DNA of 64,000 bases, taken from positions 1-64,000 of the forward strand of contig JAFXCH010000061.1 of NCBI GenBank assembly GCA_017516485.1, read 5' to 3'. Under the pieces are notes generated by a model. It was not told the origin of the DNA. It made no database searches and saw only the letters and a list, made by a program, of their open reading frames with translations. This stretch comes from Clostridia bacterium (lineage in GTDB: Bacteria > Bacillota > Clostridia > Oscillospirales > Acutalibacteraceae). Shown piece after piece: positions 1-64,000 of the stretch. Each line of letters begins with the position of its first letter. The stretch's first letter is position 1. Both the position numbers and the translations under genes were made by a program.

Positions 1-44
1 AAAGCTGTAGATTCAGTAGCTGTATAAGTAAGTCCACCTGCCAT
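1..44 (-). CDS. Transketolase C-terminal subunit, N-terminal fragment (cut by window edge)
   Basis: Only the first 14 codons are inside the window. The minus-strand ATG at 44-42 opens MAGGLTYTATESTA and stays open to base 1. It begins three bases after the stop codon of the transketolase N-terminal subunit, the standard arrangement for clostridial split transketolases, where the thiamine-diphosphate enzyme is made from two chains. The second chain would carry the pyrimidine-binding and C-terminal domains. The call rests on position and split-gene logic because too little sequence is visible for a motif. Confidence 0.7.
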   Translation of the reverse strand, partial: MAGGLTYTATESTA

Positions 45-47
45 GGC

Positions 48-917
48 TTATGCACCCTCCTTTTCTGCTCTCTCGCAGCGCTTCTTGTAGAATGCTTCGA
101 GGCTCTTCTTAGCAAGTTCGTATTTCTCTTCGTTAAGAGCACCGTAGTGCCACTTGTAGTCGCCTTCCATATAGTCAACACCGCAACCCTTGACTGTGTT
201 TGCAACAATCATAACGGGCTTCTCTGTGTTTTCGTATGCGTAGTCGATAGCGTCGCAAAGCTCCTTGATATTGTTACCGTCGATCTCGATAACGTGGAAG
301 CCGAATGAACGCCACTTGTCGCAGAAGGGTTCAAGCTTCATAACTTCTTCTGTCGGGCCGTCAATCATGCACTGGTTACGGTCAACAAAAGAGATAACGT
401 TTGTGATGTTGTAATGAGCGATTGTCATTGCAGCTTCCCAGTTGGAGCCTTCGTCACATTCGCCGTCGCCAAGGACACAGAATGTTTTGTAATCCTTGCC
501 CTTGATTCTTGCAGCAAGACCTGTACCTGCTGCGATTGAAAGACCGTGGCCGAGAGAGCCTGTTGATGCATCAGCACCGACAACCTTGTTGGAGTCAAGG
601 TGGATGCCCATCTTGGAGTTGGAAAGGTTGAAGGTCTTGAGCTGCTCGGGGTCGTTATAGCCGTAGTCGCAAAGAACAGCAGCGTAAGCAACGCCTGCGT
701 GACCCTTACTGAGGATGAAACGGTCTCTGTCTTCCCAGTTGGGGTTTTCCTTGTCGAGGTGCATATACTTGTGGTAGAGAACAGTCATAATATCCATGAC
801 GCTCATACCGCCGCCGATGTGAGCACTGCCTGCCCAATAAGTTGTGTCAAGGCAGAGCTTGCGGAGCTCGTTAGCCTTTTTTTCGAGTGCAAGCCACTCT
901 TGTTTGGTTAATGGCAT
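48..917 (-). CDS. Transketolase, N-terminal subunit (thiamine-diphosphate binding)
   Basis: This 289-aa protein corresponds to the N-terminal, diphosphate-binding half of transketolase, which moves two-carbon ketol units between sugar phosphates in the cytosol. Visible motifs are SAHIGGGMS and KGHAGVAYAA near the start, GSLGHGLSIAAG in the middle and the thiamine-diphosphate motif GDGECDEGSNWEAA, in which GDG binds Mg-diphosphate. The ATG follows an AGGAGG site at good spacing. It is third in an operon after an SCP2-like protein and a class-III aminotransferase, and the other transketolase half follows after 3 bp. The aminotransferase neighbour suggests a specialised ketol transfer, for instance onto an amino-aldehyde, instead of housekeeping pentose metabolism. 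That is inference. Confidence 0.93.
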   Translation of the reverse strand: MPLTKQEWLALEKKANELRKLCLDTTYWAGSAHIGGGMSVMDIMTVLYHKYMHLDKENPNWEDRDRFILSKGHAGVAYAAVLCDYGYNDPEQLKTFNLSNSKMGIHLDSNKVVGADASTGSLGHGLSIAAGTGLAARIKGKDYKTFCVLGDGECDEGSNWEAAMTIAHYNITNVISFVDRNQCMIDGPTEEVMKLEPFCDKWRSFGFHVIEIDGNNIKELCDAIDYAYENTEKPVMIVANTVKGCGVDYMEGDYKWHYGALNEEKYELAKKSLEAFYKKRCERAEKEGA

Positions 918-952
918 GTCGTTTTCCTCCTATATATTAATGTTTAATATTT

Positions 953-2215
953 TCAGAACAATTCGGGATGCTTTGCTGCAACTGCCTTGAATGCCTCGTC
1001 AGCAACTTCAAGAGTAAGGTTGATGTCCTTATCTGAAAGAGCAGCATTGATGAAGTGGTTGTGATGGCTGGAGAAGAAGATACCTCTCTTGACGCACTCA
1101 GCAACCCACTCCTGATGGAGCATCATTGAATCGTCGTTTGCTATACGAAGGTAGAAGAGTGAGGGCTCACCTGAAACAACAAGGTCAAAACCGTTGTTTG
1201 CAGCTGCGTCCTTAAGACCGTTTGTAAGCATAAGACCCTTTTCGCGGAAGAGCTTGGGAGCTTCGATTTCCTTCATCTTGTTGATACAAGCGATACCTGC
1301 TGCGAAGGGGATAGCACTCATCCAGTAGCTGCCTGTGTAGCTGAGAGCACTGACGGAGCTCTTGAGTGATTCTTTACCGCAAAGGCAGGATACGTTCCAA
1401 CCGTTTGCAAGAGCCTTACAGAAGCAGATGAGGTCGGCTTCAAAGCCGTAGTAGTGGTCGGAGCCTGCTGTATCAAGTCTGAAGCCGCAGCGGACGTCGT
1501 CAACGATGAGGACGATACCTTTGCGTGTACAGAGCTCGCGGACTTTCTGCCAGTAGCCGTCTGCGGGAAGCTCGTTGTCGCGGTAGTTACCGTGCATATA
1601 GGGTGTGGAGATGAATGCTGCGACTTCGCCGTCATTCTCTTCAACAAGCTTTTCGAGTGCTTCAAAATCGTTCCAGTCAACATAGAGGTTGTTTGCAACA
1701 TCCTCGGGGATAACACCGGGATAGTCAACCTTCTGTGTCCAGGGAGAAACACCGTGATAGAAACCGTTAACGAAGATGATCTTCTTGCGGTGTGTTGCTG
1801 CACGGGCTGTCATGATTGCACAGGTAGTAACGTCGTTACCGTTCTTTGCAAAGAAAGCCCAGTCAGCACAGTTGACTGTATCAACCAGAAGCTCTGCAAA
1901 CTCAAGCATAACCTTGCCGGGTGATGTCATACAGTTGCCGAGCTTTGCCTGTGCCATAGCTGCTGCGTCAACGTCCTTATCGTTGTAACCGAGTACATTG
2001 GGGCCGTATGCACACATATAGTCGATGTATTTGTTGCCGTCAACATCCCAGAAATATGTACCCTTTGCCTTTTCACCGAAAAGCGGCCAGTCGCATACGG
2101 GGATGAAGTTACCTTCTGCCGGGCCGAGGTGGCCGTAAACGCCGGAGGGAATTACCTTTGTAGCTCTGTCAAAGAGCTCGCGGCTTTTTGTATGTTCGTA
2201 AATAGGAAAACTCAT
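953..2215 (-). CDS. Class-III PLP aminotransferase (glutamate-1-semialdehyde aminomutase-like)
   Basis: This 420-aa protein belongs to the fold-type I class-III aminotransferases. Asp239/Asp240 lie in VLIVDDVRCGFR, where the family aspartate contacts the PLP pyridine nitrogen, and the probable Schiff-base lysine is Lys267 in CFCKALANGWN. The KNGNDVTT motif (about 124-131) replaces the usual SGSEA and is typical of a subgroup near glutamate-1-semialdehyde aminomutases. I start at 2215 because GGAGGTG lies just upstream. An upstream in-frame extension to 2329 would overlap the preceding gene. The gene is between an SCP2-like protein (17 bp upstream) and transketolase. No heme genes are nearby, so a role in heme synthesis is unlikely. 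The substrate is unknown. Confidence 0.88.
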   Translation of the reverse strand: MSFPIYEHTKSRELFDRATKVIPSGVYGHLGPAEGNFIPVCDWPLFGEKAKGTYFWDVDGNKYIDYMCAYGPNVLGYNDKDVDAAAMAQAKLGNCMTSPGKVMLEFAELLVDTVNCADWAFFAKNGNDVTTCAIMTARAATHRKKIIFVNGFYHGVSPWTQKVDYPGVIPEDVANNLYVDWNDFEALEKLVEENDGEVAAFISTPYMHGNYRDNELPADGYWQKVRELCTRKGIVLIVDDVRCGFRLDTAGSDHYYGFEADLICFCKALANGWNVSCLCGKESLKSSVSALSYTGSYWMSAIPFAAGIACINKMKEIEAPKLFREKGLMLTNGLKDAAANNGFDLVVSGEPSLFYLRIANDDSMMLHQEWVAECVKRGIFFSSHHNHFINAALSDKDINLTLEVADEAFKAVAAKHPELF

Positions 2216-2232
2216 TTCTTCTGCACCTCCGT

Positions 2233-2991
2233 TTATGCTAAGTACAGAGCTACTCTGTCGAGTATTCTGTTGAGATTGTCGATCATATTGATCATGCCCT
2301 TCATCTCGATCTTGCCTTCGCCGATGCATGCAACAGCGTTGACTTTACCGTCGAACAGATCGCGTGCGAGATCGATGTCGGCAAACTCCATGAATGCACG
2401 GGGCTTCTCGCAGCGCTGCTTGATTGTAACACATCTGTGATCCTTGACACGGATTGTTGCACAAACGTCATCCTTTATGCCGAAGTAGATTTCACCGTCG
2501 GGAATGAGGTGTGCGGAGAACTTACCGATTTCGTCGTTATTTGCAATCTGTGAGAGAGCAACAGAGATTGTGTAGAACATCAGTCTTGTGCTTGTTTCGA
2601 AAAACTCTCTGTCCTCAAGGTCCTCGGGAGAGGGACGCATAAGAGCTGAAAGACGGTCAGTCAGAGCAGTGAAACCCTTGAGAAGGAAACCGATGTGCTG
2701 GAAACCTTTTGTGGGGATGGGTGTTACTGTGCCGTCGATAAGACCGTTGAACTTCTCGCAAGAACTGAAGGGAAGCTTAACGTCGCATTTGGAGCAACCC
2801 TGCTCCATACGGCATCTGCCGTTTTTGAAGTAGAGAGTAGCTTTGGGGCCGCCCGCTACATCGAAACCGATTGAAATCGGCTTCTGGTTGGAAATGATTG
2901 CGGAAGCGACAGGGTCGATCTCGCAAAGATTTTCAAGTGTGCCGAGAACAGCATACATATTGATATATGCCATTGTCTTTGAATCTGTCAA
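2233..2991 (-). CDS. SCP2 sterol-carrier-like domain protein
   Basis: This is a cytosolic protein of about 252 aa without signal peptide or membrane segment. The C-terminal part (RAFMEFADIDLARDLFDGKV followed by a short linker, then ACIGEGKIEMKGMINMIDNLNRIL) resembles the SCP2 sterol-transfer fold, where phrases of the type 'G-x-I-x-x-x-G-D' line a hydrophobic pocket. A cysteine pair appears as QGCSKCDV. The start is read as TTG at 2991, which has AAGGAGG at correct spacing; the ATG at 3015 lies upstream of that site. It is the first gene of the aminotransferase-transketolase operon, behind a TTGACA/TTAAAA promoter. The SCP2 assignment is by pattern only. It may deliver or bind a hydrophobic substrate for the two enzymes. 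Confidence 0.6.
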   Translation of the reverse strand: MTDSKTMAYINMYAVLGTLENLCEIDPVASAIISNQKPISIGFDVAGGPKATLYFKNGRCRMEQGCSKCDVKLPFSSCEKFNGLIDGTVTPIPTKGFQHIGFLLKGFTALTDRLSALMRPSPEDLEDREFFETSTRLMFYTISVALSQIANNDEIGKFSAHLIPDGEIYFGIKDDVCATIRVKDHRCVTIKQRCEKPRAFMEFADIDLARDLFDGKVNAVACIGEGKIEMKGMINMIDNLNRILDRVALYLA

Positions 2992-3050
2992 AGCACTTTC
3001 CTCCTTAACAGGCACCCGTGCATAAGATGCCTATAATTATAATCACCTTA

Positions 3051-3079
3051 TTTTAACAAAGAATTATAATACTTGTCAA
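3051..3079 (-). promoter_or_regulatory. Promoter of the SCP2-aminotransferase-transketolase operon
   Basis: On the minus strand TTGACA (3079-3074) is followed after exactly 17 bases by TTAAAA (3056-3051), about 60 bases before the TTG start at 2991. Confidence 0.6.
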
Positions 3080-3212
3080 TAAATTTATACTGTTTTAATA
3101 AATTATTTATAAGAAGAATATATCGTTTGGTGGTTTTGACGAAAAGCAGGCTGTATTTATGTTAAATTTGCAATACAGAAAGACGTCAGGAAAATGGTTT
3201 GAGGCCTAAAGA

Positions 3213-3242
3213 TTGACAAAATGAGGGAAAATTTTATATAAT
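3213..3242 (+). promoter_or_regulatory. luxS promoter
   Basis: A consensus TTGACA at 3213-3218 is followed after 18 bases by TATAAT at 3237-3242. The start codon of luxS lies 39 bases downstream. No SAM or SAH riboswitch signature is visible in the short leader. Confidence 0.7.
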
Positions 3243-3280
3243 TAAATTTAATGTGTAAATAAACAAGGAGATAAAATACA

Positions 3281-3745
3281 ATGAAGAAAATTGCCAGCTT
3301 TACAATTGACCACACAATTCTGCCCTGCGGAATGTATACATCCCGTGTCGATGGCGATATAGTAACTTACGATATCCGTTGCCGCAAGCCTAATGTTGAA
3401 GAGGTTATGGATAATGCTTCAATCCATACCGTTGAGCATCTTTTCGCAACATTTGTACGCAACTCGCCGCTTAGTGACGGTGTAATTTATTTCGGCCCTA
3501 TGGGCTGCCGAACAGGCTTCTATTTCCTTGTTAGAGGTACGGATATAAGCCCCGAGCAGGCCATTGATCTTACAAAGCAGGCTTTTGATTTTATCGCTTC
3601 TTACGACGATGAGATTCCGGGTGTCAGCGCGAAGGAGTGCGGCAACTACCGTGATCACAGTCTTGAGGGTGCGAAGGCAGAGGCTGCAAGAATGGTTGAG
3701 GTTATGAAGGGTGTTTCTGTTGAAACACTTGTATATCCCGAATAA
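3281..3745 (+). CDS. luxS: S-ribosylhomocysteine lyase LuxS
   Basis: LuxS cleaves S-ribosylhomocysteine to homocysteine and DPD, the precursor of autoinducer-2. It both recycles the activated methyl cycle and makes a quorum signal. The 154-aa length is normal. The metal site is complete: His49 and His53 in HTVEHLFAT and Cys120 in ECGNYRDH. The catalytic Cys76 sits in MGCRTGFY and Glu52 is present. The ATG follows AAGGAG. The gene is monocistronic, with an AT-rich inverted repeat downstream. No mtnN/pfs partner is in the window. Confidence 0.97.
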   Translation: MKKIASFTIDHTILPCGMYTSRVDGDIVTYDIRCRKPNVEEVMDNASIHTVEHLFATFVRNSPLSDGVIYFGPMGCRTGFYFLVRGTDISPEQAIDLTKQAFDFIASYDDEIPGVSAKECGNYRDHSLEGAKAEAARMVEVMKGVSVETLVYPE

Positions 3746-3760
3746 TATATGAAAAATGTA

Positions 3761-3785
3761 TTATAATTCTTAAACGGAATTATAA
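3761..3785 (+). other. AT-rich inverted repeat after luxS
   Basis: TTATAATTC (3761-3769) and GAATTATAA (3777-3785) are perfect reverse complements around a 7-base loop. It could be a weak terminator for luxS, but no T-tract follows. Confidence 0.4.
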
Positions 3786-3801
3786 ATAGCAATAATCGTG
3801 C

Positions 3802-3852
3802 TATAATAGTTACAAAGTTGTAACTATTTAACTCAAATTGTTACAACTTTGT
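3802..3852 (+). promoter_or_regulatory. Extended -10 promoter and leader hairpin before the M23 peptidase gene
   Basis: TGCTATAAT at 3799-3807 is an extended -10 element. A perfect 13-bp inverted repeat follows directly: ACAAAGTTGTAAC (3812-3824) and GTTACAACTTTGT (3840-3852), loop 15. It is followed by TTATTTTT and then by the AAGGAGG of the peptidase gene. If transcription starts near 3814, the hairpin opens the mRNA and could act as an attenuator. It could equally be an operator. Confidence 0.5.
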
Positions 3853-3879
3853 TATTTTTGAGCGTAAGGAGGTTTGACC

Positions 3880-5886
3880 GTGGCTGAAGACAAAAAGGCG
3901 AAAAAAAGCGAATCTTCGCAGGAGCCTGATTATATTTCCGTGTCCGATATCGAGTCCGAAAGAAAAAGCGACGGACAAGCCTTAAGCGAATACGGAATTT
4001 TCGGCTTCCTTGCCGACCTTCCGATATTCGGAATAGAAAAGCCCACGCAGGAGCTTGCGCAAAAGCCCGTAAAAAAAGCTGTTGAAAATGCAGCTGAAGA
4101 GAAATCTGCAAAAGAATCTGGTGAGCGTGCACCGATAGAGCTTACCGAGCGCAGCGGAGGTGTGCTTTACGACTGGATTTATATGTTAGGTTTGGTTGTA
4201 ATACGTCGTGTGCGTTCTGCAGGTTACAAGCTCAAGTCAATTCTGCGCAAGCCTGCTCATACGATTGCGGTTTTTGCAAGCATATTTGCAGTTATATGCG
4301 ATACTCTGATGCTTCGTTCTCTGCGCAACTCCACCGAGGATTATCGCAAGTTCAAGGCTGAGGTGCGTGAGTTTACGCGCGATGTCGAGGGCGGCTTAAA
4401 AGGCTCTCCTATTAAAAATATCAAGAAATTACCGTCTTATATCAAGAAGGCTTATAAACGCCATACAAGATTTTTCAAAACCGTATTCAATACGGCAATT
4501 CCCGTAGCTGCTCTGATTGTGCTTGTCACCACCGTCAGCTCATGGACAAGCTCTACCTATGCACTTGAAGTTATTGTTGAAAACAATGGTGAAATGTGTT
4601 CGCTCGGTTATATAAAAGATGAATCTGTTTTCATCGAAGCCCGTACAATTGTTAAAGAGAGAATTGACTCGGGTGCCGCCGGTAATGAGGATACACTTAT
4701 TGCAAATCCGACCTATAAAATTACCCGTGTCAAGCTCAATCAGCTCAGTGATGCCAATGCAATAAGCGATAAGTTGATTGAAAATTCAGATTCAAAGCTT
4801 ACCAATGCCTGTGGTGTTTATATTGACGGCGATTTTATATGCGCTGTTAAAAATGAAACCGATGCACGAAGCGTGTTCAACAACATTCTGCGTGCGGCAG
4901 AAGAAAAATATAAGATTGATTCAAATGATGAAAACTCATTTGCAGACTTTGTAGAGGATGTCGAATTCGTTCAGGGTCTTTATTCCGACGATGCAAACAT
5001 AATGTGGGAAGCATCAAAGTTGCTCGATGTGCTCGAAAACGAGAAAAAGAGCGAGGCTGTATATTATACAATACAAGAAGGCGATACACCTTCGGGTATT
5101 GCATCCAGGTTTGATATTTCTATATCAGAGCTTATGGCGCTCAATCCTGATGTTGATTTCAAGATTTTCAAAATAGGCGAAGAACTTACAATTTCAGCCG
5201 AAGTCAGCTTTGTCCGAGTTGAAATAATCAAAGTTGAAGAGAGAAATGTTTCTGTGCCTTACGAGACTGAAACAGTTGAATCCTCAAAACTTTTCCGTGG
5301 TGACAAGCGAGTAATCCGCAAGGGTGTCAAGGGTACAGATAAGGTGACATATCTTGTCACTTATGTTGACGGTGTACAGACTGAGTCAAAGGAAATTGAC
5401 CGTGTAACGCTTATCAAGCCGATTAACGAAAAGGTTCAGGTCGGCACAAAGAGACCGTCTGCAAGCAGCAACGGCGGCAACTATGAGGTTGTTTCAAAGG
5501 GCAAGTTTGTATGGCCTGTTTCCGGTCTTTATACGATAACATCTCACTACGGCAGCCGTCGAAGCGGTTTCCATACCGGTATTGATATTTCGGGCGGTAA
5601 TGCTTCAGGTAAGCTTGTTCTTGCTGCAGACAGCGGTACGGTTGAGCTTGTTAAATTCAGTAATAAGAGCTATGGTAACCAGGTTGTTATCAACCACGGC
5701 AACGGCGTTAAAACACGTTATGCCCATATGCTCGACGGTTCTATTTCGGTTTCCGTTGGTCAGAAGGTATCACGCGGTCAGCCCATAGGCCGTGTCGGTA
5801 ACACGGGTAACAGCTCGGGTGCGCACCTTCACTTCGAGGTTATCGTAAACGGCAACACCGTTAACCCGTATCCGTACATCAAATAA
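3880..5886 (+). CDS. Membrane-anchored LysM-G5-M23 peptidoglycan endopeptidase
   Basis: This 668-aa cell-envelope protein has an unusually long, charged cytoplasmic N-terminus. Hydrophobic stretches follow near residues 127-145 and 208-228 (AIPVAALIVLVTTVSSW). The outside part has a LysM domain (TIQEGDTPSGIASRFDIS, about 395-442), a G5 domain (about 445-520) and a C-terminal M23 metallopeptidase domain with zinc ligands in HTGIDIS and HLHFEV. M23 enzymes cut peptide cross-links in peptidoglycan; LysM and G5 bind the wall. I choose GTG at 3880, which is 7 bases from AAGGAGG. The in-frame TTG at 3874 is only one base from it. The stop codon sits just before the terminator that hosts the repeat element. 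A role in growth, division or sporulation is likely. Confidence 0.92.
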   Translation: MAEDKKAKKSESSQEPDYISVSDIESERKSDGQALSEYGIFGFLADLPIFGIEKPTQELAQKPVKKAVENAAEEKSAKESGERAPIELTERSGGVLYDWIYMLGLVVIRRVRSAGYKLKSILRKPAHTIAVFASIFAVICDTLMLRSLRNSTEDYRKFKAEVREFTRDVEGGLKGSPIKNIKKLPSYIKKAYKRHTRFFKTVFNTAIPVAALIVLVTTVSSWTSSTYALEVIVENNGEMCSLGYIKDESVFIEARTIVKERIDSGAAGNEDTLIANPTYKITRVKLNQLSDANAISDKLIENSDSKLTNACGVYIDGDFICAVKNETDARSVFNNILRAAEEKYKIDSNDENSFADFVEDVEFVQGLYSDDANIMWEASKLLDVLENEKKSEAVYYTIQEGDTPSGIASRFDISISELMALNPDVDFKIFKIGEELTISAEVSFVRVEIIKVEERNVSVPYETETVESSKLFRGDKRVIRKGVKGTDKVTYLVTYVDGVQTESKEIDRVTLIKPINEKVQVGTKRPSASSNGGNYEVVSKGKFVWPVSGLYTITSHYGSRRSGFHTGIDISGGNASGKLVLAADSGTVELVKFSNKSYGNQVVINHGNGVKTRYAHMLDGSISVSVGQKVSRGQPIGRVGNTGNSSGAHLHFEVIVNGNTVNPYPYIK

Positions 5887-5890
5887 AAGT

Positions 5891-6200
5891 AAATGCGATG
5901 CAGAAACGCCCACGCCCGATAAGACAGTATTTCTTTAAAATGCGAATTTTTTAGTACAATAATGCGTCAAATCCCACAGATATGCGTCAGCATTATCTGT
6001 GGGATTTTCCTTTTCTTGTATCTTAAAATTTCATTTTAAAGTGCTTCGCAGTTTCGTAAGAGTATAAAATTTCTTGTATCGAAGCCAAAAACGCAGCAAG
6101 GCTGTTGCCTTGCGAGGCTTTTGACAAAGATACGAGGAATTTTACTCGAGAAACAAATACTTCCTTATCGGGCGTGGGCGAAATCTGCATCGCATTTTTT
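5891..6200. terminator. Intrinsic terminator interrupted by a repeat element
   Basis: AAATGCGATGCAGA (5891-5904) and TCTGCATCGCATTT (6184-6197) are perfect reverse complements, and the right arm runs into TTTTTT. Joined together they would make a normal intrinsic terminator with a 2-4 base loop, right after the M23 peptidase stop and overlapping the rarA stop on the other strand. The 274-bp element at 5907-6180 lies exactly where the loop should be. Confidence 0.75.
5907..6180 (+). repeat. TIR-bounded structured element, copy 1
   Basis: This 274-bp non-coding element is present twice in the window (other copy 54609-54875, same orientation). The ends are imperfect inverted repeats: CGCCCACGCCCGATAAG opens it, and 27 of the first 30 bases match the reverse complement of the end. 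Inside are a long hairpin at 5970-6006 followed by TTCCTTTTCTT, a GCAAGGC-TGTT-GCCTTGC hairpin, and an outer pairing of GTATC/AAGCC with GGCTT/GATAC. Short identical bases (AA or AAA) flank it on both sides, as a target duplication would. It looks like a MITE or a mobile structured RNA. No transposase is near. Confidence 0.8.
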
Positions 6201-7461
6201 ATTTCTTTATTTTGTCCCAATAAGCCTTTGCCGCCTGCTCGTTTTTGTTGTCACCGTAGCTGTAATAAGTACGGTTTTTGATTGCATCGGGCAGGTACTG
6301 CTGTTTTATCCAATGGTTATCAAATGCGTGAGGATATTTGTAAAACTGACCTTTATGATTGTTGTCCTCACCGTCAAAGTGCATATTCTGCAGAGTCCTC
6401 GGTATCGGGCCTGTTTTGCCGGACTGTATGTCTGCAAGTGCGGCGTTTATGGCTTCGTAGGCCGAGTTTGATTTTGGCGCAGTTGCAACAAGTATTACGG
6501 CATTTGCAAGCGGAATTCGTGCCTCGGGCATACCTACCTGAAGTGCGGTATCTACAGCCGCTTTTACGATTGGTATGAGCTGAGGGTAGGCGAGACCTAC
6601 GTCTTCGTTTGCGCATACAAGCAATCTGCGGCAGGCAGATGGCAGGTCGCCTGCTTCAAGCAGACGGGCTAAATAGTGTATTGCGGCATCAGGGTCAGAA
6701 CCACGCATCGATTTCTGGTAAGCAGATACAATGTCATAGTGCTCGTCGCCTTCTTTGTCGTATTTGAAAGCACTTCTCTGTGTGAGCTGCTCGGCAATTT
6801 CAAGCGTTACTATACGCTTGTTGTCTACGGTCTGTGATGCCATAGCACAAAGCTCTGCCGAATTCATAGCTTTGCGTACATCACCGCCGCAACCGCAGGC
6901 TATGTGATGCAGTACACCGTCCTCAAGCTCGAAAGGTAAGCCGCCTTCTTCGGCAAGGAAGTTGAATGCACGCATAATTGCAGGCTCAATTTCCTTGGGC
7001 GTAATGCTCTTGAATTCAAATACCGTTGAGCGGCTGAGCACAGCGTTGTAAACATAGAAATACGGGTTTTCGGTAGTGGAAGCAATCAGCGTGATTGAGC
7101 CGTCTTCGATGTATTCGAGCAGAGTTTGCTGCTGCTTTTTGTTGAAGTACTGAATCTCGTCAAGGTACAGAAGTACGCCGTTGATTGCGCTGAGTGTTTG
7201 CGACTGTGCGATTATATCTTTGATATCTGCAGTTGAGGCAGTTGTGCCGTTGAGCTTGCAGAAGTATTTGTTTGTGCGCTTTGCGAGTATTTCGGCAAGT
7301 GTTGTTTTGCCGACACCTGACGGGCCGTAAAATATAAGGTTTGGTACTTCGCCCGAATCAATTATACGGCGCAGTGCCTTGCCCTCGCCGAGCAGATGTC
7401 TCTGCCCGACCATATCGTCAATGCTCTGCGGTCTGAGTCTGTCAGCAAGCGGGTTTCTCAT
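6199..7461 (-). CDS. rarA: Replication-associated recombination protein RarA (MgsA), AAA+ ATPase
   Basis: RarA is a clamp-loader-like AAA+ ATPase that acts at stalled replication forks. The 420-aa protein begins MRNPLADRLRPQSIDDMVGQ, the family's typical N-terminus. Walker A is GPSGVGKTT (Lys52), Walker B is LLYLDEIQYF, and sensor 1 is in ASTTENPYF. The C-terminal tetramerisation region includes KGQFYKYPHAFDNHW. I start at ATG 7461, with AAAGGTG 8 bases upstream, not at 7494. The stop overlaps the T-tract of the interrupted terminator, so this gene is convergent with the peptidase gene. Confidence 0.96.
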   Translation of the reverse strand: MRNPLADRLRPQSIDDMVGQRHLLGEGKALRRIIDSGEVPNLIFYGPSGVGKTTLAEILAKRTNKYFCKLNGTTASTADIKDIIAQSQTLSAINGVLLYLDEIQYFNKKQQQTLLEYIEDGSITLIASTTENPYFYVYNAVLSRSTVFEFKSITPKEIEPAIMRAFNFLAEEGGLPFELEDGVLHHIACGCGGDVRKAMNSAELCAMASQTVDNKRIVTLEIAEQLTQRSAFKYDKEGDEHYDIVSAYQKSMRGSDPDAAIHYLARLLEAGDLPSACRRLLVCANEDVGLAYPQLIPIVKAAVDTALQVGMPEARIPLANAVILVATAPKSNSAYEAINAALADIQSGKTGPIPRTLQNMHFDGEDNNHKGQFYKYPHAFDNHWIKQQYLPDAIKNRTYYSYGDNKNEQAAKAYWDKIKK

Positions 7462-7681
7462 TACTCTCACACCTTTTAAAAATCTTGCATTCAATTTTAC
7501 ATTATATATGTGTTTTTTTCAAGTAGTATGCAAAAACAACAGAAAATCATTATTTTGCAGGCGAAATATACTTTATTTTGTGAATTGTAATTATATTTAA
7601 TATAAGGTATAATTTAGACTGTTGTATTATGTATAAGACTTTTTCTGCCATAAAACATATAATGGTAAAGGTGAATTGATT

Positions 7682-8614
7682 ATGGTTTGTAACAATATTC
7701 TCGAGGCTATCGGCAACACACCGATAATCAGGCTCTCCCATATGGCTGACCCTGACGGTGCAGAGATACTCGTAAAATTCGAAGGTCTTAATGTAGGCGG
7801 CAGTATCAAGACAAGAACAGCCTACAATATGATTCTTGATGCGGAAGCCAAGGGTCTCATTAACGAAAACACAACAATAGTCGAGCCTACAAGCGGTAAC
7901 CAGGGCATCGGTCTTGCTCTCGTCGGTGCTGTCAGAGGCTACAAGACTGTTATAATTATGCCTGACTCCGTAAGTGAAGAGCGCAGAAAGCTCGTTGAGC
8001 ACTACGGTGCAAGTGTTGTACTTGTACACGACGCAGGCAATATCGGTGACTGTATTGAGGAATGCCTTAACCTTGCACTCAAGATGAAGGAAGAGGATGA
8101 AAACGTATTTGTACCTCAGCAGTTTGAAAACCCTGCAAACGTTGCAATCCAGCGCAGCCGTACAGGCGTTGAGATTCTTGAGCAGGTAAACGCTCCTATC
8201 CACGGCTTCTGCTCCGGCATAGGTACAGGCGGTACAATAACAGGTATCGGTGAAACCCTTAAAGAGGCTAACCCCGATATTGAGATATGGGCTGTTGAGC
8301 CTGCACACGCTGCTATTCTTTCGGGCGGCTCAATCGGCACACACGTGCAGATGGGTATCGGCGACGGCCTTATTCCTGCAATTCTCAATACAGAGATTTA
8401 TAACGATATCTGCATTATCAACGACGATGAAGCACTTCAGACTTCGCGTGACCTTGCTTCAAAAGAGGGTATCCTTTGCGGTATTTCAAGCGGTACAAAT
8501 GTTGCCGCAGCAATAAAGCTTGCAAAGAAGCTCGGCAAGGGCAAGACTGTTGTAACAGTACTTCCCGACACAGCAGAGAGATACTTTTCGACTCCTCTCT
8601 TCACAGAAAAATAA
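7682..8614 (+). CDS. cysK: Cysteine synthase (O-acetylserine sulfhydrylase), PLP-dependent
   Basis: This 310-aa enzyme of the cysteine synthase/cystathionine beta-synthase family joins O-acetylserine and sulfide to cysteine. Lys43 in GGSIKTRTAY is the PLP lysine, GIGTGGTITG binds the PLP phosphate, and PTSGNQGIGLA (70-80) is the substrate loop. Two positions differ from classical CysK: NVGGS instead of NPGGS, and Gln74 where Thr is usual (SGNTGI). The acyl donor may therefore differ. ATG 7682 lies 8 bases from AAAGGTG. A strong terminator follows. No serine acetyltransferase gene is nearby, and no T-box or SAM riboswitch is visible upstream. Confidence 0.92.
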   Translation: MVCNNILEAIGNTPIIRLSHMADPDGAEILVKFEGLNVGGSIKTRTAYNMILDAEAKGLINENTTIVEPTSGNQGIGLALVGAVRGYKTVIIMPDSVSEERRKLVEHYGASVVLVHDAGNIGDCIEECLNLALKMKEEDENVFVPQQFENPANVAIQRSRTGVEILEQVNAPIHGFCSGIGTGGTITGIGETLKEANPDIEIWAVEPAHAAILSGGSIGTHVQMGIGDGLIPAILNTEIYNDICIINDDEALQTSRDLASKEGILCGISSGTNVAAAIKLAKKLGKGKTVVTVLPDTAERYFSTPLFTEK

Positions 8615-8629
8615 ACATCATAAGATTAA

Positions 8630-8675
8630 AAGCGGATTGCATTGTGATTTCACTTTGCAATCCGCTTGTTTTGTT
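8630..8675 (+). terminator. Terminator after cysK
   Basis: AAGCGGATTGCA (8630-8641) pairs with TGCAATCCGCTT (8656-8667) and is followed by GTTTTGTTTCTTTTG. Confidence 0.85.
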
Positions 8676-8718
8676 TCTTTTGTTCTTCGCTTATTGAGAT
8701 AGTCCCATTTTTGAAAGC

Positions 8719-10761
8719 TTAATTCAAACCTTGTGGGCCTACAGTTTCGTATAGATCAAGCACTGCTTTTTTTAGCGGTGCATTTTTTTCGCTCCTTAGT
8801 GCAGGGTCAAGGTCGAGTGTCTCTTTTGCGGCACGCTGTGCCTGCTTTAAAAGCTCCATATCGCTTGAAAGGTCGGCAATTTTCATTTCGGGCAGACCGT
8901 GCTGACGTGCACCGAAAAAGTCGCCGGGTCCTCTGAGCTTCAGGTCTTCGTCGGCAATTTCAAAGCCGTTTGTGGTTTTGCACATTGTCTTAAGTCTGTG
9001 CTGTGCGGTTTTGCCTTTTGCGTCGGATATGAGTATGCAGGTTGATTTGTGCTTGCCTCTGCCGACTCTGCCTCGAAGCTGATGGAGCTGTGACAGACCA
9101 AAACGCTCGGCATTTTCGATTACCATTATTACGCTGTTGGGCACGTCGACACCAACCTCGACAACGGTTGTCGAAACAAGTAGCTGTATATTGCCTGCGG
9201 CAAATTCACGCATAACGCTGTCTTTTTCTGCCGCTTTCATTTTACCGTGAAGCAGACCTACGGTGTAACCCTTAAAGTCCTCTTTTCGCAGTTTTTCGGC
9301 AACCTCTTCTGCGGCTCTCAGCTCGCTTACGTCGCTCTCTTCTACAAGGGGACAGATTATGTAACCCTGCCTGCCCTCGTCAAGGTGCTTTCTGACATAT
9401 CCGTAGGCACGCTGCCTGATATCCGAATCTATTGCAAAGGTTTCAATTTTCTGTCTGCCTGCAGGTAATTCGTCGAGAATTGATATATCGAGGTCACCGT
9501 AAATTATAAGAGCAAGTGTACGCGGAATAGGTGTTGCTGACATAACGAGGGTATGCGGATTAAGCCCCTTACCGCCGAGCGCCGAGCGCTGACCGACACC
9601 GAAACGGTGCTGCTCATCGGTTACGACAAGACCGAGGTTTTTAAACTGAACATCTTTTTGTATCAATGCGTGAGTGCCGATTACAAGGTCAGTTTCGCCC
9701 GAAATCAGGCTCTCTTTTATTCTTTTTTTCTCTTTTGCAGGTGTTGAGCCTACAAGAAGTTCAACCCTAAGGTCGGTGCTTTCGAGCAGCTTACAGAATG
9801 TGCGGTAGTGCTGTGCGGCAAGAATTTCCGTCGGTGCCATTATCGCACACTGGAATGAGTTTGCTGCGCAGGTGTGGGCAACAGCTGCCGCAACCGCGGT
9901 TTTACCCGAGCCGACATCACCCTGAAGAAGTCGGTTCATTGGTTGCGGTTTTTTCATATCTTCTATCGCTTCTTTTACTGCGCGTTTTTGTGCGCCCGTA
10001 GGTGAGAAGGGGAGAAGGCTGAAGAATTCCTCCGAGCAGTCTTTGTTTATCTGACAGCCTGCCTGCTTGCGGTTTCTGCCGCGAAGCAGCATCATACCCG
10101 TCTGCAGTACGTAAAGCTCCTCAAAGCTGAGTCTGCGACGAGCCGTCATAATATCTGCTTCGGTTTTCGGGAAATGTATTTTTTCGAGTGCAGCTCTGTA
10201 GTCGCACAGTGCATATCTGTTTTTTATATCGGTGCTGAGCACATCAGGCGGTAATTCCTCAATGCTGTCAAGTGCACGGCGTACACAGCCTTCAATCATA
10301 CGGGATGAGAGAGACATCGTCTGCGGATAAATCGGACGGATTCTTTCGCCTGTGGTAGCTTTTTCAATCTGTGGATTGAGCATTTCACGTGAATAACCGT
10401 TTTGCTGTATTCTGCCAAAAAACAGATATTCTTCGCCCTCTTCAAGCTTTTCGGCGGCAAATCGGTTGTTGAAAATAGTTATCTTCATTATGTTTTCGCC
10501 GTCTGTTGCCTGAGTCTTGTATATAGTCATTCCCTTGCGGATAAGTGCGTGAGTGACCGGAGAGCACACCATTGCTTTAATACAGCACTGTTCACCCGGT
10601 ACTGCGTCAAGGATTGCTGAAACGCGGCTCCAATCCTCATAAGCTCGCGGAAAAAGGCGCACAAGGGAGCCGATGTTGTCCACACCAAGCCGCCTGAACA
10701 GCTTGGCACGGGCTTCACCGACTCCCTTGAGATATTTGATATCGCTTGAAAAGTTAAGCAT
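8719..10761 (-). CDS. recG: ATP-dependent DNA helicase RecG
   Basis: RecG is a monomeric superfamily-2 helicase that reverses stalled forks and branch-migrates Holliday junctions. The 680-aa protein has the N-terminal wedge/OB region with a helix-hairpin-like YLKGVGEARAKLFRRLG, then Walker A GDVGSGKTAV (Lys287), the DEAD-variant box TDEQHRFG, motif III SATPIPRTLAL and the C-terminal QLRGRVGRG motif. I use ATG 10761, one base after the fakA stop. An upstream in-frame TTG would overlap fakA. asp23-fakA-recG is a conserved Firmicute gene order. Confidence 0.97.
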   Translation of the reverse strand: MLNFSSDIKYLKGVGEARAKLFRRLGVDNIGSLVRLFPRAYEDWSRVSAILDAVPGEQCCIKAMVCSPVTHALIRKGMTIYKTQATDGENIMKITIFNNRFAAEKLEEGEEYLFFGRIQQNGYSREMLNPQIEKATTGERIRPIYPQTMSLSSRMIEGCVRRALDSIEELPPDVLSTDIKNRYALCDYRAALEKIHFPKTEADIMTARRRLSFEELYVLQTGMMLLRGRNRKQAGCQINKDCSEEFFSLLPFSPTGAQKRAVKEAIEDMKKPQPMNRLLQGDVGSGKTAVAAAVAHTCAANSFQCAIMAPTEILAAQHYRTFCKLLESTDLRVELLVGSTPAKEKKRIKESLISGETDLVIGTHALIQKDVQFKNLGLVVTDEQHRFGVGQRSALGGKGLNPHTLVMSATPIPRTLALIIYGDLDISILDELPAGRQKIETFAIDSDIRQRAYGYVRKHLDEGRQGYIICPLVEESDVSELRAAEEVAEKLRKEDFKGYTVGLLHGKMKAAEKDSVMREFAAGNIQLLVSTTVVEVGVDVPNSVIMVIENAERFGLSQLHQLRGRVGRGKHKSTCILISDAKGKTAQHRLKTMCKTTNGFEIADEDLKLRGPGDFFGARQHGLPEMKIADLSSDMELLKQAQRAAKETLDLDPALRSEKNAPLKKAVLDLYETVGPQGLN

Positions 10762-10762
10762 T

Positions 10763-12409
10763 TTATTCAACCGCAATCGTGAAATAGTATATCGGCTGGC
10801 CGCCGGGAATTACGGCAATCTCCGCATCGTGACAGCGTGAAGCTATCATAGTGCTGAGCTCCTGTGCCTGCTCCTCGGTGGAGTCGGCGCCGTAGTAAAT
10901 TGTAATCATTGAAGCACCAAGTTTTTTGTAAAGGCGGCGTGCAACCTTGTAGCCTGCCTTAATCGGGTCGTGCTCAAGTACGGTGATTTTGCCGTCTTCC
11001 ATACCGAGAATCTGACCCTTGCGTACGTGCTGATTATTTACCTCGCTGTCGCGTGCGGCAAAGGTGACAAGACCTGTGCATACATTGCTTGCGGCCTTCA
11101 TCATTTCAAGGTGATTTTTTTCTGCAGGCTGAGTTTCGTCAAAGCTGAGCATGGCGGCAATACCCTGAGGTACAGTTTTGGTATGAAGCACGCTTATGCC
11201 CTTTTCGCAAAGCGGTACAACCTGCTCAGCAGCCATAATGATATTTTTGTTGTTGGGCAGAATGAATACGTGCTCGGCAGGTGTTGCAAGTACCGCACGG
11301 AGAATATCATCCGTGCTGGGGTTCATTGTCTGACCGCCGCTGACTATTCTGTCTGCACCGAGTTGATTGAACATCTCTTCAAAGCCTTCACCTGCACAGA
11401 CTGCGACAAAGCCGAATTGCTTTTCGATTTCTGCAACCTGAGGAGCATCATCTGCTGCAGGTAACTGCTCCTGCTCGATTACGTTGTTGCTGTGCTGGTA
11501 GCGCATATTGTCTATTTTGATGTTGACAAGTGCACCGTATTTAAGACCTGCCTGAATTGCGTTACCCGGGTCATTGGAGTGAACGTGTACTTTTATAATT
11601 TCATCGTCATCAACTACAACAACGCAGTCGCCTATAGTTTCAAGGTAAGCTCGGAGCTTTGCTGCATCCGTAGGCTCGGGGTTTACTCGGTTTACAATAA
11701 ACTCCGTACAGTAGCCGAATTTTATATCTTCGTTTACCGTTGCCGCTGCAGAGACCGTCTGTACGGGTGTTACGGGGTTATCGCCCGAATCGATTATGCC
11801 TTCGCCCTTGAATACGCTGAGCATACCCTGCATAACGAGCAACAGACCCTGACCGCCTGCGTCAACTACTCCTGCTTTTTTAAGCTGGGGAAGAAGCTCG
11901 GGAGTTCTGTCCAGCGATTCTTTTGCAACTTTGCATGCTTTTTCCCAAAGCTCGACCGCATCAATGTTGCCTGCGGCGAGTTTTGCGGCGGCTTCGCCTG
12001 ATTCGCGTATTACGGTGAGGATTGTACCCTCTGTAGGCTTCATAACTGCACCGTAAGCGGATTTGGCACCCTCTTCGAGTGCTTTTGCAAGAGTTTTTGC
12101 ATCAATTTCCGTGTGGTCTTTGAGTGCCTTTGAGAAACCTCTGAAAATAAGTGAAAGTATAACGCCCGAGTTACCTCTTGCGCCTCTGAGCAGAGCGGAT
12201 GCCGCTTTGCCTGCAACCTCACCTGCACCGAGACCGTCGGGCAGAATAGCAAGCTCTCTTGCTGCGGCACGCATTGTCATAGACATATTTGTGCCCGTAT
12301 CGCCGTCGGGCACGGGGAAAACATTGAGTGCGTCGACAGCGGTTTTACTGTTATCAATATTATTTGCCGCGGAAATAATGGCATTTTTTAAACTGGTTCC
12401 GTTAATCAC
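10763..12409 (-). CDS. fakA: FakA/YloV-type DAK2-domain fatty-acid kinase subunit
   Basis: FakA phosphorylates fatty acids held by a FakB (DegV-family) carrier so that exogenous fatty acids can enter phospholipid synthesis. The 548-aa protein has the DhaL/DAK2 domain at its N-terminus with the ATP/Mg motif NVFPVPDGDTGTNMS and RGARGNSGVILS, then a middle domain with GYCTEFIVN and a C-terminal DegV-like region. The start is GTG 12409 after GAGGTAA. It is between asp23 and recG. No fakB gene is visible in the window, so the carrier must be elsewhere. Confidence 0.93.
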   Translation of the reverse strand: MINGTSLKNAIISAANNIDNSKTAVDALNVFPVPDGDTGTNMSMTMRAAARELAILPDGLGAGEVAGKAASALLRGARGNSGVILSLIFRGFSKALKDHTEIDAKTLAKALEEGAKSAYGAVMKPTEGTILTVIRESGEAAAKLAAGNIDAVELWEKACKVAKESLDRTPELLPQLKKAGVVDAGGQGLLLVMQGMLSVFKGEGIIDSGDNPVTPVQTVSAAATVNEDIKFGYCTEFIVNRVNPEPTDAAKLRAYLETIGDCVVVVDDDEIIKVHVHSNDPGNAIQAGLKYGALVNIKIDNMRYQHSNNVIEQEQLPAADDAPQVAEIEKQFGFVAVCAGEGFEEMFNQLGADRIVSGGQTMNPSTDDILRAVLATPAEHVFILPNNKNIIMAAEQVVPLCEKGISVLHTKTVPQGIAAMLSFDETQPAEKNHLEMMKAASNVCTGLVTFAARDSEVNNQHVRKGQILGMEDGKITVLEHDPIKAGYKVARRLYKKLGASMITIYYGADSTEEQAQELSTMIASRCHDAEIAVIPGGQPIYYFTIAVE

Positions 12410-12419
12410 TGCTTTTACC

Positions 12420-12779
12420 TCAGCTTTCTGCCTTCATGCCGTCAACAAATACTTTGATTTTTGCAACTTCCATACCGGTTGCTTCTTCGACGGTGTATTT
12501 TACTTTGTTTGTTATGCTCTGACAAATTGCGTTTATGTTAAGGCCGTAAGTCATAATTATATGCAGCTCAATTACCAGACCTGCGGCAACCTTCTGTACG
12601 CTGACGCCCTGGTCGGGGAATAGCAGACCTTTTTTTACAAAAGCGCGCAGCTGCTGGCGCTTGTTTGTGTGTGCCATACCTACAACGCCGAAACACGATG
12701 TTACGGTGTTGCCTATAAGGTTTACAAAATAGTTTTCGCTTATTTCTATTGTGCCCATGTGATTTTCGAACTTAATCAT
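12420..12779 (-). CDS. Asp23/Gls24 family envelope-stress protein (YloU-like)
   Basis: This 119-aa Asp23/Gls24 domain protein resembles YloU, which is found upstream of YloV/FakA in Firmicutes. GTIEISENYFVNLIGNTVTSCFGVVGM is the family's N-terminal signature, shown here only for its GTIEIS and CFGVVGM parts; the alternating hydrophobic strand VAAGLVIELHIIMTYG and the final KIKVFVDGMK are also typical. The start is ATG 12779, with AAAGGAGG at correct distance; the longer reading from 12812 would run into the preceding lipoprotein gene. Ten bases separate its stop from fakA. Asp23 proteins help hold cell-envelope integrity; the molecular role is poorly known. Confidence 0.88.
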   Translation of the reverse strand: MIKFENHMGTIEISENYFVNLIGNTVTSCFGVVGMAHTNKRQQLRAFVKKGLLFPDQGVSVQKVAAGLVIELHIIMTYGLNINAICQSITNKVKYTVEEATGMEVAKIKVFVDGMKAES

Positions 12780-12793
12780 TCGGCTTCCTCCTT

Positions 12794-14377
12794 TTAAGTC
12801 TTTACAGTCCAACTGTCTATATTGCAGAAGTTATCATAGCAGGTTGAGTTGGTCTGCGATGAGATTTTGCGTGAATATATTTCGATTCCGCTGCGGTAGC
12901 ATACGGGTACAAACGGCATTTCTTTTTCGAAAAGCTTGCAGAAGTCCGATATTGACATACTGCCTGCGAGCATATTGCGGTATTCGGCAGCACATACGGT
13001 GAATGTGTTTTCGTTCTGGTCAGCAAGAGTTATTGCGCTGTTTGTTATGCTGTTTTCGGTGAAAAACTGAGAGATATTCATATTGGCGGGTATTTTTAAC
13101 TCACCAAGATACATATCATAGTTACCGTCGGCAATTGCCTGAGTATAGTCTTTGTAAGACAGCTCAACAATTTTTACATTGAAATTCAGCTTTGCGAGCT
13201 GCTCTTTTATCTGCTTTGCCGCGGCAACCTTGAATTCGTTGTCTTTACATACGGTAAGTGAGCAGGTTAGACTCTTTCTGCTGCTGCAACGGTAGCCGTA
13301 GCTGTTGATTGACGTGTAGCCTGCTTGCTCAAGAATTGTTTTTGCGCCGTTAACGTCGGCTGTCATTTTGCTCAGCGGTGTAATACCGTCCATAGCGCTC
13401 CAATAAGGATTAAAGGGAAGCGAGGACGATGTGGCGTGCCCCTGGAAACCCTGCGAGGTTATTGCATCGCGGTCGAGCAACACAGATACTGCACGGCGTA
13501 CGGCGTTTTCGGTGAAAATTGATTTTTCATCGTTGAAAGCAATATAGACAAGGTTGTTTGTCGGCACTACTGAAAGGCCTGCGTTTACTCTGGAGTATGA
13601 GCCTGATGAAAGGTCGTTGTACCAATAGTCGTAGTTGCCTACCTGCAATCCGTATGCCAGACCTTCCGAATCGTTGACTTCAAAAAGAGAGATTGAAGTT
13701 ATAGTCATCTTCTCTTTTCGGTTACATCTGGGGTTGGGGATAAGTGTAGCGGTTGGCAGTGTACCGCTGATTATATATCTGCCTGCACCTACGGGAGGTA
13801 CGATATCAAAAATATTATCGCCCGAGTTGAGCGCCTGCACAGTGCCTTTTTTTACAATCGGGAAATCAAGGCAGGCGAGTGCGTTGATGTTGGGTGAGTG
13901 AAGCGTAAAGTTGACCATATCACCTGAAGAGGAAGCGGATTTGATGCCTGAAAGGCGGGCAGCATAGAAGCTGCTTGCCTTGGCTTTTTCAAAAGAATAT
14001 ACAACATCATCGGCAGTTATTGCAGAGCCGTCTGAAAAAACGATACCGCTTTTGAGCTTAACAGCCATGAGTGTACCGCTATTGGAGTAGCCGCTTATGA
14101 GTATCGACTGCGGTGTAAAATTCTTGTCAATGTATATAAGTCCGTCATACAGCAGGGTAACAAGTGAGCGGTTGACGGAGCTGATGTTTTTAAACGGGTC
14201 AAGCGTGTCATTATGTGCTATCGGTAAAGTGATGCTGTTTTTCGAAGGCGGCTTTACCTGCTGTACGGCTGTTGTGGCTTCTTCGACAACTTCTTCATCG
14301 GTTTGAGAGCATGCACAAAGAGAAAACACAGCCGCAACTGCGAGTAACACACTTGTTATTTTGTGAGCGTTTTTCAT
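12794..14377 (-). CDS. Extracellular solute-binding lipoprotein, SBP_bac_5 (peptide/nickel ABC type)
   Basis: This 527-aa lipoprotein opens with a signal peptide ending in the lipobox LCAC, so Cys24 or so would be lipidated, followed by an acidic linker. The mature part fits the oligopeptide-binding family 5: DGLIYIDKNFTPQSILISGY, VKLKSGIVFSDGSAITADDVVYSF and KQIKEQLAKLNFNVKIVEL mark the domains in order. Such proteins capture peptides or similar solutes outside the membrane for an ABC importer. No permease or ATPase gene of that importer is adjacent. Instead it sits between ymdB and asp23, its RBS overlapping the ymdB stop. The ligand is unknown. Confidence 0.88.
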   Translation of the reverse strand: MKNAHKITSVLLAVAAVFSLCACSQTDEEVVEEATTAVQQVKPPSKNSITLPIAHNDTLDPFKNISSVNRSLVTLLYDGLIYIDKNFTPQSILISGYSNSGTLMAVKLKSGIVFSDGSAITADDVVYSFEKAKASSFYAARLSGIKSASSSGDMVNFTLHSPNINALACLDFPIVKKGTVQALNSGDNIFDIVPPVGAGRYIISGTLPTATLIPNPRCNRKEKMTITSISLFEVNDSEGLAYGLQVGNYDYWYNDLSSGSYSRVNAGLSVVPTNNLVYIAFNDEKSIFTENAVRRAVSVLLDRDAITSQGFQGHATSSSLPFNPYWSAMDGITPLSKMTADVNGAKTILEQAGYTSINSYGYRCSSRKSLTCSLTVCKDNEFKVAAAKQIKEQLAKLNFNVKIVELSYKDYTQAIADGNYDMYLGELKIPANMNISQFFTENSITNSAITLADQNENTFTVCAAEYRNMLAGSMSISDFCKLFEKEMPFVPVCYRSGIEIYSRKISSQTNSTCYDNFCNIDSWTVKT

Positions 14378-14380
14378 AGG

Positions 14381-15151
14381 TTATCCTCTGATATTGATTC
14401 TTTGTATGCTTACGGTTTTTCCGCTTTGTCTATCGATTTCAAAAAGGCAACCATTGAGCATACATTCACCCTCGTTGTTGTCAAATCGTGAGGGCATATT
14501 TGTTTTGAGCTTATTTATAATAATCTGCGGAGTTACACCGAGTACGGACTGTACCGTTCCCGTCATACCGAGGTCGGTAATATAGCCTGTGCCTTCGGGC
14601 AGAATCTGTTCGTCTGCAGTCTGTACATGTGTGTGTGTGCCGAAAACAGCACTTACTCTTCCGTCAAGATAAAAGCCGAGTGCACGCTTTTCGCCTGTAG
14701 CTTCCGCGTGAAAATCCACAAGCTTTATGCGGCAGTCTTTTATCTCTTCAAGGCATTTGTCAACACAGATAAAGGGATTGTCGCCATCCATAAATGCGTT
14801 GCCTGCAAGGTTGATTACACCTATTTTTACGCTGCCCATATCCGCAACAGCAAAACCGTTGCCGGGGTTGCCTGCATAGTAGTTTGCAGGGCGGATTATG
14901 TCGCGGCAGGTGTCGAGCCGCTCATAAATTTCACGGCGGCGGTAGACATGGTTGCCCGTTGTGATAAGGTCAACACCGCATTCAAAAAGGCTGTCGGCTG
15001 ATTGAGGTGTTATGCCGTTGCCTGCGGCGGAATTTTCGCCGTTGGCAATACAGAAATCAACACCGTACTGCTTTTTTATTGTCGGCAGACGCTTGCGCAG
15101 ATATTCGCAGCCCGGTGTACCGACAACGTCGCCAATTGTAAGAATAATCAT
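14381..15151 (-). CDS. ymdB: YmdB-type metallophosphoesterase
   Basis: This 256-aa cytosolic protein matches the YmdB family of metal-dependent phosphodiesterases. In Bacillus subtilis YmdB hydrolyses 2',3'-cyclic nucleotides and influences biofilm and motility decisions. The metal-site motifs are visible in order: IGDVVGTPG at the start, NGENSAAGNGI, TTGNHVYRR, VDFHAEATGEK and FGTHTHVQTAD. Length is normal for the family. It starts 11 bp after the subtilase stop, with a GGAGAG site inside that gene's end, so translation may be coupled. Confidence 0.93.
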   Translation of the reverse strand: MIILTIGDVVGTPGCEYLRKRLPTIKKQYGVDFCIANGENSAAGNGITPQSADSLFECGVDLITTGNHVYRRREIYERLDTCRDIIRPANYYAGNPGNGFAVADMGSVKIGVINLAGNAFMDGDNPFICVDKCLEEIKDCRIKLVDFHAEATGEKRALGFYLDGRVSAVFGTHTHVQTADEQILPEGTGYITDLGMTGTVQSVLGVTPQIIINKLKTNMPSRFDNNEGECMLNGCLFEIDRQSGKTVSIQRINIRG

Positions 15152-15162
15152 TTGTTATCGGT

Positions 15163-18100
15163 TCACTCTCCTGCTACGTAATCGTTGAATATTAAGTTAT
15201 TACAGATTGCACTCTCCTGAATAAGCATTGAGTCGTCCTCTGTGACAGTGCCGTCACAGTCTGCGTCAGCCGCTATAGTATATGCATTGTGTGACATTTC
15301 AAGCATACCCAGAGCTAACATCCTTGCAAGGAATGCATCGTTTGCGTCTGATTTGCCGTTGCCGTCAATATCGCCGAGCACTGCGACAACGTAAACTATA
15401 TCCTCGCAACCGTCTTTTGAAAGTGTTACGGTTGAGCCTGTTGAGTATGTGTCCTCGCTGTTTGATTCGCGGTTTACCGTATATCCTCCGGTGGCTTCAA
15501 GCGTTTCGAAATAGTATTCAAGTGAATCTGCTGTAAAAACAATACATTTGTTGCGGTTATCTGCAACAACAGACGGGTCGAGTGATTCAATAGAAGCATT
15601 TGATTCGAGTGCGGCAATTGCATCAAGAATATCCTGAGCCATTTTGTCAACGGCAGCCTGCTCGTCTGAGTATTTACCGTAGACAACTGCGCCTACTGCC
15701 GCCGTTACACCGCTGAAGTCAACATAATCGGCAGGATTAAGTGCTGCAGCCTGAGACTTTGCTTCTTCTACTGCGGAATAGTCTGCAGGTGTACGCTCAA
15801 TCAGTTTATCCATAGCTTCAAGCAACTCGAGATATTTGGCGTCAACCTCGTCCTGCTGGTATGCATAGAGGTCATAATCAATGCTGTCAATAACAGCCTG
15901 AACGATTTCGTAGTTTGTGAATGTGTTGGGGTCAAGACTCTGTGCGGTGGCGACAATTCTGTTGAGCGTAGTGTAATTAGCTTTGCCTACTACTGTGCGC
16001 ATTGCAGCTTCGGTAACAAGTTTCATACTGAGCATTCTGCCGTTACCTGTTGCGGGGTGAAGCTCATAATATACGTTATCTGTACCCTTCTGGGTCTGAG
16101 TGTTGTCCTTTACGTCACAGCGAGTGTTTTCTTTTATCATTGTTTTGACCTGAGCACCGGTAAGGTTTGGGTTGATTGCAAAGCACAGTGCCGCAACTGC
16201 TGTTACCTGCGGAGCAGCCTGGGAGGTGCCTGTTGCCATACCGTACATTATAGTGTACTCGCCTTTGGAATCTGCCTGCGGAGTAGTGGCACCCATTATT
16301 CTGTAGCCCGGTGCATATATATCAACTCTGCTGCCTGCGTTACTGCGGTAATACATTGTGAAGTCGGCGTATTTTGAAACGTTGCTGTCGTTTTCAGCAG
16401 CACCTACAATGATAATACGGTCATAAACAGCCTGTATCTGAGAGCGTGTGAGTGAACCGTAAGAACCGTCTATACGTACCGAGCAATAAAGACCGTTTTG
16501 AGTTGCATCAACACTGCGGTACATATTGCTGCCGAGTCTTGTATCTATAACACCGTTACCCGCTGACTGCACAACGACAAATTCTTTGCCTGATCGTATA
16601 AGACTGCTCATACCTACGGCACACTGTCTTGCCGTCGAATCGAGGTCTGACGTAGAATAAGGGTTGAGATACGGATTGCTGCCGGTTGTATTGTTGAGAC
16701 CGAGCGAAAGGTTTACTGCTTTTGCACCGTTTGTAACCTGCGACGAAACGGCACTTACAATATAGCTGATTGTATTGCTCGCCGCACCGAAGTTAGCGGC
16801 ATAAATGTCAACATCCTGAAGCAGACCTGCAATACCCAAGCTATTATTTTGCGTTGCACCGATAATACTTGCAACGTGTGTGCCGTGGAATTGGTCGGCT
16901 TTATCCTTGGCTACGGTTGAGAATACGTTGTCGCTTTCGTAAGAGCCTGCAAATTTTACTTTGCCGGACATATCCTCGTGGTCGGTCATAACGGGGCCGT
17001 CAATAATACCGACTGTTGCCTTGCCGAAAAACTGCTGATAATCCCATGCACTGTGTGCCTGGATAGCTTCAACGTGCCAGTTGTAGCCGTCGGGGATTTC
17101 TTCGTTGCGGGTCTCTTTGTAGCTTACGTACGTGCTCCACGGGTCGTTTGTAACGGTATTGATATTCAGCGGCAGAATCTGTTCAATACCTGCACCGATA
17201 ACCTCGTCATATTCTTCGAGTTTTGTACAGATTTCGTTGAGCTTATCAAGATATTCTGCTTCAAATCTTGCCTGTACCATAGCAATATCGTTTACTTCAC
17301 CGACACGCTCTGCACCGAAATCGGCAAGAATCTCAGCTATTCTTTCGTCGGTTGTATCGAGGTCAAAATAAATGTTGATTATCTCTTTTACATATTTTGT
17401 GCCGTTTTCCTCGGCTTCTTCGTCGGGAGTACGCTGATAAAGCTCACCCTTGTCATAGTATATATCCTGCACCTGAGTGCGTGTTTCGCCGTTTGCGAGG
17501 GTTGCGGTGAAGGTTACTTTATTATCGCCGTGTTTGAGTGCGAGGTTATCAATGCTCCAGTCGCAACCGTTGAGCGTTGCTGTGCCGCTTGAGCCTACCT
17601 CGAAATTGTCGATATCACTGCGGACTTCATAAGTGACCGATGTTATGGTTGAATCTGCGATTGCAGTACCGCTGAAATCTGCGACAGGTCGGGTAACTGT
17701 ACCTGCGGCGCCTTCGGCTTCAAGCTCAAAATCAGCTTCGCTTTCGGCGGTGTAGTTTACGGTAATGCTGATGGGGTATGATGTATCACCGATTGTGATT
17801 GAATCTTCAAGAGTGAAACTGCGTGACTCGGCAGCGTTTGCGATGAACATACCCATAACGGGTGTAAGCATTGTGAGGGCAAGAAGCATAGCTGCAGCTT
17901 TCTTGTGCTTTCTTGCAAAGATTATAACTACTGCAACTACTACAACTGCTGCTGCAACAGCGGCTATAACGGCTTTTTCGTTTGTTTTTTTGACAGCAAC
18001 GGCTTCAACTTCGGGTTCGGTTGAAGCTTCGCCGTCTGTTATAACCGGTGCGTTTATTGCATTGAAAACAAGCTCGGATTTATATGTATCACCTGCGGCA

Positions 18101-18387
18101 AGACTACCTACGGCGATAACGCAGCCTTCGCTGTTTTTGTCTGCGATTTCGGATTTGAGCTCAAATCCTTCGGGCACGGTGTATACGATTTCAATATCTT
18201 TTACATCAAAGCTGTTAGAGTTTTTGAGGCTTAGCATAACCGTTGCCGAGTTGTCAGCAACAGATGAATCGGCGGTAAGACCGAGACCGTATTCATTGGT
18301 GCTTTTAGCGGATGAAAAAAGGCAGAATACGCCGCAGAGGATACAGCATATCACAAAAGAAGCAAACCTCTTTACTGCATTTTTCAT
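15163..18387 (-). CDS. Multi-domain S8 subtilase with internal transmembrane hairpin, FIVAR and dockerin-like end
   Basis: This 1074-aa secreted serine protease has an N-terminal signal peptide (about 1-28) and a small extracellular beta domain (about 30-115). A transmembrane segment follows (139-158), then the basic turn RKHKK, then a second hydrophobic segment (164-187) ending in ANAAES. After a beta domain and a propeptide-like region comes the S8 domain with Asp463 (GIIDGPV), His501 (FHGTHVAS), oxyanion Asn611 (SAGNG) and Ser722 (ATGTSQAAP). The C-terminus has a FIVAR-like region and two dockerin-like calcium loops (GDIDGNGKSDANDA, ADADCDGTVTEDD). The start ATG 18387 lies 8 bases after AAAGGTGG. 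The gene has its own consensus promoter. A signal-domain-anchor unit has apparently been fused ahead of a complete protease. Confidence 0.9.
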   Translation of the reverse strand: MKNAVKRFASFVICCILCGVFCLFSSAKSTNEYGLGLTADSSVADNSATVMLSLKNSNSFDVKDIEIVYTVPEGFELKSEIADKNSEGCVIAVGSLAAGDTYKSELVFNAINAPVITDGEASTEPEVEAVAVKKTNEKAVIAAVAAAVVVVAVVIIFARKHKKAAAMLLALTMLTPVMGMFIANAAESRSFTLEDSITIGDTSYPISITVNYTAESEADFELEAEGAAGTVTRPVADFSGTAIADSTITSVTYEVRSDIDNFEVGSSGTATLNGCDWSIDNLALKHGDNKVTFTATLANGETRTQVQDIYYDKGELYQRTPDEEAEENGTKYVKEIINIYFDLDTTDERIAEILADFGAERVGEVNDIAMVQARFEAEYLDKLNEICTKLEEYDEVIGAGIEQILPLNINTVTNDPWSTYVSYKETRNEEIPDGYNWHVEAIQAHSAWDYQQFFGKATVGIIDGPVMTDHEDMSGKVKFAGSYESDNVFSTVAKDKADQFHGTHVASIIGATQNNSLGIAGLLQDVDIYAANFGAASNTISYIVSAVSSQVTNGAKAVNLSLGLNNTTGSNPYLNPYSTSDLDSTARQCAVGMSSLIRSGKEFVVVQSAGNGVIDTRLGSNMYRSVDATQNGLYCSVRIDGSYGSLTRSQIQAVYDRIIIVGAAENDSNVSKYADFTMYYRSNAGSRVDIYAPGYRIMGATTPQADSKGEYTIMYGMATGTSQAAPQVTAVAALCFAINPNLTGAQVKTMIKENTRCDVKDNTQTQKGTDNVYYELHPATGNGRMLSMKLVTEAAMRTVVGKANYTTLNRIVATAQSLDPNTFTNYEIVQAVIDSIDYDLYAYQQDEVDAKYLELLEAMDKLIERTPADYSAVEEAKSQAAALNPADYVDFSGVTAAVGAVVYGKYSDEQAAVDKMAQDILDAIAALESNASIESLDPSVVADNRNKCIVFTADSLEYYFETLEATGGYTVNRESNSEDTYSTGSTVTLSKDGCEDIVYVVAVLGDIDGNGKSDANDAFLARMLALGMLEMSHNAYTIAADADCDGTVTEDDSMLIQESAICNNLIFNDYVAGE

Positions 18388-18426
18388 TTTTGGCGCCACC
18401 TTTCCAATTTAAAGTTAATCATCTAT

Positions 18427-18455
18427 ATTATACTGAAATAATTATTATATGTCAA
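18427..18455 (-). promoter_or_regulatory. Subtilase promoter
   Basis: On the minus strand TTGACA (18455-18450) and TATAAT (18432-18427) are separated by exactly 17 bases, 40 bases before the ATG. Confidence 0.8.
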
Positions 18456-18516
18456 GAACAGTTGTTTTGCATAAAAAATAATATGTCGCAGGTAACAGAT
18501 TGTGTAATATAATTGC

Positions 18517-18545
18517 TTGACATAAGGTGTGATTTTTTATATACT
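18517..18545 (+). promoter_or_regulatory. Promoter of the flavoenzyme gene
   Basis: TTGACA (18517-18522), a 17-base spacer and TATACT (18540-18545) precede the ATG at 18600. Confidence 0.75.
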
Positions 18546-18599
18546 TTATAGTAGGAAAAAATGATATTCCAAAATCAAAAAAGGATGTGTGCATAAGCT

Positions 18600-20666
18600 A
18601 TGGATTCCAAGTACGAAGCATTATTTACCCCTTGGAAAATAGGTAATGTCGAAATCAAGAACAGAATCGTTATGTGCCCTATGGGCGGTACATCACTCTT
18701 TGGTTGGTTTGAGCTCGGCGGTTGCCATTTTGACAAGGAAGCTGCACAGCTCTTCCTCGAGAGAGCTAACAACAACGTCGGTCTTATCATCCCCGGTATT
18801 GCTCCTCTCCGCGATACTTTCTGGGGCAAGTGGCTCTGGCAGAACCCCAAAATGTTCGAAGAGCTCAAAGTTTTCATGGATGAAATTCACAAGACAGGTG
18901 CAAAGCTGTTCGTTCAGCTTACTGCAGGTATGGGCCGTTCATGGGCTATTACCGAGCTTGTTGCACCCCTTCACAAGAATAAATTCACACGTGCTCTTAT
19001 CAAGCCTATTCTCGATACATCACACGAGCTTGCATCTCCCAGCCCGCAGAAATCACGTTGGGCTCACGATATCGAGTGCCCCGAGATGACAAAAGAGCAG
19101 ATTCACGAGATTATCGAGGCTTTTGCAAAGACAGCAAAGCTCTGCCGTGACGCAGGCGTTGACGGTGTTGAGGTTCACGCTGTTCACGAAGGCTATCTTC
19201 TCGACCAGTTTGCAATCGAGTTCTTCAACAAGCGTACCGACGAATACGGCGGCAGCTTTGAGAACAGATACCGTTTCGCAGCAGAAGTTGTAAAGGCAAT
19301 CAAAGAGGCTTGCGGCGATGATTATCCCGTATCTCTCCGTTACTCCGTAGAGTCCAAGATGAAGGGCTTCTGCGAGGGTGCTATGCCCGGCGAAGAGTAC
19401 ACAGAGGTCGGCCGTGCTATGGCTGAATCCGAGAAGGCTGCAAAGTACCTTCAGGATTGCGGTTACGATATGCTCAACGCTGACAACGGTACATACGATT
19501 CATGGTACTGGGCACATCCGCCTATGTATATGCCCCAGAACTGTAACCTTGACGATGTTGCTCACATCAAGAACTTTGTCGATATTCCCGTTGTATGTGC
19601 AGGCCGTATGGAGCCCGATGTCGGTGCTCAGGCTGTTGCAGAGGGTAAGATTGACGGCGTAGGTATTGCACGTCAGTTCCTTACAGACCCCGAGTGGATT
19701 ACAAAGATTATTGAAGACAGAATTGAGGAAATCAAGCCTTGCATCTGCTGCCACAGCGGTTGCTTCAACTTCTCATCCTCAAAGGGTCACGCAAACACTC
19801 AGGACCTTAAGGATACAATGGGTCTTGCACGTTGCGCTCTCAATCCCAAGACAATGCAGTCCAAGAAGTATAAGATTGAGCCTGCAAAGAAAAAGAAGAA
19901 CATCGCTATCATCGGCGGCGGTATCGGTGGTATGGAAGCTGCTATCGTCTGTGCACAGCGCGGCCATACAGTAACTCTTTATGAGAAGTCAGATGTTCTC
20001 GGCGGCGTATTTATTGCAGCAGCTGCTCCCTCTTTCAAGGAGAAGGATCGCGACCTTATCGCATGGTACAACCGTGAAATCAAGAAGTATCCCTCAATCA
20101 CTGTCAAGATGAACACAGAGGTTAAGGATGTAGCTTCTCTCGGTGCTGACGAGGTTATCGTTGCAACAGGTTCCGTTGCTAACAAGATTCCCGTTAAGGG
20201 CGCTGCAGAGTACGGCATTGAGGCTGTTGATTACCTTCTCGGTAAGAAGGAAGTCGGCGAGAATGTTGTTGTCGTCGGCGGCGGTCTTACAGGCTGTGAA
20301 ATCGCATATGACCTTTATCTCCAGGGTAAGAAGCCTGTTGTTGTCGAAATGCAGGATGACCTTATCACAACACCCGGTGTTGCTCTTGCAAACACAAGCT
20401 TCCTTCGTGACTTCTTCAAGGCTAACAAGGTTCCGGTATACCTTGAGTCCAGAACAACAGAAATCACCGATAGCAGCGTTTCCGTTGCAACAAAGGACGG
20501 CAAAACTGTCAGCGTACCTGCAGACAGCGTAATCCTTTCTGTCGGCTACAAGCCCGCTCCCATTGCTCCCAAGGCAAAGCATGTTCACATCCTCGGTGAT
20601 GCTTTCAAGGTTGGTAACCTTCGTACAGTTATCTGGCAGGCATGGGATATTGCAATGAAGCTGTAA
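18600..20666 (+). CDS. Old-yellow-enzyme-type NADH:flavin oxidoreductase with Fe-S cluster and FAD domain (2-enoate reductase/BaiCD-like)
   Basis: This 688-aa enzyme has the three-part layout of 2-enoate reductases, dienoyl-CoA reductase and BaiCD/BaiH. First comes an FMN TIM barrel (about 1-370; GVDGVEVHAVHEGYLLDQF). Then a cysteine cluster PCICCHSGC followed by ARCALNP would ligate a 4Fe-4S centre. Last is an FAD/NAD Rossmann pair (IAIIGGGIGGMEAA and VVVVGGGLTGCEIA). Such enzymes reduce carbon-carbon double bonds activated by a carbonyl. The spacing to the weak AAAGGA site is long, but a stop codon lies six bases upstream in frame, so ATG 18600 is the start. It lies ahead of a small ORF and aconitase X, suggesting dehydration followed by enoate reduction. 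Confidence 0.93.
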   Translation: MDSKYEALFTPWKIGNVEIKNRIVMCPMGGTSLFGWFELGGCHFDKEAAQLFLERANNNVGLIIPGIAPLRDTFWGKWLWQNPKMFEELKVFMDEIHKTGAKLFVQLTAGMGRSWAITELVAPLHKNKFTRALIKPILDTSHELASPSPQKSRWAHDIECPEMTKEQIHEIIEAFAKTAKLCRDAGVDGVEVHAVHEGYLLDQFAIEFFNKRTDEYGGSFENRYRFAAEVVKAIKEACGDDYPVSLRYSVESKMKGFCEGAMPGEEYTEVGRAMAESEKAAKYLQDCGYDMLNADNGTYDSWYWAHPPMYMPQNCNLDDVAHIKNFVDIPVVCAGRMEPDVGAQAVAEGKIDGVGIARQFLTDPEWITKIIEDRIEEIKPCICCHSGCFNFSSSKGHANTQDLKDTMGLARCALNPKTMQSKKYKIEPAKKKKNIAIIGGGIGGMEAAIVCAQRGHTVTLYEKSDVLGGVFIAAAAPSFKEKDRDLIAWYNREIKKYPSITVKMNTEVKDVASLGADEVIVATGSVANKIPVKGAAEYGIEAVDYLLGKKEVGENVVVVGGGLTGCEIAYDLYLQGKKPVVVEMQDDLITTPGVALANTSFLRDFFKANKVPVYLESRTTEITDSSVSVATKDGKTVSVPADSVILSVGYKPAPIAPKAKHVHILGDAFKVGNLRTVIWQAWDIAMKL

Positions 20667-20680
20667 TTCAATAAACAATT

Positions 20681-20732
20681 GAGGCTTTGCAGTCAGAGTT
20701 TACCGCAAAGCCTCGTTGTATTTGCTTTTTTG
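20681..20732 (+). terminator. Terminator after the flavoenzyme gene
   Basis: GAGGCTTTGC (20681-20690) pairs with GCAAAGCCTC (20705-20714), followed by a T-rich stretch ending in CTTTTTT. Confidence 0.7.
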
Positions 20733-20735
20733 ATA

Positions 20736-20764
20736 TTGAATTATCTTTAATGTTATGATAAAAT
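20736..20764 (+). promoter_or_regulatory. Possible promoter of the small ORF-aconitase X unit
   Basis: TTGAAT (20736-20741) and TAAAAT (20759-20764) are 17 bases apart, between the terminator and the strong AAGGAGG of the 42-aa ORF. Confidence 0.45.
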
Positions 20765-20827
20765 TATACTGCAGAAATGAATCTGCAGAAAAGAAACAAG
20801 ATTTTAAGAAGAAGGAGGGAAACAGTA

Positions 20828-20956
20828 ATGCAGTTTGGTGAACTCGGCAGTCTCAGCGATATCATTGTTCAGGTTTTTGATTTTCTTGACAAGGTCAAGA
20901 ACTTCCTTTTCAACTTCGGCGATATCGCACAGAAGTTCTTTGATATGCTTCCGTAA
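20828..20956 (+). CDS. Small 42-aa protein, unknown function
   Basis: ATG 20828 has a perfect AAGGAGG eight to nine bases upstream. It reads MQFGELGSLSDIIVQVFDFL and ends KKFFDMLP-like after 42 codons (actual end QKFFDMLP) at TAA 20954-20956. The peptide is rich in Phe, Asp and Leu with a helical amphipathic pattern and has no clear membrane segment or signal. It lies between the flavoenzyme and aconitase X. The strong RBS supports translation. I recognise no family. Confidence 0.6.
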   Translation: MQFGELGSLSDIIVQVFDFLDKVKNFLFNFGDIAQKFFDMLP

Positions 20957-20970
20957 GCTACGGTATCTGC

Positions 20971-20998
20971 GGCCATGTTGCCTACGGGCAATATGGCC
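20971..20998 (+). other. Hairpin between the small ORF and aconitase X
   Basis: GGCCATGTTGCC and GGCAATATGGCC pair around a short loop, with one G-T pair. No T-tract follows, so it is more likely an mRNA processing or stability hairpin than a terminator. Confidence 0.55.
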
Positions 20999-21081
20999 TG
21001 TTATAAAGTTTGCAGGTCTGAACTTAATTCAGACTTTATATACAGTCAATTTTGATCCTTATGAAAGGGGATATAGATAAA

Positions 21082-22368
21082 ATGAACTACAAAATGCAGC
21101 TCACACCCGATGAGATAGAAATTCTCAACGGTGCCAAGGGCGAAACAATGGCAAAGGTTATGAAGACCCTTGTTATGTACGGTGAGGCTTTCGGTGCTAC
21201 AAAGATGGTTCCCGTCGAGAGCAAGATGGGTCACCTTGTTACAAGCTTCGGCCTCAAGGTTATGAGCCCTGTTTACGATCTTATGGATCAGCTTATTGCC
21301 GGCGGTGCACTCTCTCAGCAGAAGTTCTCCGTTGACCCCAAGCCCCTCGATCCCAAGGTTCCTGCTAACTTCCTTCAGAAGGTTGTTTTTAACAAGTTTA
21401 TGTACTCCAAGCAGAATCAGTACGATGCACAGCTTGCAAAGCTCGGCCTTATCGATGACAAGTCATACACTTGTACTTGCTATATGGATGAGGTTGGCAA
21501 CCTTCCCAAGAAGGGTGAGGTTCTCTCATGGGCAGAGTCTTCAGCTGTTGTTTACGCTAACTCCGTAATCGGTGCAAGATGTAACCGTAACTCCGGTATT
21601 ATCGAGCTCTTCGGTTCTATCGTCGGTAAAGTTCCTTACTTCGGTCTTATTACAGACGAGGGCAGAAAGGCAACTTGGATTGTCGAAGTCAAGACAACAA
21701 AGAAGCCCGAGGCACAGATTCTCGGTTCCGCTATCGGTATGAAGGTTATGGAAGATGTTCCTTACATCAAGGGCCTTGACCAGTGGATCGGTACAGAGCT
21801 TGACGGTGACACAAAGGCATACCTCAAGGACTTCGGTGCTGCTACAGCCTCTAACGGTGCTGTCGGTCTCTACCACATCGCAAACCTTACTCCCGAAGCT
21901 GTTGAGCAGGGTGAAAGCCTTATCGCAGAGGGTGCTCAGGTTTACGTTGTTGATGATGCTGAGCTTGAAAGAGTTCAGGCTAACTACCCTGTTATGTGGA
22001 AGGATAAGAACGCAACTCCGAAGCTTTGCTTCGTAGGTTGTCCTCATCTTTCACACGCACAGCTTATTGAGTGGACTGATAACGTTGTTGCAGGCCTCAA
22101 GAAGAACGGTCTGAGCAAGGTTGCTATCCCCACAGTATTTACAGCTGCTCCTGCAGTTGTTGAGGAATTCAACAAAACTCCCAAGGCTAAAGAGCTTGCA
22201 GCAACAGGCGTTGTTCTCAGCTACATCTGCCCGCTTATGTATATGAACAATCCTCTTTGCAAGAAGATGCCCGTTATCACAAACTCCAACAAGCTCAGAA
22301 CATATACAACATCACGTTACTACAAGAGTGACGAGATTCTCAATATCATCACAGGAGGTAAAGCATAA
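21082..22368 (+). CDS. Aconitase X large (catalytic) subunit
   Basis: This 428-aa protein is the AcnX catalytic subunit (formerly DUF521). Characterised members dehydrate hydroxy acids: bacterial ones cis-3-hydroxy-L-proline, archaeal ones phosphomevalonate. Family landmarks are the N-terminal LTPDEIEILNGAKGETMAKV, the GARCNRNSG motif whose cysteine is a likely Fe-S ligand, CFVGCPHLS, and the late cysteine in SYICPLMY. I start at ATG 21082, which follows AAAGGGGA; the reading from 21052 is longer but lacks a site. The small subunit starts on its stop codon. With an enoate-reductase-like enzyme upstream, a dehydrate-then-reduce pathway is plausible. The substrate is unknown. Confidence 0.93.
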   Translation: MNYKMQLTPDEIEILNGAKGETMAKVMKTLVMYGEAFGATKMVPVESKMGHLVTSFGLKVMSPVYDLMDQLIAGGALSQQKFSVDPKPLDPKVPANFLQKVVFNKFMYSKQNQYDAQLAKLGLIDDKSYTCTCYMDEVGNLPKKGEVLSWAESSAVVYANSVIGARCNRNSGIIELFGSIVGKVPYFGLITDEGRKATWIVEVKTTKKPEAQILGSAIGMKVMEDVPYIKGLDQWIGTELDGDTKAYLKDFGAATASNGAVGLYHIANLTPEAVEQGESLIAEGAQVYVVDDAELERVQANYPVMWKDKNATPKLCFVGCPHLSHAQLIEWTDNVVAGLKKNGLSKVAIPTVFTAAPAVVEEFNKTPKAKELAATGVVLSYICPLMYMNNPLCKKMPVITNSNKLRTYTTSRYYKSDEILNIITGGKA

Positions 22369-22808
22369 TGAAACAGTTTAAGGGTCGTCCCGTAGTACCG
22401 GGCAAATGCTCCGCTCCTGCTCTTGTTTCCCACGGCGGTTTCAACACACTTGCTTCCTTCCAGAACGCTCTTCAGTTCGGCGATAAGCAGGCAAAGTGCG
22501 GTGACCAGAACAATAAGGACCTCTACCAGAAGCCCATGGTCGGTACAGCTCTCTGCCTTCCCCAGACTATCGGCTCAACAACGGGCGGTATGGTTCTCTA
22601 CTGTGCAAAGGTTATGGAGAGAACACCTGCTTGCCTTCTCTTCTCCGAGCACATCGACTCACTTGCTTGCGCAGGTGCAGTTCTCGGTGCTGTATGGACT
22701 GATTCTCCGATGCCCGTTATCGATTGCCTCGGTGACGAATTCCTTAACTATGTTAAGGACGGTATGAAGATTACTGTTGCAGAAGACGGCACAGTTACAG
22801 TTGAATAA
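22368..22808 (+). CDS. Aconitase X small (swivel-domain) subunit
   Basis: This 146-aa protein is the AcnX swivel-domain subunit (formerly DUF126). It opens MKQFKGRPVVPGKCSAPALV, a typical start, with the active-site stretch LCLPQTIGSTTGGMVLY; the serine and threonines of GSTTGG are the conserved substrate contact. Its ATG overlaps the last base of the large subunit's stop, so the two are translationally coupled. In many genomes the two halves are fused; here they are separate. Confidence 0.93.
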   Translation: MKQFKGRPVVPGKCSAPALVSHGGFNTLASFQNALQFGDKQAKCGDQNNKDLYQKPMVGTALCLPQTIGSTTGGMVLYCAKVMERTPACLLFSEHIDSLACAGAVLGAVWTDSPMPVIDCLGDEFLNYVKDGMKITVAEDGTVTVE

Positions 22809-22822
22809 TTAAAGCTTTCTAT

Positions 22823-22858
22823 AAAAAAGACGGTGGATTTTCCGCCGTCTTTTTTGTT
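22823..22858 (+). terminator. Terminator after aconitase X
   Basis: AAAAGACGGTGGA pairs with TCCGCCGTCTTTT around a 3-base loop and runs into TTTTTTG. Confidence 0.85.
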
Positions 22859-22886
22859 ATATCAATATAATTTTGTTTGTCAAACT

Positions 22887-22964
22887 GTAGGGCAGGGGCT
22901 TGCCCCTGCCGTTGTTAACGAAATATCGCTTGAACTCTGCGGCAGAGGCAAGCCTCTGCCCTAC
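22887..22964. repeat. Two-hairpin palindromic repeat (GTAGGGCAG type)
   Basis: The arms at 22887-22911 and 22940-22964 are inverted copies of each other, each itself a perfect hairpin: GGCAGGGGC-TT-GCCCCTGCC and GGCAGAGGC-AA-GCCTCTGCC. The only stem difference, G-C to A-T, is compensated within each hairpin. REP-like. Confidence 0.75.
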
Positions 22965-23016
22965 ACGTGATGAATATATTAAACATCAGATATCATTATA
23001 AATAACGATATCTGCA

Positions 23017-23084
23017 ATGTCATTCTGAGCATAAGCGAAGAATCTTTAGTTTTTTAAGATCCTTCACTTCGTTCAGGATGACAT
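23017..23084. repeat. TGTCATTCTGA palindromic repeat
   Basis: ATGTCATTCTGAGC at the left and its imperfect reverse complement ending AGGATGACAT at the right enclose GCGAAGAATCTT/AAGATCCTTC arms. It is the same family as the repeats around 32494-33051 and 61959-62010. Confidence 0.75.
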
Positions 23085-23221
23085 TTTTGTTTTGATTAAT
23101 TCCGAATTCTTAAATGATTTCGGGTGTACAAAGTGACGAAAGTGTTTTAAAAAAGTCGCACAAACTTTTTGAGGGGTGTATTTGAGATAAATTGCCTTAA
23201 TTTGCATAATCAGAAAATATA

Positions 23222-23315
23222 TTGTGCAAAGTGTACAAATTCTATACAGCAAGTTGGTGTAATATGTCGATTAGCTTGTTTTTGCGATTTAAAAATCGTT
23301 GTGCATAGTGCACAA
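23222..23315. promoter_or_regulatory. Two TTGTGCA palindromes, candidate operators
   Basis: TTGTGCATAGTGCACAA (23299-23315) is a perfect 7-3-7 palindrome. TTGTGCAAAGTGTACAA (23222-23238) is the same site with one change, 77 bp upstream. Half-sites recur in the same stretch (GTGTACAAAG near 23123, CGCACAAAC near 23158, TTTGTGCAAAAAG near 23331). They stand 31 to 108 bases upstream of the -35 box of the 44-aa gene. Confidence 0.6.
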
Positions 23316-23345
23316 ATACAGCACTTGTGATTTGTGCAAAAAGTC

Positions 23346-23374
23346 TTGACAAAACGCACAAAAAATATTACAAT
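23346..23374 (+). promoter_or_regulatory. Promoter of the 44-aa ORF
   Basis: TTGACA (23346-23351), spacer of exactly 17, TACAAT (23369-23374). The ATG follows 33 bases later. Confidence 0.8.
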
Positions 23375-23407
23375 GCAGATGTAAACAAACGAAAGGAGAA
23401 ATAAAAA

Positions 23408-23542
23408 ATGTTTTCAAAATTTTTAATCAAAAAGGAAAAAGAGCTTATCAAGGAGATCGGTAAGGAGAAGAATTTCTTCCGTATGTTTACAAAGGCTATG
23501 GAAATTGAGGGTCTTGTAAACTATATGAGCAACGCTCAGTAA
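23408..23542 (+). CDS. Small lysine-rich 44-aa protein, unknown function
   Basis: ATG 23408 follows GAAAGGAG at good spacing and a consensus promoter. The product begins MFSKFLIKKEKELIKEIGKE and ends LVNYMSNAQ. It is basic, with an amphipathic helix pattern of Lys/Glu and Ile/Leu/Phe, and lacks a signal peptide or membrane segment. Two terminator-like hairpins follow (23687 and 23723). The free-standing promoter, RBS and operator-like palindromes make it a real, probably regulated, small gene. I do not recognise a family. Confidence 0.65.
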   Translation: MFSKFLIKKEKELIKEIGKEKNFFRMFTKAMEIEGLVNYMSNAQ

Positions 23543-23686
23543 TCTCCTGAGCCAAAAGCTCACCCTGACGGGATTTCAATCGGGCATATGCCTGTTAATA
23601 TATATCGCAAATCCCCTTTTCGACAATCCCACTGCATCTGCAATTTTTGGTTTTGTGGTTGTATGATGCGTTTTATTCCCCTTTTT

Positions 23687-23718
23687 ACCCGTGATGTGCT
23701 GTCGCGGGCTTTTTTATA
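23687..23718 (+). terminator. Terminator candidate downstream of the 44-aa ORF
   Basis: ACCCGTGA and TCGCGGGC pair (one G-T) and are followed by TTTTTT. Confidence 0.6.
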
Positions 23719-23722
23719 TTTT

Positions 23723-23760
23723 AAGGCGACAATTTATTGCAAATTGTCGCCTTTTTTTCT
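23723..23760. terminator. Strong, probably bidirectional terminator
   Basis: AAGGCGACAATTT (23723-23735) and AAATTGTCGCCTT (23741-23753) form a 13-bp stem followed by TTTTTCT. It separates the 44-aa ORF from the convergent flavoprotein gene. Confidence 0.85.
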
Positions 23761-23773
23761 TTGGTGTATGAAC

Positions 23774-25378
23774 TTAAAAATTATTCTCGTCGCTTAGTAC
23801 TGCGTGGGCACAGCGTATGCCGTCGACACCTGCAGAGACGATACCGCCTGCGTAGCCTGCACCTTCACCGCAGGGGAAGATACCACCGATATTACACTGG
23901 AAGTATTCGTCACGTGTGATTCTGACAGGGGAAGAGGAGCGGCTTTCGGGGGCGGTCAGCACCGCGTCGGGTAGTGCAAAGCCCTTGAGCTGTTTGTCCA
24001 TTTTAACAAGTGCGTCGGCAATTGTGTCGGTAACCTTCTGCGGTAGTACCTTGCGTATGTCACCGGGTGTAACGCCTGTCGGACAGGTCGGTCTTACACT
24101 GCCGAGCTTTTCGGAAGGACGGTCTGCGAGAAAGTCGCCTACAAGCTGCGCCGGTGCTCGGTAGTCAGAACCTGCTGCCTCAAATGCCGCACTTTCGATT
24201 TTACGCTGAAGGTGCATACCTGCAAGCGGATGCTCACTGCCGAAATCCTGCGGCTCAATGCCTACAAGTATTGCTGAGTTTGAGTTTTCGCCGTCACGTG
24301 CGTATTCGCTCATTCCGTTTACTACCATTCTGCCTTTTTCACTCGATGCAGCTACAACAGTGCCGCCGGGGCACATACAGAATGTGTATGCACCTCTGCC
24401 GCCCTGAGGATGGCAGGAGAGCTTATAGTTTGCGGCACCGAGCCTCGGGTGGCCTGCAAATTCGCCGTACTGTGAACGGTCAATCAGCTCACGCGGATGC
24501 TCGATTCTTGTACCGACCGAGAAAGGCTTCTGTATCATTTTTACTCCGCTTTCATACAGCATTTCTACCGTATCTCTTGCAGAGTGACCTATTGCAAGTA
24601 TAAGCGTATCGGTTTCGATTTCTTTCGTCTTACCTTCGGAATCCTCATAAACTATGCCATGGATAAAGCCGTTTGCAACGATAAGCCCGGTAAGCCTGCA
24701 ACGGAAATTGACTTCACCGCCGAGTGCTATAATCTCTTCACGCATCGATTTTACAACGCCGCCGAGCTTGTCTGTACCTATGTGCGGTGTTGCGGAGTAA
24801 AGAATTTCCTGCGGTGCACCGTGGCGGACAAACTCAAGGAATACCTGACGGCAGAGAGTGTCTTTTATGCCTGTTGTCAGCTTGCCGTCGGAGAACGTAC
24901 CTGCACCGCCTTCGCCGAACTGCACATTACTGTTTTCGTCAAGCTCTTTGGTTTCCCAGAAGGTCTTTACTCTTTTTGTACGCTCTTCTACGCAGTCGCC
25001 GCGCTCAAGCACAATCGGCTTAAGACCCGACTTTGCAAGAGTCTGTGCCGCAAAAAGACCTGCAGGTCCTAATCCCACGACGACGGGACGAAGTGAGGAA
25101 GTGCGGCGGTTTTCGGGCAAATCATACCTGAAAGGGGTGTATTTCTCTGCTTTGCCGTCTTTGGCTTTGGCAATAAGAGCATCTTCATCGCCCTCGACGG
25201 TAACGTTTACGTTATATACGAAATATACATCGTTCTTTTTTCGCGAGTCAACTGCACGGCGTGCAACCTCAAGCGTGAGGATTCTGCGTGCCGGGCAACG
25301 CAGAATTTTGGCGGCAGCGGCGCGAAGCTCACTTTCGCCTGCATCAAGCGGCAGTTTAATCTGGTTAATTCTAATCAT
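23774..25378 (-). CDS. FAD-dependent oxidoreductase, COG2509 family
   Basis: This 534-aa cytosolic flavoprotein carries an FAD Rossmann motif at VVVGLGPAGLFAAQTLA (about residues 103-119), then the COG2509 signature FGEGGAGTFSDGKLTT, LILAIGHSARDTVEML, and the C-terminal GGIFPCGEGAGYAGGI with VSAGVDGIRCAHAV. A small N-terminal domain of about 90 residues precedes the flavin domain. COG2509 proteins are widespread in Firmicutes with no settled substrate. No partner gene is adjacent. The minus-strand RBS is weak. Confidence 0.9.
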   Translation of the reverse strand: MIRINQIKLPLDAGESELRAAAAKILRCPARRILTLEVARRAVDSRKKNDVYFVYNVNVTVEGDEDALIAKAKDGKAEKYTPFRYDLPENRRTSSLRPVVVGLGPAGLFAAQTLAKSGLKPIVLERGDCVEERTKRVKTFWETKELDENSNVQFGEGGAGTFSDGKLTTGIKDTLCRQVFLEFVRHGAPQEILYSATPHIGTDKLGGVVKSMREEIIALGGEVNFRCRLTGLIVANGFIHGIVYEDSEGKTKEIETDTLILAIGHSARDTVEMLYESGVKMIQKPFSVGTRIEHPRELIDRSQYGEFAGHPRLGAANYKLSCHPQGGRGAYTFCMCPGGTVVAASSEKGRMVVNGMSEYARDGENSNSAILVGIEPQDFGSEHPLAGMHLQRKIESAAFEAAGSDYRAPAQLVGDFLADRPSEKLGSVRPTCPTGVTPGDIRKVLPQKVTDTIADALVKMDKQLKGFALPDAVLTAPESRSSSPVRITRDEYFQCNIGGIFPCGEGAGYAGGIVSAGVDGIRCAHAVLSDENNF

Positions 25379-25440
25379 TTGTTCAAATCCTTAAAATAAG
25401 ATAAATACATTGTATTATATTTATCTGCCTTTTTCAACAT

Positions 25441-25472
25441 TAAAAATAAAAAGCACCGATTTTGGTGCTTTT
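25441..25472 (-). terminator. Terminator after the 309-aa protein gene
   Basis: On the minus strand AAAGCACC pairs with GGTGCTTT and runs into TTTTTATTTTTA. Confidence 0.75.
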
Positions 25473-25484
25473 CGGAACGTGAAT

Positions 25485-26414
25485 TTATTTCTGGTTTGTA
25501 TTAGCCTGCTGTGAAGCATTCATCATACGCTCCATAAGACCGGGGCGTTTTGCTTTTTGGGGCTTATAGACGGGAGGATTCTTAAGCTTCGCACGTGCTG
25601 ACTTGCCTGCGGAAGAGTGAAGGAATTTGTTTACCTTGATAACGGGACCCATAAGGTCGGGACACATATAGTCGATGCAGTTTGCAAGCAAAACCTCGTC
25701 AGCACCGAGCTCACCGAGAAGTGTTACGGTGATAATGCTCTGTGTTTCGTTGGTTGCATCAAGATAAATTTCGTTGAGAATATTGAAAAGCTTCTTCATC
25801 TCATTGGGATCATTACGGCGGATTGTATCCTGCACTGCTGCAGCACAACCGCGTGCGAAAAACTCTTCGGGAAGGAATTCGCCATAACGGTTGATATTGT
25901 CGTTGTAATCGCCGCGGAACTGCGGGTAAAGCGAAGCTGTAAGACGGCTTGCGAGAGTGTTTGCATCGTAATAAACACTGCCGCTTCTTGCAGCTGCCTT
26001 GGAAACAGTTTTGGGAGCCTTAACCTTCGGCTGATTAGTCGGCTTGCAGAATTTAGCCATTATCGTATCGGAAATTTCACCGCTGATTGAGCGGATATCC
26101 TTATCGTCGCTTGTTTCTGCATCGAGAAGTGAAACGGAAACTTCTTTGTAATCTGTAAAGTTACCTTCGTCATCAACTGTAGTTGAAAGCTCAAAAGTGA
26201 GCTTTTTGTCGAGATGCTTTACTGCAACAGCGCTTGCCTCGCCCTTGAAATCGAAACGGTAGCCTACACCGTTGTCACCTTTGACAACGGGAATTTCACC
26301 CTTTTCAACACCTTCAGGGCGGACACCTGCCATACCTGCTTCTTTCATAGCAGGCTCGACAGAAATATAAATTTTAGCGAGAGCTTCTTTAATATCTAAC
26401 ATATCTGACTTCAC
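25485..26414 (-). CDS. Hypothetical protein, about 309 aa
   Basis: I recognise no family. The protein is soluble, without signal peptide or membrane segment. An N-terminal alpha/beta part (about 1-115) contains alternating strands such as VGYRFDFKGEASAVAVKHL. A basic, Ala/Pro/Lys-rich linker follows at about 125-145 (QPKVKAPKTVSKAAARSG). A helical C-terminal part runs from about 150 to 280, and a basic Lys/Pro-rich tail ends it. Translation could start at GTG 26414 or ATG 26402; neither has a clear RBS. A 17-base hairpin (CGGCAGT-TTT-ACTGCCG) sits directly upstream and may affect initiation. It is a single-gene unit next to thiT. Confidence 0.75.
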   Translation of the reverse strand: MKSDMLDIKEALAKIYISVEPAMKEAGMAGVRPEGVEKGEIPVVKGDNGVGYRFDFKGEASAVAVKHLDKKLTFELSTTVDDEGNFTDYKEVSVSLLDAETSDDKDIRSISGEISDTIMAKFCKPTNQPKVKAPKTVSKAAARSGSVYYDANTLASRLTASLYPQFRGDYNDNINRYGEFLPEEFFARGCAAAVQDTIRRNDPNEMKKLFNILNEIYLDATNETQSIITVTLLGELGADEVLLANCIDYMCPDLMGPVIKVNKFLHSSAGKSARAKLKNPPVYKPQKAKRPGLMERMMNASQQANTNQK

Positions 26415-26492
26415 GGCAGTAAAACTGCCGCAGACTCCTTCCGTAGTTATACATACATAAGTTAGTATATCACATACAAAGCCTTTTGTCTA

Positions 26493-27149
26493 TTATTTTT
26501 TAATATGTGTTTTTATCATTTCTTGTCTTACGGGTTTAATTAGCGAAATAACGAGCACTGCGGCAACTGAAGTCAGTATAAGCTCGGGTAACATATATGC
26601 ACCGTTGTATATAACCGAATAGATAAGTCCAAGCAAATTAGGTGAGCATTTTTGTAAAAGAGAAGCGGTAAAACCGTTCACCATTACTTCGCCGAAAAAC
26701 CAATCGGCATAGGATTTGTAAAAAATATAACCCGATACAATGTGTGCCATATAGCGGATAAAAATTGCAAGTGCCGTACCGATTGCAAAGGCTGCAGTGT
26801 GGTTTTTGATTTTTCCTTTGAGCATACCCGAAAGACCTACCGCAGAGAAAGCGAAAAGGTAGTCTATAATTATTATTGCGAGAGCACTGCCAATATTCAT
26901 ACCTGCAAAGGCGGAGCTCATAGCAGCACCCGTTATTGCCTGAAGAATACCGTGTACCGTACCGCAGAGCAGACCCCACTTAACACCGTAGGTGTAGCCG
27001 AGTACTGCAACGGGCAACATCGAGCAGGCGGTGATACTGCCGCCGAAAGGCCATTCAAAAACTTTTATGAACGACAGCACAACACTCATTGCAAGCATAA
27101 CACCGCTGAGTGCGAGCCGTTTTGTTTTTTGAGCTTTAGTTTGTGCCAC
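26493..27149 (-). CDS. thiT: Energy-coupled thiamine transporter substrate subunit ThiT
   Basis: This 218-aa membrane protein with about six hydrophobic segments is the S-component of an ECF vitamin transporter. It captures thiamine and works with the shared EcfT/EcfA module encoded elsewhere. The loop EWPFGGSITACSMLPV and the segment YGVKWGLLCGTVHGILQ match ThiT, which uses a conserved Gly/Trp/Tyr-rich pocket. A TPP riboswitch just upstream confirms the substrate. GTG 27149 is preceded by AGGAGGTG; the ATG at 27173 would place the RBS inside the gene. Confidence 0.93.
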   Translation of the reverse strand: MAQTKAQKTKRLALSGVMLAMSVVLSFIKVFEWPFGGSITACSMLPVAVLGYTYGVKWGLLCGTVHGILQAITGAAMSSAFAGMNIGSALAIIIIDYLFAFSAVGLSGMLKGKIKNHTAAFAIGTALAIFIRYMAHIVSGYIFYKSYADWFFGEVMVNGFTASLLQKCSPNLLGLIYSVIYNGAYMLPELILTSVAAVLVISLIKPVRQEMIKTHIKK

Positions 27150-27173
27150 AAAAACACCTCCTGAAAACTGCAA

Positions 27174-27210
27174 TAAAAAAACACCAAGAGGAATTTTTCC
27201 TGTTGGCGTT
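27174..27210 (-). terminator. Riboswitch expression-platform terminator for thiT
   Basis: On the minus strand ACGCCAACAGGAA pairs with TTCCTCTTGGTGT and is followed by TTTTTTT. The neighbouring AGGAATTTT of the aptamer's 3' side could pair with the same arm when TPP is absent, giving transcriptional control. Confidence 0.85.
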
Positions 27211-27221
27211 TAATACTTGCA

Positions 27222-27318
27222 ACTCTTAAAATTCCTACGCCGGCATTACCCGGATCAGGTTCAAGGGTTACGGGCTTAAAAGCCCGAATCTCAGCCGATA
27301 ACATCAGCACCCCATTTG
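27222..27318 (-). ncRNA. TPP riboswitch (THI box)
   Basis: Read on the minus strand, the conserved aptamer parts occur in order: GGGGTGC, then GGCTGAGA, a CGGGC/GCCCG hairpin, ACCCTTGAACCTGATC, and GGGTAATGCCGGCGTAGGAA. Binding of thiamine diphosphate would favour the terminator at 27210-27174 and switch off thiT. Confidence 0.96.
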
Positions 27319-27339
27319 GCATTTTCAATTGTCAAAGTG

Positions 27340-27368
27340 ATTATAGTATTACGGTTCGGATTTGTCAA
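27340..27368 (-). promoter_or_regulatory. Promoter of the TPP riboswitch-thiT unit
   Basis: TTGACA (27368-27363), 17-base spacer, TATAAT (27345-27340) on the minus strand, about 20 bases before the aptamer. Confidence 0.85.
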
Positions 27369-27398
27369 GCGGTTACGAACGGCAAGTTTTAATAATTA

Positions 27399-27524
27399 GT
27401 GAAGTTTGGGTTGCACCCAAGTTAAGTAGCGGTAATACCGCCGTGAAGTATTATGCTTCGCACAAAGTGAAGGTAAGTGTGCTGAAACACTTGCGAAGCA
27501 AACTTCACTGCGCAGCAACTTCAC
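27399..27524. repeat. GTGAAGT micro-hairpin array
   Basis: The hinge word GTGAAG occurs three times on the left and its reverse complement ACTTCAC twice on the right. Between hinges are different small hairpins: TTGGGT-TGC-ACCCAA, GCGGT-AAT-ACCGC, AAGTGT-GCTGAA-ACACTT and CTGCGCAG. It has the same plan as the array at 39075-39260 with another hinge word. No ORF or T-tract. Confidence 0.6.
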
Positions 27525-27570
27525 GATGAGTTAGCATCACTGCACGTGCCGTAAGGCACACTTAGTTGAA

Positions 27571-27610
27571 AATAAAAAGCCTTTGTCAATTGACAAAGGC
27601 TTTTTATTTT
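27571..27610. terminator. Bidirectional terminator after tRNA-Gly
   Basis: A perfect palindrome with GCCTTTGTCA and TGACAAAGGC arms is flanked by A and T runs on both sides, so it can serve either strand. It lies directly after the tRNA on the minus strand. Confidence 0.85.
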
Positions 27611-27611
27611 C

Positions 27612-27687
27612 TGGAGCGGATGACGAGGCTCGAACTCGCTACCTCCACCTTGGCAAGGTGGCGCTCTACCAGATGAGCTACATCCGC
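27612..27687 (-). tRNA. tRNA-Gly (anticodon GCC), CCA encoded
   Basis: On the minus strand GCGGATG at the 5' end pairs with CATCCGC at the 3' end, followed by discriminator T and an encoded CCA. The anticodon stem CCACC/GGTGG holds the loop TTGCCAA, giving anticodon GCC. The T-loop GTTCGAGCC is normal. A consensus promoter and a terminator flank it, so it is transcribed alone. Confidence 0.97.
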
Positions 27688-27699
27688 ACAACATCAGCT

Positions 27700-27728
27700 A
27701 TTATACATAACAGTACTGTGTTTGTCAA
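27700..27728 (-). promoter_or_regulatory. tRNA-Gly promoter
   Basis: TTGACA (27728-27723), spacer 17, TATAAT (27705-27700) on the minus strand. Confidence 0.88.
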
Positions 27729-27809
27729 GTCTTTATTTTAAATTTTTAAATTTTCTTTTTGTTTATTTCTAAGGATTGAAATAAAAGCATTTACAATGTT
27801 TTTTATTTA

Positions 27810-27838
27810 TTGATTTATAAATTAAAATGTAATATAAT
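27810..27838 (+). promoter_or_regulatory. Promoter of the lipase-like gene
   Basis: TTGATT (27810-27815), spacer 17, TATAAT (27833-27838), followed by the ATG at 27875. Confidence 0.75.
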
Positions 27839-27874
27839 ATTAAACAAGAAATTTAGTTGTTCGGAGGAATTGAT

Positions 27875-29308
27875 ATGAAACGCTTTATTTCGCTTATTAT
27901 GGCGGCAGTTATGCTGTTTGCCTGTGCTGTGCCTGCACTGGCTGAAGAAAAAGAGGTAACCCCGATTATTGTTGTGCGCGGCCTTGATTTCCCTGCTCTT
28001 ACGGTAGACCTCGGCACAGAGAATGAACGCCCTGCACTTACTGCCAAGGCAGGCCCGATTATTCTTGGCGTTGTAAATACACTTGTTTCTACCTTACTTT
28101 TCGGTATGGACGGTATGGTTGACGGAGTATGTGGCCTTGTTTCCGGCATTTTTGCAGATATGGCTTGCGACAAAAACGGTGACACGGTTGCAAACGTTTC
28201 CGTTGTTGAATATCCGCTTGCTATGAGCAATTATCCCGAAACTCTTCAGAGCTTCAGAGAATCCGGCACTTGTGAGCCGGGTGTAGTTGCTCAGGCTTGT
28301 GATGAAGTAGGCGCAGAAAACGTTTATTATGTTACATACGACTGGCGTCTTGACCCGTATACAGTAGCAGAAGAGATTAATAACCGTGTTGAGCTTGCAC
28401 TTGAAGAAAGCGGCAGTGACAAGGTTGATATTATCTGCTGTAGCCTCGGCGGTGTTATGACACTTGCTTACCTTGACGAATACGGCTACGATAATGTAGA
28501 AAGCTGTGTTTTCCTTTCCTCCACAATCTACGGCTCATACGTTGCAAACGATGCTCTTGGCGGCAGAGTAGGTTTTGATAAGGATATTCTCAATACCTTC
28601 CTTGAGTTTGCAGTGCCTGACCTTAAGGTCCTCTGGAAGATTCTCGATTTCACAGGTATCACAGATGCTCTTTTAAACTTTGCAAACAACCTTACGGAGA
28701 ACTACAAGGAAGAGATTTATAAGGGCACAATGCGTGACAACTTCGGCACAATGCCCGGCCTCTGGGCTATGGTACAGCCTGAAGATTATGATGCTGCAAA
28801 AGAATTCGTATTCGGTGAAGATATTGACGAGTACGCAGGTCTTATCAAGCGCATTGACAAATTCCAGAAATTCAGACTCGGCAGAGATGAATTTATTAAA
28901 AAAATGATGAAAGACGGCGTTTATGTAGCTGTTGTAACTTCCTACAACAGCCCCGTAGTGCCCGTTTATGAGCGTTCTTATGTCAACGGTGATATGGTGC
29001 TCGAAACTGAGCTTATGAGTGCAGGTGCAACAGTTGCACACTACGGCAAAACTCTCGGTGACGATTATGTGCCCGCAATCCCCGGCAAGCTCTCACCCGA
29101 TAAGGTTATTGATGCTTCAACCTGTCTTCTTCCCGACAGCACATGGTTTATCAAGGATGCTATGCATGTGCCCTGCAACTACGGCTCGGAACTTGCAGAG
29201 ATGCTTTTCTGGCTTCTTACTTACGAGGGTCAGCCCACTGTTTCAACAAACGAGCTTTATCCGCAGTTCCAATACAGCGACCCCGAGCAGAATCTCTATC
29301 ACTTCTGA
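27875..29308 (+). CDS. Secreted alpha/beta-hydrolase, lipase/LCAT-like
   Basis: This 477-aa secreted protein has a signal peptide (MKRFISLIMAAVMLFACAVP, cleavage after ALA). The nucleophile elbow reads IICCSLGGVMT, so Ser is in C-x-S-x-G form where most lipases have G-x-S-x-G. Upstream VYYVTYDWRLDPY and a late KDAMHVPCNYGSELA, supplying the catalytic His, resemble lecithin-cholesterol acyltransferase-like lipases. ATG 27875 lies 5-6 bases from GGAGG. It probably hydrolyses lipids or esters outside the cell. Nothing in the neighbourhood points to a substrate. Confidence 0.85.
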   Translation: MKRFISLIMAAVMLFACAVPALAEEKEVTPIIVVRGLDFPALTVDLGTENERPALTAKAGPIILGVVNTLVSTLLFGMDGMVDGVCGLVSGIFADMACDKNGDTVANVSVVEYPLAMSNYPETLQSFRESGTCEPGVVAQACDEVGAENVYYVTYDWRLDPYTVAEEINNRVELALEESGSDKVDIICCSLGGVMTLAYLDEYGYDNVESCVFLSSTIYGSYVANDALGGRVGFDKDILNTFLEFAVPDLKVLWKILDFTGITDALLNFANNLTENYKEEIYKGTMRDNFGTMPGLWAMVQPEDYDAAKEFVFGEDIDEYAGLIKRIDKFQKFRLGRDEFIKKMMKDGVYVAVVTSYNSPVVPVYERSYVNGDMVLETELMSAGATVAHYGKTLGDDYVPAIPGKLSPDKVIDASTCLLPDSTWFIKDAMHVPCNYGSELAEMLFWLLTYEGQPTVSTNELYPQFQYSDPEQNLYHF

Positions 29309-29351
29309 TGTTACAACTATGTAATCGACGGTAACAATGTTGTAAGTATTG

Positions 29352-29381
29352 TTGACTTCCTCCCTTTGTCTTGCTTATAAT
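29352..29381 (+). promoter_or_regulatory. Promoter of the WG-repeat-like lipoprotein gene
   Basis: TTGACT (29352-29357), spacer 18, TATAAT (29376-29381), 25 bases before the ATG. Confidence 0.75.
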
Positions 29382-29405
29382 GCAGGTGAAGGGAGGTCTT
29401 TTGTT

Positions 29406-30869
29406 ATGTTCAAAAAAATTATTGCTTTTGTACTTGCTTGTATGTTTGTTTTCAGCTTTGCAGGATGTATGAAGGAGCAGTCTCCTGATGAAACTACCGA
29501 GCAGACAACTGCAGAAACAGCTAATCAGCCCGATGAGCAAAACAAAGAGTCGTCAGGTATGCTTGTGCCGTATATGGCAGGGTATAAATATGACGAAGAA
29601 AACGGATATTGGACCGAGCGGTTTTACGGACTTATGACTGCCGACGGCAAAAAAGTTGTTGAGCCTGTATATGATTGGTGCCGTACCCTTGAGTGTAACG
29701 GCAAAAAGTACTACTGTATGCAGATTTTGGATAACAAATGGGAGGATACTTGCTACAACTCACTTCTTGTGTCTGCCGACGGTACATGGCAGCTTGAATT
29801 GGAAGACAATATACGTGCTGTATCTGAAAACAGAATTATATGTGGGCAGTTAGACGGAATCTTTACAGTTTACGATTACGACGGTAACAAGATTTTTTCG
29901 GGTAATGAAAATCAGTCTGTAGATACAAACGGTAACGGATTTTATAACGGTCTGCTTGTGGTGTTCGATTTCTTAAGTGATAACGGCTACACAACCGTTG
30001 TTGACGAAAACGGAGAAGTTGTGCTCGATAAACTGGACTACTGCGGTCCGTTTATTACGGGTAAGGCTGTTGCGAGCTACAACCGTGACGAAGGCTACGG
30101 TATAATTACACCCGAGGGTGAGTGGCTGCTTGAGCCGAAATATGTAGATATAGCAGAGGTTGACGGCAAGTATTTCATTGCTTCGGATTATGATAAAGAG
30201 TATATCTATGATACCGAGCTTAAACTGCTTCGTGAAAGAGAATTTGGTTGGAGTGCGGTGTTGCGGAGTTATTTCTTAGAAGATGACGGTAAACTTGTGA
30301 GATACTATGCTAATATGTACGCTCCGGACGAATACTACCGTGATGCATTTACAGATGAAATTATTGCTTGCGGTGATGTCTATGCGACGGAATGCAGCGA
30401 AGAATATGGTTTCTTCTACGGAACAAATGACGGTGAATTCTGCATATTTGATGTAAACGGCAAGTGCTTGAATGAATGCGAAAATACAGAAAGAGTAACT
30501 GTATACGAAGGCACGTATGCTGCTTTCGCTTCTTCGGTAGAAAGAGTATGGTTCAACGCTGCTACACACGAAGAGATTATTACGGTTATTGATGATAATG
30601 ATGAAAAATGGACAGACGTAAGCACTGCAGGTGACTTGGGTGTTGCGGTTATTGCCGAGCTTGAGCATAAGCAGGACGGCCGTATGGACGGGCCTTATCA
30701 CCTGTACGATTATAAAAACCGTGAATATATTTTCAGAGACTGTGAGTACTGCGAGATCAATGAGTTTAACGGTGAGGTTTATATAACAGCAGTTTATAAA
30801 GACCGTATAGAAATATATGACGCCGACCTTAATCTGCTGATTGAAACAGAAAACCTGTGTGAGAAATAA
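29406..30869 (+). CDS. Lipoprotein with WG-repeat-like segments
   Basis: This 487-aa lipoprotein has a signal peptide ending in the lipobox FAGC and a Thr/Glu-rich linker. The mature region repeats a phrase of the form 'YG-[LI]-[MI]-T-x-[DE]-G-[KE]' followed by 'x-V/L-x-EP-x-Y' (YGLMTADGKKVVEPVYD, YGIITPEGEWLLEPKYV), the pattern of WG/KWG beta-propeller-like repeats. Function of such repeats is poorly known, probably binding at the cell surface. The start ATG 29406 follows GGGAGG; the longer reading from 29349 would cover the promoter. Strongly acidic composition. Confidence 0.75.
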   Translation: MFKKIIAFVLACMFVFSFAGCMKEQSPDETTEQTTAETANQPDEQNKESSGMLVPYMAGYKYDEENGYWTERFYGLMTADGKKVVEPVYDWCRTLECNGKKYYCMQILDNKWEDTCYNSLLVSADGTWQLELEDNIRAVSENRIICGQLDGIFTVYDYDGNKIFSGNENQSVDTNGNGFYNGLLVVFDFLSDNGYTTVVDENGEVVLDKLDYCGPFITGKAVASYNRDEGYGIITPEGEWLLEPKYVDIAEVDGKYFIASDYDKEYIYDTELKLLREREFGWSAVLRSYFLEDDGKLVRYYANMYAPDEYYRDAFTDEIIACGDVYATECSEEYGFFYGTNDGEFCIFDVNGKCLNECENTERVTVYEGTYAAFASSVERVWFNAATHEEIITVIDDNDEKWTDVSTAGDLGVAVIAELEHKQDGRMDGPYHLYDYKNREYIFRDCEYCEINEFNGEVYITAVYKDRIEIYDADLNLLIETENLCEK

Positions 30870-30875
30870 AATAAA

Positions 30876-30919
30876 AAGCGGTTTGCAAAGGATAACTCCG
30901 ATGCAAACCGTTTCTTTTA
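30876..30919 (+). terminator. Terminator between convergent genes
   Basis: AAGCGGTTTGCA (30876-30887) pairs with TGCAAACCGTTT (30902-30913), followed by CTTTTATTTTT. Confidence 0.85.
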
Positions 30920-31606
30920 TTTTTCGTTTTTGTAGTCTTCTATAATCTTGCCGTCCTGAATTCTTATTACTCTTTCGGCTTCGTCGGCTATGCCGTTATC
31001 GTGCGTGATGAGTATTACGGTGCGGCCTTCTTCGTGAAGCTCGTGCAGTATTCGCATTACCTCTTTGCCTGAGCTTGTGTCGAGGTTACCTGTAGGCTCG
31101 TCGGCAAGAATTACGGGGGGCTTTGCCGCAACAGCTCTTGCGATTGCTACACGCTGCTGCTGACCGCCCGACATCTGGTTGGGCAGGTGGTTCATTCGCT
31201 TTTCAAGTCCTACTCGCTTGAGTGCACTTGTGCTCAGCTCACGGCGTTTTGCCGCCTTAACCCCTCTGTAAACAAGTGGCAGCTCAACATTTGCCTGAGC
31301 TGTAAGGCTGGGAATAAGGTTGAAGCCCTGAAAGATAAAGCCGATTTCTTCGTTACGGATTGAAGAAAGCTCATCGTCTTTCATTGTTGATACATCGACA
31401 CCGTCGAGCATATATGAGCCGCTTGTGCATACATCGAGCAGACCGAGCATATTCATCAGGGTTGATTTGCCCGAGCCTGACTGACCGACAATAGCAATAA
31501 ACTCGCCGCGGTCAACGGTGAGCGAAACGCCGTCGAGTGCACGCACCTCGTTTTCGCCGGGATTATAGATTTTATATACGTCTTTGATTTCGATAAGGTG
31601 TGCCAT
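30917..31606 (-). CDS. ABC transporter ATP-binding protein (MacB/LolD/SalX type)
   Basis: This 229-aa ABC ATPase is of the subfamily that works with FtsX-like permeases to move lipoproteins, peptides or antibiotics. Visible motifs: Walker [12 protein letters not shown]-loop IFQGFNLIP, signature [14 protein letters not shown], Walker [14 protein letters not shown] and the H-loop ILITHDN. The family's usual partner permease is absent on both sides, so the gene is an orphan here. It has its own promoter. The stop overlaps the shared terminator. Confidence 0.92.
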
Positions 31607-31636
31607 TTCGGTTACTCCTTCGCAGATTATGGTTAT

Positions 31637-31665
31637 ATTCTAAACTCATATTAATTTTAAGTCAA
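31637..31665 (-). promoter_or_regulatory. Promoter of the ABC ATPase gene
   Basis: TTGACT (31665-31660), spacer 17, TAGAAT (31642-31637) on the minus strand. Confidence 0.7.
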
Positions 31666-31743
31666 GAGAAAATAGTCGGTTGCAAATGCATTAAGTTTAT
31701 GATATCATTTAATCAAATAAATATTGAAAAAAGGTGACGGAAA

Positions 31744-32490
31744 ATGAAAAAAAGTATTATTTTTAAACTGCTGGCTTTAGCGCTGGCAATGGTTACAGGC
31801 GTTTGTATGTTTACAGCGTGCGGTCAGTCTGACGACAAAGACGACAGTGCTGAGAAAACAGAGAAAACAACAGATGTAACGGTTGAATTAACAGAGGCTG
31901 AAACAACAACAGCTCCCGAAGTTGAGGCGGAGACAACAGCACCCGAAGCTGAAACAGAAAAGCCCGATGCAAATGCAGAGCATACAAAGGTTAAGTTTGA
32001 AATTACAATCGCAGGCAGTGAAGCAGGCAGCTTCACAATGGAGCTTTACCCCGAGTATGCACCGATTACCGTTGCAAACTTTATCGGTCTTGTTGAGAAA
32101 GGCTTCTATAACGGCCTTACTTTCCACCGTATTGCAGAAGGCTATTACGGCCCGTTTGTTGCACAGGGCGGCGACCCCAAGGGCAACGGTACAGGCGGCT
32201 CGACACCTATAAAGGGTGAATTTGCCGCTAACGGTGTAAATAATACTCTTTCACACACAAGAGGTGTTGTTTCAATGGCTCGCCGTCCCGACAGCTTTGA
32301 TTCAGGCAGCTGCCAGTTCTTTATCTGCTATAACGGCAATTATACAAGCGCTCTCGACGGTCAGTATGCCGCATTCGGCAAGGTTATTGAGGGTATGGAG
32401 GTTGTTGATTCATTCCTTGATGTTGAGCGTGATTACAATGACAGACCCGTAGACGACATTGTAATCAAGGCGGCTTATATTGTTAAGTAA
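31744..32490 (+). CDS. Lipoprotein peptidyl-prolyl cis-trans isomerase (cyclophilin)
   Basis: This 248-aa extracytoplasmic cyclophilin helps fold exported proteins by isomerising prolyl bonds. The signal peptide ends in the lipobox FTAC, and a Glu/Thr/Ala-rich linker (about 32-78) holds the domain off the membrane. The catalytic domain has TVANFIGLVEKGFYNGLTFHRI, shown in the shorter form FYNGLTFHRI with the active-site Arg, VAQGGDPKGNGTGG and SGSCQFFICY. ATG 31744 follows AAAAGGTGA. The GIY-YIG cassette begins four bases after its stop. Confidence 0.95.
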   Translation: MKKSIIFKLLALALAMVTGVCMFTACGQSDDKDDSAEKTEKTTDVTVELTEAETTTAPEVEAETTAPEAETEKPDANAEHTKVKFEITIAGSEAGSFTMELYPEYAPITVANFIGLVEKGFYNGLTFHRIAEGYYGPFVAQGGDPKGNGTGGSTPIKGEFAANGVNNTLSHTRGVVSMARRPDSFDSGSCQFFICYNGNYTSALDGQYAAFGKVIEGMEVVDSFLDVERDYNDRPVDDIVIKAAYIVK

Positions 32491-32493
32491 AAC

Positions 32494-32563
32494 ATGTCAT
32501 CCTGAACGAAGTGAAGGATATTAAATAATAAGATTCTTCGTCGTTTCACTCCTCAGAATGACA
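32494..32563. repeat. TGTCATCCTGA palindromic repeat (left of GIY-YIG); contains left 42-bp direct repeat
   Basis: An inverted repeat whose left arm starts ATGTCATCCTGAACGAAG and whose right arm ends CCTCAGAATGACA. Bases 32494-32535 are identical to 33010-33051, a 42-bp direct repeat that brackets the nuclease gene. Confidence 0.8.
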
Positions 32564-32578
32564 CGCAGAAAAATTACC

Positions 32579-32607
32579 TGTCATTCTGAGCGTAAGCGAA
32601 GAATCTG
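32579..32607. repeat. Single TGTCATTCTGA arm before the GIY-YIG gene
   Basis: TGTCATTCTGAGCGTAAGCG and the following AAGAATCT match the arms of the neighbouring repeats. No partner arm is directly next to it. Confidence 0.7.
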
Positions 32608-32636
32608 TACGCAAATTTTAAAATCGAGGTGATAGC

Positions 32637-32918
32637 TTGCAGTACTATGTGTATATGATTACTAATTGGAATAACAAAGTGTTATATACAGGTGTGACAA
32701 ACAATCTTGAAAGGCGATTGTTTGAGCATAAAAACGGTACAGTTGAAGGCTTCACTAAAAAATATAATGTTTATAAATTAGTTTGGTTTGATTACACAAG
32801 TGATGTATACGCTGCAATTGAAAAGGAAAAGCAGATTAAAGGATGGACAAGAGCAAAGAAAAATGCACTTGTTGAAAGCATAAATCCTGAATGGAAAGAT
32901 TTGGCGGAAAATTGGTAA
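32637..32918 (+). CDS. Small stand-alone GIY-YIG endonuclease domain protein
   Basis: This 93-aa protein is a bare GIY-YIG domain of the small YhbQ/UvrC-related type. YYVYMITN and LYTGVTNN form the two strands with the catalytic tyrosines, LERRLFEHKNG has the catalytic arginine, and the C-terminal AIEKEKQIKGWTRAKKNAL includes the metal-binding glutamate. The start is TTG 32637, 4-5 bases after AGGTGA. Stand-alone proteins of this type cut DNA, but biological roles are unclear. It sits inside a set of TGTCATYCTGA palindromes and between 42-bp direct repeats, as if the gene and repeats form one mobile cassette. Confidence 0.92.
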   Translation: MQYYVYMITNWNNKVLYTGVTNNLERRLFEHKNGTVEGFTKKYNVYKLVWFDYTSDVYAAIEKEKQIKGWTRAKKNALVESINPEWKDLAENW

Positions 32919-32920
32919 GT

Positions 32921-32995
32921 TGTCATTCTGAACGAAGTGAAGAATCTTCAGCTTATATTTCAAGATTCTTCGTCGCTTTGCTCCTCAGAATGACA
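32921..32995. repeat. TGTCATTCTGA palindromic repeat right of the GIY-YIG gene
   Basis: Left arm TGTCATTCTGAACGAAG, right arm CTCCTCAGAATGACA, loop near 32955. It starts three bases after the nuclease stop codon. Confidence 0.8.
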
Positions 32996-33009
32996 AGCAT
33001 AAGAGTTAT

Positions 33010-33051
33010 ATGTCATCCTGAACGAAGTGAAGGATATTAAATAATAAGATT
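33010..33051 (+). repeat. Right copy of the 42-bp direct repeat
   Basis: Identical at all 42 positions to 32494-32535, but here only the left arm of the palindrome is present and unrelated terminator sequence follows. Confidence 0.85.
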
Positions 33052-33090
33052 AAGGCTGTGAGTTTAAAATCTCACAGCCTTTGTTTTATT
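33052..33090. terminator. Terminator between the GIY-YIG cassette and the convergent oxidoreductase
   Basis: AAGGCTGTGAG (33052-33062) pairs with CTCACAGCCTT (33071-33081), then TGTTTTATTTTG. Confidence 0.8.
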
Positions 33091-34327
33091 TTGCGTATTT
33101 TTCGAGTGCATTGCGGTAGTTTTCTTTCTGTAACTCCGTAGGTGTGCAGGGTCGAGAGTTGCACGGAATGTCGGGATCGGTGCCGTCGGAGAAGGGGATA
33201 GGTGTAGAGTGGTCGTTTTCGTACTTCACTCTGTCCTCTTCCTTGCGGAAATCGGGGATGTCAAATGGCTGATTGCCGTTTAAAATACTGCGGTGTGCGA
33301 GGATTGCGACTGATGCCATTGTTGTTGCAAAGTATACGTCAAACGGTGGTTTCTTGCCTGTGCGGATACACTCAAGGAATTCGCGTGTTACAAAGAAGTC
33401 TCCTCCGCCGTGGCCTGCATTCTTTGCAAGCTCGGCATCCTCAGGGCTATGCTCGGGGTCGTAGCAGTTTACTTCCTGCATACCCTCGGGTATCTGCCAG
33501 CTGTTATAGCGCAGCATTATTTTTTCGCCCATACCTCTTATATTCTCAATCTGACCGTTTACACCGCAGATTCGGTAAGAGTTGCTGTGTGCACCTAATC
33601 CGGCACAGCCTGTCACCTTGAATACGGAGCCGTCACTATTGAGCGTTGTGATAATTGCGGCGGCATCATTTACGTATCTTGCCGTAAAGCAATCGGCGGG
33701 TATTTCGTTTGCTACAGGCATCGCAGTGACTCTTACTGGTACAGAGCCTGTTGCGTACATAATCGGTGCGAGTGAATGGGTGATGTAATATGAGCGTGGC
33801 AGAAAATTCCGCCAGTGTCTTTCGTCAGGTGCGAGTGTTGCACAGGCTTCGGCATCGTACATATTGAATGGGTGGTTGTATTCGCCCTCTGCATAGAGAA
33901 TTCTGCCGAGTGTGCCGCCGTCGCATACACGCTTCATCTCTTTGTTAAACAGCATAAACGGGTAGTTTTCGGCAAGCATATAAATTGCGTTGCTTTTTTC
34001 TGCCGCTCTTACAAGCGCTACACCCTGAGCCATTGTGCCGTTTGATGTGCATTCGCTGAGCACGTGTATGCCTTTTTCAAGGCAACGTATTGCGTATGGT
34101 GCGTGCTCGGCAAAGTAATTTGTGAGCAGAACAGCATCCATAGGGTGCTCAATAAATTTATCGAAGTCAGTGTAAACAGCAGCATCTCCGATTTTTTCTT
34201 TACATTCTGCTATTTTCTTTTCGCTCTGCTCGCATACTGCAACAATCTCACCGCCGTTTACTTTTAAGCTGTCGATAAGGTTTTCGCCGCGTCCGAGTCC
34301 GAATATACCGATACGAATTTTTTCCAT
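33086..34327 (-). CDS. Gfo/Idh/MocA family oxidoreductase
   Basis: This 413-aa NAD(P)-dependent sugar or glycoside dehydrogenase has the N-terminal Rossmann motif IGIFGLGRGENL, then VLLTNYFAEHAPYA and CLEKGIHVLSECTSNGTMA. The last is the family's 'EKP'-like stretch, here without the usual EKP lysine context (SECTSNGT). The C-terminal domain includes SRPCTPTE near the end. It lies downstream of a glycosidase and hexuronate cluster, so it may oxidise or epimerise a released sugar. I start at ATG 34327, after AAAGGTGAT. A terminator hairpin directly abuts this RBS. Confidence 0.88.
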   Translation of the reverse strand: MEKIRIGIFGLGRGENLIDSLKVNGGEIVAVCEQSEKKIAECKEKIGDAAVYTDFDKFIEHPMDAVLLTNYFAEHAPYAIRCLEKGIHVLSECTSNGTMAQGVALVRAAEKSNAIYMLAENYPFMLFNKEMKRVCDGGTLGRILYAEGEYNHPFNMYDAEACATLAPDERHWRNFLPRSYYITHSLAPIMYATGSVPVRVTAMPVANEIPADCFTARYVNDAAAIITTLNSDGSVFKVTGCAGLGAHSNSYRICGVNGQIENIRGMGEKIMLRYNSWQIPEGMQEVNCYDPEHSPEDAELAKNAGHGGGDFFVTREFLECIRTGKKPPFDVYFATTMASVAILAHRSILNGNQPFDIPDFRKEEDRVKYENDHSTPIPFSDGTDPDIPCNSRPCTPTELQKENYRNALEKYAK

Positions 34328-34340
34328 ATTTATCACCTTT

Positions 34341-34383
34341 AAAAAATGCTCAATCTCCGATTGGTGAAAGCAGAGATTGAGCA
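34341..34383 (-). terminator. Terminator/attenuator directly upstream of the oxidoreductase RBS
   Basis: On the minus strand TGCTCAATCTC (34383-34373) pairs with GAGATTGAGCA (34357-34347), followed by TTTTTT and immediately by AAAGGTGAT, the RBS of the oxidoreductase. Only 17 bases separate the hairpin from the upstream gene's stop. Confidence 0.8.
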
Positions 34384-34400
34384 GAAATTAAAACTTAAAA

Positions 34401-35090
34401 TCAGTCTTTAACGTTATCAAGCCAACCAATCTTGTGCATTGCAAGAGCGCCGCCGACGGAAGCTACAATACCGATGAAGAGAAGTGTACTTGCACCTGTT
34501 TCGCCCATACCGGGGATGAGAAGTGTAACTACCATAATAATAATCGGGAAGAAGGAAATTCTCCAGTGCTTGATGAAGTAGCCTGCGCCGAGTGCACCGA
34601 AGAGTGCGGGAAGCACCATCTTGAATGCGGGCTGAAGCAGGGGACTCTTTGTAAAGCTGTCAAGGAAAGGAGCAAAGGCAATAACGCCGATTGCGAGAAT
34701 TACTGTTGTAACAATTGAAGAAGCTGCGATAGCAATTGTAGAAATAACTTCGCCTTCTTCGGAGTTAGCCTTTACCTTTGCACCCTCCATTGCGTTGATA
34801 GCGCAGGGGAGCTTGAGGTTTGCAATATTACCTGTAACGAATGAAAGGTAAGTACCGCCTGCACCGAGCATGGGAGTGTAAACTATAACCTCGACAACGG
34901 CAACTGTCCAATATGTCGGGATGAGCTTGAGAAGACCTTTCCAGATTAAGTTAAGGTCAGGGAAAACATTGAGATAAAGGCAGATTGCTATGGGGAACAT
35001 AAGCAGAGCACAGAGTGCTGTTACGGAAGAAATTCTGCCCCATGAATGGACGCTGTCAATATAAGATTTCTGCTTTTTATTTTTAGCCAT
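34401..35090 (-). CDS. Integral membrane protein, partner of DUF5058 protein
   Basis: This 229-aa protein has about six hydrophobic segments, for example VTALCALLMFPIAICLYL, STIAIAASSIVTTVILAIG and GETGASTLLFIGIVASVGGA. The loop LGAGGTYLSFVTGNIANLKL is Gly/Asn-rich and could line a substrate path. The RBS GGAGGGG is made from the last codons of the DUF5058 gene, so the two are coupled. The pair looks like a two-component secondary transporter. Substrate unknown; the neighbouring glycosidases are a hint only. Confidence 0.7.
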   Translation of the reverse strand: MAKNKKQKSYIDSVHSWGRISSVTALCALLMFPIAICLYLNVFPDLNLIWKGLLKLIPTYWTVAVVEVIVYTPMLGAGGTYLSFVTGNIANLKLPCAINAMEGAKVKANSEEGEVISTIAIAASSIVTTVILAIGVIAFAPFLDSFTKSPLLQPAFKMVLPALFGALGAGYFIKHWRISFFPIIIMVVTLLIPGMGETGASTLLFIGIVASVGGALAMHKIGWLDNVKD

Positions 35091-35093
35091 TTC

Positions 35094-35936
35094 TTAACCC
35101 CTCCATTCAAGTGTTGCAATGTCTGCAGGCAGAACATTGTAAAGTACGATTGCGGCTACCATTGCAACAATCATACCTATAGGCATAACGAAAGGCTCGA
35201 GCCATGTGAGCTTGAGCTTCTTGACAAGAATCTCAAGAAGAATTGAAACAACAATTGCAACGATAAGAGTACAGACAGAAAGCACACCTGCACCGTCAAG
35301 CTCTTTAGGCTCTTTTGTGCTGCCCTGACCTGCGATTGCTACGGCGATGAAAGCGCCGATAAGACCGATAAAGATTGCAGGTGTTGCAAACTTGTTGATA
35401 AACTCACCGATTGTTCTCTTGGGTTTGGTTTCGGAAACTTCATCTTCATCTTCGTTTACTTTTTCTTTATTGCTTGCTGCCATAAACTTCTTGTGAAGGG
35501 GCTTTGCAAGGAAAGGAAGAATAACGAGAGAGAAACAGATACCGAGAGTCATAACCCAGGCAATACCTGCATAAACCGTCGGGTCTGTAACTGCGTTAGC
35601 GATACCGCCCTTATGGCCGAAAGCTTCCATAGCAGCTTCAGCAGCTGTTGTTTCGTACATCAGGTTACCGATAACGGAAAGACGTACCCACGGAATAACG
35701 AGACCGAGAGCGGGAGCAAGAGCAATAACCGTAGCGAGTACGGAAAGTGCTGACGGAATTGTGAAAAGTGCACTTGATGTGACTGCGTTACGCAGTTTTG
35801 ATTTGTCGAGACCCAGCTTCTTACCTTGCTTCCATGCTTTTACAAGGAAGAAGATTGACTGAATCAGAACAAAGAGGATAACAGCACCGGCTATGAGGTA
35901 TAAGCCGAGACTGCCGTTGTCGAATGTTGTGGACAT
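35094..35936 (-). CDS. DUF5058-like integral membrane protein
   Basis: This 280-aa protein with about seven hydrophobic segments opens with GSLGLYLIAGAVILFVLIQS and continues with FFLVKAWKQGKKLG, features I associate with DUF5058. A cytosolic, acidic and basic loop at about 150-175 (NKEKVNEDEDEVSETKPKRT) divides the membrane part. Function is unknown. With the downstream gene it probably forms a membrane complex. A promoter-like sequence lies upstream and a terminator follows the second gene. Confidence 0.75.
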   Translation of the reverse strand: MSTTFDNGSLGLYLIAGAVILFVLIQSIFFLVKAWKQGKKLGLDKSKLRNAVTSSALFTIPSALSVLATVIALAPALGLVIPWVRLSVIGNLMYETTAAEAAMEAFGHKGGIANAVTDPTVYAGIAWVMTLGICFSLVILPFLAKPLHKKFMAASNKEKVNEDEDEVSETKPKRTIGEFINKFATPAIFIGLIGAFIAVAIAGQGSTKEPKELDGAGVLSVCTLIVAIVVSILLEILVKKLKLTWLEPFVMPIGMIVAMVAAIVLYNVLPADIATLEWRG

Positions 35937-35975
35937 TCAGTTTCACCAACCTTATTTTTTAAAATTCAATTAATT

Positions 35976-36004
35976 ATAATATATTAAAAAACTTTATATG
36001 TCAA
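35976..36004 (-). promoter_or_regulatory. Promoter of the DUF5058 pair
   Basis: TTGACA (36004-35999), spacer 17, TATTAT (35981-35976) on the minus strand. The -35 lies just after the GH16 stop codon. Confidence 0.6.
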
Positions 36005-36009
36005 GGATA

Positions 36010-36948
36010 TTACTTGACGAATTCTTTATACTGGTAGCATCTTACATAGTCGATAACAAATTCTGCAGGCCAGTTTTCTTCGGGAGTCTTGTCGATTTCG
36101 CCCGTACCGTGTCTGTCAGACCACTGTACACCGTTTTTACCTGCAAATTCACAGGAGAGGATAAGGTATTCGGGGTTCTGCGAAACACCGCCGGTGGATA
36201 GTCTGCCTGTTTCAATGCCGTTTACATAGAATATGTACTCTGTCGGGCTCCACTCGAGGCCGTAGGTGTTGAATTCATTATAGGGGTCCCCATCAACATA
36301 AACCTTGCCTATGGAGTCACCCTTCTTGTCTGCACCGTAGCCGTCGTAAACAATACCGCTGATTACTGCATCGTTGCCCCACCAGTAGTCTTTGTAGTAC
36401 ATTGACTCGAATATATCAACCTCTGTGCCGTCCTGACCTGTGCCGTCAACATCTTCAACATTGTGGTTCATCATCCAGAATGCGCTCCACATACCTGTAG
36501 CGGCAGGCAGTTTGCAACGGACTTCAAAATAGCCGTAGCACTGCTCGTAAAGGTCTGCTGTGCGAAGGCAGGCAGTATACCAGCCGGGCTTGTACTCTTT
36601 GAAATTTATTTCGTCTTTCCAGTCTTCGTAATATCTGTTTTCAAGCGGCTCTTCAAGATATTCAGCGCGGATAATGAGGTTGCCGTCTTTTACGCTTGCC
36701 ATATCCTCGTGCCAGTAGCCGCCCTTACGCTCTGTTTCCCACCAGGGGAAATTCCACTTTGTGCGGTCGATTTCAGTGCCGTCAAATTCGTCTGCCCATA
36801 CGGGCTCGTCGGTGAATTTGCTCATATCGATTGTTTTGGTTTTGTCAGGAATTCTGCCCATATCAAGTGTGCCGAGAAAAGAAGGATTGATTGCCATTAT
36901 GATTGCGATGAGGATTTCTACAAATTTCTTTAAAACAAGTCTGAGCAT
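36010..36948 (-). CDS. GH16 family glycoside hydrolase (first of three)
   Basis: This 312-aa beta-glucanase-like enzyme has an N-terminal hydrophobic stretch (about 4-28) without a clear cleavage site, so it may stay anchored. The GH16 catalytic motif is intact: Glu176, Asp178, Glu181 in DGTEVDIFES, with Glu176 as nucleophile and Glu181 as acid/base. WSAFWMMN and the late NTYGLEWSPTEYIFYVNG are family landmarks. GH16 members cut laminarin, lichenan, agarose or related beta-glycans. The start ATG 36948 has GGAGG overlapping the end of the GH78 gene, so the two enzymes are coupled. Confidence 0.92.
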   Translation of the reverse strand: MLRLVLKKFVEILIAIIMAINPSFLGTLDMGRIPDKTKTIDMSKFTDEPVWADEFDGTEIDRTKWNFPWWETERKGGYWHEDMASVKDGNLIIRAEYLEEPLENRYYEDWKDEINFKEYKPGWYTACLRTADLYEQCYGYFEVRCKLPAATGMWSAFWMMNHNVEDVDGTGQDGTEVDIFESMYYKDYWWGNDAVISGIVYDGYGADKKGDSIGKVYVDGDPYNEFNTYGLEWSPTEYIFYVNGIETGRLSTGGVSQNPEYLILSCEFAGKNGVQWSDRHGTGEIDKTPEENWPAEFVIDYVRCYQYKEFVK

Positions 36949-36952
36949 TTTG

Positions 36953-39049
36953 TTACCTCCTGAATGTATGTGTACCGGCTTCAATGTCGTATGAATTGCC
37001 GCCGATAATTACCGTTGCGTTTTTGGGTACCGTTACTGTAAGCTCTTGTTTATTCCAACGCACACTTATATCTCTGTGTGTTGCTTTTGCCCAGTCGAGT
37101 GCAGGCAGAAAATTCGGGTTTATAACGATGCCGTTTTCGTCAATGCGGATACCTGCAATATGGCGATAAAACCAGTGATCAACCTCGCTGTACATATGGT
37201 GATTGAGAGAGTTTTTCATCTCCCAGTCTTCACACAGTGTTGTCATACCGCTGTTTATCCAGTATGCGTAGCTCGGATACGTTGGTTCGGTTACCATTTT
37301 GTAAAGTACGTCGCAGTAGCCGTTGTCGTCAAGGGCAGAGAATATGTACTTTGCGCCGAGTATGCCGCAGTCAATATGCCGGCCGTTGTCTTCTATAAGC
37401 TTTGCAAGTTGAACGGATTTTTTAGGAATTTCCTCAGGCTCGTACATTTTGAAATAAATTCCGCAGGCAAGGCAGGTCTGCTTTTTTTCAAGCTCTTCGT
37501 CGCCGAGAAATTTTTTTCGCCACGCAAGTCTGATTCTTTCGGAAAGCTCTTTGTACGGTGTCGGGTCTTCTCCCATTATTACCGCACATTTCGACATTGT
37601 TTTTGCAAGGTCAAAGTAGTCCGCCGTGCTTGTGACGTAGTTCGGGCAACGCTGAGTATACTCAGGTGCGCACCAGTCGGTAAGACCGATATAGAGTATG
37701 CCCTCATCCTGCACAGTGTTGAGATATGAGATATATAGTTTCATATTCTCCCACATCTGTTTTATTGCACTGTCATCGCCCGTAAGCTGATAAATCTGCC
37801 AGGGGATGTTGATAATTGCACCGTCCCAAGCAGGACCTATATACCAGTCGTACCAGCTTGCTGTGGGGATTATTGCAGGTAATGAGCCGTCGGGTCGCTG
37901 TGCATCTTTGAAATCATTGAGCCACTTTTTGTAAGCCTTGACCATGTCAAAGTTGTGAAGTGCCTGCTGACACGAAAGCTGTGCGTCACCCGTCCAGCCG
38001 TTCTGCTCACGGTGCGGACAGTCGGTAGGTAAGCCCATATAGTTCGTAAGAGTTGCAAGCCTTGTTGCAGCGTGAATTTTGTTGAGCATCCCGTCTGAAC
38101 ACTCAAAAGAGCCGATGCTCTGTAAATCCGTGTGTACAACACATCCCTCAACCTCAAAATCTTCGGGTGCGTTTACAGCTTTTATGTAGCGGAAACCGTG
38201 ATACACAAACTTCGGTTCCCATTCCTCGGTGCCTTCGCCTTTGAGAATGTATTTGTCGGTGTGGAATTGCTGATGTGTGAAAGAGTTGATGTTTTCGTTG
38301 TCGATATCGCTGCCGTCTTTTTTCAGCTGTTCTGCATAAACAAGCTGAATTTCGGTGTCTTTTTCGCCGCTTGTTTTAATCTTTACCCAGCCTGAAATAT
38401 TTTCGCCGAAATCGTATATTCCGTTGCCGAGATATTTGCTCTTTAATGTGCGGATTTTTCTTATCGGCACCCAGTCTGCAGGCTCGATTATACCGCCGGG
38501 ACCTGCGCAGACATTAGCGTTTATCCAAACGCTGTCATCAAAGCACGGCAGATTCCAACCGGGGATTTCAAGCCTTGCATCGTAGGTTTCACCCTCGCGG
38601 ATATGGTTGTATGTAACGGGGCCGTTTTCGGTTTTCCAGCTGCTGTCGGATATAACACAGTCGCTTGTGCCGTCGGTGTATTCGATGTCGAGCTGCATTA
38701 TCATTTTTATGTTGTTTCGCCACGTTGCCGCCTGATAGTGCCAGGTTTTTCCCACGTCGTTATACCAGCCGTTGCCTGCAAAAACACCGATTACGTTTTC
38801 ACCTTCGGTGATGAAATCGGTCACATCGTAGGTGAGGTATAGTGTGCGAGAATCAAACTTTGTAAACGGAGTAGAAAGCACCTCGTCAGTTATGATTTTA
38901 CCGTTTATTGTATATTCACCGTAGCCAAGTGCAACGGTGTTCATAACAGCCTTTTTGACCGCTTTTTCAATGTTGATGCTCTTGCGGAAAAGCCTGCTGC
39001 CGTCATCGCGCTTTGTGCCTTTGGATATCCACTTTGCTTTTTCAAACAT
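36953..39049 (-). CDS. GH78 alpha-L-rhamnosidase
   Basis: This 698-aa enzyme lacks a signal peptide and should act in the cytosol, removing alpha-L-rhamnose from short glycosides. The N-terminal beta domains include TLYLTYDVTDFITEGENVIG and AGNGWYNDVG. The (alpha/alpha)6 barrel carries the acidic motif GLPTDCPHREQNGWTGDAQ, where GH78 enzymes hold the general acid, and a later SWYDWYIGPAWDGAIINIPW. ATG 39049 follows AAGGAG. Coupled to GH16 downstream. Rhamnose next to uronic acid metabolism suggests plant or algal rhamno-uronan fragments. Confidence 0.92.
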   Translation of the reverse strand: MFEKAKWISKGTKRDDGSRLFRKSINIEKAVKKAVMNTVALGYGEYTINGKIITDEVLSTPFTKFDSRTLYLTYDVTDFITEGENVIGVFAGNGWYNDVGKTWHYQAATWRNNIKMIMQLDIEYTDGTSDCVISDSSWKTENGPVTYNHIREGETYDARLEIPGWNLPCFDDSVWINANVCAGPGGIIEPADWVPIRKIRTLKSKYLGNGIYDFGENISGWVKIKTSGEKDTEIQLVYAEQLKKDGSDIDNENINSFTHQQFHTDKYILKGEGTEEWEPKFVYHGFRYIKAVNAPEDFEVEGCVVHTDLQSIGSFECSDGMLNKIHAATRLATLTNYMGLPTDCPHREQNGWTGDAQLSCQQALHNFDMVKAYKKWLNDFKDAQRPDGSLPAIIPTASWYDWYIGPAWDGAIINIPWQIYQLTGDDSAIKQMWENMKLYISYLNTVQDEGILYIGLTDWCAPEYTQRCPNYVTSTADYFDLAKTMSKCAVIMGEDPTPYKELSERIRLAWRKKFLGDEELEKKQTCLACGIYFKMYEPEEIPKKSVQLAKLIEDNGRHIDCGILGAKYIFSALDDNGYCDVLYKMVTEPTYPSYAYWINSGMTTLCEDWEMKNSLNHHMYSEVDHWFYRHIAGIRIDENGIVINPNFLPALDWAKATHRDISVRWNKQELTVTVPKNATVIIGGNSYDIEAGTHTFRR

Positions 39050-39074
39050 AGGGCAAATCTCCTTCGAATAAAAT

Positions 39075-39260
39075 GAATTGATTTATCAATTCAAATCATG
39101 TTGCTTACAGCAACAAATCATGGCTGCAAGCCAAATCATGCTCAAGCAAATCATTTATTAATTTATTTAATGATTTGTCTTACGGCATTATTTGTTTTTT
39201 TCAAAACATGATTTGCAAAAGTTTTGCATGATTTGCGCTTTTACAAAAACGCATTTATAT
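39075..39260. repeat. AAATCAT micro-hairpin array
   Basis: AAATCAT recurs four times on the left (39093, 39115, 39133, 39147) and its reverse complement ATGATTT three times on the right (about 39170, 39208, 39228). Each gap is a different self-complementary unit: GAATTGAT-TT-ATCAATTC, GTTGCT-TAC-AGCAAC, GGCT-GCA-AGCC, GCT-CA-AGC, GCAAAA-G-TTTTGC and an imperfect TGCG/CGCA hairpin. The two halves meet at AAATCATT/AATGATTT. No ORF. It fills the gap between kdgK and GH78. Confidence 0.75.
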
Positions 39261-39302
39261 AATCACAGTTTATCAATGATAATTATAAAAAGCAACATAA
39301 AT

Positions 39303-39338
39303 ATAAAAAACGGCGTAACGAAAATTACACCGTTTTTT
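39303..39338 (-). terminator. Terminator of the hexuronate operon
   Basis: On the minus strand AACGGTGTAA pairs with TTACGCCGTT (one G-T) and is followed by TTTTAT, just after kdgK. Confidence 0.75.
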
Positions 39339-39354
39339 TGTGAAATATGAAAAT

Positions 39355-40383
39355 TTATCTCTGTACTCTGCCTGATGCGTTGCCGCCCGCAAGCTTTTCG
39401 ACTTCGTCAACCGTTACGAAGTTATAGTCGCCCTCGATTGAGTGCTTGAGTGCGGATGCCGCAACAGCAAATTCAACAGCAGCCTGAGTATCCTTACCGC
39501 TGAGAAGTGCGTAGATAAGACCGCCGCCAAAGCTGTCACCGCCGCCTACACGGTCGATAATGTGCAGGTGATATACCTTTGAGAAGCAGTATTCGTCACT
39601 TGCAACATCGTAGAGCATAGCACTCCAGTCGTTGTCAAATGCGCTCTTGCTCTCGCGCAGTGTGATTGCAACCTTCTCGAAGCCGAATTTGTCGGCAAGC
39701 TGACGTGCAACTGATTTGTAGCCCTCTTTATTGAGCTCACCTGCAGTGATGTCGGTGTTTTCAGCTTCAATGCCGAAAACATCCTTTGCATCCTCTTCGT
39801 TGGAAATGCATACGTCAACGTATTTGCAAAGCTCGGTCATAGCTGCTCTTGCCTCGTCACGTGTCCAGAGCTTGCCTCTGTAGTTGAGGTCACAGCTTAC
39901 CTTGACTCCGTGTACCTTTGCTGCAATACAAGCCTGCTTGCAGATTTCTACAAGGTCGCCGCCGAGTGCGGGAGTGATACCTGTGAAGTGAAACCACTCT
40001 GCACCGTCGAAGATTTTATCCCAATCAAAATCCTCTGCCTTTGCTTCTGCTATAGCGGAGTGAGCTCTGTCGTAAATACATACACTGCCACGCTGTGAAG
40101 CACCTTTTTCGAGGAAGTAGATGCCTACTCTGTCGCCGCCTCTTGTAATGTCGCAGGTGTTGACACCGTATTTGCGAAGCGAGTTTACAGCCATCTGACC
40201 GATTGCGTGCTTGGGCAGCTTTGTTACATAGTGTGCATCAAAGCCGTAGTTTGCAAGTGAAACAGCAACGTTTGCCTCACCGCCGCCGAAGGTAGCTTCA
40301 AATGAATCTGCCTGCACAAAGCGGAGATAATCGTATGGCTGAAGACGGAGCATAAGCTCGCCGAAGGTTACAACCTTTTTCAT
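39355..40383 (-). CDS. kdgK: 2-keto-3-deoxygluconate kinase (PfkB family)
   Basis: KdgK phosphorylates 2-keto-3-deoxygluconate (KDG) to KDPG with ATP. The 342-aa protein has the ribokinase/PfkB signatures: TFGGGEANVAVSLANYG near residue 35 and DRVGGGDSFGGGLIYAL, with the catalytic base Asp in GGGDSF. Family members usually read GAGD. SCDLNYRGKLW is typical of KDG kinases. The start ATG 40383 forms an ATGA overlap with the aldolase stop and has AAGGAGG upstream. It is the last gene of the operon and a terminator follows. Confidence 0.92.
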   Translation of the reverse strand: MKKVVTFGELMLRLQPYDYLRFVQADSFEATFGGGEANVAVSLANYGFDAHYVTKLPKHAIGQMAVNSLRKYGVNTCDITRGGDRVGIYFLEKGASQRGSVCIYDRAHSAIAEAKAEDFDWDKIFDGAEWFHFTGITPALGGDLVEICKQACIAAKVHGVKVSCDLNYRGKLWTRDEARAAMTELCKYVDVCISNEEDAKDVFGIEAENTDITAGELNKEGYKSVARQLADKFGFEKVAITLRESKSAFDNDWSAMLYDVASDEYCFSKVYHLHIIDRVGGGDSFGGGLIYALLSGKDTQAAVEFAVAASALKHSIEGDYNFVTVDEVEKLAGGNASGRVQR

Positions 40384-41024
40384 TTTGCACGTGCCTCCTT
40401 GACAATCTGTACGGATTTTTCGCAAAGCTCGGTAATTTCGTCCCACTTGCCGTTGTCAATAAGGTCTGCGGTTACCATATATGAGCCGCCGCAGGCAGCG
40501 ATAACAGGGCAGGAAACGTATTCGCCGAGATTTTTAAGGGAAATGCCGCCTGTGGGCATAACCTTGAACATCGGGAAGGGTGCACTCATAGCCTTGATTT
40601 TTGCAAGACCGCCGCTCTGCTCTGCAGGGAAGAACTTGAGCACTTCAAGGCCGAGCTTGTATGCTGCGTGATAATCGGTCGGTGTGGTACAGCCTGCGTA
40701 AATCTCAATGCCTTTTTCCTGACAGTATTTTACGATTTCGATATCAAGACCGGGTGTTACAATAAACTTTGCACCTGCCTCGATTGCCTCGTCAACCTGA
40801 GCGGTTGTGAGTACTGTGCCTGCACCGACAAGCATATCAGGCTGAGCCTCACTCATAAGCTTTATTGCCTTTGCCGCACCTGCCGCACGGAATGTGACCT
40901 CTGCAACGGGCACGCTACCCTTGCAAAGAGCCGCAGCAAGCGGTGCCGCATCTCTTTCGGGGTTGTTGAGTTTAATTACGGGCACAACGCCGATTGATGA
41001 AATTTTTTCAGAAATTGCATTCAT
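40380..41024 (-). CDS. eda: KDPG/KHG aldolase
   Basis: This 214-aa class-I aldolase splits 2-keto-3-deoxy-6-phosphogluconate into pyruvate and glyceraldehyde-3-phosphate. The Schiff-base lysine is in LKFFPAE, the conserved glutamate in VAEVTFR, and the loops GAGTVLT, GCTTPTDYHAA and VMPTGGIS are canonical. ATG 41024 follows AAGGAG. With KdgK it completes the lower hexuronate branch. Confidence 0.95.
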   Translation of the reverse strand: MNAISEKISSIGVVPVIKLNNPERDAAPLAAALCKGSVPVAEVTFRAAGAAKAIKLMSEAQPDMLVGAGTVLTTAQVDEAIEAGAKFIVTPGLDIEIVKYCQEKGIEIYAGCTTPTDYHAAYKLGLEVLKFFPAEQSGGLAKIKAMSAPFPMFKVMPTGGISLKNLGEYVSCPVIAACGGSYMVTADLIDNGKWDEITELCEKSVQIVKEARAK

Positions 41025-41052
41025 TTTAATTACTCCTTATCTGTAAGCTGAC

Positions 41053-41904
41053 TTAAACACCTGAGTAAGCTGAGAAGCCGCCGTCTACGGGAATTACGAC
41101 ACCGGTGATGAAGCTTGCGGCATCGTTGTTCAGAAGGAAAAGAAGGCTGCCGTCGAGCTCTTCACTCTTGCCGAATCTGCCCATAGGTGTTGCGGCAAGG
41201 ATCTTGCCTGTACGTGCTGTGGGTGAGCCGTCAGGATTCCAGAGAAGAGCGGCATTCTGTTTTGTTGAGAAGAAGCCGGGAGCGATAGCGTTTACTCTGA
41301 TACCGACTCTGCTGAAGTGTACTGCAAGCCACTGTGTGAAATTTGAAATTGCTGCCTTTGCACCTGAGTAAGCAGGAATTTTTGTAAGAGGTGTGTAAGC
41401 ATTCATACTGCTGATGTTTATTATGTTACAGCCCTCTCTGCCTACCATCTGGCGTGCAAATGCCTGTGTGGGTATAAGTGTGCCCAGGAAGTTGAGGTTA
41501 AATACAAAGCCTACGCCTGCACTGTCAAGGTCAAAGAAGCTCTTGGTGTCGGTATCAATGTCGCCGAGCTCAAAATATTCCTTGTCTGTTGTAGCCTTGG
41601 GGTTGTTGCCGCCTGCACCGTTTATAAGTATATCGCACTTGCCGATTTCTTTCTCAATAAGGTCAGCAACCTCGTAGCATATATCTTTGTTTAGTACATC
41701 GCATTTATATGCTTTGGCTTCACCGCCTTCAGCACGGATTTCGGCTGCCACTTCTTCAGCGGCAACATCATTGAGGTCGAGCAAAGCAACCTTTGCGCCT
41801 GCACGTGCAAGCGTTTTTGAAAAAGCACTGCAAAGCACGCCGCCTGCACCTGTAACTACGGCAACTTTGCCTGTAAGGTCTGTATTGAGTACATTCTTTT
41901 GCAT
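41053..41904 (-). CDS. uxuB: SDR-family D-mannonate oxidoreductase (fructuronate reductase)
   Basis: This 283-aa short-chain dehydrogenase interconverts D-fructuronate and D-mannonate with NAD(P)H. The nucleotide motif is VTGAGGVLCSAF, the active site is Ser in NISSMNAY with YSGAKAA (Tyr-x3-Lys), and LINGAGGNNPKAT is a hallmark of the Bacillus YjmF-like SDR form, unrelated to Escherichia coli UxuB. The final VIPVDGGFSAYSGV is typical. It lies between uxuA and the aldolase gene, with AGGAAT-type RBS (GGAGG) before ATG 41904. Confidence 0.88.
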   Translation of the reverse strand: MQKNVLNTDLTGKVAVVTGAGGVLCSAFSKTLARAGAKVALLDLNDVAAEEVAAEIRAEGGEAKAYKCDVLNKDICYEVADLIEKEIGKCDILINGAGGNNPKATTDKEYFELGDIDTDTKSFFDLDSAGVGFVFNLNFLGTLIPTQAFARQMVGREGCNIINISSMNAYTPLTKIPAYSGAKAAISNFTQWLAVHFSRVGIRVNAIAPGFFSTKQNAALLWNPDGSPTARTGKILAATPMGRFGKSEELDGSLLFLLNNDAASFITGVVIPVDGGFSAYSGV

Positions 41905-41921
41905 TTTATTATTCCTCCGTT

Positions 41922-42968
41922 TTATTTTGCCGCTTTTTCGCAGGCTTCAAACAGTCCGTTGATATACGCCGCACCGAGTGCACGGTCGTAAAGACCGTAG
42001 CCTGGCTTGCCTGTTTCGCCCCATATCATTCTGCCGTGGTCGGGTCTGACATAGCCGTCAAAGCCTGTTTCGGCAAGAGCCTTTGTGATTTCGTACATAT
42101 CAAGACTGCCGCAGGATGAAAGGTGGCCGCTCTCTTCAAAGCTGCCGTCCTCCATAATGAGGATATTTCTCATATGCATGAAAGCGATTCTGTCCATCTC
42201 ACTGTATTTTCTTACCATAGCCACAACGTCGTTTGTCGCTGCACATCCGAGTGAGCCTGTGCAAAGGCAGAGGCTGTTTGCAGGGGAGTCGACAATGCTG
42301 AGCATACGGTCAAGGTTTTCTTCGTTAGTGATAATTCTCGGCAGACCGAAAATCGGGTAGGGCGGATCATCGGGATGAATAGCCATTCTGACACTGCACT
42401 CTTCTGCTACGGGAATAACCTTCTTGAGGAATTTCTCAAGATTTGCCCAGAGACCGTCTGCACCGATTTCGCCGTAAGCAGAGATAAGCTCCCTTACCTC
42501 GTCCTGGGTGTAGCTTGAATCCCAACCGGGCAGGTGAATATCATCCTTGAGCGGGTCAAGACCCTTCATCTGCTCCCAGTACATTACAAGGCTTGTTGAG
42601 CCGTCAGCCGCAACCTTGTCAAGCTGTGTTCGTGTCCAGTCAAATACGGGCATAAAGTTGTAGGTTACGCACTTTACACCGTACTTTGCACAGCGGCGGA
42701 TGTTTTCACAGTAGACCTCAAGAAGCTCGTCTACATTACCTCTGCCGAGCTTGATGTTTTCGTGTACGGGAATTGACTCGACAACATCAAAGACAAGACC
42801 GTTATCTTCACACTGCTTTGCCATTTTTGCAATTGATTCTTCGGGCCATACTTCGCCGGGCTTTACATCGTAAACAGCACTGACGATTGATTTCATATTG
42901 GGAATCTGACGGATATATTCAAGAGAAATCGGGTCGGACTCGCCGTACCAACGGAATGAAAGTTTCAT
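41922..42968 (-). CDS. uxuA: D-mannonate dehydratase
   Basis: UxuA dehydrates D-mannonate to KDG, using Fe2+ or Mn2+ in a TIM-barrel active site. The 348-aa protein opens MKLSFRWYGESDPISLEYIR, the family's start, and has NFMPVFDWTRT, MAIHPDDPPYPIFGLPRI (metal His and substrate contact) and CTGSLGC. The motif GYVRPDHGRMIWGE near the end supplies another metal His. ATG 42968 follows AAGGAG; 10 bases separate it from the GH2 stop. Confidence 0.96.
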   Translation of the reverse strand: MKLSFRWYGESDPISLEYIRQIPNMKSIVSAVYDVKPGEVWPEESIAKMAKQCEDNGLVFDVVESIPVHENIKLGRGNVDELLEVYCENIRRCAKYGVKCVTYNFMPVFDWTRTQLDKVAADGSTSLVMYWEQMKGLDPLKDDIHLPGWDSSYTQDEVRELISAYGEIGADGLWANLEKFLKKVIPVAEECSVRMAIHPDDPPYPIFGLPRIITNEENLDRMLSIVDSPANSLCLCTGSLGCAATNDVVAMVRKYSEMDRIAFMHMRNILIMEDGSFEESGHLSSCGSLDMYEITKALAETGFDGYVRPDHGRMIWGETGKPGYGLYDRALGAAYINGLFEACEKAAK

Positions 42969-42978
42969 TTTTATCTCC

Positions 42979-45258
42979 TTAGTTTTTAGCTTTGGGTTTA
43001 TTTATCTTGTTGAGCTTTTTGTTGATTGAAAGAAGCTGCTCTTTGGTAAGGCTGACATTAACCATTCCCAACATGCTTGACGCTCTGAGGATAGAAAATC
43101 CGCCGAGCATTTTGAGCAAATCGGGCGAGAATTTGAAGCCTGATATTGAAAATCCGCCGCCGCTCTTCTCTTTTGACTTGGAGTTTGATTTCATTTCTTT
43201 CATTATGACTCTGCCGAATGAAACAAGCACGAACTTGCCGCGGAATGTTTTGAGAACTTCGCTGATGGGTGTGTTGATTGAAAGCTTGCCTTCAGGTTCG
43301 GTTACGTCAAACCAGTTGAGCACTGCACCCTTTTCACGCAGCAGATAATCCTCGTTGAATTTGTCAACCTTGCGGATTACGCTCTCATCCTTGTATTCGC
43401 CTGCAACTGCGGTAAGTGTAGTTTCGCCTGCGTTGGGTACGTCAAAGTAGAAGAAGTGGTCAGCCGCAGTCTTTTTGCCTAATGATTTGCCGTTTGCAAA
43501 AAGCTCAACCTCGGGCTGATTTGAGTAAACGGTTACCTTTGTTGTGTCTTCGACACGGTCAATATATCTCTTGCCGCAAAGGTGAACGAAAGGCTCGTCG
43601 GAAAGCCATGCCTTATATGCGTAGAATGAGTCCTTCTTATACTTGCGGTCGAATGTTACAAGACCCTTATGATTCTGACCGTTTTCGCCGCCCTCAGCTC
43701 TTGCGTCTGCACCGAAGTCAAACATATTCCATACGTGAGTTGCCCAGATGTAGGGGCGTGAGAAAAGCTGTTTGATAAGCTCTTCGTGGTAGAATGCCTG
43801 ATACTCTTCGGAGTAGTCGCCCTGTTTCGGGTCGGAGTTGTGCCAGTTGAGAGCTTCACAGCCGTATTCGCTCATACCTATCGGGATATTGGGATACTTT
43901 GCATGGAATTTATCAAACCACGGGCCGTTCATTGAAGTGTCACCGCCATACCAGCCGAAGTAGTGGTTGTAGGAAACGAGATCGGGAATTTTGATATATG
44001 ATGCATCAATACCGCACATTGAAACAACAGCGATAGTAGTAAGACGGGTTTTATCCATCTTGTGCACAAGGTCGTTGAGAAGCTTGTGGTTTTCGATAAG
44101 GTCGGGGTCTTCTGCACCGCCCATTGTGATTTCGTTTGAAAGTCCCCAGAAAAAGATTGATGCGTGATTGTAATTCTGTGCAACAAGCTCTGTCATCTGT
44201 GAGATTGTGTTCTTTCTGCCGTCGGGAAGATGTTTTGAAATATAGGGAATCTCAGCCCATATTACAAGACCCTTTTCATCGCAAAGGTCGTAGAAATACT
44301 GGTCGTGCTGATAGTGAGCAAGGCGTATTGTGTTTGCGCCTACTTCAAGTATAAGCTCAATATCTTCCTCGTGGTGCTCGTGAAGAAGTGCGTTGCCTAT
44401 GCCGAGTCTGTCCTGATGGCGTGATACACCTCTGAGCGGATAGCTTTCGCCGTTGAGGAAGAATCCTTTTTCGGGGTCAACTTTAAATGTGCGACAACCG
44501 AAGCGTGCACTTACGTTGTCAAGCACTGTGTCACCGTCGAGCAGTTCGACAGTTGCAGTGTAGAGATAGGGGTCTTTTTTGCCGTGCCAGAGATGGACAT
44601 TTTTGATGTCAAAATCTTCGTCGGTGTCATCGGTTGTTTCGGTTGCGACAACGTTACCCTCTGCATCTGTGATTGTATAGCGCAGTGTCTGACCGTCTTT
44701 TTTATTTGTTACATAGACTTCAATGTCGATTTCTGCGTCGTTGCCCTTGATTTCGGGTGTAACCTTAATACCGGGTGCACCGTAGTAATCGAGGTCAAAG
44801 TGGGATTCGCTTACACCGATAATGTTTACATCGCGGTAAAGACCGCCGTAGAATGTGAAGTCAGCCATCTGCGGATAAACGTAGTCGTTGGGGGAGTTGT
44901 CTACAGTGATTATAAGGAGATTATCTTCCTTAAGTGCGTCGGTCATATCGACTCGCCATGTTGAATAACCGCCGTCGTGTGAAGCGAGCTTTGTGCCGTT
45001 GAGGTAAACCTCAGCAGAGGAGTTTGCACCTTTTATTTCAAGGTAAATGCGGTCGGTCTGCGGAAGGTCAGCCTTTGCAAACTGCTTTGCATAGCAGCAG
45101 GTGCCTCTGTGGTAATCGTTGCCGCCGTCCTGTCCGTCGGTAGCGTTCCAGGTGTGGGGCAGGCTTATCTGTTCACACTCTGCAGGTGCGGCAGAGGGGA
45201 TACCTTCGGTTGATTTTGAAAAAAGCCAATCGCTGTTAAAATTTACAATGTTTCTCAA
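42979..45258 (-). CDS. GH2 glycoside hydrolase (beta-glucuronidase/beta-galactosidase-like)
   Basis: This 759-aa intracellular GH2 enzyme has a sugar-binding jelly roll (about 1-150), an Ig-like domain (about 155-260) and a TIM barrel with acid/base Glu376 (WGLSNEITM) and nucleophile Glu464 (IGMSEYGCEA). A C-terminal region of about 110 residues, Ser/Lys-rich then helical (ISGFKFSPDLLKMLGG), is an extra module. The TTG start at 45258 has AGGAGG eight bases upstream and a consensus promoter. It is the first gene of the uxuA-uxuB-eda-kdgK operon, so release of a glucuronic-acid-type sugar is likely. The GH2 specificity cannot be told from sequence alone; the GUS-specific N-x-K motif was not seen. 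Confidence 0.88.
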   Translation of the reverse strand: MRNIVNFNSDWLFSKSTEGIPSAAPAECEQISLPHTWNATDGQDGGNDYHRGTCCYAKQFAKADLPQTDRIYLEIKGANSSAEVYLNGTKLASHDGGYSTWRVDMTDALKEDNLLIITVDNSPNDYVYPQMADFTFYGGLYRDVNIIGVSESHFDLDYYGAPGIKVTPEIKGNDAEIDIEVYVTNKKDGQTLRYTITDAEGNVVATETTDDTDEDFDIKNVHLWHGKKDPYLYTATVELLDGDTVLDNVSARFGCRTFKVDPEKGFFLNGESYPLRGVSRHQDRLGIGNALLHEHHEEDIELILEVGANTIRLAHYQHDQYFYDLCDEKGLVIWAEIPYISKHLPDGRKNTISQMTELVAQNYNHASIFFWGLSNEITMGGAEDPDLIENHKLLNDLVHKMDKTRLTTIAVVSMCGIDASYIKIPDLVSYNHYFGWYGGDTSMNGPWFDKFHAKYPNIPIGMSEYGCEALNWHNSDPKQGDYSEEYQAFYHEELIKQLFSRPYIWATHVWNMFDFGADARAEGGENGQNHKGLVTFDRKYKKDSFYAYKAWLSDEPFVHLCGKRYIDRVEDTTKVTVYSNQPEVELFANGKSLGKKTAADHFFYFDVPNAGETTLTAVAGEYKDESVIRKVDKFNEDYLLREKGAVLNWFDVTEPEGKLSINTPISEVLKTFRGKFVLVSFGRVIMKEMKSNSKSKEKSGGGFSISGFKFSPDLLKMLGGFSILRASSMLGMVNVSLTKEQLLSINKKLNKINKPKAKN

Positions 45259-45306
45259 GTTTGTTTCCTCCTGTAATTTATCTGAACAATAATCCCAATA
45301 AATATA

Positions 45307-45335
45307 ATTATATAACTTTTATTATATACAGTCAA
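45307..45335 (-). promoter_or_regulatory. Promoter of the GH2-hexuronate operon
   Basis: TTGACT (45335-45330), spacer 17, TATAAT (45312-45307) on the minus strand. No obvious palindromic operator was noticed next to it. Confidence 0.8.
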
Positions 45336-45375
45336 CAATGATTAATACCAAAACAGCAAAAAAGAAAATTTGATT

Positions 45376-46053
45376 TTAAATTTTCATTGTGTTGAGAAAA
45401 TCCTTGTGCTCCTGTCTGATTCTGTAGCTTTCCTTGGCTTTCTGTATGGCTTTGTTGTGCGTCCACAAGTCGAGTTTATTGTTCTTTATAAAAGGTATTG
45501 TTTCATCATACCGTTTTGCAAGTGCCGTTGCAAAATACCACGCAACCGCCATTTTTATGTAGTATTCTTCGCTTCTTATTTGAGATATTTTTTCGGGGAT
45601 TGATATGTCAAATTCATCGTCGAGAAAATGAGTCATAAGCATTACTATACCGAACCGTACGGCATAAGTATGCGGCGAATCAAGCCATTCAAAGCATTTT
45701 TCTTTCAATTTCGGCAGATGTTTTTTAAATATTTTCGGCTTCATCATATCGCAGGTTGCCCAGTTGTCGATATATGGCAGAAATTCGTCAAGTTTTGCTA
45801 TAATTTCACCGTAATCATTAATCTGTTCAATAAGAAACGCGTGGAGATTGTCCTCTTCATAATATTTGTGCGGAAGCTGTGATAAAAATTTATCTGCTTC
45901 GGGTGTGCCGTAAAGCTGTTTTGCATATTTTCGAAGCTCGGGAGTACGCACACCTATTACTTTTTCTTTGTCGGTTTCGGGCATAAGTCTGCTGTGAAAA
46001 TCACGGTAAGATAAATCCTGCATTTCAAACAGCTTTTTCTGAATGTCGGTCAA
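45376..46053 (-). CDS. DNA alkylation repair protein, AlkD-like HEAT-repeat family
   Basis: This roughly 225-aa, all-helical protein fits the AlkD family of DNA glycosylases that remove alkylated bases such as 3-methyladenine. Typical phrases are VIGVRTPELRKYAKQL, NWATCDMMKPKIFKKHLP (the Trp/Asp pocket) and VRFGIVMLMTHFLDD with WYFATALAKRYDETI. The start is likely TTG 46053, five to six bases after GAGGTGA; the GTG at 46062 overlaps the RBS. Single gene, divergent from pnuC. Confidence 0.9.
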   Translation of the reverse strand: MTDIQKKLFEMQDLSYRDFHSRLMPETDKEKVIGVRTPELRKYAKQLYGTPEADKFLSQLPHKYYEEDNLHAFLIEQINDYGEIIAKLDEFLPYIDNWATCDMMKPKIFKKHLPKLKEKCFEWLDSPHTYAVRFGIVMLMTHFLDDEFDISIPEKISQIRSEEYYIKMAVAWYFATALAKRYDETIPFIKNNKLDLWTHNKAIQKAKESYRIRQEHKDFLNTMKI

Positions 46054-46088
46054 ATTCTTCACCTCTCATATACCGATTTTAACATATC

Positions 46089-46117
46089 TTGACATAAAAT
46101 AAAAGCTGTGATAAAAT
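46089..46117 (+). promoter_or_regulatory. pnuC promoter
   Basis: TTGACA (46089-46094), spacer 17, TAAAAT (46112-46117). Confidence 0.75.
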
Positions 46118-46123
46118 CACAAA

Positions 46124-46233
46124 AAATATTGTACTGCCACCGGGTAGTGAAGATGCTTTGCATCCGTTTCGGTTACATCGTTAGGTCTTTGAAGATGTGC
46201 CGTGCGGGTGTTTTTTGTTTAACGGAGGTTTTT
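46124..46233 (+). promoter_or_regulatory. Structured 5' leader of pnuC, possible riboswitch
   Basis: About 110 bases lie between the promoter and ATG. The leader contains GATGC-TTT-GCATC, ACATC/GATGT arms and GC-rich segments (CCACCGGG near the start, CCGTGCGGGTG followed by TTTTTTG near the end) that could pair. The last could be a terminator or RBS-masking stem. I cannot match it to a named riboswitch class. Confidence 0.4.
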
Positions 46234-46917
46234 ATGAATATACTCAGTTCAATAAAATCGCTCACAAAATTTGAATGGATGCTATGGATATGCTCTGTAG
46301 TCACCGTTGTGACAGCGTTTGTATTCAGTGGTGACGTGCTCAACCTTGTTGCATCGCTGATTGGTGTCACCGCTTTGATTTTTGTTGCAAAGGGCTTAGT
46401 GCTCGGTCAGGTGCTGACGGTTGTTTTCAGCATTTTTTATGGCATAATTTCTTTTGAATTTCGCTATTACGGCGAGATGATAACGTATCTCGGTATGACT
46501 GCACCAATTGCTGTTGCGGCTGTTTTTTCGTGGCTGAGGCATCCATATAAAGAAACTGCACAGGTTGAAATCAGCAGGATTTCATCAAAACAAAAGGCAG
46601 TGCTCGGAATCGGTGCGGCAGTTGTTACGGTTACCTTTTATTTTATTCTTAAAGCTATGGGTAACAGCTCGCTCATACCGAGTACAGTTTCCGTCACTAC
46701 GAGCTTTCTGGCTTCGGGGCTCACTTTCTTCCGCAGTCCGTATTATGCACTCGGCTATTCGGCAAACGACGTTGTGCTGATTGTTTTGTGGATTATTGCA
46801 AGTATGGAGGATATATCATATCTGCCTATGGTTTTCTGTTTTGTTGCGTTCCTTGCGAACGACCTGTACGGATTTTTTAATTGGAAAAGAATTGAAAAAT
46901 CTCAGCAAAAATATTGA
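46234..46917 (+). CDS. pnuC: PnuC-family vitamin/nicotinamide riboside transporter
   Basis: This 227-aa membrane protein with about seven hydrophobic segments belongs to the PnuC facilitators, which take up nicotinamide riboside or related vitamins for trapping by a kinase. Family landmarks are EWMLWICSVV near the start, GLVLGQVLTVVFSIFYGIIS and the C-terminal CFVAFLANDLYGFFNWKR, with its conserved NDLYG-x-x-x-W. ATG 46234 follows GGAGG; the longer reading from 46108 runs through the leader. Relatives carry thiamine (PnuT) or riboflavin (PnuX), so the ligand is not certain. Confidence 0.88.
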   Translation: MNILSSIKSLTKFEWMLWICSVVTVVTAFVFSGDVLNLVASLIGVTALIFVAKGLVLGQVLTVVFSIFYGIISFEFRYYGEMITYLGMTAPIAVAAVFSWLRHPYKETAQVEISRISSKQKAVLGIGAAVVTVTFYFILKAMGNSSLIPSTVSVTTSFLASGLTFFRSPYYALGYSANDVVLIVLWIIASMEDISYLPMVFCFVAFLANDLYGFFNWKRIEKSQQKY

Positions 46918-46975
46918 TTACTCTATATTGTTTGTGCTAATATGAAAATATAAATAAACCAAGGAGGCAAAATTT

Positions 46976-48412
46976 ATGAAGCGTACATTTAAAATTCTTG
47001 CAGTGCTCCTTTCAATGATACTCACACTGCAGTGTGCAATGGTTTCATCTTTTGCGGCATTTGACGACAAGTCAATGACAAAGGAAGAATGGGACAGCAC
47101 ATACAGCTCTCTCAGAGACGAAAACACACTGCCCATGCTTTGTGTCGGTGCTGACGAAACTCAGCTCAACATCTGCTGGCACGCCGCAAAGGATAAAGCT
47201 CAGCCGAAGGTAAGGCTGGCAAAGAGTGCAGATATGAGCGGATATGTTGAGTTTACGGGTGAAACAACACCTGCCGAAACCGATGAGCAGCTTGTGTGCC
47301 GTGTCACAATGACAGGTATCGAAGAAAACACAACGTATTACTATCAGTGGCTCGGTGAAGACGGCTGGAGTGATGCATATAAGTACGAATCAAAGGGCTT
47401 TGACAGCTACAAGATGCTGCTTGTAGGCGATATTCAGATTGGCGGTCAGAGCACCGATAACCCCGAAGAGCAGTCGAGAATCGGTTATGTCTGGCAGGGC
47501 GTGCTCGATGAAGCACTCAGTAAAAATCCCGATATCAGCTTCCTTCTTTCTCCCGGTGACAACACCTCTACAGGTAAGGCAGCCGATGAGTGGCAGACAC
47601 TTCTTATGCCCGAGTATACACGCAGCCTGCCTCTTGCACTTGCAATAGGTAACCACGATAAAAAGGGTATGATGTACGATTACTATACCCATATGCCAAA
47701 TGAGTTTTTCGGTAAGTACTTCACAGGTCTCGACAGAGATTTCTGGTTCAGATACGGCGATGTGCTCTACCTTGTTTTTGATGCCTGCTCAGGCTCTGTA
47801 GCAGACCACAGAGCTATGGCAAAGGAAGCTGTTGAAGCAAATCCCGATGCAAAATGGCGTGTAGGCGTTATGCACCAGGGCCTTTATGCACCCGGTATTG
47901 CTATGCTTGAGCCTGAAACAAATATCCTGCTCAATGCCGTATTCCAGCCGATATTCGAGATGTATGACCTCGATATTGTTTTCACAGGCCATACACATAT
48001 GCAGGGCCGTTCAAACTTTATCAGTGACGGTGTTGTAGTCGGCAAGGCTGAAAGCGGCAAGACTTATACCGACCCCAACGGTATAATTTACCTTAACACA
48101 AACGCTTGCTGTGACCAGGGCTCAATGGATGATATGTATCTCTGGCCTTACACTGCATACGGCTTTGAAAATGCCGATGTCACAACATACTCAACGGTTG
48201 AATTTACCGACACCACTATGAGCGTCAAGACATTCCGCGGTGACAACAGCGAGCTTCTTGACAGCATTACAATCGAAAAAACAAAGGGCTTCAAAGATAA
48301 TCCCGTAAACATCTTCATTCGCACAGCCCTTTATAAGATTGTAGAGGTACTCGGTCTTGTTTATATGAAGATAGACGAAGTGGTAGTTGCAATCAGAGGC
48401 GGACACTTTTAA
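46976..48412 (+). CDS. Secreted purple-acid-phosphatase-like metallophosphoesterase
   Basis: This 478-aa protein has a signal peptide (about 1-28, SSFAAF cleavage), a fibronectin-like N-terminal domain (about 50-140; ENTTYYYQWLGEDGW) and a metallophosphoesterase domain. Metal motifs appear in order: LLVGDIQIGG, LLSPGDNTS, IGNHDKKGM, GVMHQGLY and FTGHTHMQGR. The C-terminus has an amphipathic hydrophobic stretch (NIFIRTALYKIVEVLGLVY) that may associate with the membrane. It probably dephosphorylates organic phosphates outside the cell. It is convergent with a GH16-GPH pair, mirroring the arrangement at 54959-59412. Confidence 0.92.
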   Translation: MKRTFKILAVLLSMILTLQCAMVSSFAAFDDKSMTKEEWDSTYSSLRDENTLPMLCVGADETQLNICWHAAKDKAQPKVRLAKSADMSGYVEFTGETTPAETDEQLVCRVTMTGIEENTTYYYQWLGEDGWSDAYKYESKGFDSYKMLLVGDIQIGGQSTDNPEEQSRIGYVWQGVLDEALSKNPDISFLLSPGDNTSTGKAADEWQTLLMPEYTRSLPLALAIGNHDKKGMMYDYYTHMPNEFFGKYFTGLDRDFWFRYGDVLYLVFDACSGSVADHRAMAKEAVEANPDAKWRVGVMHQGLYAPGIAMLEPETNILLNAVFQPIFEMYDLDIVFTGHTHMQGRSNFISDGVVVGKAESGKTYTDPNGIIYLNTNACCDQGSMDDMYLWPYTAYGFENADVTTYSTVEFTDTTMSVKTFRGDNSELLDSITIEKTKGFKDNPVNIFIRTALYKIVEVLGLVYMKIDEVVVAIRGGHF

Positions 48413-48439
48413 TACCTCAATAAAACAGATGCACAAAGT

Positions 48440-48485
48440 AAAGACAGTGGCACCGAGAAAATCGAGTGCCACTGTCTTTTTTTAT
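48440..48485 (+). terminator. Terminator between metallophosphoesterase and GH16
   Basis: AAGACAGTGGCAC (48441-48453) pairs with GTGCCACTGTCTT (48466-48478), followed by TTTTTTATTAT. Confidence 0.9.
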
Positions 48486-49417
48486 TATATGTATTGATAA
48501 CAGCGTACATAGTCGACAACCATTGATGACGGCATATACTCGTTGTCGTAAACTCTTTCGTCAACACCCAGTGAAATAATAAGATAAAGCGGTACCTGAC
48601 ATACACCGCCGAAGGATGTTCTTGCGGTTTCGACACCATTGATGTAGAAAATGTACTCATCTTTGTTCCACTCCACACCGTAAGTGTTGAATTTGTTGTA
48701 TGGGTCATCGGCATAGTATGAGCCCTGGTTTTCCCACTTGTGAGCTTCTCCGTAATCGTCTACGTGAATTGTCTGTACTATTGAATTGAAGCTCGGGCTT
48801 AACGGGTCGTAATCTGTATTGGTTTCGAGAATATCAATCTCCGCACCTGTAACACCGCCGTCTGTAGTGTCGCCGAACATACCGTCACTCAGCAGCCAGA
48901 ATGCAGGGTTGAGGCCTGCACCCTTGGGAAGAATACAGCTTATCTCAAAGTAACCGTAAAGCTGTTCGTAGCCCTCATAGCCTTCATCATAGCATTTATT
49001 GGGGTTGGTTTCCATTCCGTAGGAGTAGTAGCCTGCACCTTTGGGACCGTCTTCACGGTATTCTGCGGTTATAAGGAGATATCCGTCATCGGTGAAGCTT
49101 ACCTGTTCTCTGTTCCACATTGCCGTATCACGCGGCTGTGTGTCGTTTGCGCCGTAAACATAGTGACCCTGCCACATTTTCGTATCAAAGCCGTTATCAA
49201 AATCGTCTTCCCACTTCAGCTCAAATCGGCTCATATCTATCATATCTTTGTACGGTGTTACGGGCGTATCGAAAATTACAAGTCCGATAAGCTGAAAGAA
49301 AGCGACGATAAGTGCGATAACTCTTTTGAAGTCAAATTTGAAAATTGCCTTGAGCACCATTCCGGGTATGCTCTTTAAATCTTCAATACCTCGCAGCTGT
49401 CTTGTTGCAAAATTCAT
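48485..49417 (-). CDS. GH16 family glycoside hydrolase (second of three)
   Basis: This 310-aa GH16 enzyme has a basic N-terminus and a hydrophobic segment at 33-50 (VIALIVAFFQLIGLVIF) that looks like a non-cleaved anchor. The catalytic motif GAEIDILETN has Glu193, Asp195 and Glu198. LLSDGMFG and NTYGVEWNKDEYIFYINGVE are family landmarks, and the start of the domain (IDMSRFELKWEDDFDNGFD) parallels the other two GH16 proteins. The RBS lies in the end of the GPH symporter gene, three bases upstream. Expected action is at the cell surface on a beta-glycan, with the symporter importing products. Confidence 0.92.
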   Translation of the reverse strand: MNFATRQLRGIEDLKSIPGMVLKAIFKFDFKRVIALIVAFFQLIGLVIFDTPVTPYKDMIDMSRFELKWEDDFDNGFDTKMWQGHYVYGANDTQPRDTAMWNREQVSFTDDGYLLITAEYREDGPKGAGYYSYGMETNPNKCYDEGYEGYEQLYGYFEISCILPKGAGLNPAFWLLSDGMFGDTTDGGVTGAEIDILETNTDYDPLSPSFNSIVQTIHVDDYGEAHKWENQGSYYADDPYNKFNTYGVEWNKDEYIFYINGVETARTSFGGVCQVPLYLIISLGVDERVYDNEYMPSSMVVDYVRCYQYI

Positions 49418-49420
49418 AAA

Positions 49421-50908
49421 TTAAGTAGTCTCCTTGATTTCGTTCATGTAGCCGATAACCGTTTCCTGACGTCTGCTTGCAAGGTCATCGTACATTTTTT
49501 CACGTTTTTCGCGTGATATCGGCCAGAGGAATTTGGGCACGATTCGCAGTATGCCCGTAACAGTCGGTACGATTGTGCACAGAGCGAACTCCCAGAACTT
49601 TGTGCGGTCGTTCTGCGTGCCGATTTCAAGGCCCTGGACATAGCCGATTTTCTTCATAATAATGCTTGTAACGGAGCCTAAAAGAGCACTCTGCAATTTG
49701 AGAATAAGTCCTTTGGCAACACCTGTTGTAGCCTCCATTCGGTAGCCGTTTTTCCATTCGCAGTAGTCCATAGCTTCGTTCCAAAGGTCAGCTGTAATAA
49801 CCTTTGAAATACCCCACGACCACTTTATAAACCATTCTTTCAGACCGAATGCAATACACATCGGTACCGTCTGATAGAACATCTTTTTGCCTTTTGTCAT
49901 ACCAAAGAGGAATACGCCTATTGAAAGTGCGCTTGTATAGATATCGTTGAATATCCACAGCGATTTTGAAGAGAAGCGTTTTCTCAGCGGCTCAACAAAC
50001 ATATAGCTCAATGTTCCGTTGATACCGGAGGGAATGTTGAGAATTGTTATAAGTGAGTAACTGCCGAGTACGTCAATAAAGTAGTTCGTTTCACTCTTGC
50101 TGATTGAGAAGTTGCCGAGGAATTCTGACAGACACATCAGCAGTACAGGGTAGTTGGAGAATATTGCTTTTATGCCTTCTTTTACGCTTGGTTTTTCTAT
50201 TGACTGCGGTACTCTCTCTTTTGATTTCAGGAAGAACCAGAATGTGCACAGCGAAGAAATAAGTGCTGTGCCGCCGCCCATAACCATAAACACTGTACTG
50301 AGCTTCCACGTTACAACCTTATTATTTACAAGGTCAATCAGTACGCCCATTATATATCGCGGCAGGTCTTCACCCATAAAGCCTGTCAGAAGCTCGGCAA
50401 GCGTGATCAGCCTTATTCGTTCTGCAGGGTTGGGCGTGATTGTGGACATATAGCCGCTTTTTGCAACTGTAGTAAATGTTCCTGCGGTTTCGTTTATGAT
50501 AAGGAAAAAATAGTAGTAGAGCAGTTTGGGCAGATATGTGCCGCTTGTACCGTAGAAAAACAGCGGCAGAAGCCATGTGAATATGCTCATTATTGTAAGA
50601 GGTAACTGCATTCCTACAAGGAACGGTCTGAATTTACCGATTCGTGTACGTGTGCTGTCCACGATTACGGATATAAAGGTGTCGTTGATAATATCCCACA
50701 CCGTGGCGGCGATATTCATAACCGCATTGACTGTAAAATCGATATTTACAACGTCCCAGATATAGCGCTCAGAAAAAGAGTTGATGTTGAATGAGTTTGA
50801 CCAGTCATTCAGAAGGTAGGCTGTTGTTTCCTTAACGCCTACATAATTTCTGCCTTTGTAGTACGAAACTTTTTCGTTTTCAGTCTGCTTTGACTTGTTT
50901 TCGGTCAC
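49421..50908 (-). CDS. MFS sugar:cation symporter, GPH (MelB-like) family
   Basis: This 495-aa, twelve-segment transporter belongs to the glycoside-pentoside-hexuronide:cation symporters. The signature between helices 2 and 3 reads IINDTFISVIVDSTRTRIGKF in pieces, where the Asp after the helix and the GKFRP motif are typical. ADLWNEAMDYCEWKNGYRMEA matches the conserved cytoplasmic loop. GTG 50908 follows GGAGG. It lies between the Big-2 protein and GH16, in one transcription unit. Likely imports oligosaccharides released by GH16. Confidence 0.88.
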   Translation of the reverse strand: MTENKSKQTENEKVSYYKGRNYVGVKETTAYLLNDWSNSFNINSFSERYIWDVVNIDFTVNAVMNIAATVWDIINDTFISVIVDSTRTRIGKFRPFLVGMQLPLTIMSIFTWLLPLFFYGTSGTYLPKLLYYYFFLIINETAGTFTTVAKSGYMSTITPNPAERIRLITLAELLTGFMGEDLPRYIMGVLIDLVNNKVVTWKLSTVFMVMGGGTALISSLCTFWFFLKSKERVPQSIEKPSVKEGIKAIFSNYPVLLMCLSEFLGNFSISKSETNYFIDVLGSYSLITILNIPSGINGTLSYMFVEPLRKRFSSKSLWIFNDIYTSALSIGVFLFGMTKGKKMFYQTVPMCIAFGLKEWFIKWSWGISKVITADLWNEAMDYCEWKNGYRMEATTGVAKGLILKLQSALLGSVTSIIMKKIGYVQGLEIGTQNDRTKFWEFALCTIVPTVTGILRIVPKFLWPISREKREKMYDDLASRRQETVIGYMNEIKETT

Positions 50909-50920
50909 ACTGCCACCTCC

Positions 50921-52051
50921 TTATTTGTTGTCATTTTCTGTTACATTTACCGTACATTCATCTGTAAATATTTCACCCAGATACTCGAGAGTAACAGTAA
51001 TTGTTACAGGCTCGTCGCTTGATTTGATTCCCTTTATGTAGCCCATTTCATCTATTGTTACAACACTGCTGTCGGACGAAATAAAGCTTACTTTATAATC
51101 GCTGTCGTTTTCAATAACTGCGTTGACGGAAAGCATCGCTTCGGCATCGGGGGCAACCGTTACGGAATCTTCGGCAAAGCGTATGCCTGCATAGAAGTAT
51201 TCTGCTTTTTCGGTGACCTTATAATCAAACGAAATGTTCTTCTTGCCGAATACGGCAAGCTCACCTTTGAACGTTACGTCTGCGGTAACGGTGTAGATTT
51301 TTTCAAGCTCAATCCACACGATTTCATCCGTAATACGGTTTATCTTTGCTTTTACGCTCAGCTTCTGTGCAGATACCTTGTAGTTGTCTGCAGTCAATTC
51401 GTTTTTTGTGCCTTCAAGGAATTTTTTTATGATTCTGTCCTTTTCGTCAAGGTTGAAGAGTGCAGCTATGCTTTCGGCTTCAATGCTGTTTAAGTTGAAT
51501 GTCAGGAAGTAGCAATCACTGTCAATTAGTTCACCGCTTTCACTGTCATATACCGGGTTGCCGTTTTCGTCAGCTTCGCCTACAGTGTAGAAACAATCGG
51601 TTATGCTGTCGGCAGAGAAATCAATTACCGGCAGGTCGGGGTTTACTGTACCGAATACACCTGTGACATCTTCGGGATAATACAGATCAATCTGCGGCAT
51701 CATCTTGTTTTTTGCATATACTATCAGTGCTTTGTCAGATTCGCTTACTGTGCCGTCTGCTTTTTTTACGGTAATTGTTGAATCGTCAACAGAAACATCA
51801 GAGTAAATATTTGCTTTGATAAATTTGTTGCCCGAAGCGGTTTTTGTAAGGCTGCTTATGTAGTCGAGCAAAGCCTGCTTGTCTGCGGTCAGCTGAGTCT
51901 TGCTCTGTGTTTCGTATTCGGCTGTGATGCTTTCCGATTTTTCTACCGAGCGCACTGTTACAACAAGTACTGCAGCACACACAGCCATAGCAATAAGACT
52001 GCACAGACCGAAAAGCAGAAACTGAGTTTTTTTACCGTGCTTTTTAGCCAT
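50921..52051 (-). CDS. Single-pass membrane protein with Big-2-like C-terminal domain
   Basis: This 376-aa protein has a basic N-terminus and one membrane segment (about 12-34, FLLFGLCSLIAMAVCAAVLVV) with the bulk outside. The C-terminal region VTVAPDAEAMLSVNAVI, SSDSSVVTIDEMGYIKGI and a final VTITVTLEYL match a bacterial Ig-like (Big-2) domain. The middle part (about 60-280) is not recognised. I start at ATG 52051, after AAGGAGG; the reading from 52135 would lie inside the neighbour. It overlaps the stop of the Zn-ribbon gene by eight bases. Possibly an adhesion or accessory protein for the GPH-GH16 unit. Confidence 0.75.
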   Translation of the reverse strand: MAKKHGKKTQFLLFGLCSLIAMAVCAAVLVVTVRSVEKSESITAEYETQSKTQLTADKQALLDYISSLTKTASGNKFIKANIYSDVSVDDSTITVKKADGTVSESDKALIVYAKNKMMPQIDLYYPEDVTGVFGTVNPDLPVIDFSADSITDCFYTVGEADENGNPVYDSESGELIDSDCYFLTFNLNSIEAESIAALFNLDEKDRIIKKFLEGTKNELTADNYKVSAQKLSVKAKINRITDEIVWIELEKIYTVTADVTFKGELAVFGKKNISFDYKVTEKAEYFYAGIRFAEDSVTVAPDAEAMLSVNAVIENDSDYKVSFISSDSSVVTIDEMGYIKGIKSSDEPVTITVTLEYLGEIFTDECTVNVTENDNK

Positions 52052-52886
52052 TCTTCTCAGCCTCCTTTCGCTCTTCTTCAAGGCGTTTTTCACGTTCTTC
52101 GTCAGACTCGAATACGGGCAGCGGAAGCTCATCAAAAGTGATTTCGCCCGCTTTGATTTTTTTCATCGTTTCAACACGCTTGAGGTCGGTTTCGGATATA
52201 TCGGGTTGAAAATTCTTTTTGAGTGTTATAAAGTTGAGTACGAATATCAATACAAAAACCACAAAAAGTGCGAATGCACCGAAACCCGTTTTTGCATTGA
52301 TAAATGTCGGCTCGGCAATTGACGGCATAAGTACCGAGAGCACACAGGCCGCAACCGACAAAGCGATACCTGCAACCGAAAAACCGCAGCACACTTTTGC
52401 TGAGCGGTTGAGGTTGAGAAATGAGAGGACAAGGGCAATGAATACGCCGAGTCCCATCAGGAATATCAACACAAAAATTATCGCAAGTGCGGCAAACGCA
52501 CCGAAAAACTCGGGCATATATTCCGCCAGATTTAAGAATGCGTTAAGCTCACCGCCCGAAACAGCCTGATACACACCGAATGCACCGAGGCTGATTTTGG
52601 ATGAAAACAGCGACAGCTCAACACTCAATGTCACAACAGGTATAAAGATAAAGCCGATTGCAATAAGCATTGCAACCAGACGCATTATACGTATAGGACC
52701 GCCGATAAAAGCGGATTTGAGTTTTGCTTTGAGAATTCTGAAAGAAGCGAATTCAAGCTCACATCTTTTTGCATCTTCAGTAAGCAGCTTTTCTTGCTGG
52801 CTGTAAAATATGTTTGCACCGCAGTGCTTACAGTCGGGCGCAAGCTCAAATCTGCCGATTTCACCGCCGCAATTGGGACATTTCAT
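52044..52886 (-). CDS. Zinc-ribbon polytopic membrane protein
   Basis: This 280-aa protein begins with a zinc ribbon (CPNCGG then CKHCG, residues 3-25) facing the cytosol. Four or five membrane segments follow, including VAMLIAIGFIFIPVVTLSV, FAALAIIFVLIFLMGLGVF and FALFVVFVLIFVLNFI. The cytosolic C-terminal tail is charged and helical, with repeated Glu/Lys (EEREKRLEEERKEAEKNG). I start at ATG 52886, six bases from GAGGTG. First gene of the unit with the Big-2 protein, symporter and GH16. No enzymatic role visible. Confidence 0.75.
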   Translation of the reverse strand: MKCPNCGGEIGRFELAPDCKHCGANIFYSQQEKLLTEDAKRCELEFASFRILKAKLKSAFIGGPIRIMRLVAMLIAIGFIFIPVVTLSVELSLFSSKISLGAFGVYQAVSGGELNAFLNLAEYMPEFFGAFAALAIIFVLIFLMGLGVFIALVLSFLNLNRSAKVCCGFSVAGIALSVAACVLSVLMPSIAEPTFINAKTGFGAFALFVVFVLIFVLNFITLKKNFQPDISETDLKRVETMKKIKAGEITFDELPLPVFESDEEREKRLEEERKEAEKNG

Positions 52887-53010
52887 TTGCATCACCTCAT
52901 TTATATAATTGTATCATAAGGCTAATTCTTTGACAACATTTCAATGTACTAAATAAAGGGTGGTATTCTCTGTGCAATTGTGCTAAATTTGTATTGTAAA
53001 GAGGTGGATT

Positions 53011-53391
53011 ATGGACAGAAAAGAGCTTGTAGACTACATTTACGAAATTTACGGTGCAAAGGAAGAATATCCGTGGGAGAGTGCACCGGGCTACGCAGTA
53101 TTCAGACACTCCGACAACAAAAAATGGTTTGCGGTAATAATGAACATATCAAAAAGCAAGCTGGGTTTATCTGAAACAGAGGTTGCGGATGTAGTAAACC
53201 TCAAGTGCGACCCTATTCTTATCGGTTCACTACGTAACGAAAAAGGAATTTTTCCTGCCTACCATATGAGCAAAACAAACTGGATTTCCGTTTTGCTTGA
53301 CGGCAGTGTGGATGATGACAAGTTTAAATGGTTGCTTGATATCAGCTTTGACCTGACGATGAAGAAAACAAAAAATAAATTCAGAATATAA
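53011..53391 (+). CDS. MmcQ/YjbR family protein
   Basis: This 126-aa cytosolic protein of the YjbR (MmcQ, CyaY-like fold) family starts MDRKELVDYIYEIYGAKEEY and has YAVFRHSDNKKWFAVIMNI and a late AYHMSKTNWISVLLDG, all family hallmarks. Some members have a double-wing DNA-binding shape; function is unproven. ATG 53011 follows AGAGGTGG. Next in the same direction is spoVAD. Confidence 0.93.
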   Translation: MDRKELVDYIYEIYGAKEEYPWESAPGYAVFRHSDNKKWFAVIMNISKSKLGLSETEVADVVNLKCDPILIGSLRNEKGIFPAYHMSKTNWISVLLDGSVDDDKFKWLLDISFDLTMKKTKNKFRI

Positions 53392-53435
53392 ACATCTTTT
53401 ACGGTTAATAATAACCTAAAAAAGGTGTGATGAAT

Positions 53436-54461
53436 TTGCCTGAAAAAATCGGCAGACAGACGGTGAACCTTACTTTTTCGCCGTGTATTATTTCGTCGGC
53501 AGGTGTTGTCGGCAAAAAAGAGGGCGACGGTCCCCTCGGCAGTGAATTTGACCGTGTGTTTGAAGACGGCAGAATGAATGAGGCTTCATGGGAGAAAGCA
53601 GAGAGTGCACTTCAGAAAAGTGCGGTTGAAACCGCACTTGCAAAAGCAGGCAAATCTCCCGAGGATATCGACATTATCCTTGCAGGTGACCTGCTTGGTC
53701 AGAGCATGGGTACAACCTTTGGCATAAGAGGTTTAAGCATTCCGTTTGCAGGTCTTTACGGTGCGTGCTCTACAATGGCACTTTCGCTTGCAACAGCTTC
53801 GCTTTTTGTTGACAGCGGTGCAGCAAATACAGCGGTTGCGGCAACCTCGTCACATTTCTGCTCGGCAGAAAAGCAATTCCGTCTGCCGCTTGAATACGGC
53901 GGTCAGCGACCTCCGCAGGCTCAGTGGACAGCTACTGCGGCAGGTGCGGCGGTAATCGGCAGAGAGGGTGGCAAGATAACGGCAGAGTGTGTTACGTTCG
54001 GAAAAATATGCGACCTCGGCATAACGGACGCAAACAATATGGGGGCTGCAATGGCACCTGCAGCCGCAGATACAATATCGGTGCACTTTGCCGAAACAGG
54101 ACTTACACCCGATTATTACGACTGCATAGTTACGGGTGACCTCGGTGCGGTCGGTTCATCACTTTTGTATGAGCTTTTGCAAAAAGATTACGGGCTCGAT
54201 ATTTCAAGCAGACATAAAGACTGCGGATTGATGATTTACGATATGAATGACCGTGACGTTAATTCGGGCGGTTCAGGATGCGGTTGCAGCGGTGCGGTTA
54301 TCTGTACGCATTTTATGCGTCGGTTAAGCTCGGGTGAGCTTGGCAGAATACTCTTTGTCGGCACAGGTGCTCTGCTTTCACAGCTTTCGCCTTTGCAGGG
54401 TGAGAGTATACCGTCAATCGCTCACGCAGTAGTGCTGAAAGGAGCGTGCAACAATGCTTGA
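53436..54461 (+). CDS. spoVAD: Stage V sporulation protein AD
   Basis: SpoVAD is a thiolase-fold protein of the SpoVA channel that moves dipicolinic acid into the forespore and out during germination. The protein of about 341 aa has GRQTVNLTFSPCIISSAGVVG-type start (shown in part as TVNLTFSPCIISSAGVVG), EGDGPLGSEFD, GLYGACSTMALSLA and a C-terminal GELGRILFVGTGALLS. The start is read as TTG 53436, eight bases from AAAGGTG; GTG 53427 or ATG 53430 are too close to that site. spoVAC and spoVAE, its usual neighbours, are missing here. A 50-aa ORF overlaps its end. Confidence 0.95.
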   Translation: MPEKIGRQTVNLTFSPCIISSAGVVGKKEGDGPLGSEFDRVFEDGRMNEASWEKAESALQKSAVETALAKAGKSPEDIDIILAGDLLGQSMGTTFGIRGLSIPFAGLYGACSTMALSLATASLFVDSGAANTAVAATSSHFCSAEKQFRLPLEYGGQRPPQAQWTATAAGAAVIGREGGKITAECVTFGKICDLGITDANNMGAAMAPAAADTISVHFAETGLTPDYYDCIVTGDLGAVGSSLLYELLQKDYGLDISSRHKDCGLMIYDMNDRDVNSGGSGCGCSGAVICTHFMRRLSSGELGRILFVGTGALLSQLSPLQGESIPSIAHAVVLKGACNNA

Positions 54462-54606
54462 AAAGGTTTGTAAAATTATGAGTACAATGGGCTCGGCAAA
54501 CAAGCTGATTAGAATTCTTACTGTATTGAGGCTGACTGTTTTTGCAGGTGCGTTTGTTTATGCCGGTGTGATGTTTGTTTCGATTATAAAACAATTGCGT
54601 GCGTGA
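54454..54606 (+). CDS. Small membrane protein, 50 aa, overlapping the end of spoVAD
   Basis: ATG 54454 lies in the last codons of spoVAD (eight-base overlap, different frame) with GGAG upstream. The product starts MLEKVCKIMSTMGSANKLIR and contains one membrane segment (about 27-45, LTVFAGAFVYAGVMFVSII). It ends at TGA 54604-54606, which is part of the left arm of the next interrupted terminator. The overlap suggests translational coupling and a sporulation role. It is too short to be SpoVAE. Confidence 0.55.
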   Translation: MLEKVCKIMSTMGSANKLIRILTVLRLTVFAGAFVYAGVMFVSIIKQLRA

Positions 54607-54893
54607 TTCGCCCACGCCCGATAAGGCAGTATTTCTTTAAAATGTGAATTTTCGGTACAATAATGCGTCAAACTCCCCCGATATACGCGAGTATTATCGG
54701 GGGAGTTTTCCTTTTCTTGCTTCTTAAAATTTTAAAGTGCTTCGCAGTTTCGTAAGAGTATAAAATTCTTGTATCGAAGCCAAAAACACAGCAAGGCTGT
54801 CGCCTTGCGAGGCTTTTGTCAAAGATACGGGGAATTTTACTCGAGAAACAAATACTTCCTTACCGGGCTTGGGCGTTATGTCACGCACTTTTT
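54599..54893. terminator. Second intrinsic terminator interrupted by the repeat element
   Basis: GTGCGTGA (54599-54606) and TCACGCAC (54881-54888) pair, and TTTTTGTTTT follows. Without the 267-bp element the loop would be about five bases. The stem sequence differs from that of the terminator at 5891-6200. Confidence 0.7.
54609..54875 (+). repeat. TIR-bounded structured element, copy 2
   Basis: This 267-bp copy is highly similar to 5907-6180 and in the same orientation. It starts CGCCCACGCCCGATAAGG and 26 of 30 terminal bases match the reverse complement of its end. TT flanks both sides. The internal hairpin (54671-54707) has the same shape as in copy 1 but a changed sequence, with pairing kept. 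It lies between the spoVAD unit and the promoter of the third GH16 gene. Confidence 0.8.
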
Positions 54894-54899
54894 GTTTTC

Positions 54900-54928
54900 T
54901 TGACATATAAATGCAATGGATTTATAAT
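54900..54928 (+). promoter_or_regulatory. Promoter of the third GH16 gene
   Basis: TTGACA (54900-54905), spacer 17, TATAAT (54923-54928), starting directly after the T-tract of the interrupted terminator. Confidence 0.85.
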
Positions 54929-54958
54929 TGCTTTATAACAAAAAAGGAGAATAATGTT

Positions 54959-55819
54959 ATGAGCTTTTTCGGTAAAATAATTGCTTTTTTTACTTCGCTT
55001 ATTATTTCTTTTTGCGTAAACCTTGATATCCCTTGCTACCCTATGGGTCAGAAGGTTGATATGGAAAAGTTTACCGAAACCTTTGTTGAGGGTTTTGAAG
55101 GTGAGCTTAACAGAAAAGTATGGTCGGGTCATTATCAGTACGGCAATACAACCGAGGCACGCAAAGGCAGCTACTGGAATCAGAACCTTGCAAAAACGGA
55201 GGACGGCAACCTTATTATTCCCGTTGTATATCTTGAAGAAGGTATGGGCGGCAAGGGCGCAGGCTGGTACACTGCAGGTATCGATACCGATTCTGATGCT
55301 CCTGACGGTTTCAGCCAGAAGTTCGGCTATTTCGAGTGCCGCTGTATTCTGCCCAAGGGTGCTGATATATGGAGTGCATTCTGGCTTATGAATGACGGTG
55401 TTTATGATGTCGGTGACGATGGCAGAGACGGCACCGAGATCGATATTTTCGAGAGCGATTGCTACGGCGATTTTCTTGAAAACAGCATCACTTCAAATCT
55501 TCATTTCGACGGCTACGGCGATTATCATCAGAAGCACGGTGCAACAAAGTTTATGCTCAAAAACAATCCGTATGAAGAGTTCAATACCTACGGTCTTGAG
55601 TGGAATGAAAATGAATACATTTTCTATATCAACGGCGTTGAGACCTTCCGTACCGATTTCGGCGGAGTCAGTCAGAATGAAGAATATCTGATACTCTCAG
55701 TTGAAATGAAAGGCGAAAACGGCATACCTTCTGAGCGTGAGAATGTGCCGGGTGAAGATGCGTATTTTATAGTCGACTATGTGAAGGTTTACCAATATAA
55801 TGATTTAATTGAGAAATAA
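54959..55819 (+). CDS. GH16 family glycoside hydrolase (third of three)
   Basis: This 286-aa GH16 protein has an N-terminal hydrophobic stretch (about 5-24) that can be signal or anchor. The catalytic motif DGTEIDIFES has Glu160, Asp162 and Glu165. WSAFWLMNDG and NTYGLEWNENEYIFYINGVE are family landmarks. It resembles the GH16 at 36010 more than the one at 48485 at the active site. ATG 54959 follows AAAGGAG. It stands alone under a strong promoter, 85 bp before ddh, without a good terminator between. Confidence 0.92.
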   Translation: MSFFGKIIAFFTSLIISFCVNLDIPCYPMGQKVDMEKFTETFVEGFEGELNRKVWSGHYQYGNTTEARKGSYWNQNLAKTEDGNLIIPVVYLEEGMGGKGAGWYTAGIDTDSDAPDGFSQKFGYFECRCILPKGADIWSAFWLMNDGVYDVGDDGRDGTEIDIFESDCYGDFLENSITSNLHFDGYGDYHQKHGATKFMLKNNPYEEFNTYGLEWNENEYIFYINGVETFRTDFGGVSQNEEYLILSVEMKGENGIPSERENVPGEDAYFIVDYVKVYQYNDLIEK

Positions 55820-55903
55820 TTTTTTTAGAATTTATTATTGAATCTTTAAAACCTTTGTGATATATTTTCGTTTGTTACAAGTCGTACGGAGGTTAAATGA
55901 AAA

Positions 55904-56887
55904 ATGATAAGAGTTGGTATTTATGGCTACGGCAATCTCGGCAGAGGTGTTGAAAACGCAATAAAGCAGAATGACGATATGGAGCTTGTTGCAGTTTTTT
56001 CACGCCGTGATCCCGCAACGGTTAAGGTAAACACTCCCGGTGTTACCGTTTGTAAGGCAGAGGATGCCGAAAAGATGACCGATAAGATTGATGTTATGAT
56101 TATCTGCGGTGGCAGTGCAACCGACCTGCCTGTGCAGACACCTGCACTTGCAAAGCTGTTCAATGTTGTTGACAGTTTTGACACTCACGCAAAAATCCCC
56201 GAGCATTTCGACAATGTTGACGAGGCTGCCAAAGCTTCGGGCAAAACAGCGTTTATCTCTGTTGGTTGGGACCCGGGTATGTTCTCTCTCAACCGCCTTT
56301 ACGGCAGTGTAATTCTGCCCGACGGTAAGGACTATACCTTCTGGGGTAAGGGTGTAAGCCAAGGCCACTCCGATGCAATCCGTCGTGTTGACGGTGTTGC
56401 AGACGGCAAGCAGTATACAGTGCCCGTGCAGGCTGCACTTGATGCTGTAAGAAGCGGCTCAAATCCCGAGCTTACAACACGCGAGAAGCACACACGCGAG
56501 TGCTATGTTGTTGCTGAAGACGGTGCAGACAAGGCGAGAATTGAGCAGGAAATCAAGTCTATGCCCAACTATTTTGCCGATTACGACACAACAGTCAATT
56601 TCATTTCACAGGAAGAGCTTAACGCAAACCACGCAGGCATTCCCCACGGCGGTTTTGTTATCCGCAGCGGCAAGACGGGTGCAAACCTTGAACACAATCA
56701 CATTATTGAGTACAGCCTCAAGCTCGACTCTAACCCCGAGTTTACTGCAAGCGTAATTGTTTGCTATGCACGTGCGGCTGTAAGAATGAATAAAGAGGGT
56801 ATGACAGGCTGTAAAACAGTCTTCGACGTGCCCCCTGCATATCTCAGTGCAAAGTCAAGCGCAGAGCTTCGTAAGATTCTTCTGTAA
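55904..56887 (+). CDS. ddh: meso-Diaminopimelate D-dehydrogenase
   Basis: Ddh converts tetrahydrodipicolinate to meso-diaminopimelate in one NADPH-dependent amination, feeding peptidoglycan and lysine. The 327-aa length is normal. The Rossmann motif is GIYGYGNLGRGVE, followed by VFSRRDP, DSFDTHAKIPEH, SVGWDPGMFSLNR and GVSQGHSDAIRRVDGV, all hallmarks. ATG 55904 follows GGAGG by about eleven bases. No lysine riboswitch is visible upstream. Confidence 0.97.
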   Translation: MIRVGIYGYGNLGRGVENAIKQNDDMELVAVFSRRDPATVKVNTPGVTVCKAEDAEKMTDKIDVMIICGGSATDLPVQTPALAKLFNVVDSFDTHAKIPEHFDNVDEAAKASGKTAFISVGWDPGMFSLNRLYGSVILPDGKDYTFWGKGVSQGHSDAIRRVDGVADGKQYTVPVQAALDAVRSGSNPELTTREKHTRECYVVAEDGADKARIEQEIKSMPNYFADYDTTVNFISQEELNANHAGIPHGGFVIRSGKTGANLEHNHIIEYSLKLDSNPEFTASVIVCYARAAVRMNKEGMTGCKTVFDVPPAYLSAKSSAELRKILL

Positions 56888-56897
56888 ACAGAATATA

Positions 56898-56929
56898 AAA
56901 AGAGCTGTCTGCAAAGATAGCTCTTTTTT
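56898..56929 (+). terminator. Terminator after ddh
   Basis: AAAGAGCT and AGCTCTTT arms around a short loop, followed by TTTTG. Shared with the convergent gene. Confidence 0.75.
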
Positions 56930-56931
56930 GC

Positions 56932-58023
56932 TTAGAATATTAACTTGAGAATTATTGTAATAACTGCTATTGCGACGGGGATTGCAAGGATTTTAACTAT
57001 CCTTGATACGGCATCGTATACGTTTGTCGGCATAATCTGATAAAAGGCATACCACAGCTTTTCTTTTACCTTTTTACCAACTATATCGCGGTAACGCAGG
57101 TCATATGTTTCAAATGTGCCGTCGATATTCAGGTTAATCATACGCACACCACGGTCAAGTCCGGGGCCGTAAATATGAAAGCCTGCACCCTGTGTATAGC
57201 CGAGGTCAATACCACGCACCTTGCCGTTGAATGAGTTTATGTGGTCGTGACCGAAATACATTCCGACTACATCGCCTTTTTCAGCCATTGCATCAAATTC
57301 GCCGCTGTTTTCCATAGGGTCAGCAGGTGACTCCTTCATAAATCCCGTCGGGTTCACTCTGTCTTTGTTTAGTGTAAACCACTTGCCCTTATGGTTGCGG
57401 AAGCCCTGCACAGCACCCTTTGTGCCTTTTTTTACTTCGTCCATAAGCTCAAATATTTCGGGCACGGGTATATGCTGAATCACTATTGACGGTATAACTC
57501 TGCCGCACTTTTTTTCATAAGAATCGCGTGTGCGTTTGTACCACTCAATCTGATTCGCATGCACATTGTCATAGCCGATTTTAAGGCTTGTGTTGCTGTC
57601 AATACAGTAAAGCAGAAACTTGATTTCATCGCCGTCGGCAATCTCAATCACATGGTTTGCACAGCCGTCAATTCCTTCGGTGCTTTCACCTACAAAGCAG
57701 GGCAGAGAACGGTAGATTTCAAACTGTTCCTCGTTTGATAAGCCTACCTGCCTGTCGTGGTTGCCGAAGCATATTGTGAAAGGAATATCTCTGGAATATG
57801 CAGGCTCGATAAGCTTTGAGAGCACCGATTTAACAGTATCTTTGTTGCCTTTGAACGATGCGTAATTCCATATCTGGTCACCTGAGTATACAACAAGGTC
57901 TGGCTTTTCTTTTTCGATTGCGGCATTGATGAGAGCCAGTGTATCGGGGCTGACATTTTTGCCCTCCTGCGTGTCTGCAATCTGCATTATTTTAAATTGA
58001 TTGTTTTTGAATTTCAGCTGCAT
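56932..58023 (-). CDS. Calcineurin-like metallophosphoesterase with C-terminal membrane anchor
   Basis: This 363-aa phosphoesterase has no N-terminal signal peptide. Motifs in order: MQIADTQEG, VYSGDQIW, ICFGNHDRQ, IVIQHIPVPE and YFGHDHINSF. The type matches the Dcr2/YkuE-like calcineurin phosphatases. A hydrophobic C-terminal helix (IVKILAIPVAIAVITIILKL) would anchor it, catalytic part in the cytosol. It begins three bases after the symporter stop, so it is coupled to a sugar importer and may dephosphorylate imported or derived sugar phosphates. Confidence 0.88.
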   Translation of the reverse strand: MQLKFKNNQFKIMQIADTQEGKNVSPDTLALINAAIEKEKPDLVVYSGDQIWNYASFKGNKDTVKSVLSKLIEPAYSRDIPFTICFGNHDRQVGLSNEEQFEIYRSLPCFVGESTEGIDGCANHVIEIADGDEIKFLLYCIDSNTSLKIGYDNVHANQIEWYKRTRDSYEKKCGRVIPSIVIQHIPVPEIFELMDEVKKGTKGAVQGFRNHKGKWFTLNKDRVNPTGFMKESPADPMENSGEFDAMAEKGDVVGMYFGHDHINSFNGKVRGIDLGYTQGAGFHIYGPGLDRGVRMINLNIDGTFETYDLRYRDIVGKKVKEKLWYAFYQIMPTNVYDAVSRIVKILAIPVAIAVITIILKLIF

Positions 58024-58026
58024 AGT

Positions 58027-59412
58027 TTATTCTGCTTTCGCTCTTTTTTCTGCAATGTGGTCGTGCACTTTGTTGCGAAGCTCGCCGTGAAGCTTGAACT
58101 TTGTTGCAAATATAACAAGTGAAGCCAATATTAGTACGGGCGGAATCGCAAAACATATGATACCGATTGCAGACTTTGTCTGTGCATTAATAGCGTGCTC
58201 TTTTATCTGTGCGTTGTAATTCATAATGCCCAGACCGCCGAAGAGAAATACAGTCTGCATTGTGTATGCCATCTTCTGCAGAAAGCCCTTCATAGAGAAA
58301 GTGATGCTTTCATTTCGTTTGCCTGTTTTATATTCGCCGTAGTCGACAATATCTGCAAGGAATATCGTCTGGTTAACAAACATTGAGCCGATGCCTATAC
58401 TTGCAACAGTGTAGCTCAGGTCGAGTGCGATGTTGATTCTGAGAATCGGACCGAATACAAACATAAGTATATATCCGACTATGGCGGTGCTCAGTGAAAT
58501 CATATATATAATGCGGTTGGAGAATTTTTTGCTCAGTATCGGTATTACAAGCAGACCGAGTGCCGAGCCGACAGCGCCGATTGTTGAGAAAAGGCTCTGT
58601 GCCTCGGGGTCGCCGAGTACATCGCTGAAGAAATATACGGCAGTACCGCTTGTAAGATACCAGCCTGCGTTTGAAATCATCGCAAAAATCATAAACACAA
58701 CAAGCTGGTCATTGGTCTTTATAACCTTGAATACCTTTTTGAAGCTGAATTTATCGTTGCTATATACAACGTTTCTTTCTTTTGTGGAGAAGAAGGAAAT
58801 AAGTGCAAAGCCTACAAGGAACCCGCCGCATATGATTGCCCAACGGGAGAAACCGGATGCACTGTAACCTTTATCGGTAGTCATGCCGCTTGAAAGCATG
58901 GGCAGAATGATGGGTGTAAGGATTGAAATAAGACCCTGGCCGATACCGCTGAATGTACGGGCAACGGTAGCGATAAGGTTTCTGTCCTTAGGGTCGTTTG
59001 TGAAGCTGGGTACCATTGACCAGTATGGTATATCGACCATGGTGTTAGTCATACCCCAGAGGATGTACATAACGGCTATGTAAATATAAAGCTTCATTCC
59101 GCTCATACCGAATGAAGTAAAGAGAAGTGAGAGTACTATCGCATTGGAAAGTGCACCGATAAGAATCCACGGTCTGTATTTACCGATTTTGGTCTTTGTG
59201 CTGTCAACGATTGAGCCCATCATAGGGTCGTTTATACCGTCCCATATTCTTGCCAGCGGTGTAAGGATAAGCAAAAAAGCTTCGGGCAAAAGCAGTACGC
59301 TTGACAGATAGTAGGAAAGATAGGAGTAAAAAAGACCGTATGAAAGGTCGAGACCTACGGCACCGACACCGTAGCCGAGCTTTTCACCCCAGGTGGTTTT
59401 GTGTTCGTTCAT
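58027..59412 (-). CDS. MFS sugar:cation symporter, GPH (MelB-like) family
   Basis: This 461-aa, twelve-segment symporter has the GPH hallmark WDGINDPMMGSIVDSTKTKIGKYRPW in pieces (GINDPMMGSIVDST and KIGKYRPW) and ADIVDYGEYKTGKRNESI in the conserved loop. It is closer to classical MelB/UidB/XylP types than the symporter at 49421, which has a diverged loop (IINDTFIS). Likely imports glycosides or glucuronides by Na+ or H+ symport. ATG 59412 follows AAGGAG. Operon with the anchored phosphoesterase. Confidence 0.93.
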   Translation of the reverse strand: MNEHKTTWGEKLGYGVGAVGLDLSYGLFYSYLSYYLSSVLLLPEAFLLILTPLARIWDGINDPMMGSIVDSTKTKIGKYRPWILIGALSNAIVLSLLFTSFGMSGMKLYIYIAVMYILWGMTNTMVDIPYWSMVPSFTNDPKDRNLIATVARTFSGIGQGLISILTPIILPMLSSGMTTDKGYSASGFSRWAIICGGFLVGFALISFFSTKERNVVYSNDKFSFKKVFKVIKTNDQLVVFMIFAMISNAGWYLTSGTAVYFFSDVLGDPEAQSLFSTIGAVGSALGLLVIPILSKKFSNRIIYMISLSTAIVGYILMFVFGPILRINIALDLSYTVASIGIGSMFVNQTIFLADIVDYGEYKTGKRNESITFSMKGFLQKMAYTMQTVFLFGGLGIMNYNAQIKEHAINAQTKSAIGIICFAIPPVLILASLVIFATKFKLHGELRNKVHDHIAEKRAKAE

Positions 59413-59521
59413 ATTTTCTGTCTCCTTATGAGAATAGTTTTTTACATTATATCATAAACTGAGAAAAAATAAATACCTGTACGCCAAACAACTTGTTTAT
59501 TATAGAAATGATTCATAATTA

Positions 59522-59550
59522 TTGACTTAATCGAATAATACTGTTATTAT
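59522..59550 (+). promoter_or_regulatory. Aquaporin promoter
   Basis: TTGACT (59522-59527), spacer 17, TATTAT (59545-59550). Confidence 0.7.
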
Positions 59551-59590
59551 TTAGTCAGCTTTAAGCTAATATTTTTTGGAGGTATACATA

Positions 59591-60259
59591 ATGAACTCAA
59601 TTAAAAAGTATGTTGCAGAGTTTATCGGTACATTCGTGCTTGTGCTCTTTGCTTGCGGTACTGCAGCAGTAAGCGGTTGTGCAACAAATGACAAAAACAT
59701 CAGCTATTTTATTACGGCACTTGCTTTCGGCCTTGTGATTGTGGCTATGGCTTACTCAATCGGTAACGTTTCCGGTTGTCACATCAACCCTGCAGTTTCA
59801 ATCGCAATGCTTGTCAGCGGTAAGCTCGGCATCAAGGATTTTATCGGCTACATTGTTGCTCAGTTTGCCGGTGCAATTGCAGGCGCAGCTGCTCTTATGG
59901 GTATCATCGGTAAGGATTACGGCCTTGGTGCAAACGGTTTGTTTGAGGGCAGTGCAGGCAAGTCTTTCCTTGTTGAGGTTATTCTTACTTTCGTGTTTGT
60001 AATCGCAATTCTCGGTGTTACATCAAAGGTTGAGAACGGTGCGGTTGCAGGTATCGTTATCGGTCTTACTCTTACACTCGTTCACATCTTCGGTATCCAT
60101 TTCACAGGTACTTCCGTAAACCCTGCAAGAAGCTTCGGACCTGCTCTTCTTCTTGGCGGCGACGCACTCTCCTGCGTATGGGTGTTTATCGCAGCTCCTC
60201 TTGTAGGCGGTGTGCTTGCAGCACTTGTTTACAAATTTCTTGATTCAAAGAAAGCATAA
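59591..60259 (+). CDS. Aquaporin (MIP family, AqpZ-like)
   Basis: This 222-aa, six-segment channel carries both NPA boxes: HINPAVS (66-68) and SVNPARS (177-179) with the selectivity-filter Arg180. His164 in LVHIFG matches the histidine of water-type filters, so it is more AqpZ-like than glycerol-facilitator-like. ATG 59591 follows GGAGG. Own promoter and terminator. Confidence 0.94.
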   Translation: MNSIKKYVAEFIGTFVLVLFACGTAAVSGCATNDKNISYFITALAFGLVIVAMAYSIGNVSGCHINPAVSIAMLVSGKLGIKDFIGYIVAQFAGAIAGAAALMGIIGKDYGLGANGLFEGSAGKSFLVEVILTFVFVIAILGVTSKVENGAVAGIVIGLTLTLVHIFGIHFTGTSVNPARSFGPALLLGGDALSCVWVFIAAPLVGGVLAALVYKFLDSKKA

Positions 60260-60279
60260 ATCAGGCTTATAAAGAATTA

Positions 60280-60316
60280 AACAGGCAATCGACTAAGGTC
60301 GGTTGCCTGTTTTTTC
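60280..60316 (+). terminator. Terminator after the aquaporin gene
   Basis: AACAGGCAATCGAC (60280-60293) pairs with GTCGGTTGCCTGTT (60298-60311), then TTTTC. Confidence 0.88.
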
Positions 60317-60326
60317 TTGCTTTGTT

Positions 60327-61691
60327 TTACGGTTTCCAGATGAACCAGAGGAGAGTATAGCCTGTAATAACTGCAGCAAGTGTGAACGGTACGCCGTATT
60401 TCATAAATGTTTTAGCTTTGACTTCGTAACCTTCTTTACGCAGAATACCGATACCTGCAATATTTGCACTTGCACCGATGGGTGTGAGGTTACCGCCGAG
60501 GGTTGCACCGCAGAGCAGACCGTAGTAGAGCAGAGTAGGCTCAATGCCGATGTCGCCTGCAATTACGGGTACAATTGAGAGCATAGTTGCAGTGTAGGGA
60601 ATATTGTCGATAACTGCTGAGAGAAGGACAGACATCCATACGATAATAGTGAAAATAAGGAAGGGTGAGCCTGCACCAAGCTTTGCTATAGCCTGACCGA
60701 TAACATCGATAACGCCTGCATTCTTGATACCGCCGATTACAACGAAGAGACCTGTGAGCAGTACAATTGTATAGTAGTCAATTTCCTTGAATGCGTTTTT
60801 GACGATGTTTTTGTTCTTTTTGATCAAAAGCTCACGGATAACACCAACGAGAAAGAAGCCGATACAGATGATACCGTTTGTGATTTCCGGCTTGTAGAAT
60901 CCGCCGTCTGCGTTGTCTTTGTAAGGGATAAACGATACGGCTATAAGAGCAATAACCGTACCTGCAAGGAGGAAAGTCGGAAATTTGTCTTCAACCTTTG
61001 TGCGTGTGTTAATTTCAATCTTTTTCTTTTCCTTGCGGAACATAAACAGTATTATAAAGGCGCTGACAACTGCACCTGCTTCAACAACCCAGAACATACC
61101 GGGCTTGCCTCTGTCGATAAAGAAGTCAGAAAAATCAAGGTCAGCTTCCTTAGCGAGCAGTATTGATGTTGTATCGCCGACGAGTGTAGCCGCACCCTGA
61201 AGGTTGGATGAAACTGCAATACATATAATTGACGGTACGGGTGAAATATTTATCTTCTTACAGAAAGCAAGAGCGACAGGTGCAATCATAATAACGGTTG
61301 CGACATTATCGACAAATGCAGAAACTATACCTGCAAACAGTGAGAGCGAAACAATAATCCACTTTACATTAGGCATCTTTGATATAAGAATGTCTGACAT
61401 AAGTTGCGGCATTTTGGACTCGATGAAGAGATAGACAGTGCCCATAGTGCCGGCAATCATCATAATTACGTTCCAGTCAATTTCACTCAATGCCGGTAAA
61501 AAACCGTAACTGAACATTTCTCCGCCGCCGAGTGAAAAGAAATCCGAACCCGAGAACTGAGCCGTTAAGCCGAGGATGACAAAAATTATTGCCGATGTGA
61601 CCGTAATGTAAGGTCTGAACTTTTGTGAAACGAGCATCAGTACGTATGTAATTGCGAATATTACCAATGCCGTTATGGTGATAGGTGCCAT
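60327..61691 (-). CDS. SLC13/ArsB/NhaD-type anion or ion permease
   Basis: This 454-aa protein with eleven or twelve hydrophobic segments fits the ion-transporter superfamily of ArsB, NhaD and SLC13. The two hairpin motifs are visible: SAFVDNVATVIMIAPVALA in the first half and SAVIDNIPYTATMLSIVPV in the second, followed by GATLGGNLTPIGASANI. Substrates in this group include citrate, dicarboxylates, arsenite and Na+/H+. No arsR or citrate genes are adjacent, so the substrate is open. A long leader with a palindromic promoter and terminator-like hairpin lies upstream. Confidence 0.9.
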   Translation of the reverse strand: MAPITITALVIFAITYVLMLVSQKFRPYITVTSAIIFVILGLTAQFSGSDFFSLGGGEMFSYGFLPALSEIDWNVIMMIAGTMGTVYLFIESKMPQLMSDILISKMPNVKWIIVSLSLFAGIVSAFVDNVATVIMIAPVALAFCKKINISPVPSIICIAVSSNLQGAATLVGDTTSILLAKEADLDFSDFFIDRGKPGMFWVVEAGAVVSAFIILFMFRKEKKKIEINTRTKVEDKFPTFLLAGTVIALIAVSFIPYKDNADGGFYKPEITNGIICIGFFLVGVIRELLIKKNKNIVKNAFKEIDYYTIVLLTGLFVVIGGIKNAGVIDVIGQAIAKLGAGSPFLIFTIIVWMSVLLSAVIDNIPYTATMLSIVPVIAGDIGIEPTLLYYGLLCGATLGGNLTPIGASANIAGIGILRKEGYEVKAKTFMKYGVPFTLAAVITGYTLLWFIWKP

Positions 61692-61725
61692 AATTACCTC
61701 CGTAATTCAGAGTCACGAAATCAAA

Positions 61726-61758
61726 TTAAAAAGCAGAACCTGAAAAACAGATTCTGCC
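61726..61758 (-). terminator. Attenuator-like hairpin in the permease leader
   Basis: On the minus strand GCAGAATCTG pairs with CAGGTTCTGC (one G-T), followed by TTTTTAATT, about 35 bases before the permease start. A second -10-like TATAAT directly precedes it. Confidence 0.65.
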
Positions 61759-61861
61759 ATTATAACCGGAAAAATATATTCATCCAATTACAATACAAAA
61801 ACAAATAGAATGTATAAACACTCTATGACAGACTCCACCACTCATTTTTGATTGTGTTGTC

Positions 61862-61890
61862 ATTATACTCCCCGAGTATAGACTTGTCAA
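61862..61890 (-). promoter_or_regulatory. Permease promoter with a palindrome filling the spacer
   Basis: TTGACA (61890-61885), spacer 17, TATAAT (61867-61862) on the minus strand. The spacer and -10 edge contain TATACTCGGGGAGTATA, a 7-3-7 perfect palindrome, in a place where spacer-binding regulators such as MerR-type proteins bind. Confidence 0.8.
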
Positions 61891-61958
61891 CTTAAATTTT
61901 TGCTGTTAACTGAAATGTGACGAAAAATGTACCGGTAGAATTTCTCTGCTAAATTATT

Positions 61959-62010
61959 CTGTCATCCTGAGTGAAACGGGTTAAGATTCTTCGCTATGCT
62001 CAGAATGACA
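61959..62010. repeat. TGTCATCCTGA palindromic repeat
   Basis: TGTCATCCTGAGTGAA at the left and GCTCAGAATGACA at the right, with AAGATTCTTCG between. Same family as the repeats at 23017 and 32494-33051. Confidence 0.7.
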
Positions 62011-62115
62011 TTGGTAAATAATTGCGAATTGCATATTTTACATTGCAAACTATAAAAACATCGACCTTAGTCCCGAAAATAGGACTGAAACTGCAATTTT
62101 TTTCGAACATTTGTA

Positions 62116-62143
62116 TTGACTTGTTCGAAAAACGTGCTATAAT
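62116..62143 (+). promoter_or_regulatory. Promoter of the 98-aa membrane protein gene
   Basis: TTGACT (62116-62121), spacer 16, TATAAT (62138-62143). Confidence 0.75.
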
Positions 62144-62155
62144 CGTAGTTGTAAA

Positions 62156-62167
62156 GAACAAACGTTC
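62156..62167. promoter_or_regulatory. LexA (DinR) box candidate
   Basis: GAACAAACGTTC fits the Firmicute LexA core GAAC-RNRY-GTTC at every position and lies 13 bases after the -10 box, where bound LexA would block transcription. A degraded site (CGAACATTTGTATT, 62104) and other GAAC/GTTC halves flank it. Confidence 0.65.
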
Positions 62168-62216
62168 ACGAAATGTTCGGCGAAAAATCACGTCAGCAAA
62201 GAAAGGAAGTTTAAAT

Positions 62217-62513
62217 ATGTTTGGATTACAGATAGTTTTTGGTGTGTTCGCTCTTACAGCCGTCCTTGCCGGTATATGGTATGAGGATAAGATTATCGCT
62301 TTTGAAGACAGAGTATGGGATTTCGTTGCGGACAGAATAGGTTATATTGCCGCACGCATCGTTATTACTTTCAGAAGGAAGAAGGTTGCAAAGCTCCGTG
62401 CTCAGCGTAATGCACGTGCAAACGAAATTGCAGCAGCAAGACGCAGCAGACTTCATATTGTCAAAGACAATACATCTGCAGAAAGCAGAGCAACCGACAA
62501 GTATATTGCATAA
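62217..62513 (+). CDS. Small membrane protein (98 aa), probably SOS-regulated
   Basis: This 98-aa protein has an N-terminal membrane segment (about 3-22, GLQIVFGVFALTAVLAGIWY), an acidic-then-amphipathic stretch (about 23-55) and a strongly basic cytosolic tail with RRKKVAKLRAQRNARA. ATG 62217 follows AAAGGAAG. The reading from 62022 crosses the promoter and LexA site and is rejected. No LysM domain, so it is not YneA, yet small single-pass proteins are a recurring type of SOS cell-division inhibitor. Function is unknown; SOS control is inferred from the LexA box. Confidence 0.7.
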   Translation: MFGLQIVFGVFALTAVLAGIWYEDKIIAFEDRVWDFVADRIGYIAARIVITFRRKKVAKLRAQRNARANEIAAARRSRLHIVKDNTSAESRATDKYIA

Positions 62514-62550
62514 AAGGACAATTATCTCATTTCCCACCCCATTCCTGATG

Positions 62551-62586
62551 CAGGCGTAACGGCTTAAAAGTCGTTACGCCTGTTTC
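62551..62586 (+). terminator. Terminator after the 98-aa protein gene
   Basis: AGGCGTAACG pairs with CGTTACGCCT around a ten-base loop, then GTTTCCCTTTT. Confidence 0.75.
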
Positions 62587-62675
62587 CCTTTTACTTGACA
62601 TATAAGTTGTATTAGTATATTATTTATTAATAATGGGTTAAAATTATCATTAACACCGAGTGAGGTATTAAAGCT

Positions 62676-62933
62676 ATGACTTTTTCATACAAAACAATGG
62701 GCACTTGCTCACAGTTAATCAACATTACGGTTGAGGGCTATACAATCGAAGAAGTAAAATTTATGGGCGGCTGTGCAGGTAACCTTAAAGGTATCGCCGC
62801 ACTTGTCAAGGGTATGCATATTGACGATGCTATAGCAAAGCTTTCCGGTATTACCTGCGGTTTTAAGCCGACTTCCTGTCCCGACCAGCTCGCAAGAGCA
62901 CTCAAGGCTTATAAAGAGCAGAATAATCTTTGA
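62676..62933 (+). CDS. TSCPD domain protein (TIGR03905 type)
   Basis: This 85-aa protein consists of the TSCPD domain: MGTCSQLINITVEGYTIEEV, FMGGCAGNLKGIAALVKG and the name-giving TSCPDQLARAL near the end. The domain also occurs at the C-terminus of class-II ribonucleotide reductases, and free-standing copies are common in anaerobes. Cysteines at CS, GGC, CG and SCP suggest metal or redox use. Function unproven. It precedes darA by 19 bp. Confidence 0.94.
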   Translation: MTFSYKTMGTCSQLINITVEGYTIEEVKFMGGCAGNLKGIAALVKGMHIDDAIAKLSGITCGFKPTSCPDQLARALKAYKEQNNL

Positions 62934-62952
62934 TTTTTAAGGAGCGGATAAT

Positions 62953-63279
62953 ATGAGCATGAAGCTTGTAATCGCAATTGTTCACAGTGACGATGCCAAT
63001 GCTGTGTTGAATGAAATATCACGCTCGGGTTACAGTGCAACTAAGCTCTCTACCACGGGCGGATTTATGCGTGCCGGAAATACAACCCTGCTTATCGGTG
63101 TTGAAGAAGAGCAGGTTGACGATGTAATAGCACTTATAGGTAAAAAAGCTCACAGCCACAAGCAGGTTGTGACTTCCCCTTCAAAGAGTGAAGGCTCGGT
63201 TGCTTCAATGCCGTTTGAGGTAAAGGTCGGCGGCGCAACTGTTTTTGTTGTAGATGTAGATAAATTTGTAAAGCTGTAA
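62953..63279 (+). CDS. darA: Cyclic-di-AMP receptor DarA (PstA, PII-like)
   Basis: This 108-aa PII-like trimer-forming protein binds c-di-AMP and relays the level of this osmotic and wall-stress signal. MKLVIAIVHSDDANAVLNEI, the nucleotide loop KLSTTGGFMRAGNTTLLIG and the late ATVFVVDVDKF are diagnostic. ATG 62953 follows AAGGAG. It is upstream of holB, as in the conserved yaaQ-holB order of Bacillus. Confidence 0.96.
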   Translation: MSMKLVIAIVHSDDANAVLNEISRSGYSATKLSTTGGFMRAGNTTLLIGVEEEQVDDVIALIGKKAHSHKQVVTSPSKSEGSVASMPFEVKVGGATVFVVDVDKFVKL

Positions 63280-63290
63280 GGGACTGACAG

Positions 63291-64000
63291 ATGAATTTTC
63301 AGGGTCTTGAAATAAATAAGGATTTGCAGAGTCTGCTCAGCACTGCGGCAGATGCCGACAGGTTGCCCCACGCAATAATTCTTGAAGGCGGCAACGAAAA
63401 GGAGAGACTTGAGCTTGCACGTCTTATCAGCCGTACTCACGTTTGCTCGGGTGCAGGCGAAAAGCCGTGCGGTATATGCCCCGATTGTGTAAAAGCAGGC
63501 AAGGGTTTTCACCCCGATATATCCGAATCACTTGCTTCGCAGGACGATGCGGCACCGCTTAAGGTTGATGCCGTGCGTACAATACGCAGTAATGCTTTCG
63601 TTTTTCCGAATGAAGCAAAACGCCGCGTATTTCTGCTTCACAATATGCAGTATGCTAACGAGCAGGCACAGAATGCACTGCTTAAAATACTCGAGGAGCC
63701 GCCTGAGTACGTACGCTTTGTGCTTACTCTCCCGAATGCATCCGTGCTGCTTGAAACAATAATTTCGCGTGCGGCTGTTTACAGCCTCGGTCAGCAGCTG
63801 AGCGATTCGCTCAATAAGAAGCACGAGGATGCCTGCGAAAAGGCAAGGCTTGTAACTGCAGCACTCATTTCTCCGAATGAGTTTGACCTGATGAGCGAAA
63901 CGGGTATATTCGAGCGTGACCAGGAGCTTCTTGTGCTCACTCTCGCACAGCTCAGGCTTGTATTCAGAGACGCCGTTGCACGCAAGCAGAGTTCGTCTGC
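63291..64000 (+). CDS. holB: DNA polymerase III delta' subunit (partial, cut at right edge)
   Basis: 236 codons are present and the frame is open at the window end. The product is the delta' clamp-loader subunit, which helps load the sliding clamp. Zinc-module cysteines appear as HVCSGAGEKPCGICPDC. The region FVFPNEAKRRVFLLHNMQYA and the signature QNALLKILEEPPEYVRFVL are diagnostic; the P-loop is degenerate (LEGGNEKERL), as expected for delta'. ATG 63291 is 11 bases after the darA stop. Confidence 0.95.
   Translation, partial: MNFQGLEINKDLQSLLSTAADADRLPHAIILEGGNEKERLELARLISRTHVCSGAGEKPCGICPDCVKAGKGFHPDISESLASQDDAAPLKVDAVRTIRSNAFVFPNEAKRRVFLLHNMQYANEQAQNALLKILEEPPEYVRFVLTLPNASVLLETIISRAAVYSLGQQLSDSLNKKHEDACEKARLVTAALISPNEFDLMSETGIFERDQELLVLTLAQLRLVFRDAVARKQSSS

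What the first reader, a model, noticed from the sequence alone, without database searches (positions are those of the whole stretch)
5891..6200. Both copies sit in the loop of an intrinsic terminator
Seen: copy 1 is flanked by AAATGCGATGCAGA and its exact reverse complement followed by TTTTTT. Copy 2 is flanked by GTGCGTGA and TCACGCAC followed by TTTTTGTTTT. The flanks differ in sequence between copies but both rebuild a normal terminator when the element is removed. Inference: insertion targets terminator hairpins as a shape, a safe harbour that spares genes. Alternatively the flank stem is a variable part of one larger RNA.
Basis: partly seen in the sequence, partly recalled or inferred. 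Interest (0 to 1): 0.78.

Follow-up and report, generated by a model that had tools for sequence, protein, structure and literature searches.

The report
Mobile hairpin inserted in terminator loops
A short, strongly folded piece of mobile DNA in gut bacteria inserts mainly into the small loop of the hairpins that end transcription, apparently leaving the host hairpin able to re-form around it.

Summary
The window holds two copies (5907-6180, 54609-54875) of an element of about 270 nt; the genome has four. In 71 distinct full-length copies from this bacterial family, the flanks without the element fold at a mean of -17.7 kcal/mol, against -7.5 for flanks swapped between copies; 47 of 71 lie below the 1st percentile of 4,970 swaps, and 55 of 71 carry the same dinucleotide on both sides. 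Seven of twelve occupied sites tested have empty counterparts in other species of the genus. In 16 of 18 comparisons the empty site has a hairpin with the junction in its loop; four have exactly the length that a 2-bp duplication predicts. One copy sits beside a T-box leader match, in the terminator before thrS. The outer stem varies in sequence yet stays paired. I conclude: a non-autonomous, MITE-like element that targets terminator loops by shape. Terminator targeting is known (IS1272, group IIC introns); insertion inside the loop with a 2-bp duplication I did not find in print. No mobilising enzyme was found; that step is inferred.

The parts
5891..5904 (+). 5' arm of host terminator stem, copy 1 (AAATGCGATGCAGA)
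   Evidence: read; pairs with 6184-6197 in the fold
5905..5906 (+). AA, left copy of the 2-bp target duplication
   Evidence: same AA at 6181-6182; 55 of 71 copies have the same dinucleotide on both sides
5907..6180 (+). mobile structured element, copy 1 (274 nt)
   Evidence: repeat of 54609-54875, 4 copies in the genome, fold z -18.9 with host flanks included
5907..5924 (+). outer stem of the element, 5' half (pairs with 6163-6180)
   Evidence: covarying helix 1
5969..6007 (+). internal covarying hairpin
   Evidence: helix 3: 12 of 17 pairs with changes on both sides
6071..6138 (+). right arm (6071-6080 with 6129-6138), many G-U pairs
   Evidence: helix 4; G-U 128 to A-C 9 over 56 copies
6181..6182 (+). 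AA, right copy of the 2-bp target duplication
6184..6200 (+). 3' arm of host terminator stem plus T run, copy 1
   Evidence: 6184-6197 is the exact reverse complement of 5891-5904
54599..54606 (+). 5' arm of host terminator stem, copy 2 (GTGCGTGA; its TGA is the stop of a 50-codon ORF read by eye)
54607..54608 (+). TT, left copy of target duplication, copy 2
54609..54875 (+). mobile structured element, copy 2 (267 nt)
54876..54877 (+). TT, right copy of target duplication, copy 2
54881..54898 (+). 3' arm of host terminator stem and T tract, copy 2

Best explanation
This is a non-autonomous mobile element of about 270 nt that inserts into the small loop (3-8 nt in 65 of 71 refolded sites) of intrinsic-terminator hairpins, recognised by fold rather than by sequence, and duplicates two mostly A/T bases. 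Shown from sequence: insertion in the loop, hairpin present beforehand, duplicated dinucleotide, mixed orientation, strong fold, ends that vary but stay complementary. Inferred: a transposase acting in trans (DDE type most likely, because of the short duplication and inverted ends) recognises an extruded hairpin in the target and the hairpin-forming ends of the element, and joins the ends across a 2-bp stagger in the loop. Also inferred: because the element is itself a closed hairpin, its ends lie side by side in the RNA, so the host stem can close again above the U tract and termination can survive.
For: 71 copies against cross-paired flanks; 55 of 71 same dinucleotide against 31% for swaps. 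Empty sites: 7 of 12 sites, 18 comparisons, no element, junction in a hairpin loop in 16 of 18; L345, L378, L346 and L357 have exactly the length of filled site minus element minus 2 bp. The empty counterpart of the window's copy 1 in G007 is scored as a 14-pair terminator. Mixed orientation. 49 of 50 copies with an ORF called on both sides have at least one reading into the site, 26 of them convergent (crude calls, L015 at least is miscalled). Two 44-nt mini forms with the same ends in one genome. Fold z -18.9 and -9.2 and -10.6 for the T-box copy with the host stem closed; all three folds include host flanks. Covariation: 36 of 61 pairs change on both sides against 22.6 in shuffles (43 copies).
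Against: No mobilising enzyme or autonomous version found: the end motif TAAGGMAGTATTTSTTT occurs exactly in 20 of 398 family genomes, and the 20 regions fetched (of 71 listed places, the list being capped per genome) held about 275-nt copies, copies cut by contig ends, partial copies or one stray match, no long element. 16 of 71 copies lack a strong flank hairpin and 16 of 71 lack identical dinucleotides. In 14 of 18 empty-site comparisons the loop length differs from the prediction, as expected for diverged species but no support. Nearby windows fold at -21.7 or better 1% of the time, so single sites are not extreme. Termination with the element in place was not measured.
Confidence: 0.77

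Rival explanations
1. Survivorship: the element inserts broadly, and only copies in terminator loops are kept because they do no harm.
For: Copies lie mostly between genes, about half of those with ORFs called on both sides between convergent ones (26 of 50).
Against: Ordinary intergenic sites outside loops should be equally harmless, yet 66 of 71 junctions have 7 or more enclosing pairs and a loop of 10 nt or less; on the first 56 copies 52 of 56 against 1,110 of 3,607 nearby windows by this lax criterion. A T-box terminator is not a neutral site.
Confidence: 0.12
2. The flank stems are a variable part of one larger structured RNA.
For: Flank stem and element fold as one long hairpin.
Against: Empty sites keep hairpins without the element; junction dinucleotides are direct repeats (AA/AA, TT/TT), not complementary; orientation to the T tract is mixed.
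Confidence: 0.02
3. Single-strand hairpin transposition or template switching: a folded DNA strand of the element is joined into another hairpin loop, for example by an HUH (Y1) enzyme.
For: In the outer stem and internal hairpin A-C mismatches are at least as common as G-U (29 to 18 and 20 to 6), as for a DNA palindrome. Y1-type hits occur in 7 of 11 genus genomes.
Against: The target dinucleotide appears duplicated, which known Y1 elements do not do (recalled). G010, with many copies and mini forms, has no Y1 hit, though it is a draft assembly.
Confidence: 0.15
4. An IS1182-family transposase mobilises it (a special case of the best explanation).
For: IS1272 of this family targets stem-loops and terminators by structure (PMC5678879, PMC4923244, abstract of the first and passages of both seen); a loop-duplication pathway is drawn in the first as a possibility. 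In G005, elements with a DUF772 transposase, which I take for IS1182-like, are flanked by duplicated whole hairpins.
Against: The G005 element ends (CAGCCTGTCGAAAAA) do not resemble these. DUF772 hits in only 2 of 11 genus genomes and 2 of 12 other genomes with the end motif. Draft MAGs often lose IS copies, so absence is weak.
Confidence: 0.2

Closest known systems
IS1272 / TnSha1 (IS1182 family) of staphylococci
   Same: Targets stem-loops, several confirmed as terminators, by structure without sequence consensus, and in both orientations at one target (PMC5678879: abstract and passages; PMC4923244: passages).
   Different: Carries a transposase; the hairpin is replaced or partly deleted; no target duplication. 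Here the hairpin is kept and two bases appear duplicated.
Group IIC introns
   Same: Insert at intrinsic terminators (PMC4424553, passages seen) and carry structured RNA.
   Different: Insert after the terminator motif as retroelements; larger, with a reverse transcriptase, no inverted ends (recalled).
ISPsy8 (IS3 family) in REP palindromes
   Same: Inserts at the symmetry axis of a predicted hairpin with a 3-bp direct repeat (PMC1525189, passages seen).
   Different: Target is one REP sequence family, not terminators of any sequence.
Structured small repeats and MITEs (BOX, RUP, bcr1, QMITE; ERIC recalled)
   Same: Short, non-coding, mostly intergenic elements whose transcripts form stable folds (PMC10969869 and PMC6542083, passages seen).
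   Different: No hairpin-loop target specificity stated in the passages seen.

Membership tests
MITE (miniature inverted-repeat transposable element) | short, no transposase gene, terminal inverted repeats | tested here: met
   69 of 71 copies are 267-277 nt (one 253, one 283 with uncertain ends); complementary ends of 16-18 bp, 95.5% of cells paired in 43 copies
MITE (miniature inverted-repeat transposable element) | target site duplication, empty sites | tested here: met
   same dinucleotide in 55 of 71; 18 empty comparisons, 4 with exactly the length of a 2-bp duplication, 14 differing in loop length
MITE (miniature inverted-repeat transposable element) | ends shared with an autonomous element that moves it | tested here: inconclusive
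   none seen in 20 regions fetched from a search of 398 family genomes by end motif; draft MAGs lose IS copies
IS1182 family derivative | target hairpin replaced or deleted, no duplication (as in IS1272) | tested here: not met
   hairpin kept, dinucleotide duplicated
IS1182 family derivative | ends match those of an IS1182-like element in the same genome | tested here: not met
   G005 elements end in CAGCCTGTCGAAAAA; ends of the G010 one were not found
Group IIC intron | match to a group II intron model | tested here: not met
   no match at gathering score in the window besides TPP and tRNA; weak hits only, none a group II intron, at E up to 10
Known Rfam RNA family | match to a curated model | tested here: not met
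REP/REPIN with RAYT | Y1 transposase gene flanked by the repeat | not tested
   Y1 hits listed; their flanks were not compared with the element

The most novel reading that the evidence does not exclude
A hairpin-into-hairpin transposition system in which fold is recognised on both sides: the target is any terminator loop, and the donor ends are recognised as a stem whose middle base pairs are free to vary (41 different 10-mers among 56 copies) but must pair. The substrate would be folded single-stranded or cruciform DNA, and the element's own closed fold would keep the invaded terminators and attenuators working.
Probability: 0.3. Interest if true: 0.8.

Novelty: new variant of a known kind. 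Interest (0 to 1): 0.63.

Why it matters
It would be a mobile element that uses a structure found all over bacterial genomes, the terminator hairpin, as a landing site without destroying it. That makes two questions testable: how a transposase reads a DNA fold instead of a sequence, and whether a terminator or a T-box attenuator still works with a 275-nt folded insert in its loop. Its varying but paired ends also offer a natural test of structure recognition on the donor side.

Tried and rejected
Autonomous partner: pairs of the end motif at long spacing were sought in 11 genus genomes with one mismatch and in 398 family genomes exactly. Twenty regions fetched and twenty held element copies, copies broken at contig ends, decayed or mini copies, a stray match, or no element; the other listed places were not fetched. 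Enzyme families sought in the genus: DUF772 in 2 of 11 genomes, Y1 in 7 of 11, rve in 4 of 11; none follows the element. G010, 99% complete with many copies, has one DUF772 hit and neither Y1 nor rve.

RNA or DNA selection: I asked whether G-U or A-C mismatches in the outer stem depend on terminator orientation; they do not. Right-arm pairs show G-U 128 to A-C 9, which suggests sense-strand RNA there; I cannot say what it does. The antisense consensus fold is more stable than the sense one (-97 against -84).

Distribution: 391 class genomes gave, besides the own genome, 7 with only 26-86 nt matches (E 5e-5 or weaker), which I read as chance terminator-like matches.

Rows dropped: the first 32 copies were picked by hand as full-length from loci L001-L060, leaving out partial, cut and repeated ones. 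One search added 24 from L211-L310 with filters (under 200 nt, too near a contig end, repeated flank) whose numbers were not printed. One search added 15 from 69 further loci, dropping 37 short, 13 cut and 10 repeated matches; L061-L090 were not mined. Thirteen copies of 56 (uncertain ends or near-repeats, chosen by eye) were left out of the 43-row alignment, which flatters the percentage paired; on all 56 rows 4,119 of 4,247 cells of the RNAalifold structure pair (structure derived from those rows). Ends of L296, L307, L310 and L313 are uncertain. Empty sites were taken where a match spanned the joined flanks: 7 of 12 sites; the other five (L002, L003, L004, L011, L012) had no spanning match in the capped list. 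L379 and L380 are only 68 and 66% identical; in L379 the junction lies 7 nt from the nearest loop.

Full report
What is there. The window comes from a draft genome of 2.17 Mb in 65 contigs. Named contigs with the element's core are MAGs labelled Oscillospiraceae or Clostridia, many from ruminant guts. Two copies of a repeat lie at 5907-6180 and 54609-54875, with two more elsewhere in the genome. Next to the element stand AA on both sides in copy 1 and TT on both sides in copy 2. These are direct repeats, not complementary bases.

Genes around. Copy 1 lies between two convergent ORFs, 3874-5886 on + and 6199-7494 on -. From their sequences I take them for a LysM/M23-type peptidase and a RarA-like ATPase (recalled; no family search run). 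Copy 2 follows a 50-codon ORF whose stop is the last three bases of the 5' arm (read by eye) and precedes an ORF of 302 aa.

How general it is. In the genus, 8 of 11 genomes match at E 0.001 or better; one, G002, has only 38-39 nt weak matches, so I count 7 of 11. In the family, 38 of 300 genomes match, 27 of them at 1e-15 or better. In the class, 391 genomes show nothing convincing beyond the own genome. Over I collected 71 distinct full-length copies with both flanks; 69 are 267-277 nt long, one 253 and one 283.

Flank test. With the element and one copy of a shared dinucleotide removed, the 71 flank pairs fold at a mean of -17.7 kcal/mol; all 4,970 left-right swaps give -7.5, sd 3.5. 47 of 71 lie below the 1st percentile of swaps and 55 of 71 below the 5th; 66 of 71 have at least 7 enclosing pairs and a loop of at most 10 nt. 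16 of 71 miss the 5th percentile; some look decayed, some may never have been terminators. Against nearby native windows (4,509, mean -9.6) 17, 43 and 51 of 71 lie below the 1st, 5th and 10th percentiles; with geometry and energy together it is 46 of 56 copies against 390 of 3,607 windows. 55 of 71 copies have identical dinucleotides on both sides (TT 25, AA 22, TA 7, GC 1), against 31% for swaps.

Empty sites. I joined the flanks of 12 occupied sites and searched the genus. For 7 sites a match ran through the junction in one or more other species, 18 comparisons in all; the other five sites had no spanning match in the capped list. None of the 18 shows the element. Refolding each, the aligned junction falls inside the loop of a hairpin of 11 or more pairs in 16 of 18, one base outside it in L367, and 7 nt away in L379, which is only 68% identical and doubtful. 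In L345, L378, L346 and L357 the length is exactly that of the filled site minus the element and 2 bp; in the other 14 the loop differs in length, as diverged species would. The empty counterpart of the window's copy 1 in G007 (L349) is read by the terminator scan as a 14-pair stem followed by TTTCTTGCTT. So hairpins stand at these places without the element, and the simplest reading is that the element came into their loops with a 2-bp duplication.

A regulated site. In G007 the element (L015:1488-1760) begins five bases after a T-box leader match (RF00230, 1252-1483, 82.2 bits, E 5.6e-17, under the curated cut-off of 93), in the loop of the hairpin ACTTCACCCTGTA/TACAGGGTGGAGT that is followed by a T tract. 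Four related genomes examined have the same leader match and an empty hairpin. The next gene has TGS, tRNA_SAD and class II synthetase domains, that is a threonyl-tRNA synthetase. The predicted fold closes the host stem around the element. Whether attenuation still works is not known.

Orientation. Of 56 copies, the T tract lies in sense to the element in 16, opposite in 9, on both sides in 21, unclear in 10. With crude ORF calls, 50 copies have an ORF on both sides: 26 convergent, 14 and 9 codirectional, 1 divergent (L015 at least is miscalled). This fits insertion in either orientation at terminators.

The element itself. With its host flanks it folds far better than shuffles: z -18.9 and -9.2 as RNA and -17.1 as DNA. 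On 43 of 56 copies a structure of 61 pairs is 96.7% paired against 84.7% in shuffles; 36 pairs change on both sides against 22.6, and the covariation score is 0.363 against 0.137, falling to 0.041-0.074 when partners are slid. The outer stem has conserved first four pairs and conserved pairs 15, 17 and 18, while its middle varies: 41 different 10-mers in 56 copies. In the outer stem and internal hairpin A-C mismatches are at least as common as G-U (29 to 18 and 20 to 6), the pattern of a DNA palindrome or of selection on both strands. The right arm has many G-U and few A-C pairs (128 to 9), the pattern of a sense-strand RNA. Mini forms of 44 nt (two places in G010) and 61 nt (G142) keep only the ends; the 44-nt ones have AA on both sides, and only the flanks of L219 form a strong hairpin (-14.5; L218 -6.9, L216 -8.3). 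Two equal mini forms in one genome suggest that the interior is not needed for spread.

How it most likely works. Shown: hairpin at the empty sites, insertion into its loop, duplicated dinucleotide, mixed orientation, structured ends. Inferred: a trans-acting transposase recognises the extruded target hairpin and the paired ends. Wan and colleagues (PMC5678879, abstract and passages seen) drew, for IS1272, a pathway in which the ends attack at the loop and only the loop is duplicated; what they observed for IS1272 was replacement of the hairpin. The pattern here looks like that drawn loop pathway. Furi and colleagues (PMC4923244, passages seen) confirmed several TnSha1 targets as terminators from RNA-seq. 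I found no enzyme for the present element.

Novelty. In nine full-text searches, of which I opened passages of seven papers and otherwise saw only listings, I saw no description of an element that sits in terminator loops with a 2-bp duplication. Most subscription papers are not in that library. Terminator targeting as such is known. I rate this a new variant of a known kind.

Noticed in passing
L384 and L386 (genome G005, contigs C9 and C15): Elements with a DUF772 transposase flanked on both sides by a full copy of a terminator-like hairpin, as if the whole target stem-loop had been duplicated.
   Followed up: partly
L218:2482-2525, L219:2014-2057, L216:2005-2065: Mini forms (44, 44 and 61 nt) of the element, ends only.
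   Followed up: partly
L012 right flank; query 4992-5060: A palindromic repeat of about 68 bp (GGGGCGGATATTATCCGCCC and on) with many copies in genomes G002 and G006.
   Followed up: no
window 32494-32535, 32920-32961 and 33010-33051: Direct repeats of the type TGTCATCCTGAACGAAGTGAAGGAT.
   Followed up: no
window 27215-27324 (-): TPP riboswitch match, with a tRNA at 27615-27687 (-).
   Followed up: no
L395:2600-2860 (G344): A shorter copy with an extra terminator-like hairpin next to its end, inside what looks like another terminator.
   Followed up: no
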